Under the pieces are notes generated by a model. The model ran no database searches. It saw only the letters and a program-made list of their open reading frames with translations, and had not been told where the DNA came from. The position numbers and the translations under genes were made by a program. From contig JAGTXX020000001.1 in assembly GCA_019044685.2 (NCBI GenBank), positions 1 through 64,000 on the forward strand: a stretch of DNA of 64,000 nt. Direction: 5' to 3'. The DNA comes from Nannochloris sp. 'desiccata'. Its lineage: Eukaryota; Chlorophyta; Trebouxiophyceae; Chlorellales; Chlorellaceae. Of this stretch, positions 1-64,000 are shown one piece after another (within the stretch, counting starts at the first letter, position 1; each line of letters starts with the position of its first letter).

Positions 1-173
1 CCCTAAACCCTAAACCCTAAACCCTAAACCCTAAACCCTAAACCCTAAACCCTAAACCCTAAACCCTAAACCCTAAACCCTAAACCCTAAACCCTAAAAC
101 CTAAACCCTAAACCCTAAAACCCTAAGACCCAAAAAACCCTAAAAACCCTAAAAAAACCCTAAAAAAACCCTA
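1..173. repeat. Telomere repeat array (CCCTAAA)n
   Basis: The window starts with uninterrupted CCCTAAA units for about 95 bases. They then degenerate into variants such as CCCTAAAA, CCTAAA and CCCTAAAAAAA until about 173. CCCTAAA is the C-rich strand of the Arabidopsis-type telomere (TTTAGGG), so this is the left chromosome end. The degenerate proximal part is typical of old, no longer telomerase-maintained units. No host gene lies between the array and the retrotransposon. Confidence 0.97.
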
Positions 174-268
174 AAGACCTGATCTTAAGAGCAAGGATTT
201 GTCCACTAAAAAGCCGATCTGGCTCCAGACTGGGCAAAATGCGCGCCAGCGGATGCGGCTCCAAGACC

Positions 269-1963
269 TTATAGATAATCATCAGCATGAGGAGATAAAG
301 AAGCGGGCAAAACTGAATCAGCCAATAAGGAAGCAGGAGTATGAGGGTGCAGACCATGATTAAGAAAGAAAGGAGTTTGACCAGTAGCACCTTGCTTGGA
401 GTTGTTGATAGCAAATTCGACTGAAGAAATATGTTGAGACCAGTTGCTGGGATTAGCAGCAGTCCAGTTAGTCAGGGTTTCTTTAATAGTACGGTGACTA
501 CGCTCTGCTAGACCATCAGTTTGAGGGTGCATAGCAGTGGACATCAGCAAATCAGTACCTAAAATTTTCATTAATTCTTGCCAAAACGCTGATGTAAACC
601 TTGAATCACGGTCAGAAACAATAGATTTAGGCAGACCATGATACTTAAATACACCATCGTAAAAGAGACGAGCAGTACCTTCTCCAGTGATAGATTTCAT
701 ACAGGGCAAGATATGAACCATTTTAGACATACGATCAGTAACGCTTAACGCGTAATCCATCCCGGCCTCGTCCGGCGGCATATCAAAGAAGTCAATATTC
801 ACAGCCAGCCAAGGTAGTTTGGGTACCTGTACTGGTACCATCTTACCATACATGGCTTGATTATCTGGTTTATTACGTTGGCAGTGCGGACAATGAGTGA
901 TGTATTTCACTACATCAGCATGCAACGTAGGCCACCAGTAGTGACGACGCACCGACACTTCAGTGCGCTCAACACCCATGTGACCAGCAGTAGGTGAGTC
1001 GTGAAATTCATGAAGTAAGGCGTGAACTTTACTATGAGGTACAACCAAACACCACTGTGAACCATAAAGACGATACAATTTATCATCAGGCATCGCGAAT
1101 CTCTTCTTTGACAAGGTCCCGGCAGCAAACTTTTCTAGCAGATTTTTAATTGCTGGATCAGAATTGCATGCTGCTGACCAGCCATCCAGAAGTTTATTAT
1201 CAGCATCACTACCACCAACATTTATTGTATTAACTTGCAGCTGCTCGAGCCACCCTCTTCTGCTTAAAGCATCAGCAACAACATTATCTCTGCCAGCGAT
1301 GTGTTTGATCTGGATATCAAATTCAGCCAGAAAATCTTTCCAGCGCATGTGTCTGCGAGTTTCTTTAATCCCTTTTTTTGTAAGGAAAGTAGACAGACCC
1401 ATGTGGTCAGATAACACAGTCACCTGAGCATTCTTCAGATAATGTTCAAAATATTTCAAGGCAAGGATGACAGCACACAGCTCTTGCTCGGGCACGCCGT
1501 AATTTAGCTGTGCAGGGGTATAGCAGCTGCTCCAGAAAGCAATAGGATGCCTGCCATCATCAAAGTCTTGATACAACGCACCACCCATGCCAACACCACT
1601 GGCATCGGTGTATAAATGAAACATACCACCAAATTTGGGAGGTCGCAGTACGGGAGCGCTGATGAGAGCCTGTTTTAAATCATCAAATGCTGCCTGCTGT
1701 TCGGTTCCCCAGATATAAGGTGTTTCTTTCTTTGTTAACTTGTTCAAAGGTGCCATAATAGACGCACAGTGTTCAATATGCCTTCTATGAAAATTTACAG
1801 CACCAGTAAACGACTTCAACTCACTAACATTGGTGGGAGCGGTCCATTCGGCAATCGCGGCAACCTTCTTAGGATCAGGTCTAATACCATTAGCAGACAC
1901 CAAATGACCCAGAAATTCCACCTCAGCTAAACCATTTCCATTTAGTTCTAGTTTCTTCATCAA
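269..1963 (-). pseudogene. Gypsy pol fragment: RT thumb, RNase H, integrase
   Basis: This 564-codon open stretch begins inside the reverse transcriptase, at the region that follows the palm (EFLGHLVSANGI). It continues into RNase H (YTDASGVGMGGAL near residue 116). The integrase follows, with an H-H-C-C zinc finger at about residues 318-361 and a catalytic core whose acidic residues are visible in NIDFFD (about 388), SDRDSRF (about 448) and AERSHRT (about 484). The YxDD polymerase motif is absent. The chromodomain or C-terminal tail expected of many Gypsy integrases is cut off by a stop at 269, about 95 bases from the telomere array. It cannot polymerise DNA on its own. Confidence 0.93.
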
Positions 1964-2321
1964 AATGATCTGGAATGGAGACGTCCAATATAGGAGAGTC
2001 CGACAGGGGATCAGTTTTCCATTGCACCGCTACGACAAAAACATCTTGAACTTGATTCAGTCTAAGGTCGCGTTCATAAGTAGCCATGCTGCACAGAGGG
2101 AACGACGGTGCAGGAACCTTATCTGAATACAAGAGTAATTCCATTCCATCAGCAGTAGACAGTTGGACTTGTTGCTGCTTAGGCATGAACGTAACGTCGG
2201 TAAACTGATCCACCCAGTCCATACCAAGAATGACATCAAAACCAGAAAGCGGAGCAACCACAAAGCTATGAGTACCACGATATTCACTAATACTAAGAGA
2301 AATGTTCCCCAGCACTTGTTT
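1923..2321 (-). pseudogene. Gypsy protease C-terminal half and protease-RT linker
   Basis: This frame contains the second half of an aspartic protease fold (FDVILGMDW, the usual flap-distal motif of Gypsy proteases), followed by linker sequence. The frame ends at 1923 just as the RT thumb starts in another frame at about 1963, so an internal deletion with a frame change removed the RT palm. The N-terminal half, including the D-T-G-A active site, lies on the other side of the CACTA insertion (14977-15828). The 3-bp duplication TTT at 2319-2321 and 14977-14979 shows that the two halves were once contiguous. Confidence 0.88.
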
Positions 2322-2360
2322 CACTATAGGAAAAAAAGCTTGCTTATCTTGAGCTTATCT
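2322..2360 (+). repeat. CACTA left terminal inverted repeat
   Basis: It begins CACTATAGGAAAAA and ends in GCTTATCT. It matches the inverse complement of 14939-14976 except for an AAGC/GTC difference after the A-run. It starts directly after the TTT duplication at 2319-2321. Confidence 0.95.
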
Positions 2361-2625
2361 TTTTTCTTATCCTCGGCTTATCTCGTGCTTATATTTTTCT
2401 TATCCTTGGCTTATCTTACACCCAAGTTTCTTATCTTTGCTTATATCTGTAGCACTATAAGCAAGATAAGCAAGATAAGAAAAGATAAGAAAAATAAGAA
2501 AAGATAAGAAAAATAAGAAAAGATAAGAAAAATAAGAAAAGATAAGAAAAATAAGAAAAGATAAGAATGTCGAGCTAAAATAAGAAAAGATAAGAAAAGA
2601 TAAGCATATTCTTATCTTTGCTGCT
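2330..2625. repeat. CACTA left subterminal GATAAG array
   Basis: Dozens of short CTTATC/GATAAG motifs occur in both orientations. Up to about 2460 they read mostly CTTATC, then invert to GATAAG. From 2480 to 2620 they condense into a near-perfect tandem of GATAAGAAAAATAAGAAAA. In CACTA elements such subterminal motifs bind the transposase complex. This is by analogy; the binding itself is inferred. Confidence 0.85.
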
Positions 2626-2661
2626 GTTATGCAGGTTAAGCAGGATAAGCAATTATATGGC

Positions 2662-3245
2662 TCACTCCATAGACCCGTAATCCGCCTCATCCTCATCGTA
2701 CTCCTCCTTGCTCAGCTTGCTCTGCTTACCTGCCTTCTTCGCCTTCTTGCTTGGACCACCATGGTCCGGACTGCCACTCGCAAAGGCATCACTGGTGGTA
2801 AGAAGGGATCTCTTGGTAGCCTGCAAAAAAGAATGGAGAAGGGGGAGAAGACGAAAAAAGAGTTAGTAGCTTAACTTAAACAACAGGAAATATGAAATAT
2901 AACTCACCGTTCCTGCTGCTACGTTTACCTGCAAAGAAGAACCATTTGAAAGCTTGAGTACTTTATCACACAACTAAATTCATAAGAAATGTAGCTTACC
3001 TTGTTATGCAACCTTGGAGATTTCCGTGGAGACGTGACTTCCCCAGTAGCCTTGTAGAACTGAGCCCTCGAATCTCCAAATGTCTCTTTCGTTGGGAGGC
3101 TATCCCATTCTTTTCCAGGGAGTGTTCCTTTCTTGTAATGCGTCTCGAATTCTTTAGCCCACGTGGCAGCAGTTCTTTTCCATTCGTCTCCATGAGCACT
3201 ATATGCTTTTGCCGCCTTAGTGTCACAGACTGACTCACTCCTTTC
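2662..3245 (-). CDS. Small basic cargo protein, 5' end unclear
   Basis: Three exons splice in frame on the minus strand: about 3245-3000, a 21-base micro-exon 2928-2908, and 2820-2662, all with GT-AG borders (introns 2929-2999 and 2821-2907). The product has a charged N-terminal half rich in Lys, Trp and Thr, then a KSPR-type basic stretch, then a Lys-rich and finally acidic C-terminus ending GSME. It looks nuclear (KKAKKAGKQ) but has no recognised domain. No in-frame ATG precedes the first exon, and a TAA lies just upstream. The other frame stays open across that point, so the 5' end is either frameshifted or uses an exon I could not place. It may be a decaying gene. Confidence 0.55.
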
Positions 3246-3463
3246 TTCCTTGAGATTCCTTTAGATTCTCTTCTTGAATCCGATGCTGTTGATTGCTGAA
3301 CACTCTTTAATTGTTATCTAAAAGTGCTGTAACGTTGATTTGCTGAATAGAAAGTTGCTAGAAGAGTTAAACTCTAACACTGGTTTCAGCTTTGGATTTT
3401 GGAAGCCCATCTAATCATAAAAATTCCAAAATTTAGAACTGACCTTGTTGGCCCTGTTGTTGT
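3246..3463. promoter_or_regulatory. Divergent intergenic region within CACTA
   Basis: This short AT-rich spacer separates the minus-strand basic-protein gene from the plus-strand gag-like ORF. It probably serves as leader or promoter for both. No LTR, primer binding site or terminal repeat was seen here, which matters for deciding whether the gag-like ORF belongs to a nested retrotransposon. Confidence 0.35.
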
Positions 3464-4414
3464 ATGCCTGTACTCCGCAACGGAAGACAAATAGGTATTA
3501 TGAGTCAAGCTGATGAAGGAGAGGCTGGCGCAAGCCAGCAGACCGCTGTGATCTTGAGTCCATTGGACGAGTTTAAAATGAAGAACGAAGTTGCGAAGCA
3601 ACTGCGGGCTGGAGGAGCCTTTAATGGTGATCGAAGTAAGACCAAAGGTTTCGTAGAAAGAGTAGAGCGTATGTTTGGGGGTAGTGTTGGTGATTATCTC
3701 TCCCCCAAGTTGCGAGCTGAGGCTGTGGTCGAGTCTTTCGGCCCCGAGGTAGAGAAGTCCTTTGGCCTCGTTCGTACTGCTGAGTTGCTGAGTTCTTGGG
3801 ATAATGTGAAAGAATGGATTCAATCGAATTACGGTGATCCCAATAACCCTCGTCTGGAAGCCGTCCGAGTGCTGAAAAAGATTTCTTTTGTCGGCCGCTC
3901 GGTGCCCAAAGAAACCGAAAGACTTGCTGAAGCGTTCAAAGAGTTGGGCATGGATCCTAAAACAGCAGCTTTGTTCTATGTGGATGCTATGAGCGAAGAA
4001 TCAGTTTTTGATTTCATGTCACAGTATGGCCGCGTGTTTGAGAATTGGGACTTCCAAGAACTGGTTGCGACAGTGAATCCCATGGCTGAGAAATTCAACC
4101 AGAAGGCGAAACAAGCTAGGGGAGGTCCTACTGATAAGCCCGCTTATACTCCTAAACCCCCGACCAAAAGGAGCGGTGGTGGGTTTAATTATGCTGCTAT
4201 GCTGGAATCACTGAGTGCTGTGAAATGGCTGACTGGCGATTACAAGCCTGCAAATGTTGAGGCATTGAAAGCTAAGCTGGACGACACGAACCCAGATAGC
4301 GAAAAGTTGAGAGCTTTTATACGCCACCATAACTTGTGCTTCATATGTCGTCAATCTAATCATAGGTCTACCCACTGCCCCAACAAGAATTCTGGTGGGG
4401 CAGGTCGCCAATGA
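3464..4414 (+). CDS. Gag-like protein with CCHC zinc knuckle
   Basis: A 316-residue ORF with a helical capsid-like body, a basic proline-rich linker around residues 215-245, and a C-terminal zinc knuckle CFICRQSNHRSTHC (CX2CX4HX4C) near residues 297-310. This is the layout of a Ty3/Gypsy-type Gag, which would form particles and bind nucleic acid through the knuckle. It is intact and differs from the Gag of the surrounding Gypsy element. A second Met lies at residue 13. Its stop overlaps the next ORF's start in ATGA, which suggests coupled termination-reinitiation or frameshifting. No reverse transcriptase follows, so it is either cargo of the CACTA element or the remnant of a nested retroelement. 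Confidence 0.8.
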   Translation: MPVLRNGRQIGIMSQADEGEAGASQQTAVILSPLDEFKMKNEVAKQLRAGGAFNGDRSKTKGFVERVERMFGGSVGDYLSPKLRAEAVVESFGPEVEKSFGLVRTAELLSSWDNVKEWIQSNYGDPNNPRLEAVRVLKKISFVGRSVPKETERLAEAFKELGMDPKTAALFYVDAMSEESVFDFMSQYGRVFENWDFQELVATVNPMAEKFNQKAKQARGGPTDKPAYTPKPPTKRSGGGFNYAAMLESLSAVKWLTGDYKPANVEALKAKLDDTNPDSEKLRAFIRHHNLCFICRQSNHRSTHCPNKNSGGAGRQ

Positions 4415-5052
4415 GCGCTGCTGCTCCGCTTTACAGCGCAGCCAGCAGGCGTTGTGAAGTGACTTGGAGTTGGTTTTCCGAAGCCAACCAAGCTGGGCTG
4501 GATCTAAAAATGGATCAAAAGATGGAGTTTAATACGCAACTGAATGTGTCGGAATTAAATACTTATTCCGTTGTTGCTGAGCCAACAGTCGGCTGGAGTT
4601 CTGAGCCAACTTTTGCCGCTGTGAAGGACGATGCTGTTCCGCTGACCACTGTTTATAATGCTGTGCTGAATAAGAAGAATGTTCGTGTTCTTATTGATAA
4701 TGGATCAAGTTTCAATATTGTCTCTGAGTCTTTTGTCAGAAAGAACGAATGGCAAACGAACGCTGCTGCTGCTGTAAATGTCACTCTAGCTGATGGCCGT
4801 CGCCACAGCGGTGACCGAGTGTTGAGAAATTCTAAGTTGAAGTTGGGCTGTGTTAATGATACGCTGAATCTACGAGTCTACCCAGTGCAAAACTATGATG
4901 TCATTCTAGGGGTACCGTGGTTGATTAAAATGAAGGCTAATATCGACTTTAGCTCAGGTGATTTAGTCGTGCTGAAAAATGGTAGAGTGAAGAAAATTAA
5001 ATCGGCAACTACCGTCGCTAAAGAAAGTAATGCTGGGCGCCGCCCAGACTAG
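4411..5052 (+). CDS. Retropepsin-like aspartic protease ORF
   Basis: This 213-residue ORF overlaps the Gag-like stop by four bases (ATGA). The protease core has VLIDNGSSFNIV, where D-N-G-S replaces the common D-T/S-G, a substitution also seen in plant Gypsy proteases. The conserved NYDVILGVPWL follows about 90 residues later. The N-terminal 80 residues are not recognised. The ORF ends after a basic stretch with no RT, RNase H or integrase. It converges with a minus-strand gene, overlapping its 3' end by 35 bases. With the upstream ORF it forms a Gag-protease pair that could assemble and process particles; that function is inference. Confidence 0.75.
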   Translation: MSAAAPLYSAASRRCEVTWSWFSEANQAGLDLKMDQKMEFNTQLNVSELNTYSVVAEPTVGWSSEPTFAAVKDDAVPLTTVYNAVLNKKNVRVLIDNGSSFNIVSESFVRKNEWQTNAAAAVNVTLADGRRHSGDRVLRNSKLKLGCVNDTLNLRVYPVQNYDVILGVPWLIKMKANIDFSSGDLVVLKNGRVKKIKSATTVAKESNAGRRPD

Positions 5053-6152
5053 CCTCTTCATTCTTGACTTCAGCTTCCGGGTTCGCCAATAACTTCTGCG
5101 CTATCTCCTCGCCCATCTTCCTACTCCGGTTTGCACCCTTCACGTGCTTAACGATGAGAGACTTCATTTGCATGGGAGTGATACTCTTCGATGCTCCGTT
5201 TGCAACCCTGGTGTTGACATACAAGTCCCACAGTATCCGGTTCACGGCGGCTTCCCATACAGGTACGATGTACATTCCACTTTCCTTGTCTTGTGCCATA
5301 TACTTGGCCGACAGTTCCCTGATGTGACGGTTGTGCGCTGCAAAGAAATAAAAAGAATATTTAGACAGAATATTTAGATACGGTCACTGGAGTGCCGCCG
5401 GACCGGCGCATTGGGTCCATTACCCTCCTGAAAGATAGCCCAGTGACCCAAGTGAACTCATGAGCGGTTTACTTACGATCTCCTTTGCCACGGCGTTTGG
5501 GATTAGCAGGATCCCTTGTGTCACTCGTGAGCGTCTCCTGGGTACCCAAAGTCAACGTAATGCGCGCATGAGGGTCGTCCGCATGAGTCATTGAAGGCCC
5601 TTTGGTTTCCGCGTGGGTGTCGATGTTAACTTCGTATACAAGCTCCCAGACCATTTTTCCCTCTTCACTGCATACAAAGAATAAATGCGATGACATTTAT
5701 CATCACCATCCTCCTCAAAACCTGCAGTTCTACTCCAGTAATTCAAATCATCGATGAGGAGCATCTCACCTCAAAGTCGCGCTGCTCCCCAGCGCCATCT
5801 CCGCGTACGCGCGCGTTGGAGTTGCAATAGCTTTTTTAATCAGACTGACCACTTTATGCTCAGGTGTCACTGCAAGCTGGGACGTGCCCTCGATGGTGAT
5901 CCCGCGCTTATAACAAACCTCCATTGCGCGGCCATAATATGAGCTTACCTTCGCTTCCAAGCTACGCAAAACAGGCTTAACCATAGCTTCTACCCCGTCC
6001 TCGTCGATATCGACAGACGTCAGCTCCCGGGGGGGCGGTGCCTTACCAATGATCGAATTCATTTCACTCGGATTAATGCGCAACACAAGTGCGCTGTAGG
6101 TCTCCTCCTCCTCTGGAGCCTTGCTTGTGGTCTTTGTGGATTTTTTCGCCAT
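5018..6152 (-). CDS. Unknown three-exon CACTA cargo protein
   Basis: Exons 6152-5770, 5667-5477 and 5337-5018 join in frame (phases 2 and 1) to give about 297 residues from the ATG at 6152. The protein begins MAKKSTKTTSKAP, a basic Ser/Thr/Lys tail, followed by an acidic run and ETYS. There is a long helix around residues 60-95 ending in YKRGITIEG, a middle region rich in charged residues, and a helical C-terminus. I do not recognise a family. The second intron (5338-5476) contains one of the GTCACTGG inverted-repeat modules. Upstream coding-like sequence continues in frame without a Met to 6205, then breaks frame relative to a possible ATG at 6285. The original start may therefore have been further upstream. 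Confidence 0.7.
5382..5448. repeat. Intronic inverted-repeat module, copy 1
   Basis: GGTCACTGGAGTGCC at the left is mirrored by GATAGCCCAGTGACC at the right, enclosing about 35 bases. It sits inside the intron 5338-5476 of the minus-strand cargo gene. Related modules occur in other genes of this CACTA element. Confidence 0.8.
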
Positions 6153-6373
6153 CACTTTGCGCTTCAAGAGTGTTATTTCTGCCTGCAAATTTTGAATTTC
6201 ATCTTCTTAACCGCTCCTCGTTTTCAACAATTCCTGGGACAAAACGAAAGCCGTCCTCCTGTACGCTTATTTCTGTTAAATCCATTCAATTGTATTCAGA
6301 AATATATTATTAGACCATCTCAGTGTGCGTTTATCTTTCCGTTTAACTCTTCCCGTTCAAATATTTAAATGCA
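6153..6373. promoter_or_regulatory. Divergent promoter region, cargo gene and transposase
   Basis: This region lies between the minus-strand cargo gene and the transposase ATG at 6374. On the minus strand it also contains about 26 coding-like codons starting with an ATG at 6285. They end in a stop where the neighbouring frame continues the same charged, coil-like pattern, so part of it may be former coding sequence with a one-base change near 6208. A minus-strand intron there cannot be excluded. Confidence 0.4.
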
Positions 6374-9300
6374 ATGGAGGAATCGGACCATGATGGGCCC
6401 AGCTCCGCAAACCACTCCCAACCTGTAAGCTTTGGAGTGGGATTACGCTATGAACATCACGATCTGCGGTTGCAACGTCCTCAATGGGTCTTTGCTGACG
6501 TTTTGGCCAAGTCCAGGGACGCCATCTCAAATCAAGATGTGTACCAGATCAAGATAGTTCACGATGGCGAGGTCCGCCACGTTGCTGTTGACAGCTTGAG
6601 GGAGATTCCAAGAGGTAGAAAAATCCCATCAACTCATTTGGATCACGAAGAAAATTGCAAAAAATGCGAGCAGGGTTTGAAGGGCAAAAATGCGCGCTGG
6701 TTTTATTCTAGCATCCATTACAGTGGAGAGTGTGTGGAGTATTACAAAGCTCGAGCTCAAAGATCTAAACGCCAGCGGCGTGCTGAAAACGCCTCGGACG
6801 GTGAGGATGCCTTGGTGCCGGTAAGTTTGAGGTCCAGTCACTGGGGTACCCTTTTCCTTGCAGTCCCTCGTTGATTCGGTGCTTTCAAGACAGCCCAGTG
6901 ACCTAGCCCATTTCCTGCAGGCCGATATCGACGAAGAAGACGTCCTGCTAGACCGCGATCCAGAAGCACACCCTTTCCGCACATACGACGCTAGAATTCA
7001 TCAATACTGGGAAGATGGCGCAGTGGAAGAGGCCGAAATTGGCAGCGACGACGATGAAGATGCCGGTGGTTTTGAGCCCTTTTGGGATTCCGGATTCCAA
7101 TTCCCAGAGCCTGAGGAATTGGAAGAACCCGAACAGGGTCCTGCAGGAGGTGATGATCACCGCCATATCCCCCCACCCGAGGTTTATTTCGATAGGCTCC
7201 TCGACAACGAGTACCCAGATCTGTATGCAAATGATGATGGCCAAGCAGGCGAAGATACACCTGGCAAGGTGGCCTACTACCGCAAGCGGCTGAATGACCC
7301 TATTCACCACGCTACAGACACTAAGCTGAAGGATCATTTAAATTATTTGGCTATCCAATACATTGGCGAAACTCGGGACCACTTTGAGAAGTGGCTTAAA
7401 ATATTACAGATGGGCTTCCCAACTCCAAACATTGTACCTACAAGCGCGTACGTCGTGATGAGACTCGTAGGCGTTCGAGATCTCGCAGACCACATCTATC
7501 ACTTTTGTCCTTGTGGGCGATACCGCTACGCAAAAGAGCCAATTGCTAAGTGTACGCAAGCCTTTTGTCCAAAATGTGGGGAGACACGATTCCAGAAGGA
7601 CGTCAATGGTCGACTCTCGCCTCGATCGTGGTGCTTTTACTTGGGCCTGGATGTTGCTATCAAGGAGTTCCTCTTTGCCAATCCAAATTATACCTCGGCG
7701 AGAGTTGCTGCAAGAGGTTTTGACCTAGGGGAACACACCTTTTGGGGGTGCAAGGAGACAAAACGCTATCGCCAATATTTCGTGAAACACTTCAATAAAG
7801 ACTATCTAGCTGATGCAAACAATGATGCATATGAGTTGTTTGGTGATTTCTTTCAGTCTTTTAAGGGTAAAAATCACAGTACCGGTGCAATTTTATTACG
7901 GAGTCTAGGCCTTGACACGGAGAAACGGGCCCAACTTGAGTTCACAGTGCCCTTGATGATAATTCCTGGCCCTAAGGCTCCTAAACATGCAACTCCCTAT
8001 ATGGAGCTGATAGCTAGGGACTTCATGAATCTATTGAAAGATGGAGTAGAGATCTCTGGGGCCGTCAAGTGGGCGGACGTGGATCTTGGGAAGGAACCTG
8101 TCTTGGTGCGTGTCCCGCGATTCCGACATAGGCCAATCCTAGTTGGTTTTGACGGAGATATCCCTATGCAACAGTGGGTTGCCAACTCAATCAAGTCTTG
8201 TCAAGCTTTTCTGGCGTGTTTTAAGTGTTTGATGAATGGAGTTAAGGTAGGTCACTGGGCTGCCGCTCAGCTGTTGATTTCGCTGCTTTCTTCATTTTTT
8301 TGACACCCCAGTGACCCTGTATAATTTAGTGTTGTCTGCAGAATTACAGGAAATATGAGACCAGAGCTACGGTGTACCCTGGGTTTAATGAACCCCTAGA
8401 GTCGACTGTAGGCCCCGGACTAGGCAAATCTTACCAGCTAGGTGTTGATGCGGAACGCGGTTTAACCCACAAGCAACAGAAAGCCCGCGCCGAGGCTGCC
8501 GAGAAGGACGGCAAGAAAGACCGTCATAAACGTTGGGGTGTCTTTGGTCCGTGCGTCTTTATGAAGTATCTCCCATACCTAGATTACAATAACTTCTTCA
8601 GAACGCCCCTACACCACATATTCCTGCTGGGGCTTGTGAAAGATTTTTGGAAAGAGGTCTTACGATGGGATACAAAAGGTGCGTGGCGACCAGATGAGCA
8701 ATGTTTTGATGAGATCTGTCTGTCCAAAGAAGATATCAAACTGCTACGCAAGATGTTTGACGAGGGCGAGTTCAGAGTGACGTGGGATTTTAACCGAGCT
8801 GCACCAAAGCTCCGGTATCTAGGACAGTGGATGTGCGAAGACTGGTTGCGCTTCACTCTTGTCTTCTCTCCCTTCATTCGGCGTGAAATTATGGGTGTGG
8901 AGCTGCCTCCGCTGGCCGCAGAGATGTGGCAAAACTTGCGCAAAGCTGTGATTTATTATATTTACTGCCTGAGTGAAGAGGATTATTCTGAAGAGAAACA
9001 GGAAGAAGCCTATGCCGCTTTGTTGAAATATGGCCAGTTGATTGAAGCCAATGTACCCAGGAAGCTCACTTCACAACTCCACCGCGCTGCTTGTTGGCTG
9101 CCACGTCAGCTGGTTAGACTGGGTGCAACAGGTTTGTATGGGGAGTTGTACGGCGAGAGATCTTTGAAGTTTTTGAAGAATGCCACTGGAGGCACTTCAG
9201 TTCGTGACCCTGAGAAGATCCAGGCCAACGCTATGCTGTTCCGAGCTGCATTGTATACCTTTGCAGCCATCCACAGGGCCATACTCCCTTCGGAATTAAA

Positions 9301-10003
9301 TGGAAGGGACGATGAGGAGGTACCGCCTTTATTGATGGATGATGGTGATGAGGTTCCTGGCCTAGGGGTGGACGGGTCAGTTTTAGGTGGTGAAATGGCG
9401 TTGCTCGGCAATGGACACTCGCCCACTCCACTGGAGCGCGAGGAGGCTTTAGATTTGCTAATCCATTTATTGGATGAGAGACGTAAAACACGCAGCCCCG
9501 GTGAAGTGGAAGACGATGATTTGTGGTGTGACTTGGTTACGGAAGACAACCTTCGTGAATTAAGCCACGAGGGCATGTTGGAGATTGCAATCCACAGTTA
9601 TGCTTGTATACACAGAACTCGGTGTATTGCCTCTACTCGATTCAAGCGCTCTATAAGCAGAGTGAATAAATACGTGCAAGTCAGGTATAATGAGGAGCCT
9701 TGGGTCGCAGAGGTGCAGTATTATGCCCGCTATACCTTACACGGTTACAACTTGCCTGTGCTGAGGGTCGCTTGCTGCAATTTTTTTAAGGCTAAAGATG
9801 CCTTGGGCGAATCTGATACTTGCATTCTCCCAGCCACCTTGGAAAAAGGACTCTCCAACCCCGAAACCGCGTGGGATAGTACCAACTGGCCAGTCCCCTT
9901 GGCATCTATTGACCGGCTCTTAATGTATTACAAGAAAGAGACTAAAGAAAGAGAGGAATATTTCTTCAAAGAATATGATTTTTACTCTAAAATTAATCGG
10001 TAG
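6374..10003 (+). CDS. CACTA transposase, tnp2 family
   Basis: Three exons (6374-6820, 6921-8246, 8342-10003) join in phase 0 to encode about 1144 residues. Visible parts are an N-terminal Cys/His-rich segment (HEENCKKCEQ), an acidic linker, a four-cysteine cluster at about residues 345-370 (CPCG and CPKCGE), and the tnp2 hallmark VPLMIIPGPKAPKHATPY near residue 497. After this comes an acidic site in FDGDIP, and LHHIFLLGLVKDFW near 680. This order fits transposases of CACTA/Plavaka-type elements, which cut and paste DNA at the CACTA ends with a DDE RNase H-like core. The catalytic triad was not assigned. Both introns contain the GTCACTGG inverted-repeat module. No disabling mutation was seen, so the element may be autonomous. 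Confidence 0.9.
6836..6903. repeat. Intronic inverted-repeat module, copy 2
   Basis: AGTCACTGGGGTACC at the left pairs with GACAGCCCAGTGACC at the right. The module occupies most of transposase intron 1 (6821-6920), starting about 15 bases after the GTAAGT donor and ending shortly before the CTGCAG acceptor. Confidence 0.85.
8250..8316. repeat. Intronic inverted-repeat module, copy 3
   Basis: GGTCACTGGGCTGCC at the left pairs with GACACCCCAGTGACC at the right. It begins three bases into transposase intron 2 (8247-8341), so the module's own GGTCAC merges with the donor site GTAGGT. Confidence 0.85.
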
Positions 10004-11918
10004 CTGTAACTATCTTTGGTTTTTTACTGGGCCCAGCTTCTCCTAGCAGCAACAAAGCATTGGCATTCTCTACCTTGCTCTTCCGTTCTGCTAAAATGTC
10101 TAAAGCTACCTCGTAAGCTCTTGGTCTCTTGACCTTTTCAAACTGCTGTTTGACAAAAAGTCTTTCTTCTTTGCTCAGGAAAGTGTCGATGTCTTTAAAT
10201 TTATTAACTACCTCTCTCTCCACGTTGTAGATGTAATGATTCAAAGATGCCTTGGCCTGAATATCTTCTCCTCTGTCAATACGTACAGAGTCTACAACAT
10301 CCTTCACGTCCACCGGGGCCTCCCTCACACGCCTCGTCACTGTCTCTGCTTCCTCTCTTGTAAACACCTTTGCACCATCACAATACACCGCTGTTGCCAT
10401 AGCAGCAGCAGCATTGACCATCCTTGCACTGTCATGGTGCAGCGAGCTATTAAAAATTTTTTCAAACAAAGCTCGAGGAACGAGCAAGACACTGTCCTGT
10501 AATTTGCCACCTTTTTTCAGAAGAGGGTAGGTGGTTTGGAACAGCCCAGACCTTGCCAGCACTATATACATGTTGTAAGCATGCAAGTCACGCTGTGTGG
10601 TAGTTTGTGCGTCAAGGTTAGCGATGGCATCTGGCACAGAAAGGACCATCAGCGAGTTGGATGGGAGCCACCGAAAAATGCGCTGCTTGAACTCACTAGT
10701 ACTCAAGCTGTCACATTCCAACAACCAGTTATTAAGGTAGTCTTCAGCGGGAGTTATCGTCTGCACGAAAAAATAGAGAAAAGTTTGTTAGATTAGAGGA
10801 AAGTTATTAAGATGCCAGCAGCACCCCATTCTCCTTGGCATTACGCTGAAAAAGGAAGCCCAGTGACTCACCTCGTCTTCATCATGAGAAGGGGCTCCAG
10901 CAGTGTGCGTGGAGCCCAATGTGGCACTGGACGGCTCAGAACCAACAGAGACATCGCTGGCGTCGTCGTCAGATCCAGCATCAACCAACCTAGCGCGATT
11001 TAAACCAGCAAGTCCTTCAGCGGGGCCAGCTAGCATACCAGGTGCTGTTTGCAATGGATACAAAGCAGCGGAATCTTCATTGTCGCTGGAGTAGGTAGTA
11101 TTAGGTTCTAATACATCCCCCACATTGCAGAATAGGCGTCCAGGCGGCGTACGTAACTCCAATGCAACCCCCGCTTTGATTTCTTCCATCGTTGGCAACC
11201 TAGCCTCATGAAGATTCCTTCTAGTTGTGTGATACAAACACACCCCTCTAAAGTACTGAATCAACAGTAACATGATCTTCCTAGGAGTATGTTCTCTATT
11301 TTTTTCTTTCATATCTTCCTTGAGTGAAGCGATGGCTTCCACCAAAGGCACCCACTCAACACCGTCGGCGTCAACCAAAGGAGTAAACACGCCAACACCG
11401 GGCATAAGAAACAAAGTAGAATCATCATCAGTTTCGTTCAGAGACCTACATCAGTACGCATGTCCATTAAGATGGCAGACCACGAGGAAAAAGGCAATAA
11501 TAAATAAAATGAAAATAAAAAACACATGCGGCCGAGACATGCTAATCACTCACCAAGCGTCTACTTTCTGTTCCATTCCTTTTACACCCGCCATGACCAG
11601 GGCACCTAAAGCAGTGATAGGATGAGTATTACCACTAGTTCCCTCCATGACGAAAGGGCCTCTAGAGGGGACATTGATAGTGGTGGATTTATTAATGCCA
11701 AATCTTTTTAATAAAGATCTCCTGTGATTCGGATCGGTCACCCTGAGCACCTCAGATAATACAGTGCTTTTATCCTGTGGCCACGAGAGAGATTGTATAG
11801 CTTCCAAAGTCGCGCTGGCTTCGGGTGTGAGGAGTTCAGATGCTTCGATGAGTGCATCTGCAATGCTTAAGCCACCCGGAGGGGGCTTGAACAGCTCAGC
11901 AGCGGACATGTTGTTCAT
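9993..11918 (-). CDS. Unknown three-exon CACTA cargo protein (568 aa)
   Basis: Exons 11918-11554, 11445-10872 and 10760-9993 join in frame (phases 2 and 0) with GT-AG introns, giving about 568 residues from MNNMSAAELF. The N-terminal half is mostly helical. The middle, around residues 220-313, is acidic and Ser-rich (SDDDASDVSVGS). The C-terminal half is helical with basic patches and ends KKPKIVTATD, suggesting a nuclear protein. No family was recognised. It converges with the transposase, overlapping its 3' end by 11 bases, and diverges from the Ulp1-H3 gene. The intron 10761-10871 begins GTGAGTCACTGGGC, one half of the intron module, without its partner. Such position and size recall the second (tnpA-like) protein of CACTA elements, but nothing in the sequence proves that role. 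Confidence 0.75.
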
Positions 11919-11980
11919 ATTATTTTTAATCCCTGATTACATAGGTAATTTGGGGTTTTGGAGGCAATTCAGCGAAGTCG

Positions 11981-12002
11981 GGTCACTGGTGCCCAGTGAC
12001 CC
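11981..12002. repeat. Perfect palindrome GGTCACTGG/CCAGTGACC
   Basis: The two arms of the module meet with almost no spacer (GGTCACTGGTGCCCAGTGACC) between the divergent 568-aa cargo gene and the Ulp1-H3 gene. It is the only copy outside an intron and could be an operator-like site or a collapsed module. Confidence 0.8.
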
Positions 12003-12104
12003 TGGAGCCCGAGCGGGATATTCAAAACCATGAGGGTATTTGCTGCAAATCACCACTTGTTTATAGAGTAGAAACATTGAACAATAATTACCAGGAGAGT
12101 GTAT

Positions 12105-14620
12105 ATGGCGAGAACTAAACAAGTAGCTACTTTAAGAGAGGGCCACCCTCGAGGAGCTCCATCTAGATGAGATCTCGTGGGGAAAAGATGTTGGATTCCA
12201 CCCGCAAGGGGGCCGAGGGCCAATTCAAGCCACCCAGACCTCCCAAAGGCGTTAAAAACGGCGCAGGTAGCGGAGCACCCAAGGTTGGCGCCGGCAATCG
12301 TCAATCGCAAAGAGCAAAATCGCAAATGGACGCTACTTCCCCAAGAAGGAGCAACCGTCAGGCAGGAAAGGGAGTGGACGAAGCTGAAAAGGTCCAGGTA
12401 AGCTATGAGCTATACATATACAACGACACCAGTATTAACTTGTTGTATTTTCATGGTCTAATTCAAATGTTCAAATTAGTGATTGATCTAGCACACTGAA
12501 CTCACCCAATCATTATCTTTGCAGGAACCGGCAAATCCTTCAAACAAAGAAGGAAAGGAAGCAAAGGCCGCTACTGAGGAAACAGCGGAGGGTGCAGAGG
12601 ACAGCGAGGCTACTCACAGCGTTGCAAAGGCAGATGGCACCTCAACCCCGGCAGAAGCCGCGCCGGAATCTGAAAAGCCGGTAGAGGCCGCTTTAAAGGT
12701 TGAAGAGGCTGGTAAAATAGATACCAGCGCGACGGCGCGGCGATTGGGGAAAGAAGCAAAGGGTGATTTGGTAAGTCACTGGGCAGCCAAATTAAAGCAC
12801 TTTGCACCCTATCTGCAGCAGATTTGACACCCCAGTGACCGACTGAAATTGATTATTAATCCCTTATTTTTTTTCCACAGGTTGACTTGATGTCTCTACC
12901 TGACAGTCCGAAGCGTACAGAAATACCTGGCATCAAGAGAGTGAAACCCAAATTGGCACAGCTTGTGAACCAACTGGTGGAACGCTTCCCCAAGGGCCTC
13001 GTGGCTCACGTGGATGAGAATGGCCCTCTGGCGTTGGATGCTGAGGTGGCCAAAGCAATAGACATTCTCTATGAGGAGATGATGAAGCTGGAGCCCAGCG
13101 CGTCCCTCGGAGGGCTTAGGTCTCCCGACATTAGTCGCCTTCTTAACTGGTCACCTACATATGCACGTGACATCCAGAGGATGAAAGCAGGTGTTTGGAT
13201 CAGTGACGAGGGTATCAGGGCCTTCATGCATGCTGGATACCACGGGATGTCTGAGCAGCGGCGGCAAGAAATGGTGCTCATCGACCCTCTGAAGTATGTT
13301 GCAATTAAAGATAAGGAGAGAAGAAAGGAGGCTGGTGTGGCAGAAACCCCAGGAGATGAAGTAGATAAAACGGCGCAACAACTGAAAGAACATGCCAAAG
13401 GAGCTAAAATGATTGTGGTGCCATGCGTGGACAATGCGGCAGCGAAGTACCACTATTACACAGTGGTTCTTGATCTGGAAAAAGAAAAGACGATTCTCTT
13501 GGACAGCTTTCATGGCAACATTGAACCATACGAGGATGTGCACCAGGAGATTGCAGATGAGGTAGTACAGTGGTTCAACAACTGCACTGGCCTCTCACAT
13601 CCCAAGGAGTTGAGTGTTGAATACCTGCAAGAATTCATGGGCGGCAAAGATGCTCCTCGGACCATTCAAGATGTTTTAGTGGATAGTGTTAACTGTGGCG
13701 CCTACTGTTTGTACTACATCTGGATGATCATGATGGGCTGCAAGAAGGTCGACAGCGGAGCAATCGACGTCTTACAATTTAGGAAGTTCATAACTGCTGC
13801 GATCATCACTGCCCTTGCTATTCAAGAAGGAGGGGCCGCAAGCGTGGAAATAGATGAAGCGATGGAAAAACCAGTGCTTGACGCACCTGCTGCCCCTGCT
13901 CCTCCTGCTAAGGCACCTGAGCAAAAAGTGCAAAACAAAAGAAGAGTGGACAATGGTCCTTCAGGCTCAGGCACCGTGCAGAAGAAATCTAGGAAGCCTA
14001 GTACCCCTTGGCAGTACGTGACTAAGGTTACTGATACCGTTTACGACCCGAATCGCCTTGAACACATGCAAGGCAAACTGGATCATAACGAAGTCGCAGC
14101 AGCTATAAATAAAATTCCTAGAAACGCACGGAAGAAACTGAGTTGGTTACTGGAGATAAGGAAGCTGAGGGGCGAATACTTTGCAGACCATCTGATGATC
14201 CCAAAACTGAGTTTTCAGCGCCTGGTACGACAGATCTTACGAGCGGTGGAGGGCTGCAATCATTTGATGACGGGGGAGGCACTGGTTGCACTGCATCATG
14301 CTGCTGAGACATATTTGGTGCACTTGTTTGAGGATACGGTTGCATGCGCTTTGCATGGCAAGCGCGTAACTGTGCAGACAAAGGATATTGCTCTGGCATT
14401 GCGTCTCAGAGGCGAAGGTCACATATACGATGCATTTAAAATGGAACAGGCTCATACCCAGCCTGAAAAGCGGGAGGCCCCTGATGACCCTAAGCGACTT
14501 AAAAGGTGGGAGGAAAGGGCGGCAAAGGCGGAAGCAAACCAGAAAGAAAAGCAGAAGAAGAAACGTATTCAACCCACGCTCGTGGGCCCTGCAAAAGAAG
14601 TGGGTGAAGGCAGTCACTGA
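12105..14620 (+). CDS. Ulp1 (C48) protease fused to histone H3 fold
   Basis: Exons 12167-12397, 12525-12770 and 12881-14620 join in phase 0 to give 738 residues. An upstream ATG at 12105 opens MARTKQ, the exact start of histone H3, and could join through a 44-base intron (12123-12166) or a lost frame. The N-terminal 190 residues are basic, then Glu/Ala-rich. In the 12167 numbering, a Ulp1/SENP catalytic triad fits H350 (YHYYTVVLD), D367 (LLDSF) and C431 (NCGAYC). The H-D spacing of 17 equals that of yeast Ulp1. The oxyanion Gln is displaced. After a Pro/Ala linker, residues about 573-672 are a histone H3 fold: [39 protein letters not shown]. The C-terminus is Lys-rich. A deSUMOylating, nucleosome-associated enzyme is inferred. 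A possible last intron (14600-14694) would end the protein at an immediate TAA. Confidence 0.87.
12775..12840. repeat. Intronic inverted-repeat module, copy 4
   Basis: GTCACTGGGCAGCC at the left pairs with GACACCCCAGTGACC at the right. It starts four bases into the Ulp1-H3 intron 12771-12880, overlapping the donor GTAAGT. Confidence 0.85.
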
Positions 14621-14678
14621 GGTGCCTGCACTGCTCCTCTCACCAGCAGAGTTGCCCGTTTATGGTAGCCCAGTGATT
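14612..14678. repeat. Inverted-repeat module, copy 5, at the Ulp1-H3 3' end
   Basis: AGTCACTGAGGTGCC at the left pairs with GGTAGCCCAGTGATT at the right, the most diverged copy. The annotated stop TGA at 14618 lies inside its left arm. It also fits inside a potential intron 14600-14694 (donor GTGGGT, acceptor TTTTTTCACAG), which would make it intronic like the others. Confidence 0.75.
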
Positions 14679-14779
14679 ATTTATTTTTTCACAGTAAAAT
14701 CTCCTTGTATTTTCTATCTTTATTAGTTTTCTTTTCTATATCTGCCTGCAACCTTTCTTTCTTTTCAGTGTTCAATGGA

Positions 14780-14938
14780 ATTAATTAATTAATGCAAGAT
14801 TAATAAGAATAATTAACAAGATAAGCAAAGATAAGACAGGATAAGCACTGTGTACGAAAGATAAGCCAATATAAGCAAAAGATAAGACTAGTGGAAAAGT
14901 ATAAGCCTAAGATAAGAACTGCTTATCACATAAGTCAC
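14780..14938. repeat. CACTA right subterminal GATAAG array
   Basis: More than ten GATAAG(C/A) motifs, mostly in one orientation, with spacing of roughly 8-20 bases, lie directly inside the right terminal inverted repeat. It mirrors the left array but is shorter and lacks the condensed tandem. Confidence 0.85.
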
Positions 14939-14976
14939 AGATAAGCTCAAGATAAGCAAGACTTTTTCCTATAGTG
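14939..14976 (-). repeat. CACTA right terminal inverted repeat
   Basis: It ends CCTATAGTG at 14976, followed by the TTT duplication. Read on the minus strand it starts CACTATAGGAAAAA and continues TTGCTTATCTTGAGC like the left end. Confidence 0.95.
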
Positions 14977-15828
14977 TTTACACTCGTGCTTGGAGCCATC
15001 AAAAGCTCTAACTACTAAACTTCTACCACGCTGTAGCGGAAGCTGTTTTGCACGAACCAGTGCTTCAGACACGAAACTGCCTTCAGCAAACTGAAACTGA
15101 AACTGAAACTGAAACTGAAACTGTTACATTAAAGTGATCTCTAGCAACAAAATATCGCGTCATCACTCAGGGTTCAGTAGAGCATCCTCTCAAAGTCTAC
15201 TAGGAGGTATACGAGCCCCATGGCTTCATAAAAACAAAAAGAAAAACTGAAGCTAAAAGGAGGCGGGACTCGTTCCGGTAAGATGAACCCCTAGGAGCTT
15301 CCATCCAGCTCCCTTCACAAAAATCATCATCAACTTTAATAAACATAAAATAACCTTTGTACATTGCATATCATCCACCATGGTGTAATGGGATCAGATA
15401 GAAAGAGGTAAATTCATGAAGCCCGCCGCCTCCGGTGCCGTCGTGGTGGCGGTGGGTTAAGTACTCGGTGCTGCTCCTCACACTTCTTGACAAGCACCAG
15501 TATCAATAAAGAATCTAACGGTAGAACTACCTAATTTGCCAGTAAAATACATCAATGTACTAGATCTTTCTTGTAGATCTCTTCTAGATTGAATTCTAGC
15601 TAAAATAACACCAAGCGGAAATTCCTTCTGCTGCTGAAGACGCTCTAACATAGCTTCTTCAATAAGATCCCAATCATGGGTTAAACTTTCTAATGCATTA
15701 GTTTGGTCATCACTCATTGACTGACCAATTCCAGGATTACCACTGGAACAATCATTCTTTACAGAATGGTCCCTAGCACCTTCAATTACAGAAACTACTG
15801 GGACACTCAGTTTGGGGACTTCCCGCAC
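14977..15828 (-). pseudogene. Gypsy protease N-terminal half, split by a LINE
   Basis: The frame opens at 15828, overlapping the gag stop by 22 bases in a different frame, as in gag-pol frameshifting. It reaches the protease active site FIDTGA near 15493. There a 405-base LINE fragment is inserted. The protease frame resumes at 15087 and runs to 14977, where the CACTA element interrupts it again. Both insertions hit within about 110 bases of ancestral sequence. The pol gene is dead. Confidence 0.87.
15088..15492 (-). mobile_element. 5'-truncated LINE 3' end, copy 1
   Basis: On the minus strand it begins in the last codons of the LINE ORF, includes the whole 3' UTR, and ends in a (TTTCAG)n tail, read here as CTGAAA repeats at 15088-15122. 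It is nearly identical to 18735-19108. AGC(A) flanks both sides as a short target duplication. It sits exactly at the Gypsy protease active site. Confidence 0.9.
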
Positions 15829-16775
15829 TGAGGTAACTTGTGGTCAGGACTACCACATTTGAAGCACTCTCTCTTGGCATACCGAGCTTGGATGAGAGAG
15901 AGATCTATGTTCAATTTTTCAGATTTAGTTTTAAGCCAAGCCTGAACCCGTGCTGGATCAGCTACGGTAGCTGCGTTGACACGACTGGTGGGTTTATGAC
16001 CACCAGCTGCAGCCCTGCGCTGCTTGTCTTGGAGGTAGCGTTGATTCTTAGTGTCCAGATATTTGACTATAGAATTGCCTTGGAGTGGCTCTAAAGCTTC
16101 ATCTCGCAGTCCATCATCGCTGCGTTCTTGCAGGCGATCCAAATACGCAGTTTGCAAGGAAGGGGGAAGACCCTTAAGGAAGGCAAGGTGCTGGTCTTCA
16201 ATGCTCTTGGGAGAGGAAGAAAGACGGAAGAGCTCACAAAGACGAAGAACGTACTGTTGAACCGATTCGTCGCTCTGTAATTTAGCATTTGCCAGTGCTT
16301 CCATAACCCAGTGTTGAAGATTGGTTCTAGGAAGGTATTGGCTGGACAGACGGGACAAAAATTCGTCAAAAGTGGGCACGATAGCGGCACCATGAACTTC
16401 GGCAAGGAAGAGATCCAACGGAGGGCCTGCCAACGCTTCACCAAAGCCAACGCACTGTTGCCAGGTGGTAGTGAGGCCTCGACTACGCATCACGTACCTC
16501 AACTGGTTGACCCAGCGATTCCATGCCAAAGGCGGCTGCAGCTCAAGCTGGCCGCTGAATTTTAAAGGCATGTTGATGCTTTTCAATTTCTTGCCCAATT
16601 CTGGGTCAGCCCAGGGGTCCACATAAGCGGGGGAGTCATGCTCAGACACGGGAACCGAAGATGCTCCAGGGAATGGTGGACCTAAAGGCTGGGTGCTACC
16701 CTCCGACAAAGGATTTTCAGCAGCGAGCGGGTTGGTGTGGAAAAATCGAACTTGAATTTCACTGTCGGTAGCCAT
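15807..16775 (-). CDS. Gypsy Gag with zinc knuckle
   Basis: A 322-residue intact ORF: an N-terminal Pro-rich segment, a Ty3/retrotransposon-type capsid body (PLAWNRWVNQLRYVM; LRLCELFRLSSSPKS), and a C-terminal CCHC knuckle CFKCGSPDHKLPQC. It is the Gag of the telomere-proximal Gypsy element. It ends at 15807, and the pol frame overlaps its end. The gene remains open although pol is destroyed. Confidence 0.9.
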   Translation of the reverse strand: MATDSEIQVRFFHTNPLAAENPLSEGSTQPLGPPFPGASSVPVSEHDSPAYVDPWADPELGKKLKSINMPLKFSGQLELQPPLAWNRWVNQLRYVMRSRGLTTTWQQCVGFGEALAGPPLDLFLAEVHGAAIVPTFDEFLSRLSSQYLPRTNLQHWVMEALANAKLQSDESVQQYVLRLCELFRLSSSPKSIEDQHLAFLKGLPPSLQTAYLDRLQERSDDGLRDEALEPLQGNSIVKYLDTKNQRYLQDKQRRAAAGGHKPTSRVNAATVADPARVQAWLKTKSEKLNIDLSLIQARYAKRECFKCGSPDHKLPQCGKSPN

Positions 16776-17763
16776 AGAGAGTGGACTAAAGGGGACGGCG
16801 CGACTGCGGAAGTATTTTGCTGCTACAGGCAGTTATAACACAACCTAACAGTGTGGTCTAAGAGCTGGAAGCTCCTAGGTGAGTTGTGACTTGAGTTTGC
16901 TAGATTGATGTGCGAGGCCAAGGCAGCAGGGGATCAGACTGCTGTTGGCAGGGCGAGGAGGTAAATCAAGGTCTGAAACAGAAAGGAAATCGAGTTGCTC
17001 CTCTTGCTTCACGTCTTATACCTCGGTATCCAACTCTGCAAGGGAATAACAGAAGAAGAACCGCCAGTTAGACTCTGACTTAAAAAACTTGATTGACAAT
17101 GCGTGGAGTGCCCTCACACCAAAACACGAGAAAATCCTCCCAGTGCTTGCCACCGTGTAGAGAATAATTTTGCAACTATTATTCTGGTGTAAGCGAGCTG
17201 CTTGCGCTAAGCAGAGATCATTCCGACATGTTTCATGCCCATAACATGCATCTGCGATAAACGATCTGATTTTCCGTCAAGTTACTATGCTCCCACTTCC
17301 AGAGGGTCAGGTACACTCTAAGCAAGCTAGAGTATCGCCCTCCGAAAGCACCGTGCACCCTGTGTGGCTTTCGCCACAATTAGATGAAAGTTGCTTACTC
17401 TTGGGGTCCTCTAGAGGAGGTCTATGTTCTTTTAATTAAGCTGAAACCAATTGTTGAGTGTTATACGTATTATAATATATAATTACATATATTCAACTAT
17501 CTAACAGGGGATTGGAGCTTAGCTATATAGTGTGAGAGGGCAGGGGCCACTCCAGGGTCTAATGCTACTAAATACACGTAACAGTTCTACAATGCTGCGA
17601 GATCGCCTCATGCTGGCAAGGATCCTTTAAGCCTGCTGCGCCTCCTTTTATATTGCTAGTCTATTGTTATATTTACGCTTTATCTATAAAGTAGATTCCT
17701 GTAACTCAGTTCCTTCAATAGATCACTCAAGTGAACCTTGATACATTGGCTTTGCGTTGGGTT
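16776..17763. other. Non-coding: probable Gypsy 5' leader/LTR
   Basis: No convincing ORF. By position, upstream of gag and next to a LINE, this should contain the Gypsy leader and 5' LTR, but no second LTR copy survives in the window for comparison and no primer binding site was recognised. The stretch 17440-17500 is very AT-rich. Confidence 0.4.
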
Positions 17764-18081
17764 AAACTGAAACTGAAACTGAAACTGAAACTGTTACATT
17801 AAAGTGATCTCTAGCAACAAAATATCGCGTCATCACTCAGGGTTCAGTAGAGCATCCTCTCAAAGTCTACTAGGAGGTATACGAGCCCCATGGCTTCATA
17901 AAAACAAAAAGAAAAACTGAAGCTAAAAGGAGGCGGGACTCGTTCCGGTAAGATGAACCCCTAGGAGCTTCCATCCAGCTCCCTTCACAAAAATCATCAT
18001 CAACTTTAATAAACATAAAATAACCTTTGTACATTGCATATCATCCACCATGGGGTAATGGGATCAGATAGAAAGAGGTAA
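17764..18081 (-). mobile_element. LINE 3' end, copy 2
   Basis: It is nearly identical to the 3' UTR in copies 1 and 3, in minus orientation, with the (TTTCAG)n tail at 17764-17792. It is truncated at its 5' side in the 3' UTR (GAAAGAGGTAAA) and lies head to head with copy 3, so 17764-18081 and 18787-19108 form a long inverted repeat. Confidence 0.9.
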
Positions 18082-19108
18082 AAGACTAACTCGATTTTAC
18101 AATGGACTCGTAAAAGCACCATCTAATAGCATTTTAAAGAAAGCTTTTATAGATAATTGTCAGCTTAAAGCAAGTCCATTACCTAGCAGCATCCCATCAG
18201 TAGCACAGCGGTGCTGGGCGGCATAGCTGCAACGAGCTTTCGGTCTTTTTGGAGTAGTGATTTCGTTAGAAGAACCCTGTGAACTACATGTGAATCAAGT
18301 GTGTAGAAGATGGAAACAATGGTATCTCAGCGAGATCCAAAATGTTGACGAATCTAGGACTAAAATTTACAAATATGTTCATGAAATCAGAAATGGGTTG
18401 CCTGAAAAAGAATATTGTGCTGCTGCTTGCCTTACAATTCCTGGCTTCAGGAGTAGACAGCGACTATTACAGCTGAGAATGGGCTCACACTGGCTGAAGG
18501 AGGAAACAGGTCGATGGACTCACATTAAAAGGGAAGAGAGGGAATGCAAACAGTGTGCTGGTAAAGAAATGAATACTGTCGAGACGGTCGAACATATGGT
18601 TTTTAAGTGCCCTAATTATGATGACATTAGGGCAGATTTTTCTTGTTTAGATTTTAGTAATAATAACTTAAATGAGTTCTTAGAGCAGCAACAAACACAG
18701 CTTGGCAGTTTTGTCAAGAAGTGTGAGGAGCAGCACCGAGTACTTAACCCACCGCCACCACGACGGCACCGGAGGCGGCGGGCTTCATGAATTTACCTCT
18801 TTCTATCTGATCCCATTACCCCATGGTGGATGATATGCAATGTACAAAGGTTATTTTATGTTTATTAAAGTTGATGATGATTTTTGTGAAGGGAGCTGGA
18901 TGGAAGCTCCTAGGGGTTCATCTTACCGGAACGAGTCCCGCCTCCTTTTAGCTTCAGTTTTTCTTTTTGTTTTTATGAAGCCATGGGGCTCGTATACCTC
19001 CTAGTAGACTTTGAGAGGATGCTCTACTGAACCCTGAGTGATGACGCGATATTTTGTTGCTAGAGATCACTTTAATGTAACAGTTTCAGTTTCAGTTTTT
19101 TTTTCAGT
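18082..19108 (+). mobile_element. LINE 3' end, copy 3
   Basis: The plus-strand copy contains the last 236 codons of the LINE ORF (18083-18790), the complete 3' UTR, and a tail of TTTCAG units followed by a T-run. It is 5' truncated. The hexamer tail instead of poly(A) and the C-terminal CCHC motif indicate a non-LTR retrotransposon. Confidence 0.88.
18083..18790 (+). pseudogene. LINE ORF2 C-terminal fragment
   Basis: Open from 18083 apart from an in-frame TAG at 18224. The C-terminal part has ECKQCAGKE...VEHMVFKCPNY, a C-X2-C...H-X4-C finger like the zf-RVT motif that follows the reverse transcriptase in plant LINEs. The end is a run of Pro and Arg (PPPPRRHRRRR). The reverse transcriptase domain itself is missing because of 5' truncation. 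Confidence 0.85.
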
Positions 19109-19125
19109 TGCTAATAGATGTTGGC

Positions 19126-19510
19126 ACAGGCACCGAGAACTCAATCCGCTGCAAAGGCGGTAATATTGTTTTCATGAAAACCCTTTAAAGAAAATTTTCC
19201 ATTTGATCCCACAATTTGATGGTGATCACTAGACCTTTATGGTCTTTTTGTTTTGTTTTGTTTGATTTTGGATCTAATGATGTGTTGGAAGCTGTGTGGT
19301 GGGTAGCTTCTAGGGGTTCACTTTACCGGAGCGGGTTCTTCCTCTTTTTAGCTTCATCTCTCCTTCCTTTCTTTTTCCCTTGATGAAGCCCAAGAACCAG
19401 CATTCCTCCTGAGCAGAATTTGAGAGGTTTTCATGCTCGAGCCCTGAGTGATAAAATACTATTTGGGTATGAGAGATCACTTATGTAACAAGTTCAAGTT
19501 CAAGTTCAAG
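19126..19510 (+). mobile_element. Diverged LINE 3' end with a TTCAAG tail
   Basis: It shares blocks with the 3' UTR of copy 3 in the same order (GGGTTCA..TTACCGGA, TTTTTAGCTTCA, CCCTGAGTGAT, GAGATCACTT..TGTAAC) but is clearly diverged. Its tail is CAAGTT units (19487-19510) instead of TTTCAG. It is a second, older or different subfamily. Confidence 0.8.
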
Positions 19511-20008
19511 AGCTGCACCAAACGCTTCGGGTGCTGGTGGGTTAAGCATCAGATTGGAGAGGGTGATTTGAGGGCTTGGGGGCGCGGGGCGAGTTCCTTC
19601 AGGTGCAGTAGGGGATGGAAGACGTTTTTCACCAATGATTTGTCGGTTTCCAGTGGGCATATGGATTTTTGTAGAGTAATGTGTCGTCCATTCGATGGAA
19701 ATTTGTCTGAAACTTTTTGGAGGAAAGAGCAGAAGAGAGTCGGATTTGGTTGTAAACACATAGAAGAGTAGCAAGGAAGTAGAATTGTAGATAGGGTTTG
19801 AAGAATTGGGCGTCCAGGGGGGGTCTAGAGCGGTGCAAGGTAGTGCAATCGCATCTAAGAGCTCCCCTGAAGAATTGTTAAAGACATTAGAGCCAAAGAC
19901 ATCGACGTCCAACAGCAAGCCACTCTCCAATTGATGGAGACAGGCGCCCCCGAAGGGTCTGAAGGCGTGGGACTCTAATTCATTAGATGGGGGCAGGTGC
20001 GATGGCAC
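19481..20008 (-). CDS. Hypothetical ORF abutting a LINE tail
   Basis: A 175-codon minus-strand ORF with no recognised domain. It is rich in Ser, Pro and Leu. Its last nine codons are the LINE tail hexamers read in frame, so if it was a real gene the LINE insertion replaced its end. It could equally be a chance ORF. Confidence 0.2.
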   Translation of the reverse strand: MPSHLPPSNELESHAFRPFGGACLHQLESGLLLDVDVFGSNVFNNSSGELLDAIALPCTALDPPWTPNSSNPIYNSTSLLLFYVFTTKSDSLLLFPPKSFRQISIEWTTHYSTKIHMPTGNRQIIGEKRLPSPTAPEGTRPAPPSPQITLSNLMLNPPAPEAFGAALELELELVT

Positions 20009-20276
20009 AATTACTGACCTGCTCAGCTAGTCTCCTATGTTGCAGCAACGATTGTAGGGTAAATTTTATTTCTTTTTTCTTTTCTGGGCCTTCCATCTAT
20101 GGGCTGCCTCCAACCTGATCATGAGGTGCCACCTCCGAAATCATGGGAAGCTGTACAACCCCATGCCAAAACCTCGTATCAGAAGAGCTGTGTTGCATAA
20201 TTATCTGAAATTATATTTACAGCTCAGTTGTTAAGTTAACAATTCTGGACCCCGAAAACTAGGGAAATTGTCCGCA

Positions 20277-21762
20277 ATGCAGGCAAATCTGCTGACGATC
20301 GCCGTGCTGGCGATGGCGGTTTGTTTCGTTCAGGCTGCCTCCTCCAGGTCCCTCCTGGCTGGTGGGTGAATTTGATATTTGATTTTCATTGCCTACTCGA
20401 CCACGGTTCCCTGTTTTCTACCGACCACCAAAGATCGCCCCTTACATCTTCTGCCCACTTCCTCATACAATCTCTCCCCTCCTTCCTCATACAATCTCTC
20501 CCCCAATGTTTTCAATTAATTATCTACAGATATTCCACCTGTGTATGGTCGTATGAGTGCAGGGGTCGAGTTCTCTTGCGCACTTGATAACAAGAACAAA
20601 GCCTACTGCTTTGGCAACAACTTCTCCGGCCAGATTGGCGTCGGCGACTTCAAAAAGTATGATACCCCTCAGGTAAGAAGAAAACAAGGGTGATTTTTAG
20701 TTGTAGCATGAGTATTAAAGGGCTAATGATTCGTAGGGAATATAAAGCCTCGCTTGTTTCAATTTCTCTTTTGTTTTTCACAGATTTTGTTTTTTCCTGA
20801 GCTGATCCGAATTTGTTTCCCCCTCTTTTTTCTCATGACAGCTAGTTAAAGGTGGACACACCTGGAAAATGATTGGAGCAGGTGACTGGCATACATGTGG
20901 TTTGACAACCGCAGGTGATGCATATTGTTGGGGGTACAACACTGATGGTCGATGCGGCTCTGGCAATTTCCGCCACCCAATTACTACTCCTAACAAAGTT
21001 GTTGGTGGGTATAAATATAAGTGGATTAGCACAGGCTATTGGTATACATGTGCTATTCGTAATGATGGTGCCATGTACTGCTGGGGCAAGGAGAAGTATG
21101 GTCGCATGGGGCAAATTAGCGCTGAGAAAAACTACACTAGCCCAGTTAGAGTAGGCAAAGACAATGATTGGGCTGAAGTGTACGCTGGTGGTGACCATAC
21201 GTGTGCAATGAAGACTGATCGAACTGTTTGGTGCTTTGGAAACAATGAAAAGGGCTCTTTGGGCGTTGGCAAAACTTATCGTGAACTCAAGACTTCTGCC
21301 AAGCCTCTCAAAGTAGCTGGAAAATACAGGTCCTTGTCTTCAAATTCCCGCTACGCTTGTGGTGTCACTATTACTGGAAAAGGAGTTTGCTGGGGATCTA
21401 ATCTCTGGAAAATGCTAGGAACTGGCAGCGCCGCCGACGCCAATAAGCCTACTCCCGTTGCCGGTGGCGGCACCTGGCTTCAGATCTCTGCAGGTCAGTT
21501 TGTTACTACTGGAATCAAATCTGGCAACGTTGGTTATTACTGGGGTAAAAATTACGCTACTCCTCAGAAATTTAAAGGCCCTTCAGGCCCTTATATTACC
21601 TTGAGTTCTGGAGATTGGAATGCCCTTGGCGTTGTTGCCAATGGTACGGGTTACGCCTGGGCTGAGAACGAGCATGGTGAAGGTGGCGTCGGCTATATCG
21701 GATATTTGCAAAAACCAACACGTATTGTCGGTGGTGCTATTTGGGGCCCTCCTAAAAACTAA
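20277..21762 (+). CDS. Secreted RCC1-repeat protein
   Basis: Exons 20277-20361, 20530-20672 and 20842-21762 join to 382 residues. A signal peptide (MQANLLTIAVLAMAVCFVQA) is encoded by exon 1. The rest is a run of RCC1-type beta-propeller repeats marked by YCFGNNFSGQIGVG, YCWGYNTDGRCGSG, YCWGKEKYGRMG, WCFGNNEKGSLGVG, VCWGSNLWKMLGTG and weaker copies near the C-terminus. The Cys-rich C-W-G form resembles secreted RCC1-like proteins rather than the nuclear Ran exchange factor. No TM segment or GPI-like tail is seen, so it is probably extracellular or in the secretory pathway. Its binding partner is unknown. It is the first host gene next to the transposon cluster. Confidence 0.88.
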
Positions 21763-22304
21763 TTAATTCAAATAGAATACATAATGCTTGTATATCTATC
21801 TACTCCAAGCACGTTAAGTGAATAGTATCGTCATTGTTAGCCATTTATGTATATATTCATTACTTCACCGCCTGCAACACTATTGAAACTTTTTATTTCT
21901 AGACAGTATCTGGATACTGTCTATGCAGATCTGCAGTTATTATACTGGATGCATTTGGGTTATTTTTGAATTTTAACACTATTTAACAGGTTGAATTTGG
22001 AGAACACGCCTAGAAATCCAAGTCTCCTAAGCAGGGCTGACTTGGCGCTCCCGCTGCCAGCATAGCAAAGCAGAGCGACAAAGGGCAACTTTAATCCTGC
22101 AAGATTGCCGGCCGTGTACCGATACATGCATTGTTAAACTCATGCAAACATACCTAACCAGGCAACTTGATTACGGAGAGCTTCTGTAGTGTGCTGCTTG
22201 TGATCACCAGCAATTTATTTATCATTAAAAATTCCGCAAGGATAAACATACACTTTTGATTGCATTGGTGTCAATTTGGAATAATTAATTGAATCTGCGA
22301 TTCA
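21763..22304. other. Intergenic, nothing recognised
   Basis: 3' region of the RCC1 gene and promoter of the CBS gene. A short imperfect palindrome, GACAGTATCTGGATACTGTC, lies at 21902-21921; no RNA gene was recognised. Confidence 0.5.
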
Positions 22305-23708
22305 ATGGCTCCACCGGATACCACACCTGCACGCGATTTGCTTGCAAGCACTAAATTATCAGAGCTCTTCAAGCCCCAGCACGTCACTGCTATCAAAGAA
22401 AATGCGTCAGTTGACCAATGCCTTAGGGTAAGAAACTAGCTATATGATGCCTATCAATTTTGAAGTCGCATTTAAGCTTGACTTGCTCCCGTAGTTAATT
22501 TGATCACTTGGTTTGGGCACCTTCTAAAATTAATCGACAGGTTCTTGCCGGCCATCGTATTCTATCGGCCCCAGTGGTAGCTACTGAGACCAATGATGTG
22601 GAGCACAAGGAGACTGCCGAGCCCCATGACAGCATTAAAGATGTTGCTGGCTTTATTGACATCCGAGACGTCTTGTCTTCATTCTTACAAGGTAAGGGTG
22701 ACCCTAGTGGCATTTCTTCATATATTTATTGGTTCAACCAAGTAACGGATCTGACGCTTTCCTCTTTGAATTCTGTGTCCAGAAATTGATCTGGCTCTTC
22801 TCAAAGACGCCAAGATGCTCAAGCGTATGCGTGTTCTTGAGGAGCACGGAGGCAAGTTTGCAAGCAAGAGCATTAAAGACCTTAAATCCCTTGGTAGCGA
22901 CGGCTGGTTCTATAATTTAAATGTTGCACAGCATGCATCTCTTCGTGAAATCATTCACGATGGGTTCTTATACCCGAAAGAGACCAAAGCTTTATTTGGA
23001 GGCACCCGCTCCCGTCAAGTTGTACACCGCCTTGCTATGTTTGACTCTAATGGCCAGATTACCAACGTAGTATCTCAATCAGATATGATCAGGTTCTTAT
23101 TCAACCATTTGGAAGAGCTTGGTGCTCTTGGTGATGCCACCGTTACTGATCTGGGCTTTGTCAGTGGTACTTCTGGTGTAGTAACTGTGCGCCCTGAAAC
23201 GCCTGCTTTGGATGCAATGGTGCTTATGGAAGAACGCGGTATCAGTGCTGTTGCAGTGACTAATACAGTTGGAGCTATAATTGGCAATTTCTCCGTTTCA
23301 GAACTCAGGACCATTATGGCTGAACACTTTGGCTCCTTGGCTCTCCCTGTTGGTGAGTTCTTGGCTCTTGAACACGGCACGGAGTATGCTGGCTATGCTA
23401 TTCAAAGAGATGAATCATCCTCTTCTCCATCTGCAGCAGCTGCTGCTGCTGCTGCGGGTACCTCTCCATTGCCATCTTCGGCTGGCTTTGAGTTTGTGAA
23501 AGACCGTGATATGAGACGGCGTGACAGTCACCCTGGCGCAGAGGTGGGTCAAGAGCTTATTACGTGCTCCCCCGACTCTACTTTGGCCGAGGTATTGGAC
23601 AAATTGGTGCACAATAGATTGCACAGAGTGTATATTTGTGATGAGAACGTTGCACCAGTTGGTGTGATTACTCTTACTGATATCTTGCGCAAGCTTGTGC
23701 ACCCTTAA
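22305..23708 (+). CDS. CBS-domain protein, AMPK-gamma/SNF4-like
   Basis: Exons 22305-22427, 22541-22691 and 22783-23708 join to 399 residues. It has four CBS-type segments: VTAIKENASVDQCLRVLAGHRILSAP at the start, a second around residues 125-190 (LRMIHDG-like, here LREIIHDGFLYP), a third with VVTVRPETPALDAMVLMEERGISAVAV, and a fourth at the end (TCSPDSTLAEVLDKL, then HRVYICDENVAPVGVITLTDIL). Four CBS motifs in this order match the nucleotide-sensing gamma subunits of SnRK1/AMPK and related SNF4-like proteins. An Ala-rich run (about residues 292-300) interrupts the third-fourth linker. It probably binds adenine nucleotides and regulates a kinase. Confidence 0.85.
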
Positions 23709-24033
23709 ATTAAAAAATAACAGCACTTCAGATGCAATGAGGAGGGCGTTGGTGCTGCCCCTCCTGCTCAAATCTTGATTATTCACACAAATGTGTCTCC
23801 ATCTTCACTTAATTCCATTTTTAAATTAAATTTAGTCTAGAGAAAGGTATGTAGACAGCATCCACCATGTAACTTTGTATGAGCTACATTGAAATTTAGA
23901 AACATAAATGCATCCACGCTGCCGAAAATGCAAAACCACCTCACTGTCATAATTCACTTCCGTGCATCCCGATAGCACATGCATTCTCAATAAAACCTAT
24001 ATTTTTCAAATATACTAATGTAGTCAAACTTTG
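23709..24033. other. Intergenic, nothing recognised
   Basis: 3' region of the CBS gene, with a TGTAA signal candidate at 23869, and the promoter of the carrier gene. Confidence 0.5.
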
Positions 24034-25381
24034 ATGGCGCCAAAGAAGGATGAAGAGCAGCAGCCAGAAGCATGGTGAGCTAGATAATTGTAGAGGATTT
24101 CAAATGTTATGAGAGCAAGTGCATTGCTTACAACAATCGTTTGACAAATTTAATAAAATTATCGTTATCTGCATCACGCAGGAAACATGCTGTCGCTGGC
24201 TGCACAGCTGGACTCTCCACCGTGCTAGTATTGCAGCCTCTAGATGTGATCAAGACTAGACTACAGGTACAGGATGGTGCTGGAAGTTTACCAATGTACC
24301 GTGGAACTGTAGATGCATTGCAAAGCATCGGAAGACAGGAAGGGTGGAAAGCGCTGTATTCAGGTGAGCACTTTCTTCAAATTTTAATTCGAAAATGCCG
24401 CCAGCAGTGGAAACCACCAAGAAGATTCTTGTTCTCGTTCTTCCCAAAGAACAACTAAACCAAAATAATGATATTACATCTTTCACAGGTCTCACACCAG
24501 CTCTTATTGGATCTGGAGTAGCTTGGGGTGTGTATTTCTTTGCATACAATGCAGCAAAACAGCGGTATAGGGAGCTAACTGGCCAAACACGTCTAGGTCC
24601 ATTAACGCATTTAGCAAGCGCTGCAGAAGCTGGCAGTATAGTATGTTTCATTACAAACCCCATTTGGGTGGTGAAGACAAGACTGCAGCTGCAAAAGCAA
24701 ATTGTATTGCAAACTGTTGGAACGCATCGCACACCACCACCGCCTCCAGCAGCAAACACCACGATGACATCGTCACCAGTAGCTATTTCAACTAATGCTT
24801 TACGCAATATTGCTGGTGCTTCTGGTGCTGCTGCAGGATCTATTTCGAAACCTCTGCCACCTAATCCTAATGTTGCTTATCGAGGTTTTGTAGATTGTTT
24901 ATCGCAAATTGCCAAAACAGAAGGCTTACCAGGACTTTATAAAGGATTACTCCCTTCTTTATTCCTAGTTTCACATGGAGCAATTCAATTTGCTGTATAT
25001 GAAGAATTGAAATCAGCTGCCTATCATCTTCGAGATTTTATTCGACCTCTTGGCGCCAGAAATGTTTCTGAAGATAAAACACTTTCTTCTGCTGAAATTA
25101 CAGCTTGTGGTGCATTGTCAAAGATGGCGGCATCTATAGTGACATATCCATCGCAAGTAGTACGATCGAGGTTGCAGCAGAGAATGGATTCGAGAGCATT
25201 GCAGTATAAAGGTGTGGTAGACGTACTTAGAAAAACGATGGCACGAGAAGGGGTGGGTGGTTTGTATAAAGGGCTAGTGCCTAATGTATTAAGAGTGATG
25301 CCACAATCAGCGATGACATTCCTTGTCTACGAAACTGTGATGCGCCATTTGCAGAATATCTCAAATGAAAAGAAAATGTAG
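24034..25381 (+). CDS. Mitochondrial carrier, folate/FAD (SLC25A32) type
   Basis: Exons 24034-24074, 24182-24363 and 24489-25381 join to 371 residues. Three carrier repeats with P-x-[DE]-x-x-[KR]-x-R signatures are visible: QPLDVIKTRLQ, NPIWVVKTRLQ and YPSQVVRSRLQ. The Trp in the second signature (P-I-W) and VYFFAYN are typical of the NAD/pyrimidine/folate/FAD subgroup. A Pro/Ala-rich insert of about 60 residues lies between the second signature and the rest of repeat 2 and probably forms a matrix loop. It sits in the mitochondrial inner membrane, or possibly the plastid envelope, since plants have relatives there. The exact substrate cannot be read from the sequence. Confidence 0.88.
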
Positions 25382-25570
25382 TTTTTTTGTGGCTTCCAAA
25401 TCAACTGTGAACTTTTTACTATCAAGTTGTCATTTTTGATTGAGTTTTACTTTTATTAAACACAATAGCAGAGAACATACACGCAGTAAGAGTAAATCGT
25501 ACAATAAGTAAGTACATATATTTTCATTCAATTATCACATCACCATTTATATGATATATATTTCTGTAAT

Positions 25571-27079
25571 CTAAGCAACAAGGTCCGGTAATGAGGTGGT
25601 GCTCTTGTTATTTGTCTCTCCACTTGCAGCATACAGCATCTGCTGCACATGCCTTGCTCTAGCCTTTGATACTTCAGTCAGAGTAGCAATAAACTCGCGC
25701 AATGAATCAGCACTCAACTGCTGCCCATGCAATTGCCCAATTTCTCTATTACTATTCTCACTACTACTGGCGCTGCTTTTCCCATCATAACCCATTCGCT
25801 GGGCTAAAGAAGAGAGACCTAGAGCTTCCCAGCGCCTTCTCCATCTTTGATCCCGAGCATTATACTCATTGCGTATCGACAAAGGAAGCAAATTCTCTTC
25901 TTGTAATGCCAGCTCTGCAGTAGCCTCTTGAGGCGCCACAGCCTCCAGAGGAAGACCATCCAACTTTGCTTTTAATGAATACAGCGTAGCACCAACCCTA
26001 TCAGCTATTGCTGAATGTAATTCCGTATCACTCCAACTATTAATTTGAGCGTGCCTAATTAAATCTGCAACGTGTATAGGCTCTCCTACTAATACTCGCA
26101 CAACTTTGCCTGGCCTCGGCACCATTGCTCCTCTTGGGACGATATCTTGCATTCCAGAATGGACATATGGCAATATTAATGGCACTGCAGTAGAGGAACA
26201 TACAAGCCACCCTACCCCTCTTCGTACAGGTAACATCCGTTCCCCATTTCCTCGAGTCCCTTCCGGAAAAATATGAATCCAATCACCTCGCTGCAAACGA
26301 TCACTCGCCACTCTCATGCCCAATTGATCAACACCAGCACCTCTATCAACAGGAAGCACTTTACCAGCACGGAAAAATGGTACTAACGCAGCATTTCTAA
26401 AGCATCGATCAGTAGCACAGAGTGTCCATCGTAGACATGCTGGTTTTAGTAAATATTGGGGTGGTAATAAAGCAGCAGTGACCATTGGGTCGTCAATTGA
26501 AGCTATATGGTTGCTTACAGTTATTAAACCTTGATTTGGTCGTCTTTCTAAAGCAGCCACCACACGTTCAGCGCCTGCAATTTCTACAGTCGTCGTGGCG
26601 GAGAGGAAAGCTTTGCATAAGCTGCCTAAACTAACCAGCACAGCAGTCCGTAATAAAGTGCTGCCATCGACAAGTTTCTCCATTGCTGCTGCCTCTTTAT
26701 CATTATTCTTAAGTATAATGGATGACGACTTATTTCTATCAGATACACTTAATGGTTTCGTACTATGCATACTATCTTGTTGCCGACCTTCACCCCTCCA
26801 GCCCTCTGCCAAGAAGCGAAGAAGCAAATTGTCTCGCAGGCGGTGAAGTGCTCTCAAGGGATTAAGCTTTGACTGCATGCGAGCTTTACGCTCCTGCAAA
26901 CGTAAAAGTGCACAATCTTTTGCATCTCGAAATGCTAGAGAGGTATTCCCTTGATCTACAGCAATTGCATGCTCATTCAATTTATTGACGACCTCTCGGT
27001 ATTTAATGACGGCGGCAGTAGCAAGTTGAGTCTTGGCTGCCGGCAAGAGCACTGACGCTCCCAGCTGCGAAAGCGACAT
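25571..27079 (-). CDS. TAZ: Tafazzin-like phospholipid-lysophospholipid acyltransferase
   Basis: A single-exon 502-residue protein. The PlsC acyltransferase core has the HX4D motif in SNHIASIDDP near residue 190, then LRWTLCATDRCF, GKVLPVDRG, GDWIHIFPEGTRGNGE near 270 and PLILPYVHSGMQDIVPRG. The S-N-H-x4-D-D-P form and the GDWxHIFPEG motif distinguish tafazzin from other lysophosphatidate acyltransferases. Tafazzin remodels cardiolipin acyl chains in mitochondrial membranes. An N-terminal extension of about 150 residues and a Ser-rich C-terminal extension of about 120 residues make it longer than animal and yeast tafazzins. It converges with the carrier gene, only 190 bases away. Confidence 0.88.
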   Translation of the reverse strand: MSLSQLGASVLLPAAKTQLATAAVIKYREVVNKLNEHAIAVDQGNTSLAFRDAKDCALLRLQERKARMQSKLNPLRALHRLRDNLLLRFLAEGWRGEGRQQDSMHSTKPLSVSDRNKSSSIILKNNDKEAAAMEKLVDGSTLLRTAVLVSLGSLCKAFLSATTTVEIAGAERVVAALERRPNQGLITVSNHIASIDDPMVTAALLPPQYLLKPACLRWTLCATDRCFRNAALVPFFRAGKVLPVDRGAGVDQLGMRVASDRLQRGDWIHIFPEGTRGNGERMLPVRRGVGWLVCSSTAVPLILPYVHSGMQDIVPRGAMVPRPGKVVRVLVGEPIHVADLIRHAQINSWSDTELHSAIADRVGATLYSLKAKLDGLPLEAVAPQEATAELALQEENLLPLSIRNEYNARDQRWRRRWEALGLSSLAQRMGYDGKSSASSSENSNREIGQLHGQQLSADSLREFIATLTEVSKARARHVQQMLYAASGETNNKSTTSLPDLVA

Positions 27080-27694
27080 GATATTATCAGTTTAATTGGT
27101 ATCGTAACACAGAAAACGGATTCTGCTATGGTTTACGTGGAATTTTTAATCATCTTGAAAGATTTTTAAAATCTTGAGACCCAGCAGTGATACTGAAAAT
27201 GAATGTAGTTTAGCACGCTAATTTGAACTCTTATAGCGTGCAAAACTACAGGTTACGCTTTAAAATAGCCTTAATGGGCCAATGAGTAGGACGGAAGCTG
27301 CTTCTCTCAAGACCCTTGAACTTTTTCTGTTTTTTTAAATTAGTTATTACTACTATCCTCATAAGCTAACCATTTGTTTTTAATTTTATTCTCCTATTTC
27401 GCCTCTTTTAAATCACTGTTCTTCGAGGACTCTTGCTCCTCGTCGCGCGTGCTCGGTAGCAGAATCAAGACGAGGTAAGATTATACAAATAAAAACTGGA
27501 GCTCAACCCTCTCTGCCGTTCCTTGGCCGCATTCCTACTATCAGTTGGCTTGAATTAATCCCGCTGCAGCTGCGCTTTCGCCTGAAGGAAGGCGGAAAGA
27601 CGCTGCGATCTTAACTCTCTCCTAGCTAGTGTGATCAAGCTTTCCCGTTGTTTAATCATTTCGCACCCACCTTCGACCAATTTGCTCTTTGCAG
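27080..27694. other. Divergent promoter region
   Basis: Lies between the starts of tafazzin (minus) and the small membrane protein (plus). GCAG directly before the ATG at 27695, preceded by a pyrimidine tract, may be the acceptor of a 5' UTR intron. No RNA gene recognised. Confidence 0.5.
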
Positions 27695-28262
27695 ATGTCC
27701 AATTCAATGGATTTCTTCAGACGTAGTCTGGGACTAGGACGCCGGTTGACGACGGCGGCCCAAGCCGCCCCTGCAGGGGTGGCACAAGCCTCCCTAGCAG
27801 CTGCTTCAGACCTCAAGGTAAGCCACGTTACCAACTACAGCTACTCCTCGTCTATCGAATAGTACATATTGCACGTGTTATTTCAATCAATCTCTCTCTT
27901 TTAATTATGCGCAGGGCAAGCTTCTGGAGGATGTGAATAAAATAATCAAGGAAAACCCGTCGTTGCGCTATGTTTGGGCAGTGGGTGGGGCTATTATTGT
28001 GGGGGGTTCTGCTCTCTACCATAAGATCCACAACGTAGAGCTCCAAGTCGAAAGAGTAGAGAAGGGCTTGAATGAAAAAATTCACAGTTTGGAGGTAAAA
28101 TTGAAAGACGAGCTGCATGACCAGCTAGGCCAGATAAAGGGAGAACTCTCCAATAACCTGTCATCCATGCGTGCCAGTATGGAGAGAAGCGAGGATAAGC
28201 TCAGTGCTCAAATAGAGAAAACTAATGAGACCTTGGGGCAGCTTTTGAAAAAGCTGCCTTGA
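27695..28262 (+). CDS. Small membrane protein with C-terminal coiled coil
   Basis: Exons 27695-27817 and 27915-28262 join to 156 residues. The first exon is rich in Arg, Ala and Thr (FFRRSLGLGRRLTTAAQAA) and looks like a mitochondrial or plastid presequence. A single TM helix follows (VWAVGGAIIVGGSALY). The remaining 80 residues are a heptad-patterned amphipathic helix (VEKGLNEKIHSLEVKLK), predicted to be a coiled coil. Family not recognised; the layout resembles organelle inner-membrane assembly factors. An 18-base A-run begins 16 bases after the stop. Confidence 0.75.
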
Positions 28263-31098
28263 AACTACTGTTATTATAAAAAAAAAAAAAAAAAAAGTTC
28301 GAGTTTATCTCGCTTAATTTCTGGCGTCTTCACGGAGACTAGAAACACCGTGGGGCCGATTGGCTCGAATCTGGCCGAAAAACTTGTCAGATCTTAGATC
28401 TAAAATTGTTGGAGTATGGTCCATGGGGCGCCAACGACCCGCCAGCCTGATCTAACTGGACGGATGTCACTGCACAAATGACATTATAGAGTGTGGGCGC
28501 AGGGCGCTCGAAGCTGTTAAAATACTTGCAGAGGATCTGCAACGGTCGGTGTTCGGGGGCAAGTGTATGGAGAGAGGAATAGGCGTGAAACTGGCGATGG
28601 CTGCGGCTTGAGTACTGTGTTGGCGAATATAACTGCTTGAATATACTTGTTAACTGCTTTAAATTCATTGATTGTTGCTTTTCCATTTAAATAGGGGTGG
28701 CCTGAAGTCGCGCTGGCGGCTTCTCACGATCCCTTAAGTCACCCTGTTGGGGTTAATTTATTTTGTTTTGGTTTTACTGCCTCCACTCCTGTAGCAACTG
28801 TTATGTTTTAGTTTCTGTTCCAACATGATTTTTTTCATTCAATCTCGGTACCAACTTCTTCTGCTATTAAAATACTTTTCATTTCATTTTTTTGGTGTCT
28901 GTTTTTCCCCTCAGTTTTTCATTTTGTTTTGGTTTTGATTTTAGTGTTTGTAATTAGTTTTTTTGTAGCACTCTTAAGTGGTGGTTATGAGGATCAGATA
29001 ATTCATAATACAGTAGAATACAATAGCAAAAAGAAAGGGAAAAAAAGTGAAATTTCAGTGGATTTTAGAACCATAACCCAAGCTGCCCGCCTCTTGCCCT
29101 CACTGGGCCCGCTGGGGAGCCCGCTCGTTTGCTGGCCTGCCCACATGACTTGCGGTCCCCTCTTCATGACGCCAGGGGCATATATGAACTCTGCGAGCCC
29201 ATCAGCGGGCTGCGCTATTGAGCTTGGCCCGCCGGCGTTCACGGCAGGTGGTCGGGCAGGCTCGCAAAGGCATATAAAGAGATGCTGGGTCTATACATTA
29301 TTATTATGAACTCCATCCTGTTTTGGTTTTCTTATTTAGGGTTCTTGCGAAGAACGATGCTCTCCTGATCGTGGTCAAGCTCCACAACAGGCTTCAGCTG
29401 CTGCCCCTGAGTGAGGTATGGCAGGTCAGGCTGGGGCAAGCCGCCGGGGTGACGGCGGCGGGGAGGCTGAAGGCACATAAAGAAATGCCACGTCTCTAAA
29501 AGCAGAGGACTCCAGTCCTCACTTCTGATCTCCCCAAATATGTCATCTCTGTGGATATAGCATGTTTTCAATCATCAAGTTGGGAATACCATTGTGATCA
29601 CTCTCCGATCCTCAGGGCGGATCTCAATCAGCTTCAGATAGAACTCCAGAAAGTTGTCTTTCTGGGCCTTGTTTTTACCCCAATTGGTCGGAGGGGCTAA
29701 ATATTGCCATTTTAGTGCCTCTCTCACCAATTTATGTTTGTCTCTCAAGCTAGCAATAGAAAAGTTTTAAAAGTTGCCATGTTTCCGCCGCTACTAGCGG
29801 CCCGCTAGTGTAGGCTTTGTAGCTGCATCTACACAAATTTCACCCTTAAGTAAATATCAATCAACTAAAATGTTTTAGATGGATTTAATAGGAAGCTACA
29901 GGCAAGTTTTTATTTAATAAGGGTCGCAATTTTAAATGATCAAATAAGTTAATTGATTTTTAAAAAATCCAACTCAACTCTGATATTTTGCAGCGATGGA
30001 GGGCCTCCATCAGATACAGAGAAGCCTTCAACAGCCGAGAATTTAAAGGGTTCTTAGGAACTATATAGGAACGCATCCCTGCTGCGCCAGCGGTAAGCTT
30101 CAGAAGAACGCTGCAATTTGCAGTTTTTAAGAACAGTTTTTTTTTTTCCTTGCTGCTTCTACTGGTTCAACTATGATATGGAGGACTACAGTCTGCATGC
30201 TTTATTAAAATTCTCCATACAATTTTCTTCCATAATACAGGTCGACACAACTGGCTTGGTTCTTGTCGACAATCATAGCTGCCCTGAATGTTTCAATTAA
30301 AAGCTCAACGTGTCTGGCGGCGGAGAAGAAGAAAATATACCTGCTGAATAAAATTGGGATAGCAAGCCAATGTAGCTACCTATGAACAGGCTGAATCACA
30401 ATATACGTTTGGTGAGGCAGTAGACGAACGAGTGATGCCGGGGGTTTCTGTATCGCCTGTTGTTGCTATTCGGCAGCCACTGGTGGCTTGAGGAAGGTGG
30501 CAGCGTCGGCAAGTTTTTTTTTAGGCGAGGTTTTTCTCAAGGCAGCAGCGAACCCTACAAAGATAACACGCGCAGCAGTGTATTCAAAGTGCTGATGGCA
30601 ATGATTTGATGTCGCGGGTGCTGAATATCAGGGGTGCAGACGCAGCAAGGGATCAGGAATCTCCCGAGAGATTGTTCTTTTTTTGATTGTGATCAGCGGA
30701 GCACTGGTTGCGAGCAGACAACTGCAGCCACTTGCAGGCATTCGTTGTAATTTTTTCTTTGCGGAAGTTGCTCAAAACGGCGTTTAAATTCTCTCTCCCA
30801 GCCATCTCCCAGCTCAGCGGCTTTGATATCTCATCTCCCACGCAAAATTTTGAACTTTTTTTGAATGGCGCCTTGGACGAGCTCTTTTCGAGTAAATAGC
30901 ACTCTCGCTAATTAAGCAGGGCCAGTTTAATAATAAATTTATCACAAGGATACCCTGAGGTGCAGGGATTACCTTGGTATCTACCTCTATTGTTCCATCA
31001 AATTTTTAAAAAGAGATCAGTTAGCGTTTTGACATCGAATCGTCTGGCATTTTTCCGTATTTTGAACTTGCATTGAGTCGAACTAAGTAGTCAACGCA
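28263..31098. other. 2.8-kb intergenic region, possible decayed element
   Basis: No gene can be supported. GC-rich patches at 29080-29270 and 29390-29470 differ from the AT-rich surroundings. Two similar short stretches, AAAGGCATATAAAGAGATGC (29266-29285) and AAGGCACATAAAGAAATGCC (29470-29489), flank part of it. Short minus-strand ORFs here look protein-like but have no recognised motif. It may be a degraded transposon. The last 120 bases are the SRP54 promoter. Confidence 0.4.
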
Positions 31099-32698
31099 AT
31101 GGTGTTAGCAGAGCTTGGCCAGCGCATCACCCATGCGTTGGCTTCAATGTCCCAAGCAGGGCCTGTTGATGAGGCAGCCTTGGACTCTTGCTTAAAGGAA
31201 ATTGCCACTGCATTGCTGCAAGCAGATGTCAACGTTATAATGGTAGCAAATCTTCGTAAAAATGTCAAGAATCGTGTCAACGTGGAGCAGATGGGTCAAG
31301 GTCTCAACAAACAACGCGTTATTGAAAAGGTATGAAAAGGTTATTCTATTTTTCTTAGCAAAGATCGCAGTCTGACTTGACGACTATGTTACTATTTACC
31401 TATAACTTATTATTCGTTCTCACCCGTATGTTTTGTCTCTTCAAATTATGCAGGCTGTTTTTGAGGAGTTGTGTTCCATGCTTGATAGTGGCGTTGAACC
31501 CAAAACATTAGAATTAAAAAAGGGAAAGCCCAATGTGGTCATGTTTGTTGGTTTACAGGGTGCTGGTAAAACTACGACGTGTACTAAATACGCTTATTGG
31601 CACAAGAAGAAGGGTTTTAAGCCTGCCATGGTCTGCGCTGATACTTTCCGTGCTGGTGCTTTTGACCAGTTAAAACAAAACGCTACCAAAGCTCAAATTC
31701 CTTTTTACGGGTCGTATCAAGACACTGATCCTGCATCTATCGCTGCCGCTGGTGTTGAACGTTTTAAAGCTGAAAAACGCGATCTCATAATTGTTGATAC
31801 CTCTGGTCGCCATAAACAAGAGGAATCGCTTTTTGAAGAAATGAGACAGGTAGCAGCAGCAGTACAACCTGATCATGTGATATTTGTAATGGATGGATCT
31901 ATTGGGCAAGCTGCTTTTGATCAAGCAAAGGCTTTCCATGATACTGTTGATGTCGGACAGGTCGTGTTGACAAAATTAGATGGCCACGCCAAGGGTGGTG
32001 GTGCTTTATCTGCTGTAGCTGCTACTCGGTCACCTATCACATTCATTGGTACTGGAGAGCATATGCATGAATTTGAAGATTTCGAAACAAAGAAATTCGT
32101 TGCTAGATTACTTGGCAGAGGTGATTGGGGCGGTTTTGTCGACAAGGTCAAAGATGTACTACCTGATGAAGCAGCACAAGAAGAGCTTCTTAATAAAATC
32201 ACAAAAGGAGAGTTCACATTACGCATTATGTATGAGCAATTTGCGAATATAATGAAGATGGGACCTATGTCTCAAGTTATGTCAATGATCCCTGGATTCT
32301 CTAATGCTATTATGCAACCGGGGCAAGAGAAAGAGTCTCAAGCTCGATTGAAGAAATTTATGTGCATCATGGATTCTATGACTAGCAAAGAACTAGATAG
32401 TACATCTATTAAACTGATTGGTGAGGAATCTAGAATCGAACGATGGGCTAGAGGCAGCGGGTCGTCTGTTTTTGAAGTACAGTCGATGCTTGAAGAGTAT
32501 AAACGATTAGCAAAACTGTTTAATACAGCATTAAAGGGTATGAAATTGCCTAAAAATATGAAGGGTGATATGCGTGGTGGTAATATGCAGCAGAATATCG
32601 CACAAATGAGTAGAATGTTGCCACCACAAATGTTGAAAATGATGGGTGGACCTGGAGCGATTCAAAATTTGATGAAGCAAATGGAAGGGAGAATGTAA
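31099..32698 (+). CDS. SRP54: Signal recognition particle 54-kDa subunit
   Basis: Exons 31099-31329 and 31454-32698 join in phase 0 to 491 residues, normal for cytosolic SRP54. It contains the N domain ([14 protein letters not shown], with ALLQADVNV), then the GTPase G domain with [13 protein letters not shown] near residue 110, [17 protein letters not shown] near 192 and [13 protein letters not shown] near 250. The Met-rich M domain ([31 protein letters not shown]) binds signal peptides and SRP RNA. It targets ribosomes with nascent secretory proteins to the ER. No plastid transit peptide is present, so this is the cytosolic rather than the chloroplast (cpSRP54) form. Confidence 0.97.
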
Positions 32699-33157
32699 TC
32701 CGGGCGTTGTTTTCTTGCTATTAAAATTATAATAGGGATTGAGCCCTTGAACAATAGAGGTAATAAATAGCCATCAATATAGTGTAAAGCTTTTGATAAC
32801 ACAAGTGGGGAAAAAGAGAGAATTTATAAAAGATAGGATTGATGGTTCTTTGTTAAAATCATGTTATTGCAACATGTGCTACTTTTTTATTTTCCTCGCC
32901 TCTGTCTTCTTGAACCTTGCATCGAATTTTCATCGCTCGTAAATTTAGCCTGGAGGTAAGGAATGGGTTTCTTAAATGCTCGACAAATGCTAAAGCTAAA
33001 AGACAACGACGATTTGGAAGTTTAAAACCACGGAGGGCATGCACTTCAAAATCGATTCTCTTTCTAACCCTTGCCGGGGGAGTTGCCGATGCATGTAATT
33101 GTTCATTATTGACCACACCACCATCAACAGCAGGCAAAATATTTACATTCTTCGCAT
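32699..33157. other. Convergent 3' region
   Basis: Between the SRP54 stop and the stop of the minus-strand P-domain gene. A 92-codon minus-strand ORF at 32859-33137 overlaps the latter's 3' UTR. It is Arg-rich with no recognised motif and is probably chance. Confidence 0.45.
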
Positions 33158-34930
33158 TTAACGGAACATGAAGGCCGAGGGATCTAGAAAATCCTTCAAC
33201 ATATCCTCGAATCCAGCTTCATTCAATCCTTCCATCAACGCCTTGGCATCATCGGGGCTGTCAAGACCAAGCAAGGGGCCCAAAGCAGACATGGCAACAG
33301 CAGGATCAATGCCGAAAGATTTAAGAGCATCACCTCCACCCATAGCACTAGCTAAAAGACTTTCCAATCCAGCAGTGTTTCCAGCCATATATTGCTGAAT
33401 CTTATCAAACCAAGAAGAAAGTCCTCTTAAAATTTCAGTTCTGTTGGATTCCCAGTTGGCTGCCACGTCGGAAAATTTGCCTAAAAGAGGGTTTTCGCCA
33501 GGAATGAAATTTGCAAGCTTGTTGATAAGCTCGGCAGAGTCTATCTTACCATGGAAACGCGCTCTCATGTAAGCTAAGCCGAGAGTAGCCTTCCAGAATT
33601 TTGCTTTAATGTTCAAGCAAGAAGGATCGGTGCATGCGGCACCAAAGCGGCCCTGGAGGTAAGAGTTGAAATTATTTTGGAACGTTTGAAGACCGAATGG
33701 ATCGGCCATATTCAAGTTCAATCCGTTAAAAAGGCCACCGCCATTTGTACCAGGGAGAGCCACCGGAGGGATGGTAGGGCTGCCTACGGTAGTAGATTGG
33801 TCATCAAATGCCTGGACTTGAGACCCATCGTCGCCATTTGTCACCATTGTCCATCCACCAAAAAGTGGCCTGGCTGTAGCAGGTTTGGGTGCGGGGACAG
33901 GTTCAGGGGAAGGACCATCAAAGCCGCTGACGGGCTGAGTGACGGAGCTACCGGTAGGAGCAGGTTGAGAAGGGAGAGTAGATGGCACAGTCAAAGGAGG
34001 TAAAGGAACGCTGCCTTGCTGAGACATGGGGCAAAGACGAAGCTTCCAGCTATTGAGAGCAATAGGGCGACTGCATAGAGAAGGGGAGTAGATGATGTTG
34101 AGTAGGGTGTCAATATGTTAATCAACACTGCTATTTATTCCTGATTATTCAGTCAGTATATCAATAGACTTAAACTTACATAGTAGCATTGGGTGCAACA
34201 TCTACAATACGAAGTGTCCAATCACCCTGGGTGCCACCAGCACCAGCCATGATAGTTCCATCGGCAGCGTCTTCAGAGAAGAAAGTAAGGCGTTGAGTTG
34301 GCCTGAATACACCACGGAAAGGAGCGTCTTCCTGCAAATCGAAATGAGATCAAATATATCAATGAAGCTAAATAGACCAGAGAACAAAGAAAGGGTATCA
34401 GCTTTCCAGATGGCAACATAAAAGTTAGCTTACAGCTGCAACGGGGAAGGACTGCTCAGAGGCATCGGCAAAAGAAGTCATATACATATTGTCACCCAAG
34501 CGACCAAGACCACGTTCTTTCAAAACCACGGTACGGTTAGCACCGTCAACTCCAATTGATGCAGGGGGTTGTGCTGTAAGAGAGACAACAAGGGCGCCTA
34601 TGCGGCGGTGAGAGACATCGAGGGTCACAGAGATATCTCCAAGGGGAAAGCCGTCAGGAACAGTGATGATGTCTTTGATGTTTTCTACTGCCGGTGCACG
34701 CATTCCTTTTGAGTAATAATCCTTGCACCCAGGTGTTTGGGCAGCCTGCAGAAAAAGAACCCAAACGGACATTGGTTGGATCACAGATTTTTTCTTTGAA
34801 AGTTGTTTTTCCCAAACCCCATAAAACTGTCGAGTACTTTTGATAGACGCACTCTACATACCACTATAAATGCATTGAAGCATATAACGGATAGCGCTGC
34901 TGCAACAGGCAGGCAGGTCGCTGTTCTCAT
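33158..34930 (-). CDS. Secreted P-domain (P/Homo B) protein
   Basis: Exons 34930-34862, 34745-34434, 34331-34180 and 34049-33158 join (phases 0, 0, 2) to 474 residues. Exon 1 is a signal peptide. Residues about 40-200 resemble the P/Homo B domain of proprotein convertases: ITVPDGFPLGDISVTLDVSHRRIGALVVSL, a conserved NMYMTSFAD, PFRGVFRPTQRLTFF, and GDWTLRIVDVAPNATxWKLRL. A Pro/Thr/Ser-rich linker follows, then a helical C-terminal region of about 200 residues ending in GL.EAGFEDMLKDFLDPSAF. No subtilisin catalytic domain is encoded beside it. The P domain usually stabilises an attached protease, so a stand-alone form suggests another extracellular or cell-wall role. That role is unknown. Confidence 0.8.
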
Positions 34931-35703
34931 GTTTGTGAACTTGCAACTGAAGTCAATCGAGTTTAATGCGGCTTCTATTATTTAAGTAACGACTGAAGTA
35001 TAATATGGTTTTGGTTAGTTAGCATTATTGCAAAACAGAAGCATACATGAAGTTATAAGCTAATATTCTAGTTGGCATCGTGCCCTCGAACAGTCAACTT
35101 TGACTTTTTTGTTTTGACCAAAAAAACAGAGTCAAACAAATCGTGAGCGAGCTGGGGTAGGTTCAATTGAAAAAGTACTGTCGTTTTGGCTGGGCACTAA
35201 TTCTTTCACCCTTAGCCTGTTCCATGCTTTACTTATGCAGACTCTAGCTTCTGTTGCCATTGTGTCGGAGGATAAACTGTAATTGATTGATTGATTGAAT
35301 TGATTGATTGACTTAGGGCAGTGGCAGTTTACAGAAATAAAAGTATGAAATTGCTTGAAAACATTGAACGAGTAAAATGTGTGCAGTTCATCGCGATTTT
35401 CTGAATATATCAATGTTGATGATGTGTAATAGAGCACTCCCGCTGTGTACGATGTTGATTATAACGGCTTTATAGAAGGGGTACCTGGGCAGGAGTTTGA
35501 AAAGCAGGATGATGAGAAGTAGGCCCTGTGGGTATGCAATTTTTTGAAAGCTGAAACAAGCAATTAGCAAGCACATTTGTCTTATTCTGTCTACAACGAT
35601 TTTCTTTTCTTTACATAATATTAATATGAAAGCTTCTGTAGGACACAGAACCGATTTTCTCTCAAAAATATCCTATTTCGGAAAGTTTCAATTTCCCAGT
35701 TCT
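34931..35703. other. Intergenic between two minus-strand genes
   Basis: Contains the P-domain gene promoter and the VPS16 3' region. A run of TTGATTGA repeats lies at 35281-35310. No gene recognised. Confidence 0.5.
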
Positions 35704-38594
35704 TCACCTCCCACCACTGCTGCTACTACCTCCAAGCAAGCTTCCTACAGTACCTCCCACGGCATCTCTCAAGCTACCCAGCACACCAGAACCAGCTCCA
35801 GCCAACTCAGCTTGCTCTGCCAACATATTTGCCTCTCTGACAAGACCAATTTCAGAATACAACTGAGCCCGTCGTATCAATCCACTCGTATCACCTGCAA
35901 TTCTATCAATAAACCAACGAACAGTCGGAAAAGGTGCATTATGCGCTCTAGTAGCAGCTATGAAATGTTCTATATTCACTGGAGCCCGTCGATCAAGTCT
36001 AGAGGCCATTTGTTGTAGATTAGGCCAATCTTGAGCGGTAGCCGACGCTTCAATGCTCAACAACATTTGTTGCTTTTCAGGCACTTTAAATTCTTTCGAT
36101 ATTTTCTGTGCTTGGTCACGTAACCCTAACCTTAAACATTGTTTAATAGTATCTACAACACTCAAATCTTTAAATCCTTCGCGACCAGATGATTTTTCCA
36201 ACTCACTCTGTACTTCTGCTAGGCGTAATGCAACAGAGATAGCAGCACCTTCAAACTTGGCATCTTCATGACCAGCACGTTCATCACGTGTATACGCTTC
36301 TTTGGCTAAAGCCCACTCTTTTGCTTTTTGAGGTGTGAGAGTAGACGGATTCAATGCAGCTTTCAGATATGTTATCGCTACTGCTTTATTATCGTGCGTT
36401 GCTTCATAAAGTGTAGTTAGGGGAGCACTAAAACTATCTCTAGAACCACCACCACTCAGAAACTTAGTCATCAATGCTACAGCTGAAGGATACTTACTGA
36501 TAAATCCAAAGAATCTCTGCTGCTGTTGCTGGTGATAATGAGTATCGCTTGGACGCTGTTGCTGCTGCCGTTTTAGTGTTCTCCACATTGAAAGTAAGAC
36601 TTCAAAAATTAAATCAGAATCTCCAGAGTCGACTGCCTTACGTAAAGCAGATTCTACCTCCCCTAAAGCAAGTAATAATGGTATTTGATCTTCAGCACAG
36701 GATTCATGCTCTGCTAATGCCGCTGCCAGTCGAGGTCGTCCTTGAGCTTGTGCATGTGCTGCTATTGCAGCCCATTTCACACCATCTTGGCCATCTAACT
36801 TCGACCTCAAAACGTCCAACAAGTTTTCATCTGGTGCCGATGAAGCTGATGCAGCTATTTTATCACATGCCCATCTAAACAAGACATTTTCTGGAGGCGC
36901 CTCAAATGCTGAGCATACCCGCAGCGCTAATAAATAATGTCTGCGAGCAGTGAGACGTGTTAAAAGTTTAGATACTCCTAATGTTTCATATTGAGCCATT
37001 GTTAAGGGTAGAGCTATTTCAGGTTCTCTAAGACCATTTAATACTCGCAGTGTCCGTGCCAGAACAACCACCTCTTTTCCGCCAGCGTTAATAGAGGTAT
37101 TCATATCAGAAGATGCATTAACTTCAGAAGGCTTCAATGCCACAAATGCGCGTCCATAACACCCTGCACGCATCAGTGATTCTTGTTTAACAGGATCCAT
37201 TTCAGCTGCAGCTGCACCAAGACACGCTGCAGCAGCTGACGGTAAGTCTCCACTCTTCAGCACATCAAGCAACTCAGCTGCAGCCCGTGCATCCCGTTCA
37301 TCATAGAGTTTTCTTGCATCATGCAACAACGCTCCAGGACTCGTTGAACCTATTTCTAAAACACTTGCTAGAGCTGCTGGTACTGATCTAATAAAGACGT
37401 GCTGATCACTTGTCAATGCTCTAACACCATCGACCTCTCCAACCAACGCTACAGTACCAGGCCCAAAATCCCACCATCTATAACCTCCACCTTTCACAGA
37501 CACTAACAATGCTCCAATACTATTCCAGCTAGCTATAACACTGTCACTCCCACACCAGATAAAATTATCTGGCAGTCCCGATGGCATCACTTCAGCTGCA
37601 TTTTCTATACCAAGAGAATCCCTCATATCCTCTACAGTATCACCTAGAAAAACTTTAGCGAGTGTTTCTTCTAAATTTGCAGTCCAAATGTGGATTACGT
37701 CATCAGCAGCGTACCCGGCAACTGCCCGCCCGTCCGGGCTCACAGCTAACTTCACAATAGGGCCTTCATAGACAGCAGATGAGCTTATCTCATCGGAATC
37801 AATAGTAACTACAGTAGTATCCACTGCGACTAAGACTTCTAATGCACCTGATGCACTGAGGAAAGGTGGAATAGGGCAGATACAATGCACCACTGAACCA
37901 CCGCCACCACCACGACCACCATTACTACTAGGTGCTGGATCGGGGTATCTAAGAGAACGAGGTTCATTGACGTCTGGGATACACCATAAATGCCCTGATG
38001 CGGTACGAGCAACGATAGATTGATCCGATATAGCTACATCAGCTAAACCCTCGCTTTCTACAGCAGCACCAAGAGAAAACTGGGTTGCTGCGATTGGTTG
38101 ACCTAGACAAGTAAACCGTTGAACCCTACCGCGATCGTCAACAACTAATAATTCCTCTACATCGGTCCACCCTGCTGCTAATACTCTACCTCCATCCCAA
38201 AGCACCCTCCCTAGAGGAAGTCCTGCTGACGAAAATATTTGAATGTCTGGCCGGGAGCCAAATGAGCCCGAAAGTTGTAAAACAACTTTAGTCTCATCCC
38301 GGCATACTGCTATAGGGCCAGCAAATTGGCAAGGGAATATTCTGCAAATTAATGGAATTTCGACGAGTTTTAGTAGAAAAGAACGTAATCTTCTGTATTC
38401 CAAGAAGCTGATAATTAAAAAAAATGCCGCCTGCCTCACCTCATGTAGTCCAAGTTGATACCTGGGGCTCCACGAGCGCCATATGACCAAGGCAAGGCAT
38501 AAATCTCTCTTCTAGAAAAGTACTCGGTGCCAACCATCTGCCATTGTTCATAGATGGTGTTCAACTCTTGGTCGGAAACACCTGGAGCTTCCAT
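35704..38594 (-). CDS. VPS16: VPS16, core subunit of HOPS/CORVET
   Basis: Exons 38594-38440 and 38341-35704 join in phase 2 to 930 residues. The N-terminal half is a beta-propeller (REIYALPW, GPIAVCRD, GLPLGRVLWDGGRVLAAGWTDVEELLVV, FIWCGSDSVIASWNSIGALLV) matching the Vps16 N-terminal region. The second half is an alpha-solenoid (ARKLYDERDARAAAELL; CLRLGLRDQAQKISKEFKVPEKQQMLLSIEA; PVNIEHFI) matching the Vps16 C-terminal region. VPS16 scaffolds the HOPS and CORVET tethers for fusion at vacuole and endosome membranes and binds the SM protein VPS33. The last 40 residues are a Gly/Ser-rich extension (GGSSSSGGR). A short spacer separates it from the divergent BUB1 gene. Confidence 0.92.
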
Positions 38595-39037
38595 GATCTG
38601 ATCTTTAAAATATAAGGATAAAAAACAGAGTCTCAACAGCCAATACCTGTACTTAAGCTTTAGTAAAAATTATTGAGACCACTATGCTGTACCTCACACA
38701 GTACCATAATGCTTCTTACGGCCAGGGCTAAAAGCCATAAATGCTTTCAATTAAGATCAAGTAATCAGGCAAGAGCGAGGTTTTCTGTTATTTCTGCCCG
38801 GCGAACTTGATCTACAGATTTTTTTAATGCTTGCCAATGCCTCTTTAAGAACGTTTATGCGAAAATGGTTCCCAAGCTCACGGTGCAAGTGGAAAGAATA
38901 AACTTTTGAGCTGTTGCAAACTGTTGCTGGAGCGTAAGCAGCCGAACAAGTCTTTGCCTTCAGACAAGTTCAAATTGCTTTCGTAAAATTACCAAAATTC
39001 TATCGCGACACGGCGGTTCTTTAGACACAACGTCAGA
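38595..39037. promoter_or_regulatory. Bidirectional promoter, VPS16 and BUB1
   Basis: This 443-base spacer lies between the two divergent start codons. No TATA box or conserved operator is obvious. Confidence 0.5.
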
Positions 39038-42000
39038 ATGAGCGATAGCGGGGAGACAGTTGCTGCTCAACAGCATGATTGGGAGCTCTCTAAAGAGAAT
39101 TTCCAGCCACTAAAGGCTGGTAGAAAACCCGGAGGTCTCAAGAATCCTACTGCGTCAGCAGAAAAGCTCTCTATTGAACAACAGAAAGAGTGAGGACTTT
39201 TTGGGCATGCTAGCTGTCAACAACAATTATCTAAGTTTAACAACAAATTTCTAACGTAGTATCCCCAAATTTTGCAGAAAGTTCAACAAAGAAATAGCAG
39301 AGTATCAAGGAGACGACCCCTTGGAAGTATGGTTAAGGTGCGTTTAAAATCATCTTGCTTTCACTTATTTTGTTACTATAAGTTACTGAAAGACCTACTT
39401 AGCTTAACTACTGCAGATACATTAAGTGGACGCAAGAGAAATTTAGGGCTGGAGGTCACAAAGCTGATCTTTTGCCGTTGCTAGAGAGGTGCACACGGGA
39501 GCTTCAAGAAGTGCCCCGCTACAGTGATGACATTCGCTATCTTCGTCTTTGGGTGCAATATGCAGACTGCTTACCCGACCCCAGCGACGTCTTCAAGTTT
39601 CTGAAAGAAAATGAAGTAGGTCAAAGCCATGCTTTGTTTTACATTGCCTATGGTACCTTCCTTGAACTTCGTGGGAGCTATGCTGCTGCAGACAATGTAT
39701 TTCAACAAGGTCTAAATCGTTTAGCAGCACCACAAGACCGCCTAAAAGCTAAATTTGATGAATTCCAGCACCGCATGGCTCGCCGTATCCAACGTAAAGC
39801 TCAAGAACAATCTTGTGCTGCTATAGAAGACCCAGATCATCCTGAACGGCAGTCATTAGCTGTGCTTGGAGGCCGTCGTTCCGTTCGATCAGCCGGTTTA
39901 GCATCCCAAAAACGTAAAGCTATAGCCACTCCTGGAAGAGATACCGCCCCTGCTGGAGGCAGTGGGAATGGGGGGTTGGAAATATTTGTAGATGAAGAAT
40001 TTGGCGGAAGTGCTGCTCCTCAATTTAGCGGTGCATCGACTTCTGCCGCTGCTGGTGTCGGGGGTGGTGCTCAGTCTTCAGCATGGACATCACTTCCTAG
40101 TTACGAGCAAACACGTAAAGAAAACACTCAAAAGGCTACTTCTTGGGCAGGACAACGTATGAAGCAAACACAAGCATTCGCTGCACCTCCTGCTCCAGCT
40201 CTATCGATTCCATTGGACCCTGAATTTGAAGAAGCTGAGAAAATTAATGGGAGTCGGGCAGCCGCTGCTGCTGCAGAAGCAAGGATTCAACAAGTGTCTC
40301 TTCGTCAGCGTTTAAATCGGGGAGGTCTTGATGAGCAGCTTGCGCATGATCCTCTTCGTCTGCACCGCCATGCTCCAGTAGCCCAGGCTGCAGCTGCTGT
40401 ACCAGTTACAGCAGCGAGAGAAGAAATCCTGGCGTGCAACAAGGACGCACTGCAAGGCGAAGATAGAGATGAACAATCATTTGAAGAAGTGCGTGCAACG
40501 GCATGTTTTGCTAAAATTCAATCAGCTGCTGAAGATATGGAAGTGGAAGAAGCAAAAGAGGTCCCTCCTCCATCATCCATTCCTACCAGCAGCTTACCCA
40601 CCGCTGCCACCGTCCAAGTTAATTCCGAGGCACCCAAGGCAACGCCATTCGACCAACCAGAGAATATGAATGGAGAAATAGCAGTCAATAATGACATCGA
40701 CACTCAGGCTGCTGTTTCTACTGGACCAGTGCTGGGTCTTGGTACGTTACTTTCATCAGATATGACAATGAATACTAAAGATGCATTTGATGCTATTAAT
40801 GCTGCATTTGGAGGGATGTTTGGAGGTGATGCACCTGCATTAGCAGACAATGAACCTACGATGACAATTTCAACGAAGGAAGCGTTCGCTGCAATTAATA
40901 CTATGTTTGCAAACAAGGTACGTTTTGTTTCATGGAGTCGGTCTCACTTCATACTCTTATTCTCTAAAACCAATCAACTACTAGTTCCCAATTTTTCTCT
41001 TCTGTAGAGCTCATCTTTCAACTCTGCCAACGATGTTACAATGAATACCAAGGCTGCCTTTGAAGCTCTCAATGCAGCATTTGGCAGTCGCTCTGCTATC
41101 GACAATTCCTCCGCACCAGCAGCACCGCCTCCTGCTTCTGCTGATTTCTTTATTCGTCAAGACACTTCACTCAGAACTGATACTCACCCTGCTTTAGCGC
41201 ATGCCTCTAGTAGCTTTGATATTCGTGAAGATACTGTCTACATTAATCCTCACAGTACTGCTGCTGCTGCTGCTGAAGCTGTTACTGAGATTGACGGTGG
41301 TGGTGGTCCTGGTCCTGGTCTAGCTATTAGAGAGGATACAATATTCATTAAACCTGCCGCATCTTCTGTAGCACCTACTAGTACTGGAGATAATGTCGGT
41401 CTATCAATTAGAGAGGACACTTTATTCTTTAATAATGGCCAGCAATGCAACAGTCCTAGTGCAAGGGGATTTGCTATTCGTGAGGATACAATTTTTATCA
41501 AGCCTAGAGATCAAGGTGCTGCCTCCCAAGCTACTTTTGTCGATGATAATGACGAGACCGATGTTATTGGTCGTGAAGGAGGAAAATTGAGTGTTTGTGA
41601 AGACACGGTCCTTATCAACCGCACAGAACCTGCTGCAGCACAGGCGCATACTGGTGGACTCAGCATCCGAGAGGATACTATATTTCTCAATAGAGGAGCA
41701 GCAGGAATCGATAATACTGATAATGATGACACTGTAGAAGTAGGTATGGTTGATAAATGGGGGTTTGCTCCCGGTACAGATGATACACTTGCCTTGAATG
41801 CTGGTGAAATGACTCTTATGCTGGCCGCAGCACCTCGCCCAGCTGCTGGATCTCCTACCCGGACACCCCGTCGTGAACTGCCGCCTGCTGTTCCGGCACA
41901 CTCTACTGGGTTAAGTTCTGATTTACAAGAGTTACAGCTGGCTTCTACGAACCAAGAAAATGAAGAAATAACTTCTCCTGGACATGGACCAGCTGCTCCT

Positions 42001-43386
42001 GCTGCTGTCGCTGAAAATAGTAGTGAGAATGAAAACAATGAGAACGCATTTCCTGCAGGAATGCCGAGACAATCTCGTTATATTGCTCGCCGAGATCTGA
42101 GTGACCCTGCTGTAGCTAATTTGGCACTCTTACCATTATCTGATGAGCGAGCCTCAAAGTTACAAGTGGCAATTGAGAGTGATGCCGAGGCCGAGGCTGC
42201 ACTCGCTGTGCTGCTCCCTGAACAAGAACAGCAGCTGCCTGTAGGGGAGAGTTTCCAAGTTTATACTGAAGATACCAGTAATGCTAATACTGACTCTCTT
42301 ATTCAAGTTATTGATCCTTTCTCAAGTGGATTTCAAGCTCATATGCTGAGCATGCTGTCCCCTCCTGTCGCTGAATGGCCAGGTATTGCCACCATCACAG
42401 CAGAAGAAGAGACACCCGCTCTTGCTGTCTTTAAACGCATGCAACGTGCTGGAGCGCCTTCAATGCAGGTTACATTAGGTAATAATACATATGCAGTACA
42501 ACGCAGCATCGGCTCAGGTGCCTATGCTACTGTATACCAAGCTTTTAAAGAAGAAGTGGAAGATGGCGGTGCAAAAAGAGCCGATGTTGCTTTGAAAGTT
42601 GAAGCACCTGCTTGCCCCTGGGAATGGTATGTATGCAAAGTAGTCGCCGGTAGAGTTCCTGATAATCGTCGTACATCTTTCTTGGACCCGTATGCATTAA
42701 CAATCGGTCCAGGTGCATCTATAATGGAAATGCCACGTGGCACTCATGGCTCACTTCAAGATGTATTGAATGTGTACCTGAAAAAGGGAGAACGGCCTGA
42801 AGAAATGGTTGTGGCTCGATTAAGTGTTATGCTAATGCATATTTTGGGTGATTTGCATGCAGCACTTGTATTACATAATGACATCAAGCCTGATAACGTT
42901 TTAATTAGGTTTGGCAGTGACACTGGAGATGACTGCGATGGCGTGGGTTTACAATTGATTGATTTTGGGCGCAGTGTTGATTTAGAATTACTCCCTCCTG
43001 GGTCCGTCATGTGCGGGGACTGTGGAACTGAAGCATTTAGGTGTGTAGAAATGAGAGAAGAGCGTCCTTGGTTGTGGCAAGCTGATGCCTACGGTGCTGC
43101 TGGTGTCGTTCATTGTTTATTATTTGGCGAGTACATGGAGGTAGAGAGAGTAGTGAACGCCGAGGGTTCTACATATTTACGAATTAAATCCGCATTTAGA
43201 AGGTATTGGCAGGGAGAGATGTGGGATATTGTGTTTCATAAACTATTGAATTGGACTTGTCTTGATGCGGGAACACCGCCTCCGTGGATGGAATTGGCAA
43301 CTATGCTTGAAGAGTTTTTAGGTAGCAGCAAAGATGGTCGACGAAAGGAGCAAAATGAGCTGAATAAGCTTAAGAATGCGCTTTGA
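39038..43386 (+). CDS. BUB1: BUB1/MAD3 spindle checkpoint kinase
   Basis: Exons 39038-39189, 39278-39337, 39417-40917 and 41008-43386 join to 1363 residues. A KEN box, ELSKENFQPLKAGR, near residue 20 matches the BUBR1/MAD3 APC/C-inhibitory KEN box. The TPR (Mad3/BUB1 homology region I) follows, with DDPLEVWLRYIKW and FYIAYGTFLELRG. Three [ST]KxAFxAxNxxF motifs occur at 40770-41090, then seven copies of an IREDTxFI motif (41146-41700). The C-terminal kinase has IGSGAYATVYQAF, VALKVE, HNDIKPDN and LIDFGRS, so it keeps the catalytic Lys and Asp residues. It is thus an undivided MAD3-plus-BUB1 protein acting in both kinetochore signalling and APC/C inhibition. Confidence 0.93.
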
Positions 43387-43969
43387 ACATTAGTACGTAT
43401 CTGTACGTTTTTATATAAAAACAGCTGTGCCCTCCCCGGGCGGCAGTTGGTTGGTTTTTTGAGTTTCTAGTTTTAGCCACTACTACTTGTGGTTGTTGTT
43501 TATGTTGAATTATTTAATTTGTTAATTGCAAAGTCATAATAAACTAGATGAAGTAGTAATTTTCGTGATAACCCCATTCAAAACGCCTAGATTCTTGACT
43601 GCTAAATGGCAGCTGCGAGAACTGAACCTAACTTCAGTTGTGCATGAGAGCTCTGGTGAGTATTGAGAATACGGCCCCGCTGATTTAGACGAAGCCGTGG
43701 CTGCGAAAGGGAAACCGCCTATTGGTCGCTTGCCTGTCTAAGCGAGTTAAAGAATTATTGAAGTGAGAACAAAGTTTTGAAAAATAAATGACGGTCATGT
43801 CAATAATTTTCCTTTTGTTGTTTATGCTGCTTGCGTAACTTTCCCAATTCTGTCTCCTATTTGCTCAGCTTATGTTTTCCATTGAATTTATACCAAATTA
43901 CTTTACATGCATTAAATAAACAAGCCCTTTGAACCATTTTCATACACATTTTCCCCCCAAACAGCGCCT
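43387..43969. other. Convergent 3' region
   Basis: Between the BUB1 stop and the stop of the minus-strand four-TM gene. No gene or RNA recognised. Confidence 0.5.
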
Positions 43970-44954
43970 TCACCGAGAATGTGTGGTTGGAGGTGGTGGT
44001 TCAGTTGCCAATGGGTAGCCACCATACATTTGTATAGTGCTGCTACTACCAGGGGCAGTAGGGTATCCAGAACTAATAAACGGAGAGGGAGGCAAGGGGT
44101 GCGCAGGAGGTGCTGCAACTACTTGGTGCTGCATCTGATCAAATGGGGGTCTTCCTGCCGGTGTTCCTACCACTGCTCCAGGAGGTGGTACTGGGTACCT
44201 AATTTTCCTAGGACGAGAGAAGTATTTGATAATTTTTAGACATGCTAAGATACTAAATAGAGCTACATTTGCCCATGCTAAAGACCAAACAGCTGTTCGT
44301 GAAGGCTCTTCCTCCAATCCGAGGTCATCAGCTCTTTCTGAATAAACAGTTGCTGTAGTGGCTGCTGCGACCCACCAGGCAACACCAAAAAGGAGGATTG
44401 AGAGTTCTAATATTGAAAATTTTGATGCTTCAGCACGTCTTCTACGGCACAATTGAAGGCCCTGCAAAGTCAAACAAGGTTGGGATATTGTTAACGGTGA
44501 GGAAACCCTAAATTTTTCAGTTCTGCCTCCAAGTTGGAAAGGGAAAAGTCAAAGAAAAACAGCAGTACCTTATAAATGAGGAAGAATATAGAAAGTGCTA
44601 TCGACAATCCACTAGCTACACTAGCGTAGCCACAAATATTCGCCCTAAAATTGGAAAATTAAAAGAATAGCTGAGCTGACAATAGCAATATATATAGTGA
44701 ATCACACCTTGGACTTATCAAAAGGCTACCCTCGCCGCGTAATTTTTTTTTGCCGCTTACCCAGTGTCTAATGGGGCCATAAGGCACGAATTTAACGTAT
44801 AATCATACTCCTGATAGTAATACCGACGCCCCCAAGGCCAATATCTTCTGTTCCAAGTGGGGCTCTCCCAAAGGACACCCCAAACAACACATATTATGGC
44901 AATGCTACAGCCCAGGGAGGCTGCATGCAATAACAGATCAAATAGTACACTCAT
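43970..44954 (-). CDS. Four-TM membrane protein (MARVEL-like topology)
   Basis: Exons 44954-44761, 44644-44569 and 44461-43970 join (phases 2 and 0) to 253 residues. Four hydrophobic helices are visible: LLLHAASLGCSIAIICVVWG, SVASGLSIALSIFFLIY, SILLFGVAWWVAAATTATV and LAWANVALFSILACLKII. A cytosolic Pro-rich tail of about 75 residues follows (PPPGAVVGTPAGRPP, ending PPPPTTHSR). Four TMs with short loops and a Pro-rich tail recall MARVEL/synaptogyrin/SCAMP-like vesicle proteins, but no diagnostic signature was recognised, so the assignment is topological only. Confidence 0.7.
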
Positions 44955-45242
44955 GAGTCCATAGAAAGAAAAATGACTGCTCTGCTCAGCGGAGTCTTGC
45001 CCTTTTTTTTATTTTTATTTTGCTAGAGGAACACCACCATGATGAGACTTTCTTCTTGGTGGCCAACATGTAAGGTAATTTGCAGCCTGTGGCGATGATC
45101 GTGGCAAAACATAAAATATCGAGACTGTAATAATCTGCGGTAGAAGCGGGTGCAGAGCATTATTTAAGATATTTTTTTATTACACTAAAAGCCATCTGCT
45201 TCACTTTATATTTTTAGTTGCTTGCAGTTAAATAGAGCCGGT

Positions 45243-46255
45243 ATGATGCGGCGTAGTTTAGGAAGAATATCCCATTTAGTAAAAGCTGGCTTAGCGCAGC
45301 AATCTACTAGTCTTGAAATTATCTCTACATCATCACAAATGATCGTTCCAAACCAGGGAGCGCTCTCTTTACCAACTAGCATAAATATCTGGGATGTACA
45401 TAACTGGAGGCTTTACTCTTCAGACACTACCGCCAATGGCGGTCCTCCTAGCGCAGATGCCAATAATAGTGCACAGCTGGTGGGGGGCAACTCGTCGGTG
45501 CCGGTGCCGATTGCAGCTGTCTCCTCTCCTTTAGAAGCTGACGCTGCTCTAGATGCATGGGGCGATGCCATGGATAAAGGTCAGTATACTTACATTAACA
45601 TACAGATATGCTATTAACTCATTGATCTTATTTTCTAACTAATTCTCTTCTCTCATCATTCTAATAAAATATCCTTTATTTTTTAGGCGACTGGGAAGGT
45701 GCTTGGGATATTTTTGAATCTAGTTTCCCAGTAAGCGGTCCAGAATTCCCTGAGCTTGAAGAAATCTTAGCCTGGGACCCAGATGCAGAAGATAAAGCCG
45801 GGCGTAGAGAAAGAGAAAAGGCCATGCAAGAGGAAACAGCAAGAGCACGAGTTGTAAAAATTGATGATCAAGGCAGAGCTCATGGAGTAGGAAAACGGAA
45901 AACAAGCGTTGCTAGAGTCTGGATACGGGCAGGACCAGGTCATGTTATGGTGAACAAGCGTCCTTATGATGCCTATTTCCCTTCTTTACCTCGTAGAAAT
46001 GATGTATTAGCTCCTTTCTTTATAACCGACACACTGGGTAGATTTGATGTGATGGCGGCAGTAGAAGGTGGTGGTGCTACAGGGCAGGCACAGGCTTTAC
46101 GGCACGGTATTGCTCGAGCGCTACAAAATTGGGATCCAGAGATGCGAACTCCCCTAAAGGCAGCGGGGCTGTTGACGAGAGATGCTCGAATTGTCGAAAG
46201 AAAGAAGCCAGGAAAGAAAAAGGCTCGTAAATCTTTTGCTTGGGTGAAACGTTAA
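45243..46255 (+). CDS. Mitochondrial ribosomal protein uS9
   Basis: Exons 45243-45579 and 45687-46255 join to 301 residues. I chose the ATG-ATG pair at 45243 ([12 protein letters not shown]), which gives an Arg-rich amphipathic presequence. The C-terminal 135 residues are the S9 domain: [79 protein letters not shown] and the terminal WVKR, with the conserved KR tail that reaches the decoding centre. The long N-terminal extension of about 165 residues is typical of mitochondrial forms; a plastid location is less likely. Confidence 0.92.
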
Positions 46256-46644
46256 AAATGCTTTTTCAATGGTAAAATATGTGCGATGTAATCATCTAAA
46301 TACGGAGTACTCTTTGTTCAGAACTTTATTTATTTACTCGAAGGATGATTAAACAAGAAAGAACGAATTACATAACGTTTATGAAAGAAACAAAACAAAA
46401 CGCACACACACACACAAAAGAAGCAGAGTAGTTGATAATTAATGTGGGTGATGCTTATGGTGATGGTGATGGGCTAGATCTCATGATGATAATAATGACG
46501 TTGGCGGTAGTAATATTGCGTAGATCGTACTATTTATTAAAGATAAACCATTTCTCTCTTTCTCTCTCACACAACTAATTCTTTTAATTTTCTTCCCCAA
46601 GCAAATATCATCCTATCGATATAGATACCTAAAACATTTTCTAT
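46256..46644. other. Convergent 3' region with simple repeats
   Basis: Between the uS9 and GPI stops. It contains an ACACAC run (46400-46416), GGTGATG repeats (46445-46472) and TCTCTCTT repeats (46553-46568). TGTAA follows the uS9 stop at 46287. No gene. Confidence 0.6.
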
Positions 46645-48696
46645 TTATTGCTCCTCTTCGCCATCACTCATATCTACAGTGCACCCTTCACTATGAATCA
46701 TATCACAAGGGAACACATCTTTGGGTTCAGGATACAGCAATTGTTGCTTGCCATCCAAATATCTGTTGATCATTTTACGAGTAGAAGGGTTGTATCCATC
46801 AGTAATCTGAATTCTACGCATTTTTGTACGTGCTTCAGACATTGTCTTACGCACACGAGTAGCCAATACTTTACCAAGCTCAACTCCCCACTGATCAAAG
46901 GCATTTAATCCCCATACAAAGCCTTGAACGGCAACACGGGCCTCGTACAGAGCCAACAGCTGACCCACAGTGTATGGATTTACACCAGGTAAAAGAATAG
47001 AGGTAGAAGGCCTGTTGCCAGAGAATGTTTTGTGAGGAATATACCTCTCAGGGACCCCCTCACCGCGCAATTCATCAGAGCTCTTCCCCATAGCGAGGGC
47101 GTCAGCTTGTGCAAAGAAATTGCACATGAGCTCATCATGGTTACTAACTTCTTCACCACGGAGATAGACACTCTGTTGAGATTTGATGGTGCCAATGAAT
47201 TCAGCAGGGACCATTCGACCCTGGTGGATCAATTGATAGAAAGAATGTTGACCATTCGTACCAGGTTCACCAAAGTAAATTTCACCAGCCTTGAATGGGA
47301 GAGGATCTCCCTCAGCAGAGACTTGTTTACCCAACGACTCCATAGCAACCTGTTGAATATGGGCAGGAAATTTAGCAAGAGCTTGACAATAGGGAAGGAC
47401 AGCGACCGACGAGCGAGCCAAAAAGGTAGAGTTCCAGATTGAGACAAGTCCCATTAATACAGGGATGTTACGTTCAAAAGGAGCATCCCTAAAGTGCACA
47501 TCAATATCATGTGATCCTTTTAAAAACTCTTCCATTTTAGGGAACCCATATTGCAGAGCCAATGGAAGCACGCCGACAGCAGATGTGACGGAATACCGAC
47601 CTCCAACCCAATCCCAGAATCCAAAAGCGTTTTCAGGGTCGATTCCAAACTCTTTTACTAACGGAATATTGGTAGAAACAGCCACCATGTGCTTTGAAAC
47701 AGCATCAGCCTCTTTGTAACCCTGCAAGGCAAGTTCGGTGGTCAACCATGTACGTACGGTGCGAGCATTAAGCATAGTTTCAGTGGTTGTGAAGGTTTTG
47801 GAAATGACGACAACCATTGTTGTCTCAGGATCAAGTTCATGAAGAGCTTTTGCAACATCGACAGGATCAACATTAGCCAAAAATCTAAGACGACGGCCAC
47901 GAGCAGCAGCTTTGCATCCTTCATCGAATTGTAAAGACGTATGAATAAAGGCAGGGCCAAGATAAGAACCACCGATACCGACAGCTACAACGTCGGTTAA
48001 AGGCTTGCCAGAGACACCAACCCATTCACCAGAACGAACTTTTTCTGTAAAATCCTTAATACGATCCAACACTTCCCAAATACCAGGTACGACATCTTCA
48101 CCATCTACATATACACGGGCATCGCGAGGAGCACGCATAGCAGTGTGAAGAACAGCACGGTCTTCAGTGCTATTAATATGCTCACCAGCAAACATGGCAT
48201 TCATTTTAGTACGGAGCTTGGCACGCTCGGCAAGATTGAGTAGGAGTTGAAGAGTGTTTTCAGTCATGTTTTGGCGAGAAAAATCAACATAAAGACCATT
48301 GTGTTCGCGTATTAAGCTCTCTGTGCGCTCTTCGTCAATTAACAAGTCTTTCAAATGGAGTTTCTGTACTTCTTTGGTGTGTTCACGGAGAGCCATCCAT
48401 TCGGGGGAGTATGCAATAGACAAGCGTTTACCCTTGCCATTATCAGCGGAGGATCCGTTTCCGTTCACGTTGTTGGTATGCGTGATGTCGGCTACAGCAA
48501 CCTTTTCCCAGGCAGCGCAAACGATGGAGGGAGGGAAACGGGTGCGGGGCACCACGGCAGCGGGGCTAAGAAGGCTGGCCCCAGACCTGCAAACAATTGA
48601 GAAAAATTCACAACAAGAGGTTAAAGCAGCACTACTATCGTTATTGATGCGTGAATAGACCTCCATATGCTTGATTAAAGATGCCCCTGGAGGCAT
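46645..48696 (-). CDS. GPI: Glucose-6-phosphate isomerase
   Basis: A 683-residue protein that interconverts glucose-6-phosphate and fructose-6-phosphate. Signatures: [15 protein letters not shown] (sugar-phosphate binding), [43 protein letters not shown] and [13 protein letters not shown] with the catalytic Lys. The last 25 residues are acidic (DMSDGEEEQ). The N-terminus is about 100 residues longer than bacterial or cytosolic forms and is Ser/Ala/Arg-rich, consistent with a plastid transit peptide. The reading frame is open from an ATG at 48696. A good acceptor (TTGTTTGCAG) at about 48590 means the true first exon may instead lie upstream, replacing the first 35 residues. Confidence 0.93.
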
Positions 48697-50467
48697 CTTG
48701 GCTTGGGCTGATCGAAATCTAGGGTCTTTGGCTCTGGCGAACGGAATGCGCCCAAAGTAACCGCATGATGCAATTCACCATCTTCAATTGAAAAGATTCT
48801 TGATCGCCAAGCCTCTAAATGCTACAATACGCCCGCTTTTGCAAGATTTGATCGACTCCCAGTTCATTTTTCGCTGCAGCTCACCTTTGAACCCTCATTG
48901 ATCCGGTGTGGATTCCGCCCAATTGCGTCATCATAATCGTCTGCATCGTGTCTATGCAAAATGTAGCTTCTGTTCTGGATGATTTTTGCAGCTTTTTGAA
49001 GATAGACAGGGAGAGATAAATTTATAGAAAATCCTTGTATTTCAAGTCTTTGCAAAGCGTTGAAGCCAAGGAGAATACTCTCCTTTAATTAAGAGATGGT
49101 ATGATGGTCTTATCAGCCTATCCAAACGGGTAATCAAACCCTGGCATCAGCCAAAGCGGCAAACGAGCTCGAAGCATGAATTGAGTTGATCACAGCAGCA
49201 GCTGGCCAATTTGCTACAAGGGACATGGGTGCTTCTCTAGACAAAAGGCTTGAGTAAGAGCTTGGTCTGTAAAACGATTTTACATTCTTTCCCAATATGC
49301 ACATACAAGCTGATTTATGCGAGGAAGCTGCGTGCTAGGAGCTCTTTTAATTGAACACAAAAAATACGGGCGGTGGCGGCAATGGCGGAAGTTTAATTCA
49401 GGCATTTGCAGCCGTTAAGAGCAGTTGCAGGAACATCAAAGATATTCCTAATGGTATTGTGAAATACAACTGAGGGTTTATTGTATGCCCGTAGGCGTTT
49501 TCTACAGGTTGTACCGCTCAGCTGCAACGTCTTCCATGGCAATCTGCTTTTGAGGTTAAATGCCCACACTTTGCATTTCTCTCACCACTCACCCATTTCA
49601 TTACTCAACAATAAATCTTTTCTGCATTTGAAGGGCGTTAAACGGCTCAGGTCATGCGCCATTTTATTTTATTTTTCTGGGAATGATGGCTGATCAGTGG
49701 TGGATCCCAAACTCCTTTTGGGGATGCATCAAGGTACATTGGAAGCTGTTGCAGACTCCTCAAATGCCTCCAGTCAGCAGTCAGGACTAAGAGGAGTGAC
49801 CTGAGCATTGCAATTGACTCACCAGGACCGGAATTTGGACGCCCAGCAGCTGACTTGAGCGCAGACCTGGGAGCACCCGAGTTGAACGACGGTCGGTCTC
49901 GTTGGCGTACGGGGGGTCAGCGCGACTGCTATAGCGGATATCATCGTTCCCCTCCCTCATTCCCCTCTATTCTCATTTATCTGTTGTTTCTACTTGCAAC
50001 CAAACTTCTCCCACCCCTTTCCAACTCAACCTCACCGTCTCAGTTGTGTTTACATTTGACTTTTGGATTCCATTCAGTCATACCGTTTCTCAATCAATTT
50101 GCTTTAATTATTAAAATTCTTATTAAACGTAAGCTATAACAATCATCTAATACCTTGTATATGCAAGCTCTGCTGGTTTGTAGCTCAATTGTGGGATGCC
50201 AAATGTGCTGTCATGGTTTAAGTCTGACCTGAATTTATTCGCACCTGGTAACCCCCTTTGAGACAGTTAACTTGGCATATCTTGTCATGTAACTACTAAT
50301 GATTGATATTAACGACATTTTGTCGTTTACATCATTTAACTGACCTTGTTTCCCCACTGCATCATCCCGTTGATAATGATCTTGGTAACTTCTACCCAAA
50401 AACACAACTTGATCATTATATTAACCCTGTTCCTTTCATTACTGCTGCAGTCAACTATTCATTTAAC
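48697..50467. other. 1.8-kb intergenic region, nothing recognised
   Basis: Short ORFs only, with no motifs. It contains the GPI promoter, possibly an unplaced first exon of GPI, and the promoter of the expansin-like gene. No tRNA or repeat structure was recognised by eye. Confidence 0.45.
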
Positions 50468-50938
50468 ATGAACGCTATTGCTATTCTCTTTATGCTCATG
50501 GCTCTTGTCAGCCAAGCTATTGCTGCTTCCGTCCACACTGGTTGGGCGACCGCCTATAGTGGTCCTCGCGATATGGATGCTACTGGTAAAAATATGTGCG
50601 AGTTCAATGCCCGTGGTCTCCCCGACAAATGGCAGATATATTACGGTGCCATGAACGAGGCTGACTGGAACGCTGCTGGTGGGAAGAGAGGAATCTGCGG
50701 CAGGTGCATCCGTGTTGAGGGTATGCGTGGCCAGACCACTCGTGGCTTCAAGATCAAGCCTGTTTACGTCAAGATTGTCGACCAGTGCCCTAGCTGGGCT
50801 TGCAACAAGGGATCGGTTGATTTCTCAACTACTGCTCTCAAGGCTATCACTGGCTTTGGCTGGGACAAGAAGAAGATCACCTGGAAATGGGCTAGCTGCC
50901 CTTCTGCCGGCCGCAAGTTGGCTATGTCTGACGCTTAA
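50468..50938 (+). CDS. Secreted expansin/barwin-like (DPBB) protein
   Basis: A single-exon, 156-residue protein starting with a signal peptide (MNAIAILFMLMALVSQAIAA). The mature part begins TGWATAYSGPRDMDATG and has paired Cys residues in GICGRCIRVEG, VKIVDQCPSWACNKGSVDFS and WASCPSAG. This order of motifs, with an Asp before QCP and an FxFS-like segment, is the six-stranded double-psi beta-barrel of expansin domain 1, barwin and rare-lipoprotein-A-like proteins. There is no second (CBM63) expansin domain. It is probably extracellular and acts on the cell wall without catalysis. An earlier in-frame Met at 50303 would bury the signal peptide. Confidence 0.85.
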   Translation: MNAIAILFMLMALVSQAIAASVHTGWATAYSGPRDMDATGKNMCEFNARGLPDKWQIYYGAMNEADWNAAGGKRGICGRCIRVEGMRGQTTRGFKIKPVYVKIVDQCPSWACNKGSVDFSTTALKAITGFGWDKKKITWKWASCPSAGRKLAMSDA

Positions 50939-52106
50939 GCGTTTTTGACCATGCTTTCTTCGCCACCCAACTACAAACGCAGCCTATATTCATAAACATC
51001 TTCTTTTCTTGATATCTCTTTGGACATACGTGTCTTTCTTTCCTGCTCCACTTTCGATTTCATTTTTTTTTCCTACTCCTGATTCTTCGCACTGTCGTCT
51101 TTCCTTCGCTGGCAGAAGGTGATGGCCTGCACAGCAGCTTTACTTCTTGCACTTTCAATAAAATTGCTAGCTGGCTACTTACAATAAATACATATAGAAG
51201 CTTGGAGCAGGTGGCGAACGTTGCTTTGCATTTACTGCTCTATTTTCTAGAAGGGTTGTCGTATTTATAAATTTTCTCCACCTTGAATAAACAGCCTCGC
51301 TAGTCGGACACCTATTGACTAACCGACCTGCGTTTTATTTCCGCTTTTATTTTTAAACCCAACACTGGACTATCCCATGAATTGCTTTCTTTTTCTTTTA
51401 TTTCGCTTCTTCCTCTATCTGATCCCCTATTCATGTTTGACTGACACGTCACCATGACCACACCACCAAGCCTCCTCGATGACTTAATAAAAGGATTATT
51501 GATGTTTATTGCTCATCTCATATCCAAACGCCTATGCTATTTATATGTTAATAAATTCTGTCAATAAATAAAAAACATATATGATGAATTAAATGTAAAT
51601 ATTCAGCTGAGTTGAAAATATTTGTATGTGCACAGCAGTTTCCCGCCAGACCTTCTTCTCAAAAAGACAAGAAGTATTAGTCTGCTTGCATGCCTTCAAC
51701 TCGTTCTCGATAGCAAACACGTGAATGTCAGTATTATTTACAGCAACATTCGTATCAAATCACGCAGAGTGTATACACCAATTGAAAAATAATAAAAAAA
51801 AACCAGGAGAAAAGGGCAAAGAGGTTAAAAAATCTCACCTGCCCGTCGATGCAAGAACTAAAGTAAAACAGTGAAAAGTACAGTGGAGAAAATGCTGGGG
51901 AAACAAACAGAGCATTTCAGCGATGCAAATAGTACAGATATAAAAGTAGAAGGGGATAAAAGAAAAACAAACGGCAAAGCAAAGCAAAACAAATTATATC
52001 TTCAATCAATCATCATCAAACGTAGTTCATTTTCTAAAGTTCATTTTAATTACCGATAGGTATATTTACCTAATTTCACAGGTCTCAAACCTGTTTCATC
52101 CTTCCT
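50939..52106. other. 1.2-kb intergenic region, nothing recognised
   Basis: 3' regions of two convergent genes. It is AT-rich with several A- and T-runs and no supported ORF. A Lys-rich 62-codon ORF at 51871-52059 is compositional. Confidence 0.5.
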
Positions 52107-52978
52107 CTATATAAGCATAAAGTATCTAAACACAGCCATTGTCCATTGAGGCAACAACAGCATCTGTTGCCACATAATAAGATAATCTAAAAATTTAAGA
52201 ACACCGATATCTGGGACACTGTGGAATAGCACACCAGAAGGACCAAATAATACTTCTAGAACACCAGACATAAGTGCTAAGTACAACATAGCAGCGTAGT
52301 TCAGTTCTCCTTCTTCTTTCATTTGGAATACACCTCGCTGAATAGGGTCGAGTGCACCGTCGAGCATGACAAATGCGCGGAGAGGTAAGGGACCTTCAGA
52401 TTGACGAGCAGTTTTTTCTAGTTCAGGGAAGCTGCAAAGCGGGGAAGGATCGGATAATAGATTAGACTAGGAAGCATATTTACCTAGGAGAAATGAGTCA
52501 AGTTCGGAAAAAGGAGAGAAAAAAAGAAAGCTACATACAAGGACAAAATAAATCTCCCTGTGGTTGCCAAGGTGAGGACTGAGAAAGTGGTACCAAGGAC
52601 CATGCACCCCATACACATGGTGTGATCATCAACCATGTGATAAGTATGGGAAAATTGAGGGGTCGTCGCAGTTAATGTTGTAGTAACTTGGGCAGCAGCT
52701 TGCTCAGCGGCAGCGAATACCGGAGCGGGGAAGATTAATGGAGCTGCCAAAGCTGTGCCTCCCAACAACGCAGGAACAGCATGATGCACGTTCAAATGGG
52801 GCAATTTAGAAGAGTCCTCCTTTTGGAAAAACGTTTTTTTCGTTGATTCTGTACCAGACTTAAGTTGACCTTGAATGCTCAGCGTTAATTGCCTCTTGTA
52901 AGGGGCACCACCAATCTCGGAAAGACGCGCGGGACCTCCTACTCGATTAATAAGAGCACAGGTAGTAAGGAGAGCCAT
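52107..52978 (-). CDS. Unknown membrane protein, putative plastid
   Basis: Exons 52978-52539 and 52431-52107 join in phase 2 to 254 residues. The N-terminal 60 residues are basic and Ser/Thr-rich with few acids, like a transit peptide. A hydrophobic stretch ends in FAAAEQAAA, which resembles a thylakoid-type or signal cleavage site (AxA). The mature part has HTMCMGCMVLGTTFSVLTLATTGRF with a CMGC motif and a TM helix. A region with MLYLALMSGVLEVLFGP and a C-terminal amphipathic segment follow. No family is recognised. The CxxC-like CMGC could bind metal or be redox active. Confidence 0.7.
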
Positions 52979-53247
52979 TCTGGGCAAATTCCAACCTCTT
53001 AATTTTGTCAAGTGAATTTCGTGATCTTAGAAAATCAAGCTTGCACTCGCTGTCTGCAATGCAGCGCGGCGAGTGATGTGTTCTAAATGAAGTACACTTG
53101 CGTTCAAGTATGGTTGAAAGATACCATTCATCTCTTCTTAGCTTTGCCAAAACTGCTTTGGCGTGCAGCTATCGGGTGTTGCCTTCTGACTGCTGTGAAG
53201 TTACACAGAAACTCTGATACACGTATAAAGAAAACTTATTTTCTTTT

Positions 53248-56200
53248 CTAAAATTCATCAAGGATATCTCTACTATTCGTTTGACCACGCCTATTCCTGG
53301 TCGCTGCCCTTGTCAAACGCTCCTTTGCAACCGCTGCTGCTTCCGCGGCAGCATGCCGGTCTTTCCCCACGGCAGCCACCTCGACCACTTCCACTGCAGC
53401 GCTCTCATAGCCTACTTGCTGCGACATGTCAATACTTTCACTTTCCATTAATTCAGATATACCTGATATCACTCCACCACCACCGCCTCGGCGACTAGAT
53501 CGACGCGGTGCCATTCCACCACCACCACCACTATCCTCCCCTCCTCGACTTCTTTTCCCCCTGCCCACTGTGCCAGCCCCTGTCCCCTCACTACCAAACC
53601 CGTCCTCTTGAACAACACGACCACCCGCACCCCCACGTGCCGGCGGCGGTGGCATATCATGTTGACTACTATGTCCACTGCCATGTCCACCAGCTAAAGC
53701 ACCACCACGTCCCTTCATTCTATCTAGTAAAGAAGAAACTTGATTCATTGCAGCGTCGAGTTCAGCTGCACCTTCCGTTTCAGGCTGAATTATCGGTGGA
53801 GCAACAGGGGAAGCAGTATCGTTGGTTTTATTGGCTTGATTAGAGCGTGTAGAGAGCCCATCATTTCCTAGATTATTGTTTATTGCTGCAGGGGGCAGCG
53901 GGGTAAAAGAAGGTCCTGATCCTCCCATTAAAGAAGCTATAGCAGCAGAAGCGATATTTCCACTATTTCCACCACCACCACCACTGCCGCCGCTTTTCTT
54001 TTGTAAAGGACCCATTAGGGTATCAAAATCAAAAGATGTAGCTGGTGGTTTCCTAGCTGCTACAGGTTGCGTCACGGTATTAGTAAATGGAGATGGGCGT
54101 TGTTTGGCAGCTTCCCTGAGACGCTGTGCCTTTTGCTTTAAAGACGGCTTTGCAGTTGTTATGAACCCATTGTTCAGTGGTTGGTTTAATGCCGAAGGAC
54201 GAGCCGCTACAGCATACGAAGACGTTCCAGCTCCACTGTTACTGGTAGGAAGCGTCTGCTGTGTTCCAATCGGTGGCAGCAAAGACGAAGACGATGGGAG
54301 GTTCTTCTTCTTCTGCTGCTGTTGTGATAGATCTATACCCTCTTTAGCTACACCACCATTAGGCAATAGCGGCGCAAAGTTATTTGGCGGTAAAGCTTTC
54401 CCTGCCTTTACAGATTCCAACAACCATGTTGCGGTCACAGGGATGACTCCATAGCGTGCTGAGTATTTATATTTTTGACCATATGCTACGGGAACGATTA
54501 AATGTGTGTCCTTTGCAGTCATATATTCAAGACTCACACGGCCACCAACAATCTCTACAGTGCGTTGAATGGCAGAACGAACACTTGGCTCATACCCGGA
54601 GATAGAAACTGATACTTTATCCATATCTTTGAGTGGTAGTACAAATGGCAGTGGTTGAAAACAGGCCGTTCCTGTTGTACACGGCAACACGTCACCCGCT
54701 TGGACACAGCATTCAAGCCACCATAAAGTATATCTCTGTGTCTCTGGTACAGCTGCGAAATCAGGGTGGGATATACGTAGTGCGTGTACTTTATGTGAAG
54801 GTAAACTATAAGGGCATATGGCGAAACAGGCTTTACTAGAGATCGGCACTGACGTTGAGAAGATTCTCCCTCCATGCATTCGAATAAGTCGTTCTGCAGC
54901 ATCGCCTTCTGGTGTACCACGAACAGCAGCGAGAGTGAAATAACAGTTATCGAGAAATCCACCCATGAATGAAGCTGCTGCTCCAGAGTTTTGTCGGTTT
55001 AATGAATCATCTCTCTCCCCACCATCGACACCAACACCGATACCGGCACCGATACCTGCTGCCGCTCCGCTTGTGACATCCTTCTTTATAGGTAATGAAG
55101 TGCTGTCAGTGCTGTTGAATCCAAGAAGAGACATGCTACCACCTCCTCCATTACCTAACAAGCCTACGCCACGTCCATTACCACCAGCAGCGACATGAGT
55201 ACTATTCAAATGACTTGGCAAACGTATTATAAATCTCTCGTCTGCTGTCAAAACTTCCCTTCTAGCAACACTTCTTCTAAGCCATTCTAATCCGACCACA
55301 GGCACATGCTTATACTCACTAGTAAACAAAGTTACAGCAGTTGCACTATCACCAGTTGAGTTGCTACCTACAATAACGTGGGTTGTTAAAGTAGGGTGAG
55401 GCTCTAAAAATCGTTTTGCACCGCCTTTGGCACAGAGTACAAGCGACTCTTGATCTTCAGCGGTGGTACAGCAGGTGACCCATACAAAGCAAGAATCTAA
55501 AAAGAGAGGGGTGTCATCTTCATGGTCTAAGGTAGTCCATGCAGCAGCGCCTGTAGCAGGAGTAGCGGCAATAGCAGCATCAATCTCTCCTGCAGCGGCA
55601 GCTGCTGTGTTGGCGAGACGACTGCTTGGTTTGTTGTTTTCAAAGCCAGCAGCTCTCCTTCCTGTAGTATCTACTCCTCCTCCTCGTAACGAAGGTTCTT
55701 CACTACATCTTCTTCCTGGCACATCTACTTTGAGCTGCTCTTTATTATTGTTGTTATCTAGGGTGTCGTCTGTCAGGTCGCCAGTCAATCCACTTCCCGG
55801 ACCAGCAGCATCTCTATCTCTATCCAGTTGTTGTCCTCCTCCTGTTCTTTGTAAAGACGCTTGCCTTGCTAAATGACTATTCTGCTGTTGTGAGTGATGT
55901 TGCGATGATACTGGTTTTGAGATTAGATACTTTGCAGGATCTATACAGCGACCAGCAGAGAGGCTTTCTTCAATCCAAGCGGGAGTGATGGTGTAGATAC
56001 CATGGAGTTGCGCATAAATAAATTTATCGCTGTGTGTAGAGTCTGTGACCAAGTGTGTGCAGCTACGGTCTAGGACGGGGGAATGCCGGCCACCTTGGGA
56101 TTCTACTTGCTTGCTAAACTCCTTTTTTTCTGGGACTGAAAGGCCAGAAAAGCATATAACGAGGCCTTGAAAGACTCCAGCAGCAAAGTCAGCATAGGGC

Positions 56201-56466
56201 AGGCGAGTGCCCTTTTCTATAGAACATGTGAGCCATTCTGGAGTGACGATGGGGATGCTGGCGTTGCGTTTGAGGATGGTGAAGTAGCGTGGTGACCCTA
56301 CTGTTCTTGTGATCACGACGTGCGGTGGATCGTTGGCATTGGCTGTAGAGAGAATGACAGCGCCTTGACTTTTCGCGATATCATGCAGGCGCCGTTTCTC
56401 CTTTTCAGGAACTCCCGTAACAAGAATCTGTATGCTCTGGAGCAAAGACCCGGTGCTGGAAGTCAT
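53248..56466 (-). CDS. Multi-BRCT protein, TopBP1/Rad4-like
   Basis: A single-exon 1072-residue protein. Five BRCT domains can be seen by their G-G/W anchors: residues about 8-92 (SQGAVIL, VTPEWLTCSI), 97-180 (ESQGGRHS, ITPAWIEESL), 320-400 (VPVVGLEWLRRSV), 500-600 (MHGGRIFS, YTLWWLECCV) and 620-705 (VGGRVSLEY, VTATWLLESV). Tandem N-terminal BRCT pairs with further copies are typical of TopBP1/Dpb11/Rad4, which couple replication initiation and ATR checkpoint signalling by binding phosphoproteins. The final 370 residues are low complexity, Gly/Ser/Ala-rich with RRSSRRGGGG patches, probably disordered. Other multi-BRCT families (for example plant MEI1) remain possible. Confidence 0.83.
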   Translation of the reverse strand: MTSSTGSLLQSIQILVTGVPEKEKRRLHDIAKSQGAVILSTANANDPPHVVITRTVGSPRYFTILKRNASIPIVTPEWLTCSIEKGTRLPYADFAAGVFQGLVICFSGLSVPEKKEFSKQVESQGGRHSPVLDRSCTHLVTDSTHSDKFIYAQLHGIYTITPAWIEESLSAGRCIDPAKYLISKPVSSQHHSQQQNSHLARQASLQRTGGGQQLDRDRDAAGPGSGLTGDLTDDTLDNNNNKEQLKVDVPGRRCSEEPSLRGGGVDTTGRRAAGFENNKPSSRLANTAAAAAGEIDAAIAATPATGAAAWTTLDHEDDTPLFLDSCFVWVTCCTTAEDQESLVLCAKGGAKRFLEPHPTLTTHVIVGSNSTGDSATAVTLFTSEYKHVPVVGLEWLRRSVARREVLTADERFIIRLPSHLNSTHVAAGGNGRGVGLLGNGGGGSMSLLGFNSTDSTSLPIKKDVTSGAAAGIGAGIGVGVDGGERDDSLNRQNSGAAASFMGGFLDNCYFTLAAVRGTPEGDAAERLIRMHGGRIFSTSVPISSKACFAICPYSLPSHKVHALRISHPDFAAVPETQRYTLWWLECCVQAGDVLPCTTGTACFQPLPFVLPLKDMDKVSVSISGYEPSVRSAIQRTVEIVGGRVSLEYMTAKDTHLIVPVAYGQKYKYSARYGVIPVTATWLLESVKAGKALPPNNFAPLLPNGGVAKEGIDLSQQQQKKKNLPSSSSLLPPIGTQQTLPTSNSGAGTSSYAVAARPSALNQPLNNGFITTAKPSLKQKAQRLREAAKQRPSPFTNTVTQPVAARKPPATSFDFDTLMGPLQKKSGGSGGGGGNSGNIASAAIASLMGGSGPSFTPLPPAAINNNLGNDGLSTRSNQANKTNDTASPVAPPIIQPETEGAAELDAAMNQVSSLLDRMKGRGGALAGGHGSGHSSQHDMPPPPARGGAGGRVVQEDGFGSEGTGAGTVGRGKRSRGGEDSGGGGGMAPRRSSRRGGGGGVISGISELMESESIDMSQQVGYESAAVEVVEVAAVGKDRHAAAEAAAVAKERLTRAATRNRRGQTNSRDILDEF

Positions 56467-56770
56467 TATCTAGGGGCAAAGGGAATGCTGGAAAATGATC
56501 TGTTAGAGACACCTTTTCAAACGGCGAGCTCCAGGCACATCCATTTTGTACTGCTCTTTAATTAAGTAGTTGTAAATTCATTAAGGATGGATAATTGAAC
56601 AAAATTGCTGGAATTTTTAAAATAGCCCTGGCGCCCTGACACAAACCAACCGTTAAAGTAGTAAACACGAAACGGCTACACTTGATTAAACTGTTGGAAA
56701 GTACAAAAATATTATTTGGATATATAGGAAGCGGTGTACCTCCCTTGGACGCTGCTGAACACATTTCAAG
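56467..56770. promoter_or_regulatory. Bidirectional promoter region
   Basis: Between the divergent BRCT-protein and ER coiled-coil genes. No specific element recognised. Confidence 0.45.
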
Positions 56771-58035
56771 ATGATGGCACTCTGTAACCGAAACGTATTT
56801 GCCCCATTGTTGGTCGCACTTTTGATGATCACCAGCCCTGCGTTGGCACAAGAATGTACTGCAGTAAGTGTGCATTAGCTTTGCAGTTTCATTTTGTCCT
56901 ATTTTGCTTTTTTTCTTAATTGATTCCAACCACCGGCCGCCATGCAACCGTCCACCCTTACAAAGCAAATCATATTGTTTCCTTCTAGGATACTGTCGCA
57001 ATCAAGGCATCGGAAGAAAGGGAGAAAGAATTGACGTCTGATCTCACCAGATGCGAGTCTAAAATAAGCTCAATGGTTGTCAAGGCAGACCTTGAAGCTG
57101 CAGAAACAGCCGCCTCCGTTGCCAAAAAAGCTGCTGCTGAAGCTGAAGCCAAACTCGCAAAGCTTGAATCCGAGCTAAAAGCTGCAAAAGCGCACGCAGA
57201 GAGACTGGAAAAGAAAGCTTCTTCTGCTGAATTGGATCTCGCCAAGGCGAAGAAAGCAACTTCTGCGTTGGAGCGGGAGGTCTCACAAGTAAAAGCAAGT
57301 TTCAAAACAGCTGATAACGAGGCATTAAAGCTGCGTCAACGTGTAGAAGAAGCAGAAACAAAACTTCACAAGATTCAAGAACATCATACTGCTGCGTGGT
57401 TGCCTCATTGGCTTGAAGAAACTGCTGGAAAAGGTCTTTTTGCTGCTGGAGTGATGTTCAACGACGCCAGTAGTGTTGCTCAAACTACTGCAGATCGTGG
57501 TGCTGCTGTTGCAATGACTATTTGGCGTACTAAAGTAGTACCTATGACTTTAAAGGCTGCTGAATTAGCCAAGACTCGGGGCTCGGCTCTTGCTGCGACT
57601 GCTTCCAAGCGCCTGCAAGAACAAAATATTGTTCTCCCTATGGCCATCAAGAATGCTGGAAAAACTGTTCAGGAAGCTTTAAGCAAAGCAAAATCTTCTG
57701 ATATCGGTGCAAAAGCACAGATCTTAGCAGCAGCTGCAAAATATAACATTGCAAAACATGGTTCTGTGGTTGTTTCTGAGCTGGAAAGCTTAGTAACTCA
57801 AGCAGCTGGTGTTCACCCTTCGTTGGCTCAACTTGCAAAGAAGCCTACTTCCACTATTGTCGTTTACTTTGTGCTTTTTGCACCGCTTCTAGCTATTGGA
57901 ATGCCTCTTTTGGCATCTTCTAGATCGGGGTCTCGTAGAGGCAGATTAACAGCAGCGGCGGCATCTTCTTCTTCTTCTCAAAGGAAGCAGGCGAGTGCCT
58001 CTCAGGGCGCCACAAGTAGCCGCAAGAAACGTTAA
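56771..58035 (+). CDS. Secretory-pathway coiled-coil membrane protein
   Basis: Exons 56771-56863 and 56989-58035 join to 379 residues. Exon 1 is a signal peptide ending SPALAQE. Residues about 35-150 are a long Ala/Glu/Lys-rich coiled coil (AAEAEAKLAKLESELKAAKAHAERLEKK). A helical middle region follows, then a TM helix near residues 303-325 (TIVVYFVLFAPLLAIGMPLLA), and a short Ser/Arg-rich tail ending in SSRKKR. The lysines near the C-terminus of a type I protein would fit ER retrieval. Family not recognised. TGTAA lies downstream at 58097. Confidence 0.78.
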
Positions 58036-58421
58036 AAGATAGTTTAGTAGTTTATAAATAGTTTATTTTTGTCAGCTATCGGTTCTAAATATTCTGTAAC
58101 TATTTCATTTTATTAAAGGGTAGTGTTGACTTGAACGATAAAGCATGGTGCACCAAACCTTGTAATTTTTTAATTCTTTCTTCTCTGCCTTGTCATCCAA
58201 CTTCAAGGCACTGCCTTAGGCAGCAGTCGGGAACCCAGATTAATTGATTGAAAGATTTTCTGATGTATAAACTCGCGACTTTTGCCCTTGTTAGCTTATT
58301 CAAAACTGATATTAACCAAATAAAGTCGATTTGTCTGCAAGGTTAAAGCTTCTTACTCTATAAACAGTAAACCAACGCGTTCGGTTCCACTGCTGGCTAG
58401 CCTTCCCTCTTAATTATTAAA
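58036..58421. other. Intergenic, nothing recognised
   Basis: 3' region of the coiled-coil gene and promoter of the lumenal protein gene. TGTAA candidates at 58097 and 58161. Confidence 0.5.
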
Positions 58422-59000
58422 ATGCAGACCTCTACTGGTTTTACACTCGCGTCTACCCCAAAGATGAGCTCTTCTACTGTTGCTCAAAGACCTACAGCCA
58501 TCAACCAGAGACGCATGGCTTTGTCTGTACGCGCCCAGGCCACCAACAATAGAAATGCCGACAGCGCTGCCTCTGCCAAACAGAGCACCTTCAAGCCCAC
58601 CATGGCCAAAATTGCCGCTGCTGCCTTCGCAGCTGCTGCACTCACCTTCTCCCCCAACCCTGCCTTTGCTGAACTCGATACTGATACCTACAAGGCAGGT
58701 GCTTCTGCTAAAATAGAATCTTCTGATCTCCGGGATCAATCACCTGCCAGCATTGTTGATTCTTTAAAACAACAAGTATTACCTAAAGCTGAAGAAAAGT
58801 TGTCTGAAGTAGCTGATCAGTCTGGTGGGAGCTATGCAAACTCTGTTCTTCAGGAGCTGAAGACTGTACGAAGCGAAATTGATGCTTTAGAAAAACAACT
58901 TCAGGGGGCCGATCCGCCTTCCAAGTCTGCGGTGAAGAGCACTGCAAGCGGAATTGAGCAGCAAGTAAATGCTCTCAAAGCTCTTCTTGGATTCGATTAA
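58422..59000 (+). CDS. Thylakoid-lumen protein, unknown
   Basis: A single-exon, 192-residue protein with a bipartite plastid targeting sequence. It starts with a Ser/Thr/Ala-rich stroma-targeting part (MQTSTGFTLASTPKMSS, then RRMALSVRAQA), followed by a hydrophobic lumen-targeting part ending in the AxA site NPAFA near residue 84. The mature protein of about 108 residues is helical and charged, with SIVDSLKQQVLPKAEEKLSEV and a heptad-like VRSEIDALEKQLQ. It lacks recognisable PsbQ, PsbP or PPIase motifs. A small lumenal helical-bundle protein of the photosynthetic apparatus is a reasonable inference. It confirms that the organism has thylakoids. Confidence 0.82.
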   Translation: MQTSTGFTLASTPKMSSSTVAQRPTAINQRRMALSVRAQATNNRNADSAASAKQSTFKPTMAKIAAAAFAAAALTFSPNPAFAELDTDTYKAGASAKIESSDLRDQSPASIVDSLKQQVLPKAEEKLSEVADQSGGSYANSVLQELKTVRSEIDALEKQLQGADPPSKSAVKSTASGIEQQVNALKALLGFD

Positions 59001-59453
59001 GGTGTTTATTTTTCTACACTATGTTTGTCTAGTTTTGTTGCATTGATAAAGTTTTGTTTTTGAGGGGCGGTGGGAGTACCGAGCAAGCATGAAGATTTTC
59101 TGTGTTGCAAATGATTGATTGCTAATTTTAGTTGCATTATGATGAGAGAAAATATATTTTCATGATATATGATGCGAAAATTGCATATGTAATGAGGAGA
59201 TCAGATTAAAGTTGAAGTCGTTAGATGAGTCGAGTCCCCGAGGCGCCAGCAGAATAATAATAATTTAGTTCACCATAAAAGAATCCCAAATACGTCTTTG
59301 CAAGCACTCGAACGCAGCATATTATCAGGGGAAAGTTTCACATACCTCATATTCGATTTGTAGTGTTCCCTCTACGAAACATGTTCACTTCTTGATCACA
59401 CGTTTAACTTTATTAAAGTGATCTCATAAGCAAACATATTTTCATAAATCGAA
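59001..59453. other. Intergenic, nothing recognised
   Basis: 3' region of the lumenal protein gene (TGTAA at 59190) and promoter of the STE20 kinase gene. Confidence 0.5.
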
Positions 59454-61438
59454 ATGAACAGCCCAAGGTTTAAATCTTCCAAAGATGGCCCACCATCTGC
59501 TGCACGCTATGAGTTAGTTCACGAAATTGGTGTTGGCTCATATGGCACCGTCTATCGAGCAATCGATTCTAGCACTGGGAAAGAAGTAGCAATCAAAGAA
59601 GTTGATCTAGATGATGCGTAAGTCATTAAATCAATTGTTATCTCTGTGTGACCTCGTGTAGTTGATTGTGTCGCAATCTTTCATCAAAATAATATAAGAA
59701 ACGTCTCCCGCTTTTTGCTACCGTCTCCTTACTTTCTACCTTCCTTCCTTTGCTCTCGCGCTCCCTCTCTCCCTTATAAAAAAACTAATGCAGTGACGAT
59801 GAGCTTCAAGATATCCAGTCTGAAATCTCAGTCCTCCAAGCCTGCCGCTCCCCTAATATAGTACAATACTATGGATCCTCACTCGTTCCCGGCACCACTA
59901 AACTTCAGATCGCCATGGAATTGATGGATGCATCCGTAGCTGATCTGGTATCTTCCCAACGCGATGATCGTACTGGGAGTAGTACTGTCACCCCATTATC
60001 AGAACCGTGTATTGCTTATATATTACGCGAAGTTCTCAATGCATTGGTCTATCTCCATTCCGAACATAGAATGCACCGAGATATAAAATCTGCAAATGTG
60101 TTGCTCAGCGTGCAGGGTATGGTCAAAGTGTCAGACTTTGGGGTAGCAGCGCAGGTAGGTGCTGCAAGTGGACAAAAGAGAAGAACCTTTGTGGGCAGTC
60201 CATTGTATATGGCCCCTGAAGTTATACAACAAAGCCCAGATCTAGTGGGTATCTCTGCCAGTGGTGGTGAAAGTGAAGGTGGCGGTGAAAATAAAATAAA
60301 CACCCAATTTGGAGAAGTAGAGCAACGTAAACCTTGTGAAGGTGATGGATATGACGAGGCAGCTGATATTTGGTCTCTGGGCATCACAGCAATAGAAATG
60401 GCACGTGGGGAGCCACCTAGGAATGGTGTCCCTTCTTTCCGTCTTTTATTTCTGATAGTCAGAGAGCCACCGCCGGCCCTTGAAGGCGATTTTTCGGCAG
60501 GATTTAAGGATTTTGTATGGCAATGCTTAAGGAAATATCCCAAAGATAGGCCTGCTGCGATAGATTTGTTGATGCATCCGTTTGTAGCCATGGCTGAGAT
60601 GCCACAAGAATTGCCTCGAAGGATTACATCTTATATTAACAGCAGTCGCCGACACGTTGTTGAAAGAGAAAAAGGTGATCTTCATGCCGCTGATGCTGGC
60701 GGTGGTATAGTGAATCAAATTCAAGGACATGATACTAGTTTGAATAATGCATGGGATTTTGGAACAGTAAAAGCTGCTCTGCCAGCTGCTGCAGTAGTAG
60801 GAGGGTCCACAGCGGAGGCGGTGATGCTTTCAGATCGAGAGGAGTCTTTAAGTTTTGGCACTATAGTAAGGAAAGATATTATTCAAGAAGGACTTGGTGT
60901 TGGAGATGAAGATGATACTCCTCGTAGCTTTGGAACTGTGCTTAGTAGAGTACCACCACCACCACCACCACAAGAGCAACAGCTACAACAACCGACTCGT
61001 CTTCAAATTCCTGAACCACCTTCTTATGGAGGAGATAGAGGAGGCGTGGACAGCCCTGCCCTCCTCAGCGGCACTGTCTCAACACGTACACATGATATGG
61101 TGTCGCCTATGGGCTTTCTTAACCGACCAGGAGGGCAGCTCTCTTCTTCTGCGGCTGCTGGCGGTGCTCCAGGCGGTGCTGCTGTTAATGTAGGACGGCA
61201 AACACGAAGAGCATCAGCGAATGGTGGTGGACCGAAAACGAAAGAAAGTGCTATATATGCATTGACTGGTATGATTAATTCATTAGGATATTCCGAAAGT
61301 AGTCCTGCGATTGATGAGTTGAGGGCTGCAGCTACTGCAAGCTTGGAAGAAATAAATAGCCGTGCCGGTAGTAATACCAGTAGTACAATAGATCTGGGGC
61401 CTTTAGGAAATTATCTAATAGGGCAGTGGAGGGCTTGA
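59454..61438 (+). CDS. STE20-family protein kinase (MST/Hippo-like)
   Basis: Exons 59454-59617 and 59794-61438 join in phase 2 to 602 residues. The kinase domain starts near residue 22: IGVGSYGTVYRA, VAIKEVD (ATP-binding Lys), HRDIKSANVLL (catalytic loop), DFGVAAQ, FVGSPLYMAPEV and DIWSLGITAIEMARGEPP. The HRDIKSANVLL and GSPxxMAPEV motifs and the N-terminal kinase place it in the STE20/MST group. An insert of about 40 residues interrupts the activation-segment side between APEVIQ and the DIWSLG motif. The C-terminal 250 residues are Ser/Gly-rich and contain three FGT[VI] motifs (DFGTVKAA, SFGTIVRK, SFGTVLSR), then a conserved-looking helical end with ALTGMINSLGYS. It probably regulates growth, polarity or cell division. 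Confidence 0.88.
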
Positions 61439-62542
61439 TAATATGCTTAGAATTATTACAAACTGGTTAAAAAGTGTTTAATTGATATTACTGCAAAATT
61501 ACAAAGTGTTTTAGAAGGTGCAGCTTCGGCGGCTCTGCTGCCGTTTTGTTGCCTGTTAGAAGAACTGCTAGCAGCAATTCTATTAAAAAATCTCTACGCA
61601 AGAGTAAGCTGTGTCTCTGCAAGTCTGACATTCATAGCCGCCTCAAGCAACTGAGACAGGCTTTTGTCAGGAGGGTCTCAGACCCGGTCTGCCACTGATG
61701 TAACTTGCTGAGATAAGTCAACGCCCTGAAAATCTTACCTACAAAGGGCCACGCCTCTGCACCTCGCATTACTATCTAGCGCAGTTAAAAAAGATAAATT
61801 CAAATGGAATTAAGTAATTGAGTAGATAAAACCGATGACAACACCCCAGAGACTCGATAATCAAAATCAAAACTGGACGGTGGTAAGGGGATATTTTTAG
61901 CAAAACTGCCGGGTCATCTTCATACTGAGGATTCGATAAATCATCATAATGTTACAGGGACGGCCATGTCGGAAGGCGATCGAAAAATCGATACAATTAA
62001 CGAACAAATAAAAATTCAAATTGTCACCTTGTTCAGTAAAACGTAATGCTACAGAGAATGTGTGCAATTAAATCAGATTTAAAATGGGTTTCCCAAATCA
62101 ACCCAAATTTTAATCTGGCAAGAGTCAGAGGGCTTAGAAATTTTCGAGTTGCATCATCCTCCACCAGCACTAGTTTGTCCAGGAGCACTGGATGTCGTCG
62201 ACGAACCTCTGGTCGTCTTGCTCGATATTAGTATAACTCCTGCTATTAGGTTGATTTTTTTCACAAGTTCACCATCAGCAATAAATGAATTGAACATCTT
62301 CTTCCCCGTTTGGATTTCCCCAGGAAGTCTCAAGCCTAAAGATGTTACCGCAACGCAATTCAGGATTTTTATAATATTTCCGATTTTTTAAGCACAATGC
62401 ATTTGCTTGACCGCATGCATCCTAGCTTTGATCGTCGCTCATCTGCTCCTTGCTAAAAATCAAGGCGCTAGCAATTTCAAATCATTAAATATCACGCAGA
62501 GCCCGGATCAGTGCTCCATTTAATAAATACTCACATTTCAAA
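61439..62542. other. 1.1-kb intergenic region, nothing recognised
   Basis: Only short ORFs without motifs. A small inverted structure, GTCAGGAGGGTCTCAGACCC, lies at 61667-61686. No tRNA recognised. Confidence 0.45.
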
Positions 62543-64000
62543 ATGACTCAACTTCAAGAAGACAGGCTGGCGCCTCTGAAAGAGGCGGTGGCGGGCTTGC
62601 CTTCTGGCAACAAACTGATCGCTGCGCTGGAAGCGGCTGACAACTCCAGGGCTGCTCCTGTAGAACTAATCACATCAGTAGTAATTGAAGCAAAATCCCA
62701 AAGCGTCAATGGTGCAGCTGCAGCAGCTCGTGTTGATCTTAGCAATGCCACAAGCTTGATCTCTCAAATGCAATTTATTTCCCCACGGTAAGCTTTAGCT
62801 TTTAATGATTTTCAGTTTACCCATCGAGATGAATACGACCTTCTCACTTTAAATCATGCATTTATGCGTTTGCAGTGGCAAATTTGACGTTGCCTTTTTA
62901 TCAGATCGTTTCGTCCTCAACAACGCCAAGACTGATGTCGTCGTTCCATATGAGGTCGTAGAGAATATCATTATCCTCGACGCTATTCCCAAAGACACGA
63001 AAGGCAAAGTACAGCTCTATTTTCATCTGAACAACAAAGCTAAAGTAATCAGTGGTAAAAAAACCCTCTCTGCCATTGTTCTTCAAGTACTGGCAACTCA
63101 AGAACTATCAATGGACCACCCTACAATCCCAGGCCAGAAACTAGAAGGCGCTGCTGCAGTTGTTTTGTGCCAAGCATTTGGAGCTGTCTTATCACCCCGT
63201 CAAGTCTTTGCTGCACCCAATGCTGAGCTCTTCACCTCCTCCGAAGGCCATGCCGCTGTGCAAACAACAATTAAAGTCAGTCAAGGCAACTTATTCCCTC
63301 TTGCTGAAGGGCTGTGTTTCCTTGAAACCCCTGCTACGTTTATTCCATTGGCTGTTATTACCAGCGTTGAATTTGCGCGCGCAAACGGAGCCTCTTCTAC
63401 TTTCGATTTCTATATTCATTTTAAACATGGCGACACCATGGAATTTTCCACAATTTCAAGATCAGAGTTACCTGCTATTGAAAACTATGTTCGATCTACA
63501 CAACTGGCTGTTGGTCCCCCGGCTGCAAGCAGTGATGAAGAGGAAGCAGAAGAAGATGCAGGAGATGGCAGTGGTAAAAGAAAAGGCGGTGCAGGTGCTG
63601 ATGCAGCTTCTGATTCTGATGACCCTGATGACGAGGATTTCAACCCGGTAGAAAGCTCAGATAATGACGAAGAAGATGGTGAACAGCGAGTAAAGCATCC
63701 TAAGAAGAAGAAACACAAGAAAGAGAGTGCTGCAGCTGCAGCGGGTGTCGAGGGCCCTGAAGAACAGATCGATGATATTGAAGAAGAAGAAGAAGATGAA
63801 GAAGAAGAAGAAGAAGATGAAGACAGTGATTCAACTGACTCTTCTGAGAGTGACTCTTCTGATGATGATGGCAGTGTAGAAATTGTGTCTGAAGATGAGT
63901 TTAGTATGAGTCAATTACAAAATATGATGAAGAGTGAAAAGTCACGTGGAGGTGCTAGGAGAGGTGCTGCTGAAAGTGAGGGTGAAGATGAGGATGCAGG
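62543..64000 (+). CDS. Rtt106-like histone chaperone, 3' end outside window
   Basis: Exons 62543-62787 and 62876 to beyond 64000. The first 82 residues are helical. The second exon encodes a tandem PH-like module: GKFDVAFLSDRFVLNN, VVPYEVVENIIIL, then LCFLETPATFIPLAVITSVEFARA and FDFYIHFKHGDTMEFSTISRSELPAIENYV, which matches the Rtt106/Pob3 middle-domain pattern. A long acidic Asp/Glu-rich tail follows, with DDEDFNP and a KHPKKKKHKKE nuclear signal. Such proteins bind H3-H4 and deposit or remodel nucleosomes. SSRP1/Pob3 (FACT) is the main alternative, but the acidic tail begins too early for full-length SSRP1. The gene is incomplete here. Confidence 0.8.

What the first reader, a model, noticed from the sequence alone, without database searches (positions are those of the whole stretch)
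12105..14620. A transposon-encoded fusion of a Ulp1/SENP protease with a histone H3 fold
Seen: one spliced gene inside the CACTA ends encodes a C48-type triad (H350, D367, C431; H-D spacing 17 as in Ulp1) and, 140 residues later, a histone-fold block carrying [26 protein letters not shown] and RGE in H3 order and spacing, including an alpha-N-like WLLEIRKL. Known: CACTA and other plant transposons often carry Ulp1-like genes, and histone H3 is almost never fused to enzymes. Inference: the protein could enter nucleosomes or bind H4, placing a deSUMOylase on chromatin to block silencing of the element or to direct insertion. I know of no described system of this kind, but I could not search.
Basis: partly seen in the sequence, partly recalled or inferred. 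Interest (0 to 1): 0.93.

Follow-up and report, generated by a model that had tools for sequence, protein, structure and literature searches.

The report
Transposon histone H3 fused to protease
A transposon in a green alga carries one reading frame that joins a histone H3 core to a domain that is likely a SUMO-cutting protease, so the element would be able to place its own enzyme inside chromatin.

Summary
Window 2322-14976 is a 12,655-bp CACTA element (matching CACTATAGGAAAAA ends, TTT duplications) whose empty site survives in a gypsy copy on contig C14. Inside it, one frame of 586 codons, with no intron between them, encodes both domains. The H3 domain is beyond doubt (Pfam E 5.5e-19; best solved match CENP-A, E 6.5e-18). 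The Ulp1-like domain is missed by Pfam but aligns to C48 proteases with W, H, D and C in register: hhalign score 37.6 (probability 67%) against at most 25.5 in 200 shuffles and 23.4 in 88 real windows. New: MARTKQ, the H3 tail tip, is encoded 62 bases before the gene's first in-frame ATG; its coding pattern occurs seven times in the genome, six at host H3 genes. Searches of 5.8 billion proteins showed no second such fusion. Stand-alone H3 genes in fungal hAT transposons and Ulp1 domains in plant transposons are known; I found no report of the fusion. Likely role (inferred): an H3 stand-in carrying a deSUMOylase into chromatin against silencing. Expression, tail-tip splicing and activity are untested.

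The parts
2322..14976 (+). CACTA transposon, 12,655 bp, inserted in the protease region of a Ty3/gypsy element
   Evidence: ends CACTATAGGAAAAA / TTTTTCCTATAGTG; empty site on C14: joined flanks align over bases 1-309 of 400 at 99.0%, across the junction at 200
2319..2321 (.). left copy of 3-bp target site duplication TTT
   Evidence: sequence; empty site
14977..14979 (.). right copy of 3-bp target site duplication TTT
   Evidence: sequence; empty site
2322..2335 (+). left terminal inverted repeat CACTATAGGAAAAA
14963..14976 (-). right terminal inverted repeat CACTATAGGAAAAA
12105..12122 (+). MARTKQ, the histone H3 tail tip, upstream of the gene (21-codon frame, stop at 12168-12170, if unspliced)
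   Evidence: pattern occurs 7 times in the genome, 6 at the host H3 genes; expected 3.8e-6 in 500 bases of one strand
12123..12166 (+). possible 44-base intron (GT..AG) that would put MARTKQ in frame with the gene; inferred
   Evidence: frame check, model B of 745 aa without a stop; only GT in the small frame; no transcript evidence
12167..12397 (+). exon: basic N-terminal region (public protein starts at 12188)
12525..12770 (+). exon
12881..14620 (+). exon holding both domains; would end at 14599 if a possible intron 14600-14694 is used, followed at once by TAA
   Evidence: U7
13130..13849 (+). Ulp1/SENP-like (C48) protease domain, inferred from remote similarity
   Evidence: hhalign score 37.6, 187 columns; controls
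13196..13198 (+). W265 of the WISDEGI motif, aligned to WLND of SENP1
13451..13453 (+). predicted catalytic His350
   Evidence: aligned to the SENP1 His
13502..13504 (+). predicted catalytic Asp367
   Evidence: aligned to the SENP1 Asp
13694..13696 (+). predicted catalytic Cys431
   Evidence: aligned to the SENP1 Cys
14105..14410 (+). histone H3-type domain (alpha-N to alpha-3)
   Evidence: PF00125 E 5.5e-19; CENP-A and H3 chains at E about 1e-17
6374..10003 (+). transposase-like gene of the element (exons to 6820, from 6921 or 6864, intron 8247-8341; splice sites read by eye)
   Evidence: frames; about 26-27% identity to long frames on C2 and C14; no Pfam family

Best explanation
An intact reading frame inside a CACTA transposon joins a histone H3 core domain to a domain that is likely a Ulp1/SENP-type (C48) cysteine protease, and the protein is predicted to be built into nucleosomes as a stand-in for H3 so that its protease would strip SUMO from silencing factors on the element's own chromatin. 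Shown: one element, one stop-free frame, a real H3 domain, a protease-like domain whose Trp, His, Asp and Cys align with those of C48 enzymes, and the MARTKQ tail tip encoded just upstream. Inferred: the H3 domain pairs with host H4 (core, H3-H3 and loop-2 residues are mostly kept), the protease cuts SUMO rather than another tag, SUMO supports silencing in this alga as it does in yeast, plants and animals, and local deSUMOylation keeps the element expressed and mobile.
For: H3 domain. Identical to human H3.1: H3-H3 interface 7 of 9, loop 2 (KRVT) 4 of 4, H3-H4 core 15 of 23, ASF1 contacts 4 of 5 (contact lists and the H3.1 sequence recalled). C48: hhalign 37.6, probability 66.7%; 0 of 200 shuffles reach it (best 25.5), 0 of 88 scored windows of other real frames (best 23.4), 0 of 101 windows around the transposase relatives, some the same frames as (best 19.0). 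Second H3 feature: MARTKQ. Recent mobility: a second right end on C16, 954 bp at 99.9%, with a different flank. Precedents: Ulp1-carrying VANC/KIU genes linked to hypomethylation of their own elements (review passages); [quoted passage not shown] H3-like genes in fungal hAT transposons.
Against: Pfam finds no C48 domain, and the domain matches no C48 chain among solved structures at E up to 10; hhalign probability is only 66.7%. The oxyanion Gln is not in place: the aligned residue is Thr, and the nearest Gln lies two residues on, inside a 5-residue insertion, nine before the Cys. H3 contacts lost against human H3.1: identical are only loop 1 0 of 2, alpha-N 1 of 4, alpha-1 3 of 5, positions 87/89/90 0 of 3, K56/K79/K122 1 of 3. 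AlphaFold models are weak: pLDDT 38.5 for both domains from one sequence, 52.7 for H3 with four. No relative of the fusion elsewhere, so conservation cannot be tested. No expression data. Joining MARTKQ to the gene needs an unproven 44-base intron.
Confidence: 0.42

Rival explanations
1. Passenger capture: the element picked up H3 and protease pieces by transduplication, they fused by chance, and the protein does nothing useful in chromatin.
For: In Pseudocercospora the H3 copies captured by a hAT transposon are all inactivated (abstract). The H3 domain sits on a long branch. One full copy, plus one truncated right end that a palindrome doubles, is all that was found in the genome.
Against: The frame stays open for 586 codons, the four protease motifs align, and the H3-H3, loop-2, H4-core and ASF1 positions are kept more than the overall 42 of 86 identity to human H3.1.
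Confidence: 0.25
2. Targeting: the H3 domain (perhaps CENH3-like) brings the transposition machinery to particular chromatin such as subtelomeric repeats, which directs insertion there.
For: Both known insertions lie within 15 kb of a contig end; the C1 one is in a gypsy element and the C16 one is next to gypsy-like frames. Best solved match is CENP-A, by a small margin.
Against: Only two insertions; the related elements on C2 and C14 also lie within about 42 kb of contig ends, so survival bias could explain it. The tree does not place the domain with CENH3.
Confidence: 0.18
3. The protease matures the element's own proteins or removes another tag (ubiquitin, NEDD8), and the H3 fold is only a dimerisation or DNA-binding unit.
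For: C48 includes SENP8-type NEDD8 proteases (recalled); loop 2, a DNA contact of H3, is intact.
Against: Kept H4-facing residues and the MARTKQ tip argue for a true H3 role.
Confidence: 0.15

Closest known systems
H3L, histone H3-like genes in hAT transposons of Pyrenophora tritici-repentis (PMC3538342, passages), and the hAT-captured H3 of Pseudocercospora, Cercospora and Sphaerulina (PMC6710886, abstract and passages)
   Same: A DNA transposon carries a diverged H3; in Pyrenophora the H3L proteins have insertions in the tail, match neither H3 nor CENH3 completely, and have ESTs
   Different: No protease reported in the passages seen, hAT not CACTA, fungi not algae
KIU / VANC proteins of Arabidopsis Vandal (non-TIR MULE) elements (review PMC13317346, passages)
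   Same: Transposon gene with an Ulp1 domain; KIU elements induce hypomethylation of related elements
   Different: Mutator-like element; no histone domain mentioned; the review calls the Ulp1 function there unknown
Ulp1 or OTU domains in Ginger1, Mutator and other transposons (PMC2836005, passages)
   Same: Ubiquitin-like protease domain in a DNA transposon; a role in transposition proposed
   Different: No histone mentioned (the word 'histone' does not occur)
Canonical and centromeric histone H3
   Same: H3-H3 interface, loop 2 and core residues
   Different: About half identical, 3-residue insertion between alpha-N and alpha-1, loop 1 one residue longer than H3, a roughly 560-residue N-terminal part with a protease-like domain
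macroH2A (named in a passage of PMC9145170)
   Same: Core histone with a large folded domain attached
   Different: H2A, host gene, a macro domain rather than a protease

Membership tests
CACTA (EnSpm) transposon | terminal inverted repeats beginning CACTA | tested here: met
   14 identical bases at both ends
CACTA (EnSpm) transposon | 3-bp target site duplication | tested here: met
   TTT both sides, empty site on C14
CACTA (EnSpm) transposon | TnpD/Transposase_21 transposase | tested here: inconclusive
   long transposase-like gene 6374-10003 with relatives on C2 and C14 (about 26-27%; 33% over the best part), but no Pfam hit
CACTA (EnSpm) transposon | subterminal short repeats | tested here: met
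   GATAAGC-type repeats seen by eye in 2340-2620 and 14800-14960; one pair (D15); not tested against chance
Histone H3 | significant match to the core histone profile and to H3 chains | tested here: met
   E 5.5e-19; CENP-A 6.5e-18, H3.3 1.5e-17
Histone H3 | alpha-N, alpha-1, loop 1, long alpha-2, loop 2, alpha-3 | tested here: inconclusive
   helices 6-24, 34-49, 57-84, 92-101 in a model of pLDDT 52.7; the top 4 of 26 Foldseek matches are nucleosome or H3-H4 entries, but the best E is 0.015, none reaches 0.001, and TM is 0.28-0.29
Histone H3 | incorporation in nucleosomes with H4 | not testable with these tools
   only residue conservation
Centromeric H3 (CENH3) | longer loop 1, clusters with CENH3 | tested here: inconclusive
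   loop 1 one residue longer than H3; tree unresolved
C48 (Ulp1/SENP) peptidase | match to PF02902 | tested here: not met
   no hit at E up to 10
C48 (Ulp1/SENP) peptidase | WLND-like motif, His, Asp, Cys in order and register | tested here: met
   hhalign alignment and controls
C48 (Ulp1/SENP) peptidase | oxyanion Gln a few residues before the Cys (six in SENP1) | tested here: inconclusive
   aligned residue is Thr; nearest Gln is nine before the Cys, in an insertion
C48 (Ulp1/SENP) peptidase | cleaves SUMO or a related tag | not testable with these tools
   no assay
VANC/KIU anti-silencing proteins | encoded by Vandal/MULE elements | tested here: not met
   the element has CACTA ends and a 3-bp duplication
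VANC/KIU anti-silencing proteins | acts through short motifs in the element's non-coding DNA | not tested
   a shared motif exists in introns and a promoter gap, no binding data

The most novel reading that the evidence does not exclude
A Trojan-horse histone: the transposon encodes an H3 whose K4-bearing tail tip (ARTKQ) and core bracket an inserted deSUMOylase, so the enzyme is installed in nucleosomes and presented to H3-tail readers, an enzyme-armed histone used by a mobile element against silencing. With the two fungal hAT cases it would be a third capture of H3 by DNA transposons, pointing to histone replacement as a recurrent strategy.
Probability: 0.3. Interest if true: 0.93.

Novelty: new variant of a known kind. 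Interest (0 to 1): 0.78.

Why it matters
Core histones fused to enzymes are rare (recalled), and I found no H3 with a protease in the searches named in the report. If the protein enters nucleosomes, a selfish element would be editing chromatin from inside, and the arms race between transposons and silencing would include fake histones. It also gives a natural design for tethering an enzyme to chromatin through H3, and it makes testable whether the repeated capture of H3 by DNA transposons (fungal hAT, now algal CACTA) is selected.

Tried and rejected
Pfam, NCBIfam and solved-structure searches for the protease domain found no C48 match; I did not take this as disproof because the hhalign score stands clear of shuffles and real controls. 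The motif expression matched 0 of 200,000 shuffles and 1 of 63 frames of 200 or more residues (this gene), but it was written with the query in view and matched only 2 of 6 reference C48 rows (two of the six being fragments), so it carries little weight. AlphaFold on both domains failed (pLDDT 38.5); its strands and helices around W, H, D and C seemed to fit C48 but were not used as evidence. The H3 model is weak too. The tree could not tell H3 from CENH3 (no branch well supported, the domain on a long branch). Protein searches found no other H3-protease fusion (1 hit, itself, with only the 7,995 best candidates scored; 2 hits of 1,111 candidates, itself and P0002); the H3-only search scored just 9 candidates and says little. 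P0002, a 904-residue Tetrabaena prediction at 46%, joins a near-canonical H3 to an ADP-ribosylglycohydrolase-type domain and two H2B-like stretches (domain names from recall of the accessions and of the sequences); I take it for neighbouring genes predicted as one (inferred), not a relative of the fusion. Viral contigs: none. Gag-protease frames at 3443-5046 were first taken for element genes; they lie in a 99.8% copy of a gypsy piece on C2, so I rejected them as CACTA genes. A 43-base reading of the intron at 6821 was considered as precedent for the 44-base one, but a 100-base reading fits equally. PMC5821449, the one paper listed, was not opened. The papers were seen as passages only.

Full report
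WHERE. The window starts with CCCTAAA telomere repeats and is one end of contig C1 of a 21.55-Mb, 18-contig genome. A protein 100% identical to the query over residues 1-400 and 395-579 is named Ndes2526A_g00005 of Nannochloris sp. 'desiccata', and the contig length given for another protein of that species, 502,837, equals that of contig C16 here. So this is that green alga.

THE ELEMENT. CACTATAGGAAAAA stands at 2322 and, inverted, ends at 14976, flanked by TTT on both sides. A gypsy element on C14 runs uninterrupted through this site: the two flanks joined without the element align to it over bases 1-309 of 400 at 99.0%, across the junction at base 200; the rest of the right flank is another repeat, found elsewhere on C14, C16 and C2. 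That is direct evidence for insertion of a 12,655-bp element with a 3-bp duplication, as in CACTA. GATAAGC-type subterminal repeats are visible at both ends. A second right end, 954 bp at 99.9% identity (and 958 columns at 99.4% in the other arm of a 9.6-kb palindrome), lies near the start of C16; its terminus is identical but its flank differs, so I read it as a separate, recent insertion. The left end was found only once. A transposase-like gene (6374-10003) has relatives at about 26-27% identity on C2 and C14 but no Pfam family. None of 101 sequence windows around those relatives looks like C48, and no match to the window's protein was reported there.

THE GENE. The public protein P0001 implies exons 12188-12397, 12525-12770 and 12881-14620. 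The last exon holds both domains in one frame that stays open for 586 codons (chance 1.1e-14), so the fusion does not depend on splicing. Codon-position composition is broadly similar along the frame, the linker differing somewhat.

HISTONE PART. Pfam core histone E 5.5e-19. Of 184 distinct solved chains matched at E up to 1, 60 were shown; the best are CENP-A (6.5e-18), with H3.3 at 1.5e-17. Identity is 48 of 98 to host H3, 38 of 86 to the host CENH3-like protein and 45 of 95 to human CENP-A (human rows recalled). A three-residue insertion follows alpha-N and loop 1 is one residue longer than in H3. The tree leaves its affinity open. Identical to human H3.1: H3-H3 interface 7 of 9, loop 2 4 of 4, H3-H4 core 15 of 23, ASF1 contacts 4 of 5, alpha-1 DNA contacts 3 of 5, alpha-N contacts 1 of 4, loop-1 contacts 0 of 2, positions 87/89/90 0 of 3, K56/K79/K122 1 of 3 (contact lists recalled). 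The structure model is too weak to add much.

TAIL TIP. The bases at 12105 read MARTKQ, the start of histone H3. The degenerate pattern for MARTKQ occurs seven times in the genome: at the six host H3 genes and here, with none for the reversed control. Composition predicts 0.33 in the whole genome and 3.8e-6 in 500 bases of one strand. The frame stops after 21 residues; the only GT in it falls right after MARTKQ, and removing 12123-12166 (GT..AG) puts it in frame with the gene as a 745-residue protein. Whether that intron is real is unknown; an upstream peptide is the alternative.

PROTEASE PART. Pfam, NCBIfam and solved structures give no C48 match. I built a small C48 alignment (SENP1, SENP2, Ulp1, SENP8 recalled, two host C48 pieces) and compared the single sequence by hhalign: score 37.6, probability 66.7%, 187 columns, W265, H350, D367 and C431 aligned to the corresponding residues. 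Best of 200 shuffles 25.5; best of 88 scored windows of other real frames 23.4; host C4 SENP7-like protein as positive control 118.7. The oxyanion Gln is uncertain. The alga has C48 genes of its own (C4 SENP7-like, C6 SENP1-like, C11 SENP8-like); a genome search with the protease part found only itself.

RELATIVES AND PRINT. Searches of 5.8 billion proteins with the protease half and the histone half showed no other H3-protease fusion (in one search only the 7,995 best candidates were scored, and both reach only relatives that share exact words). In print (open library; listings, partly cut): fungal hAT transposons carry stand-alone H3 genes (PMC6710886 abstract and passages, PMC3538342 passages), and plant Vandal elements carry Ulp1 domains in VANC/KIU genes linked to hypomethylation (PMC13317346 passages). 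I found no report of the fusion.

MECHANISM. Inferred: the H3 part pairs with H4 and enters chromatin, the protease removes SUMO there, and silencing, which SUMO supports in yeast, plants and animals (abstract of PMC8131101), is weakened over the element. The VANC/KIU case is the nearest precedent for a Ulp1-bearing anti-silencing gene, although the review says the function of its Ulp1 domain is unknown.

Noticed in passing
5383-5447, 6837-6902, 8251-8315, 12775-12839, 14613-14677: Introns (one annotated, the others likely) of this one element share an inverted repeat GTCACTGGG...CCCAGTGAC with start-to-start spacing 56-57 (some arms with one mismatch). The exact form occurs at 3 places in the genome, all in this element. 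Introner-like introns or protein-binding sites.
   Followed up: partly
11982-12000: The same motif as an abutting inverted pair (one arm with a mismatch) in the 186-bp gap between two divergent frame starts (11918 minus, 12105 plus); a shared control site would resemble the short non-coding motifs used by VANC proteins.
   Followed up: no
10859-10867: A single arm of the motif at the start of a likely intron of the minus-strand gene.
   Followed up: no
14600-14694: A possible last intron overlaps the annotated stop codon; its removal would bring TAA at once and drop the last residues VGEGSH.
   Followed up: no
3220-5053: A gypsy gag-protease piece inside the element, 99.8% identical to copies on C2, so a very recent nested insertion.
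   Followed up: yes
L017 1-9579; C2 30867-41085: Large palindromes (9.6 kb and 10.2 kb, both about 99.45% identical) near contig ends, the first holding the second copy of the H3 end of this element.
   Followed up: no
L019 418-747 (C14:660717-661046): Host CENH3-like H3 variant with a Trp at the start of alpha-2 and a longer loop 1.
   Followed up: partly
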